Shown: positions 1 through 17,420 of the stretch, one piece after another
Layout of the letters: the number at the start of each line of letters is the position of its first letter
Position numbering within the stretch: position 1 is the first letter of the stretch
From: Actinomycetota bacterium
GTDB taxonomy: Bacteria; Actinomycetota; Thermoleophilia; Gaiellales; Gaiellaceae
Reading direction: 5' to 3'
Assembly (NCBI GenBank): GCA_013694685.1
Contig: JACDBY010000107.1
Span: 1 to 17,420 of the forward strand
Length of the DNA stretch: 17,420 bases
Program-made: the position numbers and the translations under genes
The notes under the pieces: model-generated
Databases searched by the model: none
Told to the model about the DNA's origin: nothing
What the model saw: only the letters and a program-made list of their open reading frames with translations

Positions 1-109
1 GGGCGCGACCGAGCTCGAGCGCGGCGCTCGCGACGACGAGCCCGGCGGCGAGCGCCGCGCCGACGATCGTGAGCCGCAGGAGCGGCCCGGGCGCCCGATC
101 GGTTCTCAT
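1..109 (-). CDS. Partial membrane protein, third gene of the oxidase operon (N-terminus only)
   Basis: Only the first 36 codons are present; the gene runs off the window at position 1. The start is an ATG at 109 that overlaps the ctaD TGA by four bases (ATGA), a typical translational-coupling junction, so it belongs to the same operon as ctaC and ctaD. The visible residues are a short basic, hydrophilic leader (MRTDRAPGPLLR) followed by one hydrophobic stretch of about 20 residues rich in Ala, Leu and Val, which reads as a first transmembrane helix. Position after ctaC-ctaD suggests an oxidase assembly or haem-modification protein such as CtaA/COX15 or CtaB, or another oxidase subunit. The fragment is too short to decide and no family motif is visible, so this is inference from context only. 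Confidence 0.6.
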   Translation of the reverse strand, partial: MRTDRAPGPLLRLTIVGAALAAGLVVASAALELGRA

Positions 110-1740
110 GTCGCCTCGGGTCTCCGCTCGAGCCGTCGCCGGAGATCCCGGAGAGGGCGGGCGCTCGTCACGTAGGGCACTTCGTCGAAGTTGTGCGGCG
201 GCGGCGGCGACGTCGTGTACCACTCGAGGGTGTTCGCCTGCCAGGGGTCGTTGCCCGCACGGCGGCCGTTTCGGCTGCGCCAGAAGTTCTGGACGAGGAC
301 GAGGATGCCGAGACCCATCACGAACGACCCGATCGTCGAGATCATGTTGTACACCTCGAAGAACGTCCCCTCGTCGTACGAGTAGACACGGCGCGGCATC
401 CCGCCCAGCCCGAGCATGTGCATCGGGAAGAATGCGAGATTGAACCCGACGAAGATGAGGGCGAACGCGATCTTGCCGCGCCGCTCGTCGAGCAGCCGCC
501 CGAAGATCTTCGGCCACCAGTACGTGAGCCCGGCGAAGACGCCGAGCATCGAGCCGCCGAAGAGCACGTAGTGCAGGTGTGCGACGACGAAGTACGAGTC
601 GTGCACCTGCCAGTCGAACGGGAACGCGGCGAGGAAGATCCCCGAGATGCCGCCGATCGTGAAGACCGCGATGAAGCCGAGCGCGAAGAGCATCGGCGTG
701 TCAAAGCTGATGTTCCCCCGCCAGAGCGTCGCGACCCAGTTGAAGATCTTGACGCCGGTCGGGATCGCAATCGCCATGGACGCCACCATGAAGAACACCT
801 GCAGGGGGAGCGCCATCCCCACCGTGAACATGTGGTGCCCCCAAACGAGCATCGAGAGGAACGCGACCGCGACTGTCGCGATCGCGAGCACCCTGTAGCC
901 GAAGATCGGCTTGCGCGCGAACACGGGGATGATCTCCGAGATCATCCCGAAGACGGGCAGGATCATGATGTAGACCTCGGGATGCCCGAACGCCCAGAAG
1001 ATGTGCTGGTAGAGGACCGCGTTGCCGCCCTCATCGGGCACGAAGAATCCCGTGTCGAACTGGCGGTCGGCGAGGAGCATCGTGAGGCCCACCGAGAGCA
1101 GCGGCAGCGCGAGGACGAGGAGGACCGCGTAGGTGAAGATCCCCCAGACGAAGAGCGGCATGCGCATCCATGACATGCCGCGCGTGCGCATGTTCGCGAT
1201 CGTGACGACGAAGTTGATCGCGCCGAAGATGGAGGACAGCGTCAAGATGTGGAGCGACAGGATCCACAGGTCCTGGCCCGTCCCGTCGGCGTAGACCGAG
1301 TTCGGCGGATAGCTGTACCAGCCGGCCTTAGGCGCCCCGCCGCTCGCGAACCAGCTCGAGTAGAGCACCATCCCGCCGAAGAGGAAGAGCCAGTAGGAGA
1401 GCGCGTTCAGCCGCGGGAACGCCATGTCGCGGGCGCCGATCATGAGCGGCACGAGGAAGTTGCCGAAGCCCGCCAGGATCGGCACGACGACGAGGAAGAT
1501 CATCGTCGTCCCGTGCATCGTGAAGAGCTGGTTGTATCCGTCGTGCGTGATGAAGTCCGTCCCTGGCTGGGCGAGCTGGATGCGCATGAGCAGGGCGAGG
1601 ACGCCCCCGGCGAGGAAGAACGCGAGGCTCGTCGTGATGTAGAGGATCCCGATGCGCTTGTGGTCGACCGTGACGAGCCAGCTGGCGTACCGGCCGCGCT
1701 GCCAGGACGGGATGGCGACCCGAGCCGGATCAGCTGCCAT
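106..1740 (-). CDS. ctaD: Cytochrome c oxidase subunit I (aa3/caa3 type)
   Basis: Catalytic core subunit of the terminal haem-copper oxidase, which reduces O2 to water and pumps protons across the cytoplasmic membrane. About twelve hydrophobic helices are visible. Numbering from a GTG at 1749, the ligands are all present: H79 (haem a), H256 and Y260 in HPEVY (CuB and the His-Tyr crosslink), H305-H306 (CuB), H391 (haem a3) and H393 (haem a). E258 inside HPEVY and D108 in the DMAFPR segment match the D-channel of A1-type oxidases, and K334 in TGVKIFNW matches the K-channel. I prefer the ATG at 1740 (544 residues): an AGGGGG ribosome site lies nine bases upstream, whereas it would touch the GTG at 1749. 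The gene overlaps the 3' end of ctaC by 11 bases and the next gene by 4. Confidence 0.97.
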   Translation of the reverse strand: MAADPARVAIPSWQRGRYASWLVTVDHKRIGILYITTSLAFFLAGGVLALLMRIQLAQPGTDFITHDGYNQLFTMHGTTMIFLVVVPILAGFGNFLVPLMIGARDMAFPRLNALSYWLFLFGGMVLYSSWFASGGAPKAGWYSYPPNSVYADGTGQDLWILSLHILTLSSIFGAINFVVTIANMRTRGMSWMRMPLFVWGIFTYAVLLVLALPLLSVGLTMLLADRQFDTGFFVPDEGGNAVLYQHIFWAFGHPEVYIMILPVFGMISEIIPVFARKPIFGYRVLAIATVAVAFLSMLVWGHHMFTVGMALPLQVFFMVASMAIAIPTGVKIFNWVATLWRGNISFDTPMLFALGFIAVFTIGGISGIFLAAFPFDWQVHDSYFVVAHLHYVLFGGSMLGVFAGLTYWWPKIFGRLLDERRGKIAFALIFVGFNLAFFPMHMLGLGGMPRRVYSYDEGTFFEVYNMISTIGSFVMGLGILVLVQNFWRSRNGRRAGNDPWQANTLEWYTTSPPPPHNFDEVPYVTSARPLRDLRRRLERRPEAT

Positions 1741-2734
1741 CCGCGTCACCCCCCTGGCCGAGCTCCTTCTCGAGGTAGTCGAAGAGCGCGTCGTACTGTC
1801 GGTCCTCCCACCCGGCGCCCACCGCCGGCATCTTGCCGCGCCCCTCCTCGAGGAGCCGGACGAGCGCGTCGCGGTCGCCGATCAACGCGTTTCCCGCGAT
1901 CCTCGGGCCGACGTCGCCCTCTCCCGCGAGCCCGTGGCACTTTGCGCAGGCGCCCTCGAAGGTCTCCCGCCCGAGCTGGGAGGTGCCGTCCCGCTGGCGC
2001 CCCGCCTCCTCGCGAACCCAGCGGTCGTACTCGGACGCCTCGAGCACCTCGACCGTGATGGTCATCTCGGTGTGCTCGAGCCCGCAGAACTCGCCGCAGA
2101 CGCCCTTGAACGTCCCACGCTCGGTCGGGACGAAGTAGAAGGTATTCGTCTCTCCGGGGATGGAGTCGAACTTCCCGCCGAGCGCGGGCACCCAGAAGCT
2201 GTGGATCACATCGTTCTCGCCGCCCGTGACGTCGAGCCGCACGTTCCGCCCGAGCGGCAGCCGGAGCCGGTCGATGGTGAGCACGCCGTTCCCGTACTCG
2301 TAGCTCCAGTAGAAGCGCTTCCCGATGACCGTCACCTCCTCGGTCTTGCCGCCGTAGCCCTTCGCGAAGTCGTTGAGGCTGGGCAGCGCGAGCACGACAA
2401 AGCCGATCAGGATCGCGACGATCCCGACGGGCACGAGCGTCCAGGTGAGCTCGAGTCGCGTCGACCCGTAGACCTGCAGCCCGTCCGCGTACCGGTCGCG
2501 TCCGCGTCGTCGGTACTTGACCACGAAGACGACGAGCGGCACGAAGACCGCGAGGAAGACGAGCCCCATGAAGCCCGTGATCACCCAGTACGTGTCGGCG
2601 ATCCGCTCGGCCCCCGGTGAGGCGGGATCCTCCGGCCCAAGCCCAGGATCGTCGCCGTCGGCCCATGCGGCAGGAGCAGCGATCGACGGCCCCAGAGCGA
2701 GCAGTGCGGTCGTCGCGAGGAGCTTCGGGCGCAC
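1730..2734 (-). CDS. ctaC: Cytochrome c oxidase subunit II with fused C-terminal cytochrome c domain
   Basis: CuA subunit of a caa3-type oxidase; it takes electrons and passes them to subunit I. Numbering from an ATG at 2767: a signal-like segment (about 14-36), two transmembrane helices (about 60-84 and 106-130), then a periplasmic cupredoxin domain. CuA ligands are H189, C224, C228, H232 and M235 in the CGEFCGLEHTEM motif, with E226 between the cysteines. A covalently haem-binding CAKCH motif follows at 274-278, with a likely axial Met at 313, so the subunit carries its own cytochrome c. The GTG at 2734 (334 residues) is preferred: it keeps the hydrophobic leader, leaves room for the divergent gene at 2766, and sits eight bases after a TAGAAT -10-like box. 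The ATG at 2767 would overlap the start of that divergent gene. Confidence 0.95.
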   Translation of the reverse strand: MRPKLLATTALLALGPSIAAPAAWADGDDPGLGPEDPASPGAERIADTYWVITGFMGLVFLAVFVPLVVFVVKYRRRGRDRYADGLQVYGSTRLELTWTLVPVGIVAILIGFVVLALPSLNDFAKGYGGKTEEVTVIGKRFYWSYEYGNGVLTIDRLRLPLGRNVRLDVTGGENDVIHSFWVPALGGKFDSIPGETNTFYFVPTERGTFKGVCGEFCGLEHTEMTITVEVLEASEYDRWVREEAGRQRDGTSQLGRETFEGACAKCHGLAGEGDVGPRIAGNALIGDRDALVRLLEEGRGKMPAVGAGWEDRQYDALFDYLEKELGQGGDADGS

Positions 2735-2742
2735 GGGCTGCC

Positions 2743-2748
2743 ATTCTA
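2743..2748 (-). promoter_or_regulatory. Candidate -10 box of the ctaC-ctaD operon
   Basis: On the minus strand TAGAAT lies eight bases before the preferred GTG start of ctaC. That hexamer differs from TATAAT at one base and fits the actinobacterial TAnnnT -10 pattern. The spacing would place transcription initiation at or just before the GTG, giving a leaderless or near-leaderless message. No convincing -35 box is visible. This is inference from motif and spacing. Confidence 0.45.
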
Positions 2749-2765
2749 CGGAGGTGCCCGAGCGC

Positions 2766-3062
2766 ATGAGCCGAACCCGCGTCGTCCTCCCGCCCGACGT
2801 CCGGCGCCCGTTCCAGGTGTTCCTGAACGGCGTCGAGCAGCGCGAAGGATCGGACTACGTCGTCCGTGACGGGGCGCTCGTCTTCGAGCGGGCGCTCACC
2901 AAGGAGAAGGTCGGTCTCGCCCGCTGGACCTCGATGGTGCTCGGCATCGCCGGCTCGTACGGGCGCAACGACTCGGTCGACGTCGTCTACGAGCGAGACG
3001 GCCAGCCGACGGTCGCGGCGCGGCTCCGGTTCGTCGAGGAGGACGAGCCCGGCGCAACGTGA
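2766..3062 (+). CDS. Small hypothetical protein, 98 residues
   Basis: I do not recognise a named family. The ATG at 2766 has a strong ribosome site, GGAGGT at 2750-2755, ten bases upstream, and the gene is divergent from ctaC with about 31 bases between starts. No signal peptide or clear transmembrane helix is visible. Residues about 12-40 have the pattern FQVFLNGVEQ, then GSDYVV, then ALVF, a beta-rich 'NG-V-Q-G-DY-hydrophobic-F' arrangement like that in some phage structural and tail-associated modules. The second half (about 40-90) alternates charged and hydrophobic residues and ends in an acidic tail. GC content and codon use match the neighbours, so there is no sign of recent transfer. 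The coding call is good; the phage-like resemblance is a weak pattern match, not a function. Confidence 0.8.
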   Translation: MSRTRVVLPPDVRRPFQVFLNGVEQREGSDYVVRDGALVFERALTKEKVGLARWTSMVLGIAGSYGRNDSVDVVYERDGQPTVAARLRFVEEDEPGAT

Positions 3063-3112
3063 TCGCAACCTGGCGAGAACGATTTGCTAACGCCCCTTGA
3101 GGGTCTCCACAC

Positions 3113-3346
3113 ATGTCCAGCGTTCTCTTCTATGCGATGACGACCAGGACACCGATCGCCCCGAGCCGCGCCGAGCGAGAGCGTGACGGTGTCACGTCCT
3201 GGCGCGTCGAGCGACTCCTCGCGGCCGGCTACGACGCCGAGGCCGCTCTCGTGCTCGCGCTCGACCGGGACGTCGACCTGCACCGCGCGATCTCTCTCCT
3301 CGAGCGCGGTTGCCCGCCGGATACCGCCCTGCAGATCTTGTTTTGA
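3113..3346 (+). CDS. Small hypothetical protein, 77 residues, with an internal helical repeat
   Basis: No named family is recognised. The ATG at 3113 follows a weak GAGGG ribosome site about ten bases upstream; an in-frame ATG at 3137 is an alternative and would remove eight residues. After a basic, disordered-looking N-terminus (1-28) the rest is predicted helical. It contains two copies of L-L-x2-G-x5-A-L, at L35-L46 and L62-L73, exactly 27 residues apart, separated by an acidic DRDVDLHRAI linker. This resembles a small UBA-like or CUE-like three-helix bundle, possibly a protein-binding module, but that is inference. The TGA stop at 3344-3346 directly abuts the inverted repeat beginning at 3347. 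It lies 50 bases after the 98-residue gene on the same strand and could share its transcript. Confidence 0.75.
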   Translation: MSSVLFYAMTTRTPIAPSRAERERDGVTSWRVERLLAAGYDAEAALVLALDRDVDLHRAISLLERGCPPDTALQILF

Positions 3347-3455
3347 CGTAGGGGCCGGACCTGTCCGGCCCGCAGGTGCCGCGTACCGTTGCACGGTCCC
3401 AGGCCCGACGCTCGATGCCTCGACCCAGGAGGGTCGGACAGGTCCGGCCCCTACG
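3347..3455. repeat. Family A inverted repeat pair (REPIN-like) between convergent genes
   Basis: Two 25-base arms, 3347-3371 and 3431-3455, are inverted copies matching at 24 of 25 positions. Each arm is itself a small palindrome: the left arm has GGGCCGGAC, a two-base CT loop, then GTCCGGCCC. The arms start and end with CGTAGGGG and CCCCTACG. The 59-base spacer holds a minor ACCGT/ACGGT palindrome at 3385-3397. The element fills the gap between the convergent 77-residue gene (stop at 3346) and malQ (stop at 3490). Two inverted REP-type hairpins match the known REPIN arrangement, a non-autonomous repeat. A strong stem could also act as a bidirectional transcription barrier, but there is no T-tract. 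A related single hairpin lies at 16202-16231. Confidence 0.88.
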
Positions 3456-3489
3456 ATGTTCCGCCGTCGAACGATCACGGCCCGCGCCG

Positions 3490-4653
3490 TCATGTGCGGC
3501 CGCTCGCCTCGGCCGCCGCCCGGAGTCGCTTCGCGTGGGCGGCAGTCAGCTGGCCTTCCTCGAGGCGCCACGCCCAGTTGCCACCGACGACGCCGGGCGT
3601 GTTCATCCGGGCCTCGCTCCCGAGCCCGAGGACGTCCTGCACGGGCACCACGGCGAGGGCGCACCGTGACGAGAGCGCGAGCTCGACGAAGGGCCAGACG
3701 TCGGTCTCGCCCGTGGCCCCTGCGAGCGTGTCCGTGTCGTGGGTCGACGTGTAGACGACCTGGTTCACGCGGTGGCGATCCATGCGGTGGAGGTTCGAGG
3801 CGGGTCCGACGAACGACCAGAGCAGGACGACCATCCCAGGGAAGCCCAGGGCATCGCGGAGCGCGTGCACGTCAGGCGTGATCACGCCGAGATCCTCGGC
3901 GATCACCGGCAGCTCGCCCAACTCCACCGTGGCCGCGTCAAAGACGGCTTTCCCGGGGCCGCGCGACCACCAGCCCTCGCGAGCGGTCGCCGCCCCGGCC
4001 GCCACCGTCCAGTAGCCCGCGAAGGCACGGAAATGGTCGATCCGGAACCGATCGACGAGCTCGAGGATGCGGCGCATGCGCTCGATCCACCAGCGATAGC
4101 CGGTGCGTGCCAGCGCGTCCCAGTCGTAGAGTGGATTGCCCCACAGCTGTCCGATCGCGTTCAGCCCGTCCGGTGGAGCGCCCGCAACGACCTCGTCCAG
4201 GGGGAGGAAGAGCTCCGGATGGGCGCGGTGATCGCAACCGTCGATCGCGACGTAGATCGGGACGTCGCCGACGATCCGGACCCCACGCGCGGCCGCGTAC
4301 GCGCGGAGCTCTCGCCACTCCCGCTCGAACCGCACCTGCTCCTCGACCGCGCCCGGCCCGGCGAACGCTGCCCAGTCGTCGATCCACGCCTTCTGGGCGT
4401 CCCGGAACACGCGGAGGGCGCGACCGTCGACGGTGGCGTCCGGGTCGGCCAGGAGACCGCCCCAGCCCGCGAACGCGGAGGACGACGTGTACGGCGACCC
4501 GACCGAGTCGGGTGGATTGAGCGGGAGCACCTGCCACCAGGTCGCCCCGGCCGCCGCGAGCCAGTCCACGAACGCGAACGCCTCCGGCCCGAGACGCCCG
4601 CCCGGCAGCGAGGTGGGGTGGAGCTGAACGCCGAGTGACCGATCCAGCGGCAC
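3490..4653 (-). CDS. malQ: 4-alpha-glucanotransferase (amylomaltase), compact form
   Basis: GH77 enzyme that transfers alpha-1,4-glucan segments between maltooligosaccharides in the cytoplasm, recycling short chains released by debranching. The N-terminus LHPTSLPGG is characteristic. Catalytic residues are visible: nucleophile D206 in FRIDHFR, acid/base E253 in IAEDLG, transition-state D306 in STHDTDT, plus RMNTPG and GNWAWR near the end. The usual THDNDT reads THDTDT here. The protein is 387 residues where bacterial MalQ is usually about 500. The missing length lies between the SSSAFAG segment and DVPIYV, and after the THD motif; all core strands and catalytic residues remain and the frame is intact, so this looks like a compact variant rather than a pseudogene. 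The GTG at 4653 is divergent from glgE, with about 26 bases between starts. Confidence 0.93.
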   Translation of the reverse strand: MPLDRSLGVQLHPTSLPGGRLGPEAFAFVDWLAAAGATWWQVLPLNPPDSVGSPYTSSSAFAGWGGLLADPDATVDGRALRVFRDAQKAWIDDWAAFAGPGAVEEQVRFEREWRELRAYAAARGVRIVGDVPIYVAIDGCDHRAHPELFLPLDEVVAGAPPDGLNAIGQLWGNPLYDWDALARTGYRWWIERMRRILELVDRFRIDHFRAFAGYWTVAAGAATAREGWWSRGPGKAVFDAATVELGELPVIAEDLGVITPDVHALRDALGFPGMVVLLWSFVGPASNLHRMDRHRVNQVVYTSTHDTDTLAGATGETDVWPFVELALSSRCALAVVPVQDVLGLGSEARMNTPGVVGGNWAWRLEEGQLTAAHAKRLRAAAEASGRT

Positions 4654-4660
4654 GCGCGAC

Positions 4661-4670
4661 TGTTTACCGT
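4661..4670. promoter_or_regulatory. Candidate overlapping divergent -10 boxes for malQ and glgE
   Basis: The short gap between malQ (GTG 4653, minus) and glgE (GTG 4680, plus) holds TACCGT on the plus strand at 4665-4670 and TAAACA on the minus strand at 4666-4661. The two hexamers share the TA step at 4665-4666. Each lies seven to nine bases from its own start codon, as expected for leaderless messages. TACCGT fits TAnnnT; TAAACA lacks the final T. No -35 box was recognised. Inference from motif and spacing. Confidence 0.4.
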
Positions 4671-4679
4671 GTACGCGAC

Positions 4680-6476
4680 GTGCCCGCTGAGCGGATCTCC
4701 ATCTCCGAGGTCACACCACAGGTCGACTGCGGCCGCTGGCCCGCGAAGGCCTGCGTCGGTGACCGGGTCGAGGTGGGGGCGACGATCGTGCGCGACGGGC
4801 ACGAGGTCGTTCGTGCCGTGATCCGCTATCGGCGCGGTTCGGGACGCTGGCGCGAGGCTCCGCTCGTCGCCCTCGGATCCGATCGATACGCCGGCTCCTT
4901 CGTCGTCGACGCGGCGGGCCGCCACCGGTTCCAGCTCGAGGCATGGGTCGACAGGCACGTAGGCTGGCTCGACGAGCACGACCGGAAGGTCGCCGCGGGC
5001 CAAGCGGATCTCGCCGGGGAGCTCTCCGAGGGCGCCGCGCTCTTCGGCGTGGGTGCGATCGAGGACTGGCGCGGGGCCGCCGCCGCGCTCGGCGCGCGCG
5101 ATCGTCACGGCTCCGCCCGGAGCGCGCCGCTCGAGCTCGAGGTCGAGCGCGAGCTGGCGCGCTCGGGAGCGTGGTACGAGCTCTTCCCACGCTCCTGGGG
5201 CGGCTTCAAAGGCGTCACGCAGATCGTCCCGGAGCTCGCGGAGCTCGGCTTCGACGTCGTCTACTTCCCGCCGATCCATCCGATCGGGCGCACGAACCGC
5301 AAGGGCCGGAACAACACCGAGCAGGCCGAGCCCGGGGATGTCGGGAGTCCGTGGGCGATCGGCGGCCGCGAGGGCGGTCACGACGCGATCCACCCCGACC
5401 TGGGCGACAAGGCCGACCTCCGCGCGCTCGTCGCAGACCTGCACGAGCACGGCATGGAGCTCGCGCTCGACCTCGCGCTGCAGTGCTCGCCCGACCACCC
5501 CTGGCTCAGGGAGCACCCGGAGTGGTTCCAGCACCGCCCCGACGGCTCGCTGAAGTACGCGGAGAACCCTCCCAAGCGCTACCAGGACATCCACAACCTC
5601 GACTGGGACACCGAGGATCGCAAGGGTCTCTGGAAGGCGGTCCTCGAGGCCGTGCTGGGCTGGTGCGAGCTCGGCGTGACCGTGTTCCGTGTCGACAACC
5701 CCCACACGAAGCCGGTGCCGTTCTGGGAGTGGCTGATCGGCGAGGTGCGGAAGCGCCATCCGGAGACCGTCTTCCTCTCGGAGGCGTTCACGCGCCCGTC
5801 GATGATGACGCTGCTCGGCAAGGCGGGCTTCTCGCAGTCGTACACGTACTTCACGTGGAAGTCGACGAAGGGCGAGCTCGTCGAGCTCGTCGAGCAGCTC
5901 CGCTCGTGGTCGACCTACCTGCGACCCAACCTGTGGCCTAACACGCAGGACATCCTCCACGCGACGCTGCAGGAGGGCGGTCGGCCCGCATTCGAGTCGC
6001 GGCTCGTCCTCGCGGCGACGCTCTCGCCCAGCTACGGGATCTACTCCGGCTTCGAACGCTGCGAGAACGTCCCGCTGCGACCGGGGAGCGAGGAGTACCT
6101 CGACTCGGAGAAGTACGAGCTGAAGGAGCGGTCGCTCGACGGCATCCTCCTGCCGCTCGTCAAGCGCCTCAACGAGATCCGGCGTGCGCATCGCGCGCTC
6201 ACGGGTGCCGGGCTCGAGCGGCTTACGTGGCTCGAGACCGAGAGCGAGCACCTGCTCGCCTACGCGCGCGACCTCGACGACGACGTCGTGCTCTGCGTCT
6301 GCAACCTCGACCCGTACGCGATGCACGACGGCGTCTGCGTGATCCCGCCGTCTCTCGGGCTTCCCCAGACGTTCCAGGCGAGCGACGGGTTGACGGGCGA
6401 GAGCTACGAGTGGGGAAACCGGAATTACGTGCGCCTCGGGCCTGGCCAGTCGCACGTGCTGGAGATGGCCCGTTGA
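4680..6476 (+). CDS. glgE: Alpha-1,4-glucan:maltose-1-phosphate maltosyltransferase
   Basis: GH13 enzyme that adds maltosyl units from maltose 1-phosphate to alpha-1,4-glucan chains in the cytoplasm, the polymerising step of the GlgE pathway. Diagnostic segments are present: FPPIHPIGRTNRKGRNN, SPWAIGGREGGHDAIHPDLG, CSPDHPW and KYAENPPKRYQD. From this start the catalytic residues are D339 in FRVDNPHTKP, E368 in LSEAFTRP and D424 in NTQDILH, with spacing close to that of characterised GlgE. An N-terminal beta domain occupies about 1-160. The GTG at 4680 (598 residues) is chosen because homology begins just after it, a TACCGT box lies nine bases upstream, and the earlier GTG at 4635 (613 residues) would overlap the divergent malQ start. 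GlgE is often 650-700 residues, so this is a short version. The stop is four bases before a family B repeat. Confidence 0.96.
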   Translation: MPAERISISEVTPQVDCGRWPAKACVGDRVEVGATIVRDGHEVVRAVIRYRRGSGRWREAPLVALGSDRYAGSFVVDAAGRHRFQLEAWVDRHVGWLDEHDRKVAAGQADLAGELSEGAALFGVGAIEDWRGAAAALGARDRHGSARSAPLELEVERELARSGAWYELFPRSWGGFKGVTQIVPELAELGFDVVYFPPIHPIGRTNRKGRNNTEQAEPGDVGSPWAIGGREGGHDAIHPDLGDKADLRALVADLHEHGMELALDLALQCSPDHPWLREHPEWFQHRPDGSLKYAENPPKRYQDIHNLDWDTEDRKGLWKAVLEAVLGWCELGVTVFRVDNPHTKPVPFWEWLIGEVRKRHPETVFLSEAFTRPSMMTLLGKAGFSQSYTYFTWKSTKGELVELVEQLRSWSTYLRPNLWPNTQDILHATLQEGGRPAFESRLVLAATLSPSYGIYSGFERCENVPLRPGSEEYLDSEKYELKERSLDGILLPLVKRLNEIRRAHRALTGAGLERLTWLETESEHLLAYARDLDDDVVLCVCNLDPYAMHDGVCVIPPSLGLPQTFQASDGLTGESYEWGNRNYVRLGPGQSHVLEMAR

Positions 6477-6480
6477 TGCG

Positions 6481-6562
6481 GTGTCCGAGTTCTGTCGAAC
6501 ACGTGCTCTGTGCCGGCATCCGGGGAGGGATGAAGAGCACGTGTCGGACTGAGGCCCGACAC
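6481..6562. repeat. Family B inverted repeat pair between glgE and treS
   Basis: Two 28-base units, 6481-6508 and 6535-6562, are inverted copies matching at 21 of 28 positions. The inner ends are the perfect 9-base pair CACGTGCTC/GAGCACGTG, and the outer ends are GTGTC/GACAC. Each unit is itself an imperfect palindrome. The units are the same sequence as the pair at 11400-11462, but here the GAGCAC ends face inward while there they face outward. The element begins four bases after the glgE stop and fills most of the 115-base gap before treS. It could attenuate or process a glgE-treS transcript; there is no T-tract to make it a standard terminator. Confidence 0.82.
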
Positions 6563-6591
6563 GGGGCCGAATCCTGCTCGGCGGCAAAGGC

Positions 6592-8253
6592 ATGAGCGAG
6601 CACTGGTTCGAGGCGCAGCCCGACTGGTTCAAGACGGCGGTCTTCTACGAGCTGCACACGCGCGCGTTCTTCGACTCCTCCGACGACGGGATGGGCGACT
6701 TCCGCGGTCTCCGCTCCAAGCTCGACTACCTCCAGTGGCTCGGGATCGACTGCATCTGGATCCTGCCCTTCTATCCCTCGCCGCTCCGCGACGGTGGCTA
6801 CGACGTCTCGGACTTCCTGACGGTCAGCCCCGAGTTCGGGACGGTGGACGAGTTCGCCGCGTTCGTCAAGTCGGCCCACGAGCGCGGGATGCGCGTGATC
6901 ACGGACTTCGTCATGAACCACACCTCGAACGAGCACCCGTGGTTCCAGGAGTCGCGCCTCGGCGCGGACTCGCCGAAGGCCGACTGGTACGTCTGGTCCG
7001 ACACCGTCCACCGCTACGAGGACGCGCGCGTCATCTTTGTCGACAGCGAGCAGTCGAACTGGACCTACGACCCGCAGCGCGAGGCCTACTTCTGGCATCG
7101 CTTCTACCACCACCAGCCCGACCTCAACTACGAGAACCCAGATGTCGGCGACGCGATGCTCGACGCCCTTCGCTTCTGGCTCGACCTCGGGCTCGACGGC
7201 TTCCGTCTCGATGCGGTGCCGTACCTCTTCGAGCAAGAGGGCACCAACTGCGAGAACCTGCCGGCCACCCACGCCTTCCTCAAACGCGTTCGCGCGGAGG
7301 TCGATGCGGCGTACTCGGACCGGGTGCTGCTCGCCGAGGCGAACCAGTGGCCCGAGGACGTCGTCGACTACTTCGGCGAGGGCGACGAGTGCCACATGGC
7401 CTTCCACTTCCCGGTCATGCCGCGGATGTTCATGGCGCTCCGGCGCGAGGAGGCGCGGCCGATCGTCGAGATCCTCGACCGGACGCCACCGATCCCCGCG
7501 AACTGCCAGTGGGGACTCTTCCTCCGCAACCACGACGAGCTGACGCTCGAGATGGTGACCGACGAGGAGCGCGACTACATGTACGCGGAGTACGCGATGG
7601 ATCCGCGGATGAAGCTCAACGTCGGGATCCGGCGCAGGCTGGCGCCTCTCCTCGACGGCGGCCGCGACGAGATCGAGCTGATGCACGCGATCCTCTTCTC
7701 GCTGCCGGGCTCGCCCGTCCTCTACTACGGCGACGAGATCGGGATGGGCGACAACCTCTACCTCGGCGACCGCGACGGCGTCCGGACGCCGATGCAGTGG
7801 ACGGGCGACCGGAACGGGGGCTTCTCGCGCGCCGACTTCGCCCAGCTTTACCTGCCGCCGCTCATGGATCCCGTGTTCGGCTTCCAGTCGGTGAACGTTG
7901 AGGCGCAGCTCCGCTCGCCGACCTCGCTCCTCCGCTGGCTGCAGCGGTTCGTCGCGCTCAGGAAGGAACACCCCGTCTTCGGGCTCGGGAGCTACGAAGC
8001 GCTCGAGACCTCGAACTCGCGGGTCTTCGCGCACATCCGGCAGTCGGAGCACGACACGGTGCTTTGCGTGCACAACCTCGCGCGCTCGGCGCAGGCCGTG
8101 GAGCTCGACCTCTCGCGCTTCCGGGGGCGAACACCCGTCGAGATGACCGGGCACACGTCGTTTCCGCCGATCGGCGAGCTTCCCTACCTGCTGACCTTCG
8201 GGCCGCGCGGCTTCTACTGGTTCATGCTCCCCGAGGAGGGCACCGATGCGTGA
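6592..8253 (+). CDS. treS: Trehalose synthase (maltose alpha-D-glucosyltransferase)
   Basis: GH13 isomerase interconverting trehalose and maltose; in this cluster it supplies maltose to Mak. The protein starts with the typical DWFKTAVFYELHTRAFFDS segment, followed by PFYPSPLRDGGYD and DFVMNHTS. Catalytic residues are D207 in DGFRLDAVPYL, E249 in LLAEANQWP and D315 in LRNHDELTLEM. At 553 residues it is the stand-alone form, with no fused maltokinase domain, and mak follows as a separate gene. The ATG at 6592 is the only sensible start, but its upstream region is weak: AAAGG ends one base before it, too close for a normal ribosome site, and no -10 box is evident. Translation may depend on coupling or on the repeat-containing leader. 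The 3' end overlaps mak by eight bases. Confidence 0.97.
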   Translation: MSEHWFEAQPDWFKTAVFYELHTRAFFDSSDDGMGDFRGLRSKLDYLQWLGIDCIWILPFYPSPLRDGGYDVSDFLTVSPEFGTVDEFAAFVKSAHERGMRVITDFVMNHTSNEHPWFQESRLGADSPKADWYVWSDTVHRYEDARVIFVDSEQSNWTYDPQREAYFWHRFYHHQPDLNYENPDVGDAMLDALRFWLDLGLDGFRLDAVPYLFEQEGTNCENLPATHAFLKRVRAEVDAAYSDRVLLAEANQWPEDVVDYFGEGDECHMAFHFPVMPRMFMALRREEARPIVEILDRTPPIPANCQWGLFLRNHDELTLEMVTDEERDYMYAEYAMDPRMKLNVGIRRRLAPLLDGGRDEIELMHAILFSLPGSPVLYYGDEIGMGDNLYLGDRDGVRTPMQWTGDRNGGFSRADFAQLYLPPLMDPVFGFQSVNVEAQLRSPTSLLRWLQRFVALRKEHPVFGLGSYEALETSNSRVFAHIRQSEHDTVLCVHNLARSAQAVELDLSRFRGRTPVEMTGHTSFPPIGELPYLLTFGPRGFYWFMLPEEGTDA

Positions 8254-9505
8254 CCCACGCACGCTCGGGAGCGACGAGCTGCTCGCCATCGTCGGCGATG
8301 CGCGCTGGTTCGGTGCCAAGGGTCTGGCTCCCGAGGGCGCCGAGGTCGTCGACGTCCCCGTTGCGGACGAGACGGTCGCGCTCGCGATCGTCGAGGTGCG
8401 CTTCCCCGCGGGCACCCACGAGCACTACCTCGTCGCGCTCGGCGGTGACGATGCCGTCGACGCCTTCGACCGGCCGGAGGTGGCGACGCGGATCGCAGCG
8501 CTCGCGGGCGTGCCGGCCAAGGGTGCGCGCGTCCGTCCCATCGGCGTCGAGCAGTCGAACAGCTCCGTCGTCCTCGATGAGCTGCACGTCCTGAAGCTCT
8601 ACCGCCGGCTCGAGGCCGGGCCGAACCCCGAGCTCGAGCTGCTTCGCGCACTTGCGGTGGCGCGCTTTGCGAACGCTCCCCGGCTCGAGGGCCTGCTGGA
8701 GACGGCCGGGCCGCCGCTCGAGACGGCGCTCGCCTCGATCACCGCCCTCGTGCCGGCGACCGGCGACGGCTGGGCGCTCGCGCTCGAGTCGCTGGCCGAC
8801 GATCCGTCGTGGCTCCCGGATCGTGCCTGGCGGCTCGGCGAGGTCACCGCGGGGATGCATACCGCGCTCGCCGCCAACGACGCCGACCCCCACTTCACGC
8901 CCGAGGAACCGAGCGGCGAGGCGCTCGGCCTCGTCGTCGCGGCGATCGACGAGGAGATCGTCGCGACCTTTGCGACGCTCCCGGACGACGACGCGCTCGG
9001 TGCGGTCGCGCACCGCTCCGAAGACCTCCGCGACCTCGTGCAGGAGCTCGCAGCGGTCGGCCCGGCCGGTCTCGCGATCCGGACGCACGGCGACTTCCAC
9101 CTCGGTCAGGTGCTCTGGTCGACCGGCGAGGACTGGATCGTGATCGACTTCGAGGGCGAGCCCGCCCGCTCGCTTCCCGAGCGGCGCCGCAAGCGCTCGC
9201 CCCTCCGCGACCTCGCCGGGATGACCAGATCGTTCGCGTTCGCCGCCGACGCCGCGCTCCTGCTCAACGGCACCGAGGCGCCGTCCAGCTGGGTCGAGGC
9301 CTGCCGGACGGCCTTCCTGGACGGGTACCTCGCGACCGCGGAAGAGCGGCTCCTGCCGCCGAGCCGTGTCGGGTTCGACCGGCTGCTCGCGCTCTACGAG
9401 CTCGAGAAGCTCGTCTACGAGCTGCGCTACGAGGCCCGCAACCGGCCCGACTGGGCGACGATTCCGGTCATCGGGCTGCTCCGGATGCTGGAGACTCCCG
9501 CGTGA
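8246..9505 (+). CDS. mak: Maltokinase
   Basis: Phosphorylates maltose with ATP to maltose 1-phosphate, the donor for GlgE. The fold is aminoglycoside-phosphotransferase-like (Pep2 group). The N-terminal cap begins with the family pattern RWFGAKG (20-26). The ATP site shows E112 and K117 in the DELHVLKLYRR strand. The catalytic loop is THGDFHLGQ at 280-288 with D283, followed by metal-binding VIDFEGEP around D301. The family signature RRKRSPLRDLAGMTRSF spans about 314-330. Length, 419 residues, is slightly below the 430-460 usual for Mak. The ATG at 8246 has a strong AGGAGGG site five bases upstream, inside the treS coding end, and overlaps treS by eight bases, so the two genes are translationally coupled. 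Confidence 0.96.
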   Translation: MRDPRTLGSDELLAIVGDARWFGAKGLAPEGAEVVDVPVADETVALAIVEVRFPAGTHEHYLVALGGDDAVDAFDRPEVATRIAALAGVPAKGARVRPIGVEQSNSSVVLDELHVLKLYRRLEAGPNPELELLRALAVARFANAPRLEGLLETAGPPLETALASITALVPATGDGWALALESLADDPSWLPDRAWRLGEVTAGMHTALAANDADPHFTPEEPSGEALGLVVAAIDEEIVATFATLPDDDALGAVAHRSEDLRDLVQELAAVGPAGLAIRTHGDFHLGQVLWSTGEDWIVIDFEGEPARSLPERRRKRSPLRDLAGMTRSFAFAADAALLLNGTEAPSSWVEACRTAFLDGYLATAEERLLPPSRVGFDRLLALYELEKLVYELRYEARNRPDWATIPVIGLLRMLETPA

Positions 9506-9539
9506 GCGTCGCTCGCCTTCGCCTCGCAGAGGTTGGCCC

Positions 9540-11417
9540 ATGACCCGGCCGGGTGAGCTCGATCTCCACCTGATCGGCGAGGGTCGCCACGAGCGGCTCT
9601 GGGAGCAGCTCGGCGCCCATGTTCAGGACGAGGGCGGCGTCCGCTTCGCCGTCTGGGCGCCGAGCGCGCGACGGATCTCGGTCGTCGGCGACTGGAACGG
9701 CTGGGCCGAAGGCGCCGACCCGCTCAACCCGCAGGGCTCGTCCGGAGTCTGGGTTGGAACAGCAGGCGATGCCCGCGAGGGTCAGCCGTACAAGCTCTCG
9801 GTGCACGGGCACGACGGCGTCACGCGACTCAAGGCGGACCCGGTTGCGTTCCGCGCCGAGGTGCCGCCGAGCACCGCCTCGCTCGTCTACCGGTCACGTC
9901 ACGTCTGGGCGGACGCTGCGTGGATGGAGCGGCGCGAGCGGGCGGAGCCGCTCTCGGAGCCCCTCTCGATCTACGAGGTGCACCCTGGCTCGTGGCGCCG
10001 CGGACTCGGCTGGCGCGATCTCGCCGAGGAGCTCGCCGACCACGTCACCGAGCTCGGCTTCACGCATGTCGAGCTCCTGCCGGTGATGCAGCACCCCTAC
10101 GGCCCTTCGTGGGGCTACCAGGTGTCGGGCTTCTACGCACCGCAGTCGACCCTCGGCGAGCCGGACGACCTGCGGGCGTTCGTCGACCACATGCACGCCG
10201 CCGGGATCGGCGTCGTCCTCGACTGGGTGCCCGCCCACTTCGCCGTCGACGACTGGGCTTTGAGGCGCTTCGACGGAACCGCCCTCTACGAGCACGCCGA
10301 TCCACGGCGCGGCGCACATCCGGAGTGGGGGACGCTCGTCTTCAACTACGGGCGCCACGAGGTGCGCAACTTCCTCGTCGCGAACGCGCTCTACTGGCTC
10401 GAGGAGTTCCACGCCGACGGCCTCCGGGTCGACGGTGTCGCCTCGATGCTCTATCTCGACTACTCGCGCGCTCCCGGCGAGTGGGTGCCGAACCGCTACG
10501 GCGGCCGCGAGGACCTCGAGGCTGTCGGCTTCCTCCAGGAGCTGAACGCCGTCGTCCATGCGACGCATCCGGGCGTCTCGATGACCGCGGAGGAGTCGAC
10601 GGCCTGGCCCGGTGTCACGCGCTCGACGGAGAGCGGCGGCCTCGGCTTCACGTTCAAGTGGAACATGGGATGGATGCACGACACCCTCGGGTACGTCGCC
10701 CACGAACCCGTCCACCGCCGCTGGCACCACGATGCGCTGACGTTCTCCCTCGTCTACGCCTGGGACGTGAACTTCGTGCTCCCGCTCTCGCACGACGAGG
10801 TCGTGCACGGGAAAGCCTCGCTCCTGCGGAAGCTCCCCGGCGACGAGTGGCAGCAGTTCGCCTGCCTCCGCGCCCTCTACGGCCACATGTGGGCGCATCC
10901 GGGCAAGCAGCTCCTCTTCATGGGCGGCGAGCTCGGGCAGGGGACGGAGTGGTCGGAGGGGCGCGATCTCGACTGGTACGTGCTCGACTATCCGCTCCAT
11001 GAAGGTGTTCGCCGCTGCCTCGCCGATCTCAACCGTGCCTACCGGGCCGAGCGGGCGCTCTGGGAGGTCGATTTCCGCCCGGAGGGCTTCGAGTGGCTCG
11101 TCGGGGACGCGCGCGAGGACAACACGGTCGCGTTCCTGCGCCGCTCCGCGGACGGCGAGCGCTTGCTCGCGTGCCTCGTCAACTTCTCGCCCGTCGTACG
11201 CCACCACTGGCGCGTGCCGCTGCCGACGGGCGGCACCTGGCGCGAGGTGCTGAACACCGACGCCTCGGAGTACGGCGGCTCGGGTGTCGGGAACCTCGGC
11301 GGTGTCGAGGCGGTCGCCGAGCCGAGCCACGGCCGGCCCTTCTCGGCCGGGGTGACCCTGCCGCCGCTCGCAGCGGTGTGGCTCGCGCCCGAGGGCGACG
11401 AGCAGGTGTCCGACTGA
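9540..11417 (+). CDS. glgB: 1,4-alpha-glucan branching enzyme
   Basis: GH13 branching enzyme creating alpha-1,6 branch points in the glucan made by GlgE. A CBM48 domain starts almost at once (about 18-110: FAVWAPSARRISVVGDWNGW). The barrel carries nucleophile D298 in GLRVDGVASMLYLDY, acid/base E351 in MTAEES and transition-state D419 in LSHDEVVHGK. At 625 residues it is the short form lacking the extra N-terminal N1 domain of longer GlgB proteins. The ATG at 9540 has an AGAGG site seven bases upstream and lies 34 bases after the mak stop. The open frame continues upstream through mak, but that part is not coding. The C-terminus runs into a family B repeat: the last residues (about EQVSD) and the TGA at 11415-11417 lie inside the left palindrome, so the original end was probably a few codons different. 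Confidence 0.96.
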   Translation: MTRPGELDLHLIGEGRHERLWEQLGAHVQDEGGVRFAVWAPSARRISVVGDWNGWAEGADPLNPQGSSGVWVGTAGDAREGQPYKLSVHGHDGVTRLKADPVAFRAEVPPSTASLVYRSRHVWADAAWMERRERAEPLSEPLSIYEVHPGSWRRGLGWRDLAEELADHVTELGFTHVELLPVMQHPYGPSWGYQVSGFYAPQSTLGEPDDLRAFVDHMHAAGIGVVLDWVPAHFAVDDWALRRFDGTALYEHADPRRGAHPEWGTLVFNYGRHEVRNFLVANALYWLEEFHADGLRVDGVASMLYLDYSRAPGEWVPNRYGGREDLEAVGFLQELNAVVHATHPGVSMTAEESTAWPGVTRSTESGGLGFTFKWNMGWMHDTLGYVAHEPVHRRWHHDALTFSLVYAWDVNFVLPLSHDEVVHGKASLLRKLPGDEWQQFACLRALYGHMWAHPGKQLLFMGGELGQGTEWSEGRDLDWYVLDYPLHEGVRRCLADLNRAYRAERALWEVDFRPEGFEWLVGDAREDNTVAFLRRSADGERLLACLVNFSPVVRHHWRVPLPTGGTWREVLNTDASEYGGSGVGNLGGVEAVAEPSHGRPFSAGVTLPPLAAVWLAPEGDEQVSD

Positions 11418-11462
11418 AGTCGGACACACCCCCTGTGTCCCACTTCAATCGGACACGTGCTC
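11400..11462. repeat. Family B inverted repeat pair overlapping the glgB stop codon
   Basis: Units at 11400-11427 and 11435-11462 are 28-base inverted copies matching at 25 of 28 positions, separated by seven bases. The left unit contains a perfect 10-base palindrome, GTGTCCGACT and AGTCGGACAC around a GA loop (11406-11427). The right unit is the same with two mispairs. The GAGCAC-type ends face outward. The left unit contains the last codons and TGA of glgB. The element separates the GlgE-pathway genes from the ABC transporter operon and may work as a transcript end or stability structure; no T-tract follows. Confidence 0.9.
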
Positions 11463-11487
11463 TAGGCCCGTGCGCCAGCACTACGAC

Positions 11488-11493
11488 TAGCGT
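11488..11493 (+). promoter_or_regulatory. Candidate -10 box of the ABC transporter operon
   Basis: TAGCGT fits the actinobacterial TAnnnT -10 pattern and ends four bases before the GTG at 11498 and seven before the GTG at 11501. Initiation at the usual six to seven bases downstream would give a leaderless message starting at the second GTG. No -35 box is evident. Inference from motif and spacing. Confidence 0.4.
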
Positions 11494-11497
11494 CTGA

Positions 11498-12478
11498 GTG
11501 GTGAACGCGGACAACAGCATCGTCGTCGAGGGGCTCGTGCGCGAGTTCAAGAAGGGCCCGCGGGCGGTCGACGGGATCGACCTTCGCGTCGAGCCCGGCG
11601 AGATCTACGGGTTCCTCGGGCCGAACGGGGCGGGCAAGTCCACGACGGTGCTGATGCTGACGACGCTGCTCCCGCCGACCGACGGCACCGCGAAGGTCGC
11701 AGGCTACGACGTCGTCCACGAGGGGCCGCAAGTTCGCTCGATGATCGGGGCGGCGTTGCAGGAAGCGGCGCTCGACAACCTGCTCACGGGCCGCGACCAC
11801 TTGCGTCTTCAGACGATGCTGCAGGGCCTGCCGCGCAAGGAGCGAAAAGCGCGCGGCGAGGAGCTCCTCATCCGCGTCGGTCTCACCGAGGCGGCAGACC
11901 GGAAGGTCGGCGGCTACTCGGGTGGCATGAAACGACGCCTCGATCTCGCGCTCGCCCTCGTCCACCGACCGCGTGTCCTCTTCCTCGACGAGCCCACGAC
12001 CGGCCTCGATCCGCAGAGCAGGACGGCGCTCTGGGACGAGGTCGCCAGGCTCGCGCGCGAGGACGGGGTGACGGTCTTCCTGACGACCCAGTACCTGGAG
12101 GAGGCGGACGTCCTCGCCGACCGAGTCGGGATCATCGACCACGGCCGGATCGTCGCCGAGGGAACGCCCGCGGCGCTCAAGGCCGAGATCGGTCGGCCGA
12201 GCGTGCACGCGATCCCGGAGCGAGAGACGGATCGCGCCCGGATCGCGAGCCTGCTCGCGCAGTTCGGCGACCCGCTCGGCGACGGTGACCTCGCCGTACG
12301 GCTCCATGGCGGCTACGGGCTCGCCGATGTCGTCCGCGGGGTCGACGCCGAGGGTCTCGCGCTGCACGACGTCGAGCTGCGCGCGCCGTCGCTCGACGAC
12401 GTCTTCCTCGCGAAGACAGGGCGCACGCTCGAGGGCGCAGCCGAGGCGGAGGAGTCTGCGCCGCAGCCGGCGGGGTGA
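11498..12478 (+). CDS. ABC transporter ATP-binding protein, DrrA-like
   Basis: Nucleotide-binding subunit of an ABC-2 exporter; it powers the two permeases encoded next. Visible motifs are Walker A GPNGAGKST (41-49), a Q-loop Gln near residue 88 in ALQEAALDNLLTG, the signature YSGGMKRR (140-147) and Walker B VLFLDEPTTGLDP (160-172). The switch position reads TTQYLEEAD, with Gln198 in place of the usual His, a substitution I recall from the DrrA drug-export group. The C-terminal extension with SLDDVFLAKTGR also matches DrrA-type proteins. Length is 326 residues. Start is GTG at 11498 or the adjacent GTG at 11501; no ribosome site is visible and a TAGCGT box lies just upstream. The TGA overlaps the next ATG by one base. 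The substrate is unknown. Confidence 0.94.
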   Translation: MVNADNSIVVEGLVREFKKGPRAVDGIDLRVEPGEIYGFLGPNGAGKSTTVLMLTTLLPPTDGTAKVAGYDVVHEGPQVRSMIGAALQEAALDNLLTGRDHLRLQTMLQGLPRKERKARGEELLIRVGLTEAADRKVGGYSGGMKRRLDLALALVHRPRVLFLDEPTTGLDPQSRTALWDEVARLAREDGVTVFLTTQYLEEADVLADRVGIIDHGRIVAEGTPAALKAEIGRPSVHAIPERETDRARIASLLAQFGDPLGDGDLAVRLHGGYGLADVVRGVDAEGLALHDVELRAPSLDDVFLAKTGRTLEGAAEAEESAPQPAG

Positions 12479-13290
12479 TGAGCGCCACCGAGGTTTTCGC
12501 GCCCCGTTCGTCCGTGGACGTGCTCGCGACCCAGATCGCCGCGGTCGCGGGCCGCTCGATCCGACGCACGCTCCGCCAGCCCGCACTCGCGATCCCACCG
12601 CTCGTCTTCCCGGTCGCGCTCATGTTCGTGAACGCCGCCGGGCTCGAGCCGTCCACGCTCCTGCCGGGCTTCCCGACCGACTCGTTCCTCGCCTTCGCGC
12701 TCGCCGTGCCCTTCGTCCAGGGCGCCCTCTTCGCGACGATGAACGCCGGCACCGATCTCGCCCGCGACGTCCAGACCGGCTTTCTCAATCGGCTCTCGCT
12801 GACCTCGATGCGCGGCTCGTCGCTCCTCGTCGGCCAGCTCGCGGGGATCGTCGTGCTCGGCCTGATCCAGTCGGTCTTCTACATCACGGTCGGGCTCGTC
12901 GTCGGAGTCGACTTCGCCGCAGGAATCGGCGGAATCGCGGTCCTTCTCGTCTTCTCGCTCGTCGTCTCGCTCGGTTTCGGCGCGCTCGGCTCGTTCCTCG
13001 CGCTCCGCACGGGAACCGGAGAGGCCGTCCAGGGGATGTTCCCGCTCCTCTTCGTCTTCCTCTTCATCTCCTCGATGAACACCCCGCGTGACCTGATCGC
13101 CGTCGACTGGTTCCGCTTCGCCGCGACCGTGAACCCGGTCTCGTATCTGATCGAGTGCGTCCGCAGCCTGATCATCGAGGGGTGGGACGGTCGCGCGCTC
13201 GCGCTCGGCTTTGGGATCGCGGTAGCGATCGCGGTGCTCTCGCTCTCGCTCGCGTCATGGGCGCTACGGGAGAGGATGACGCGCACGTGA
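12478..13290 (+). CDS. ABC-2 type transporter permease (first subunit)
   Basis: Integral membrane subunit of the exporter powered by the preceding ATPase. About six hydrophobic helices are visible after a cytoplasmic N-terminus with RSIRRTLRQP, a pattern of ABC-2 permeases. The segment GTDLARDVQTGFLNRL between the second and third helices is the cytoplasmic coupling region of DrrB-like permeases, and VNPVSYLIECVRSL before the last helix is the usual 'NP-Y' motif. The ATG at 12478 overlaps the ATPase TGA as TGATG; a GTG three bases earlier is an alternative start. Length is 270 residues. The gene ends in a GTGA overlap with the second permease, so the three genes form one tightly coupled operon. 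Exported substrate unknown; a lipid, drug or natural product is typical of the family. Confidence 0.92.
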   Translation: MSATEVFAPRSSVDVLATQIAAVAGRSIRRTLRQPALAIPPLVFPVALMFVNAAGLEPSTLLPGFPTDSFLAFALAVPFVQGALFATMNAGTDLARDVQTGFLNRLSLTSMRGSSLLVGQLAGIVVLGLIQSVFYITVGLVVGVDFAAGIGGIAVLLVFSLVVSLGFGALGSFLALRTGTGEAVQGMFPLLFVFLFISSMNTPRDLIAVDWFRFAATVNPVSYLIECVRSLIIEGWDGRALALGFGIAVAIAVLSLSLASWALRERMTRT

Positions 13291-14060
13291 GCCTCCGGCT
13301 CTGGCCTGTCGCGAGCGGGGTCGCGTGGCGCACGCTGCACAACGTCTTCACGACCCCGTCGCTGCTGATGCCGAGCGTGCTCTTCCCGCTCTTCTTCTTC
13401 ACGGCCTTCGCCGGTGGGCTCTCCCAGGTGGGGGAGGTGCCCGGCTTCGACTACGAGGGGGACTACACGTCGTTCCAGTTCGTCTTCGTGTTGCTCCAGT
13501 CGGCGGCTTTCGGCGGCGTCTTCACCGGTTTCGGGATTGCGCGGGACTTCGAGGGAGGCTTCGGCAAGCGACTCCTGCTCGCCTCGCCGAACCGCCTCGG
13601 GATCGTCCTCGGCTACGCGATCGCGGCGCTCGTGCGATGGAGCTTCACCGCGACACTCCTGACGATCATCGCGCTCGTCGCGCGGATGGACGTCGGCGGC
13701 GGGCCGGTCGACATCGTCGGCCTCTACGCGCTCGCGCTCCTCGTCAATGTCTCGGGTCTCCTCTGGTCGGCGGGGATCGCGTTCCGCTTCCGCTCGATCC
13801 AGGCCGGTCCGCTGATGCAGATGCCCGTGTTCCTGACGCTCTTCTTCGCACCCGTCTACGTCCCGGTCGACCTCCTGAGCGGATGGATCGAGACGGTTGC
13901 CGCCGTGAACCCGGTGACGTACGTGCTCGAGGCGGGCCGGAGCCTGATCGCGGGTGATCCGGCAGGCATCGCGCTCGCGTTCGCCGTCGCCCTCGCGATG
14001 ATTGCGGCCTTCGCGGTGTGGGGCGTCCGCGGCCTGCGGAGGGCGGAGGCTGCCGGATAG
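13287..14060 (+). CDS. ABC-2 type transporter permease (second subunit)
   Basis: Second membrane subunit of the same exporter. It follows the same plan as the first permease: a short N-terminus with VAWRTLHNVFTTPSLL, a first helix ending in FPLFFFTAFAGG, the coupling segment GIARDFEGGFGKRLLL, and VNPVTYVLEAGRSLI before the last helix, about six helices in all. The shared ARD...GF pattern and NP-Y motif suggest that the two permeases arose by duplication and work as a heterodimer. The GTG at 13287 overlaps the previous TGA by four bases (GTGA), with GGAGAGG upstream; a longer frame from the ATG at 13257 would add ten non-hydrophobic residues. Length is 257 residues. The stop at 14058-14060 is followed by 31 bases before glgX. 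Confidence 0.91.
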   Translation: MSLRLWPVASGVAWRTLHNVFTTPSLLMPSVLFPLFFFTAFAGGLSQVGEVPGFDYEGDYTSFQFVFVLLQSAAFGGVFTGFGIARDFEGGFGKRLLLASPNRLGIVLGYAIAALVRWSFTATLLTIIALVARMDVGGGPVDIVGLYALALLVNVSGLLWSAGIAFRFRSIQAGPLMQMPVFLTLFFAPVYVPVDLLSGWIETVAAVNPVTYVLEAGRSLIAGDPAGIALAFAVALAMIAAFAVWGVRGLRRAEAAG

Positions 14061-14079
14061 GGCCGTCCGCGCCCGCGTC

Positions 14080-14085
14080 TAGGGT
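14080..14085 (+). promoter_or_regulatory. Candidate -10 box of glgX
   Basis: TAGGGT lies six bases before the glgX GTG at 14092. It fits the TAnnnT -10 pattern of actinobacteria, and the spacing predicts a leaderless or near-leaderless message. No ribosome site stands before the GTG, which supports this reading. A -35 box is not evident. Confidence 0.5.
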
Positions 14086-14091
14086 GCGCCG

Positions 14092-16206
14092 GTGACACGC
14101 ACAGTCTGGCCGGGCGTACCGTTCCCGCTCGGTCCGAGCTGGGACGGGCGCGGGACGAACTTCTCGCTCTTCAGCGAGAACGCCGAGCGTGTGGAGCTCT
14201 GCCTCTACGACGACGACGACACGGAGGAGCGCGTCCAGCTGCGTCACCAGACGGCGCACAACTGGCACGGCTACCTCCCGGACGTCCATCCAGGCCAGCG
14301 GTACGGCTACCGCGTCCACGGTCCGTGGGAGCCGGCCGCGGGTCGGCGCTTCAACCCCGCAAAGCTGCTGATCGACCCGTACGCGAAGGCGATCGAAGGC
14401 CCGATCCGGTTCGACCGGGCACGCGTCCTCGCCTACGCCCCCGAGGGAGAGGACGTCCGCGACAACTCGGACTCCGCACCCGCCATCCCGCGTTGCGTCG
14501 TGATCGACGAGTCGTTCGACTGGGAGGGAGACCTTCGGCTCGGCCGCCCGTGGGCCGAGACCGTCATCTACGAGCTCCACGTCAAGGGCTTTACGAAGCT
14601 GCTCCCGGGCGTGCGCGAGGACCTCCGCGGAACCTACGCCGGGCTTGCGTCGGAGGCAGCAATCGCCTACCTGCAGGAGCTCGGGGTGACGGCCGTCGAG
14701 CTGCTCCCCGTCCACCACATCGCCGACGAGCAATTCCTCGTCGAGCGAGGCCTGACAAACTACTGGGGATACTCGACGATCGGGTTCCTCGCGCCCCACG
14801 CCGGCTATGCCGCCACCGGAACGCGCGGCGAGCAGGTGCGTGAGTTCAAGGGCATGGTGAAGGCGCTCCACCAGGCCGGTCTCGAGGTGATCCTCGACGT
14901 TGTCTACAACCACACCGCCGAGGGCAACCACCTGGGGCCGACGCTCGGCTTCAGAGGCGTCGACAACGCCGCCTACTACCGTCTCGTTCCCGGCGACGAG
15001 CGGCACTACATCGACTTCAGCGGCACCGGCAACTCGTTGAACCCGGTCAACCCGTCGGTGCTGCGCCTGATCATGGACTCGCTCCGGTACTTCGTGATCG
15101 AGTGCCACGTCGACGGCTTCCGCTTCGACCTCGCCTCGGCGCTCGCGCGCGAGTTCTACGACGTCGACCGGCTCTCCGCCTTCTTCGACGTGATCCACCA
15201 GGACCCCGTGCTCTCGCAGGTGAAGCTCATCGCGGAGCCGTGGGACGTCGGGCCGGGTGGTTACCAGGTCGGGAACTTCCCGATCCTGTGGTCGGAGTGG
15301 AACGGGATGTATCGCGACACGATGCGCGACTTCTGGCGCGGCCACACGGCCGTCGCGGAGTTCGCGCGGCGGTTCACCGGCTCGAGCGACCTCTACCAGG
15401 CCGACGGCCGCCACCCGGCCGCCTCGATCAACTTCATCACCTGCCACGACGGCTTCACGCTGCGCGACCTCGTCTCGTACGACCGGAAGCACAACGAGGC
15501 GAACCGGGAAGGAAACCGGGACGGGACGGACGACAACCGCTCGTGGAACTGCGGCATCGAGGGCGAGACCTCGGATCCGGAGGTGAACGCGCTCCGCGAC
15601 CGGCAGACCCGGAACCTGCTCGTAACCCTCCTCCTCTCGCAGGGGACACCCATGCTCCTCGCGGGCGACGAACGCCGGAACTCACAGGGCGGGAACAACA
15701 ACGTCTACTGCCAGGACAACGAGCTCGGGTGGCTCGACTGGGGGAAGGGTGAGCGCGACGAGGCCTTCTTCGCGTTCACGAAGCGGGTCGCCCGGCTCCG
15801 TGCAGAGCATCCCGTGTTCCGGCGCTCCGCCTTCCTGAGCGGCGAGACCCGCCAAGGCTCGGGGGCGCCCGACGTCTGGTGGTTCCGGCCCGACGGCCGC
15901 CGGATGACGCAGTCGGACTGGAGCCGAGGCGATGCGCTCGCCCTCGGTGCGTTCCTGAACGGTGCGGAGATCCCGACCCCGACGACCGAAGGCGAGCCGA
16001 TCGTCGACGACTCGTTCATCGTCCTCTTCAACGCCTGGCGCGAGCCGGTGACGTTCACGCTCCCCCCCGTCCGGTTCGGGCGTAGGTGGGCGACCGAGCT
16101 CTCGACCGCGGAGCCCGAGCTCCCGCCGAACGGGGCGACCCTGGCGGCCCGCGCCACCGTGACCGTCGTCGCTCGCGCGCTACGCATCCTGCGCCGCGTC
16201 GCGTAG
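14092..16206 (+). CDS. glgX: Glycogen debranching enzyme (GlgX/isoamylase type)
   Basis: GH13 enzyme hydrolysing alpha-1,6 branches of glycogen or limit dextrins, releasing short chains that MalQ can rework. An N-terminal CBM48 domain (about 8-115) begins PFPLGPSWDGRGTNFSLFSENA and contains GYRVHGPW and FNPAKLLIDPYAK, both typical of this group. The barrel shows nucleophile D346 in HVDGFRFDLAS, acid/base E382 in LIAEPWDVGPGGYQVGNFP and transition-state D453 in ITCHDGFTLRDLVSY, followed by KHNEANREGNRDGTDDNRSWNCG. Length is 704 residues, normal for the family. The GTG at 14092 lacks a clear ribosome site but follows a TAGGGT box. The TAG stop (16204-16206) lies inside the left arm of a palindromic family A repeat. 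It is separate from glgE-glgB, with the ABC operon between. Confidence 0.96.
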   Translation: MTRTVWPGVPFPLGPSWDGRGTNFSLFSENAERVELCLYDDDDTEERVQLRHQTAHNWHGYLPDVHPGQRYGYRVHGPWEPAAGRRFNPAKLLIDPYAKAIEGPIRFDRARVLAYAPEGEDVRDNSDSAPAIPRCVVIDESFDWEGDLRLGRPWAETVIYELHVKGFTKLLPGVREDLRGTYAGLASEAAIAYLQELGVTAVELLPVHHIADEQFLVERGLTNYWGYSTIGFLAPHAGYAATGTRGEQVREFKGMVKALHQAGLEVILDVVYNHTAEGNHLGPTLGFRGVDNAAYYRLVPGDERHYIDFSGTGNSLNPVNPSVLRLIMDSLRYFVIECHVDGFRFDLASALAREFYDVDRLSAFFDVIHQDPVLSQVKLIAEPWDVGPGGYQVGNFPILWSEWNGMYRDTMRDFWRGHTAVAEFARRFTGSSDLYQADGRHPAASINFITCHDGFTLRDLVSYDRKHNEANREGNRDGTDDNRSWNCGIEGETSDPEVNALRDRQTRNLLVTLLLSQGTPMLLAGDERRNSQGGNNNVYCQDNELGWLDWGKGERDEAFFAFTKRVARLRAEHPVFRRSAFLSGETRQGSGAPDVWWFRPDGRRMTQSDWSRGDALALGAFLNGAEIPTPTTEGEPIVDDSFIVLFNAWREPVTFTLPPVRFGRRWATELSTAEPELPPNGATLAARATVTVVARALRILRRVA

Positions 16207-16231
16207 GGCCGGGACCCGTCCGGCCCCTACG
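16202..16231. repeat. Family A palindrome shared by the 3' ends of two convergent genes
   Basis: A single hairpin: CGTAGGG (16202-16208) pairs with CCCTACG (16225-16231), then CCGG (16209-16212) pairs with CCGG (16220-16223) past a bulged C24, leaving a loop of about seven bases. It is the same sequence family as the arms at 3347-3455. The left arm contains the TAG of glgX (16204-16206), and the right arm, read on the minus strand, contains the TAG of the HD-GYP gene (16227-16229). It may act as a bidirectional transcription barrier, though there is no T-tract. Confidence 0.85.
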
Positions 16232-17420
16232 GCTCGGCGATCGGCCCGCGGCCGAACACGCCGAGGCACGCGGCCACGACGCGGGGGTCGAACTGCGTGC
16301 CCGAGGCCTCCCGCAGGCGCCGAAGCGCCTCGTCGGGTTGGAGCGCGCTGCGATAGGGACGGTCGCTCGTCATCGCATGGTAGGCGTCGCAGGCGAAGAT
16401 GATGCGCGCCTCGAGGGGGATCTCGTCGCCGGCGAGCCCGTCGGGGTAGCCGCGGCCGTCGTATCGCTCGTGACACGCCCGGACGATCGGGCGGACGTCG
16501 GCGAGCTGCTCGATCGGCGCGAGGATGCGCTCGCCGAGCTCGGGGTGACGCTCGATCACCGCGCGCTCGTCGGCGGTCAGCGGACCCGCCTTCATGAGGA
16601 TCGAGGCGGGGATCCCGATCTTGCCGATGTCGTGAAAGAGCGCCCCGAGCTCGATCCGCTTCAGCTCGGCGGCATCGAGGCCGAGCTCCGCGCCGACCCG
16701 GAGGGAGAGATCGCGAATCCACCTGGCATGCGACGAGGTGTACTCGTCCTTCGTCTCGAGCGCGTTCGCAAGCGCTTCGACCGTGGCGAGGAAGGTCCGC
16801 TCGAGCCCCTCGAACGAGAGCGCGTTCGTGACCGCGAGCCGCGCCTGTGCGGCGATGCCGGTGAGGAGCTCGCGGCGGCGCTCGTCCAGTGGGTCGGCCG
16901 AGTCGAGCTCGACGGCGATGGCCCCGGCAGCGCTCGCAACCGGGAAGGCGACCACGACCGCCACATCGCAGATCGCCTCGTCGACGACGCCCTCCACGTG
17001 TTGGGAGAGCTCCTCGCGCGTGAGCAGGAACGGTCCGTTCGACGCCGCGAGCATGTGAGCCAAGGCCTCGGGCAGGACGTCACCCGCCTTCCAGTACGGC
17101 ACGGTCGGATCGGCCTGCCAGGTCGCGGAGCACGCGATGAGGCCCGTCCCACCGACCGGCATCCACATCGAGGCGCGTCGCGCATGCATGATCCTCGCCG
17201 CGCCGGCCGCGATCCGCGTCGCAACCGACTCGAGCTCGGTGCTGGCGGAGAGCTCCGTCGCGAGCTCGAGCAACGCCTTCGCGCTCTCGGTCTCGCGACG
17301 CTGCTGCTCGTACAGCCGCGCGTTCACGAGCGCCACGGACGCGTGGCCTGCGAGCACCTCGAGCAGGCGCAGCTCGTCCTGGTCGAACCGGTGGAGACCG
17401 AGTTTCGAGACGACGATCAC
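16227..17420 (-). CDS. GAF and HD-GYP domain cyclic-di-GMP phosphodiesterase (N-terminus cut by window)
   Basis: The last 397 residues of a signalling protein; the gene continues beyond 17420, and the GTG at the edge is an internal Val, because the first visible residues are the tail of a GAF domain (KLGLHRFDQDELRLLEVLAGHASVALVNARLY). A helical linker (about 36-55) leads to a second GAF-like domain (about 56-202) and then a complete HD-GYP domain (about 208-390). Its metal and catalytic residues are present: H231, the HD pair 263-264 in LFHDIGKIGIP, H292, H317 in CHERYDGRGYPDGLAGDEIP, and D345 in DAYHAMTSDRPYR. HD-GYP proteins hydrolyse c-di-GMP to pGpG or GMP, with GAF domains sensing a ligand or redox state. 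No transmembrane helix is visible in this part. The TAG stop lies in the shared hairpin with glgX. Confidence 0.93.
   Translation of the reverse strand: MIVVSKLGLHRFDQDELRLLEVLAGHASVALVNARLYEQQRRETESAKALLELATELSASTELESVATRIAAGAARIMHARRASMWMPVGGTGLIACSATWQADPTVPYWKAGDVLPEALAHMLAASNGPFLLTREELSQHVEGVVDEAICDVAVVVAFPVASAAGAIAVELDSADPLDERRRELLTGIAAQARLAVTNALSFEGLERTFLATVEALANALETKDEYTSSHARWIRDLSLRVGAELGLDAAELKRIELGALFHDIGKIGIPASILMKAGPLTADERAVIERHPELGERILAPIEQLADVRPIVRACHERYDGRGYPDGLAGDEIPLEARIIFACDAYHAMTSDRPYRSALQPDEALRRLREASGTQFDPRVVAACLGVFGRGPIAEP

What the first reader, a model, noticed from the sequence alone, without database searches (positions are those of the whole stretch)
16202..16231. 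One palindromic repeat supplies the stop codons of two convergent genes
The hairpin CGTAGGG...CCCTACG carries a TAG in each arm. glgX ends at the TAG in the left arm (16204-16206) and the HD-GYP gene ends, on the opposite strand, at the TAG in the right arm (16227-16229). Two unrelated genes therefore stop 24 bases apart inside one mobile-type palindrome. A repeat that brings stop codons on both strands could insert at gene ends with little harm, or even be selected as a combined translation stop and transcription barrier. That role is inference; the overlap itself is read directly.
Basis: seen in the sequence. Interest (0 to 1): 0.72.

Follow-up and report, generated by a model that had tools for sequence, protein, structure and literature searches.

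The report
GTAG repeat overlying two stop codons
A small repeated DNA hairpin whose ends spell the stop signal TAG sits exactly where two facing genes finish in this bacterium; the genes already ended there before it arrived, and repeats of this kind are known from other bacteria.

Summary
In detail: glgX ends at TAG 16204-16206 and the HD-GYP gene, on the other strand, at TAG 16227-16229, both inside one palindrome. The palindrome is a 'double-foot' copy of a dispersed REP element, CGTAGGGGCCGGACCTGTCCGGCCC: a one-sided GTAG foot plus a hairpin. A RAYT transposase flanked by this REP, and ending at its TAG, lies in ACT1, a genome of the same family. The overlap recurs: of 41 fetched copies whose foot faces a gene end, 22 have the gene stopping exactly at the foot TAG and none is read through in another frame; classified loci are 28 convergent, 25 tandem, 1 divergent. 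But the repeat did not create these gene ends: in the REP-free congener G045, 21 of 29 orthologues end within one residue of the same place, like genes without a REP (103 of 131). That GTAG REPs often provide TAG stops is in print (PMC3733652), as are double-foot REPs (PMC6006769). Added here: a family in the class Thermoleophilia and an empty-site comparison. A role as transcription barrier is untested; the terminator scan lists nothing here.

The parts
16202..16231 (.). double-foot REP copy, CGTAGGGCCGGGACCCGTCCGGCCCCTACG
16204..16206 (+). TAG stop of glgX in the left foot
16227..16229 (-). TAG stop of the HD-GYP gene in the right foot
14092..16206 (+). glgX, glycogen debranching protein, 704 aa
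   Evidence: TIGR02100 over its cut-off
16227..17420 (-). GAF/HD-GYP-type gene, 397 aa in the window, 5' end beyond it
3347..3371 (+). consensus REP directly after the TGA at 3344-3346
3431..3455 (-). inverted partner REP (1 core mismatch) forming a REPIN-like pair with 3347-3371

Best explanation
The palindrome is a copy of a GTAG-type REP element, a tiny non-autonomous repeat most likely copied by a RAYT (Y1 transposase). Its 5' foot is (C)GTAG, so a gene whose frame runs into the foot in the right register stops at its TAG. Copies are kept where they do no harm: beyond a stop, or with the foot TAG in frame at the very end of a coding sequence. The glgX/HD-GYP copy has a foot at each end (double foot, perhaps an inverted REP pair that lost its middle), so it fits the ends of two convergent genes. 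Shown: the repeat family, its one-sided GTAG, its position at gene ends, its absence from six congeners, a RAYT flanked by it in ACT1, and that the gene ends predate it. Inferred: that a RAYT moved this copy, that selection rather than target choice placed it, and the origin of the double foot.
For: 45 exact copies against 2 control. GTAG exactly at one end in 60 of 84 core copies, both ends 1, neither 23. 22 of 41 stop-facing copies (foot at least 4 of 5 bases) have the gene stopping at the foot TAG, 0 read through out of frame; 21 of 39 touch the stop against 5.2 expected for uniform placement in the spacer; 28 convergent, 25 tandem, 1 divergent loci against 12, 71, 12 spacers in 20 comparison contigs. 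Exact 15-mer in 2 of 103 family genomes (own and G061), in 0 of 6 congeners. G045 orthologues end within one residue in 21 of 29. ACT1 RAYT between REPs, ending at the TAG of the downstream one. A perfect double-foot copy in ACT1 ends two convergent genes.
Against: No RAYT with this REP was found in the window's own genome: the two PF01797 hits are not flanked by it, tblastn of the fetched own contigs found no close one, and the whole genome was not searched in the right frame. In ACT1 only 3 of 12 stop-facing copies use the foot TAG. Exact residue matches to G045 are somewhat rarer with a REP (13 of 29 against 86 of 131, p 0.056). Gene ends come from my own gene caller; at least two of the 22 calls (L088, L094) are weak.
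Confidence: 0.8

Rival explanations
1. Target-site insertion: the RAYT joins REPs at TAG or GTAG, and stop codons are natural safe sites, so the TAG was there first.
For: G045 orthologues of REP-terminated genes end in TAG in 14 of 29, against 31 of 131 genes without REP (p 0.012) and near the 14 of 37 for non-REP genes that use TAG here (p 0.46). G041 HD-GYP already ends in CGTAG. Copies fit into gaps that are only 2-4 nt in G045 (L095, L114, L101).
Against: 14 of 29 G045 orthologues end in TGA. The foot is GTAG also at copies not used as a stop, so it travels with the repeat.
Confidence: 0.2
2. The hairpin is kept as a bidirectional transcription terminator or barrier at convergent gene ends.
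For: Loci are convergent or tandem, almost never divergent. REP-free G045 has three unrelated TAG-hairpin-CTA junctions among 54 convergent pairs.
Against: No T-run; the scan lists no terminator there. Three of 54 was not tested against chance. Position alone is also explained by harmless insertion.
Confidence: 0.2
3. A chance GC-rich hairpin unrelated to any repeat.
For: The window copy has 2 core mismatches and its fold is unexceptional in context.
Against: Dispersed near-identical copies against near-zero controls.
Confidence: 0.03

Closest known systems
GTAG REP super-family (Di Nocera et al. 2013, PMC3733652; passages and section 15 seen)
   Same: GTAG at one end of a short hairpin, inverted dimers, next to 3' ends of convergent and tandem genes, termini that often provide the TAG stop
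   Different: That paper names Proteobacteria, Cyanobacteria, Chloroflexi and PVC for GTAG repeats in the passages seen and never uses the word Actinobacteria; this family is in Thermoleophilia (Actinomycetota)
Double-foot REPs and REPs inside tnpAREP genes, subclass 2.4 (Quentin et al. 2018, PMC6006769; passages seen)
   Same: Foot at both ends, as here and in L046; REP inserted in frame inside the RAYT, as in L055
   Different: Subclass of the ACT1 RAYT was not tested by phylogeny
REP/RAYT pairs and REPINs (Nunvar et al. 2010, PMC2817692; Bertels and Rainey 2011, PMC3116915; passages seen)
   Same: Y1 transposase gene between REPs, REP directly after the rayt stop, inverted doublets
   Different: Those passages concern Proteobacteria; no mobility data here
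E. coli REPs within 15 nt of a stop that lower translation (as reported in RepRanger paper PMC12306157, passages)
   Same: Hairpin immediately after or over the stop codon
   Different: Here the stop is part of the REP; no expression data

Membership tests
GTAG REP | GTAG tetranucleotide at one end only | tested here: met
   one end 60, both 1, neither 23 of 84; the window copy itself has it at both ends
GTAG REP | short palindrome able to form a hairpin | tested here: met
   consensus -15.9 kcal/mol, z -2.9
GTAG REP | many dispersed copies | tested here: met
   45 exact; 84 core copies in fetched stretches
GTAG REP | extragenic, mostly downstream of genes | tested here: met
   54 classified loci: 28 convergent, 25 tandem, 1 divergent; 1 inside a gene, 8 at contig ends
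GTAG REP | inverted pairs (REPIN/BIME) | tested here: met
   window 3347-3455; L091, L087
GTAG REP | cognate RAYT flanked by the same REP | tested here: met
   in ACT1 L055; not found in the window's own genome, where the search was incomplete
GTAG REP | mobility by the RAYT | not testable with these tools
   indirect only: absent from 6 congeners
Double-foot REP | GT[AG]G at one end and C[TC]AC at the other | tested here: met
   window 16202-16231; L046
Intrinsic terminator | hairpin followed by a T-run | tested here: not met
   one search lists 2 sites in the window, neither here
MITE with TA target duplication | TA on both flanks | tested here: not met
   TA conserved on the foot side only

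The most novel reading that the evidence does not exclude
GTAG REPs are aimed at stop codons: the RAYT joins REPs at TAG, so each insertion rebuilds the stop it lands on and is harmless by design; at convergent genes with touching stops one double-foot copy rebuilds both.
Probability: 0.15. Interest if true: 0.65.

Novelty: new member of a known kind. Interest (0 to 1): 0.32.

Why it matters
It shows how a small repeat can spread in a compact genome without damage: its foot carries a stop codon and copies are found at gene ends that already existed. It extends GTAG REP/RAYT systems to Thermoleophilia and gives a set of empty sites in a close REP-free relative, which makes 'targeting or selection?' a testable question.

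Tried and rejected
Terminator scan: nothing at the site. RAYT by PF01797 in the own genome (2 hits) and 7 relatives (9 hits in 6 of them): none of the 11 loci has this REP flanking the RAYT at up to 4 core mismatches (L031 and L032 hold matches of 4 mismatches elsewhere). PF01797 had missed the ACT1 RAYT, which scores 16.8 bits against a cut-off of 23. TA-duplication MITE rejected. In one search, of 40 selected gene ends 6 had no G045 hit and 3 rows (#3, #6, #8) were set aside because the reading ran past the gene; one search repeated the test with reciprocal best hits. The listing was cut at 100 rows, so some copies with 2-3 mismatches were not fetched. The 20 comparison contigs were picked mostly by number, but I had already seen copies in two (C1, C72), and four of the 20 hold diverged copies. 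In ACT1 a longer composite begins near a TAG that is the upstream stop in 4 of 8 rows; not pursued. Paper searches: REPIN + RAYT + Actinobacteria 0 papers; Thermoleophilia + palindromic repeats 2, off-topic by listing; these and searches cover an open-access library only.

Full report
Observation. The window reads as described: glgX (14092-16206, +) and an HD-GYP-type gene (16227 to the window end, -) stop on TAGs at the two ends of CGTAGGGCCGGGACCCGTCCGGCCCCTACG (families).

The repeat. CGTAGGGGCCGG occurs 45 times exactly in the 2,558,738-base assembly (86.7% complete, 4.6% contamination; 26 + 19 against a control of 1 + 1). Many copies read CGTAGGGGCCGGACCTGTCCGGCCC. In 69 fetched stretches (487,474 bases, most chosen because they hold copies) there are 84 core copies with up to 3 mismatches; GTAG stands exactly at one end in 60, at both in 1, at neither in 23. 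In 70 copies with a clear orientation the foot bases G, T, A, G are kept in 61, 59, 57 and 62, and the preceding C in 49; the other end shows no such motif. This is the anatomy of a GTAG REP. Inverted pairs exist, one in the window at 3347-3455.

Position relative to genes. With a codon-based gene caller of my own, 67 of the 84 copies have at least 4 of 5 foot bases; in 22 the facing gene stops exactly at the foot TAG, in 19 it stops elsewhere, 17 face a start, 5 face no gene and 4 lie inside called genes. At least two of the 22 calls (L088, L094) are weak. Of the 41 stop-facing copies none is read through the foot in another frame. Uniform placement in the spacer would put 5.2 of 39 usable copies at the stop; 21 are there. 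Of 63 loci, 28 are convergent, 25 tandem, 1 divergent, 1 inside a gene and 8 at contig ends, against 12, 71 and 12 spacers in 20 comparison contigs. Five single hairpins end both flanking genes: the window copy, L095, L105, L108 and L114; a more diverged one is L119.

Did the repeat make the stops? The exact 15-mer CGTAGGGGCCGGACC is in 2 of 103 family genomes (own and G061) and in 0 of 6 congeners. Six of the seven same-genus genomes, own included, gave a glgX match. I read five other glgX ends (G041, G043, G044, G045, G046); in three of them (G041, G044, G045) the HD-GYP gene follows convergently, without the palindrome. glgX ends at the same residue in G045 (TAG), G041 (TGA) and G044 (TGA). 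HD-GYP has the same length in G045 (TGA) and is 3 residues shorter in G041 (TAG, in CGTAG) and 5 in G044 (TAA). Over 160 reciprocal best pairs with G045, REP-terminated proteins end at the same residue in 13 of 29 and within one in 21 of 29; proteins without a REP in 86 and 103 of 131 (p 0.056 and 0.47). So the gene ends are mostly older than the repeat. The G045 stop is TAG in 14 of 29 REP-terminated genes, in 31 of 131 others, and in 14 of 37 others that use TAG here. This leans towards pre-existing TAGs but does not settle it, since another 14 of the 29 are TGA.

The transposase. ACT1 is named Thermoleophilia bacterium in its record; its hit coordinates on contig 67 agree with those of G061, so I take them as one genome. 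Thermoleophilia is a class of Actinomycetota. ACT1 locus L055 encodes a 152-aa protein with 490 relatives at E 0.001 or less, many of the 120 listed being named RayT or putative transposase or bearing PF01797; the protein itself scores below the PF01797 cut-off. All 12 aligned sequences keep H75, H77 and Y134; that these are the HuH and Y1 residues is recalled. One REP lies upstream (foot at 5762), one inside the gene, in frame and inverted (core at 6123), one downstream (foot at 6327) whose TAG is the RAYT's own stop. In G036 a 43% identical RAYT (reading NYVH where the others read NHVH) has the same layout with another stem, CGTAGGGGCGAGGCTTGCCTCGCCC; the foot TAG ends the RAYT and, read by eye, the gene before it. 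ACT1 also has a perfect double-foot copy ending two convergent genes of 368 and 233 aa (L046). Against generality, only 3 of 12 stop-facing ACT1 copies use the foot TAG.

Mechanism. Most likely a RAYT-mobilised REP whose foot contains TAG. Copies survive where the foot TAG is in frame at a gene end or lies past a stop. Whether the RAYT prefers TAG or selection sorts insertions is open. A terminator role is possible but unshown, and REP-free G045 has its own unrelated TAG-hairpin-CTA junctions, 3 of 54 convergent pairs.

Known or new. Di Nocera et al. 2013 (PMC3733652; passages and section 15) state that GTAG REP termini often provide the TAG stop and that REPs lie next to the 3' ends of convergent genes. 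Quentin et al. 2018 (PMC6006769; passages) describe double-foot REPs, a possible origin by central deletion of an inverted dimer, and REPs inside RAYT genes. Nunvar et al. 2010 (PMC2817692; passages) note REPs directly after rayt stops. The finding is a new member of a known kind; the class Thermoleophilia and the empty-site comparison are the additions.

Noticed in passing
window 11406-11427: A second dispersed palindrome, GTGTCCGACTGAAGTCGGACAC, holds the TGA stop (11415-11417) of the 9540-11417 branching-enzyme-like ORF in its centre. Up to 2 mismatches: 90 places in the own genome, 90 in G045, 21 in G046, 1 in G044, 0 in G041-G043. A called gene stops at that TGA in 3 of 25 own and 4 of 10 G045 copies examined.
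   Followed up: partly
window 6534-6566 and 11431-11463: Inverted relatives of that second palindrome, 79% complementary, in gaps of the glycogen/trehalose gene cluster.
   Followed up: no
L063, L081, L086, L106, L120: A related REP-like family with stem GTGCCGGACCTGTCCGGCAC and a GTAG-like head, often with a longer conserved flank.
   Followed up: no
L032 about 1130-1330 and 1970-2100: A RAYT-like remnant flanked by other GC-rich repeats of GGGGACTGGCCCC type.
   Followed up: no
L050, L051, L053, L056 (ACT1): Longer composite repeats containing the REP begin near a TAG that is the stop of the upstream gene, in 4 of 8 rows.
   Followed up: partly
L253 1401-1970 (G036) and L055 5762-6355 (ACT1): Two diverged RAYT genes share the same layout, REP before, inside and after the gene, with different REP stems, as if repeat and transposase changed together.
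   Followed up: partly
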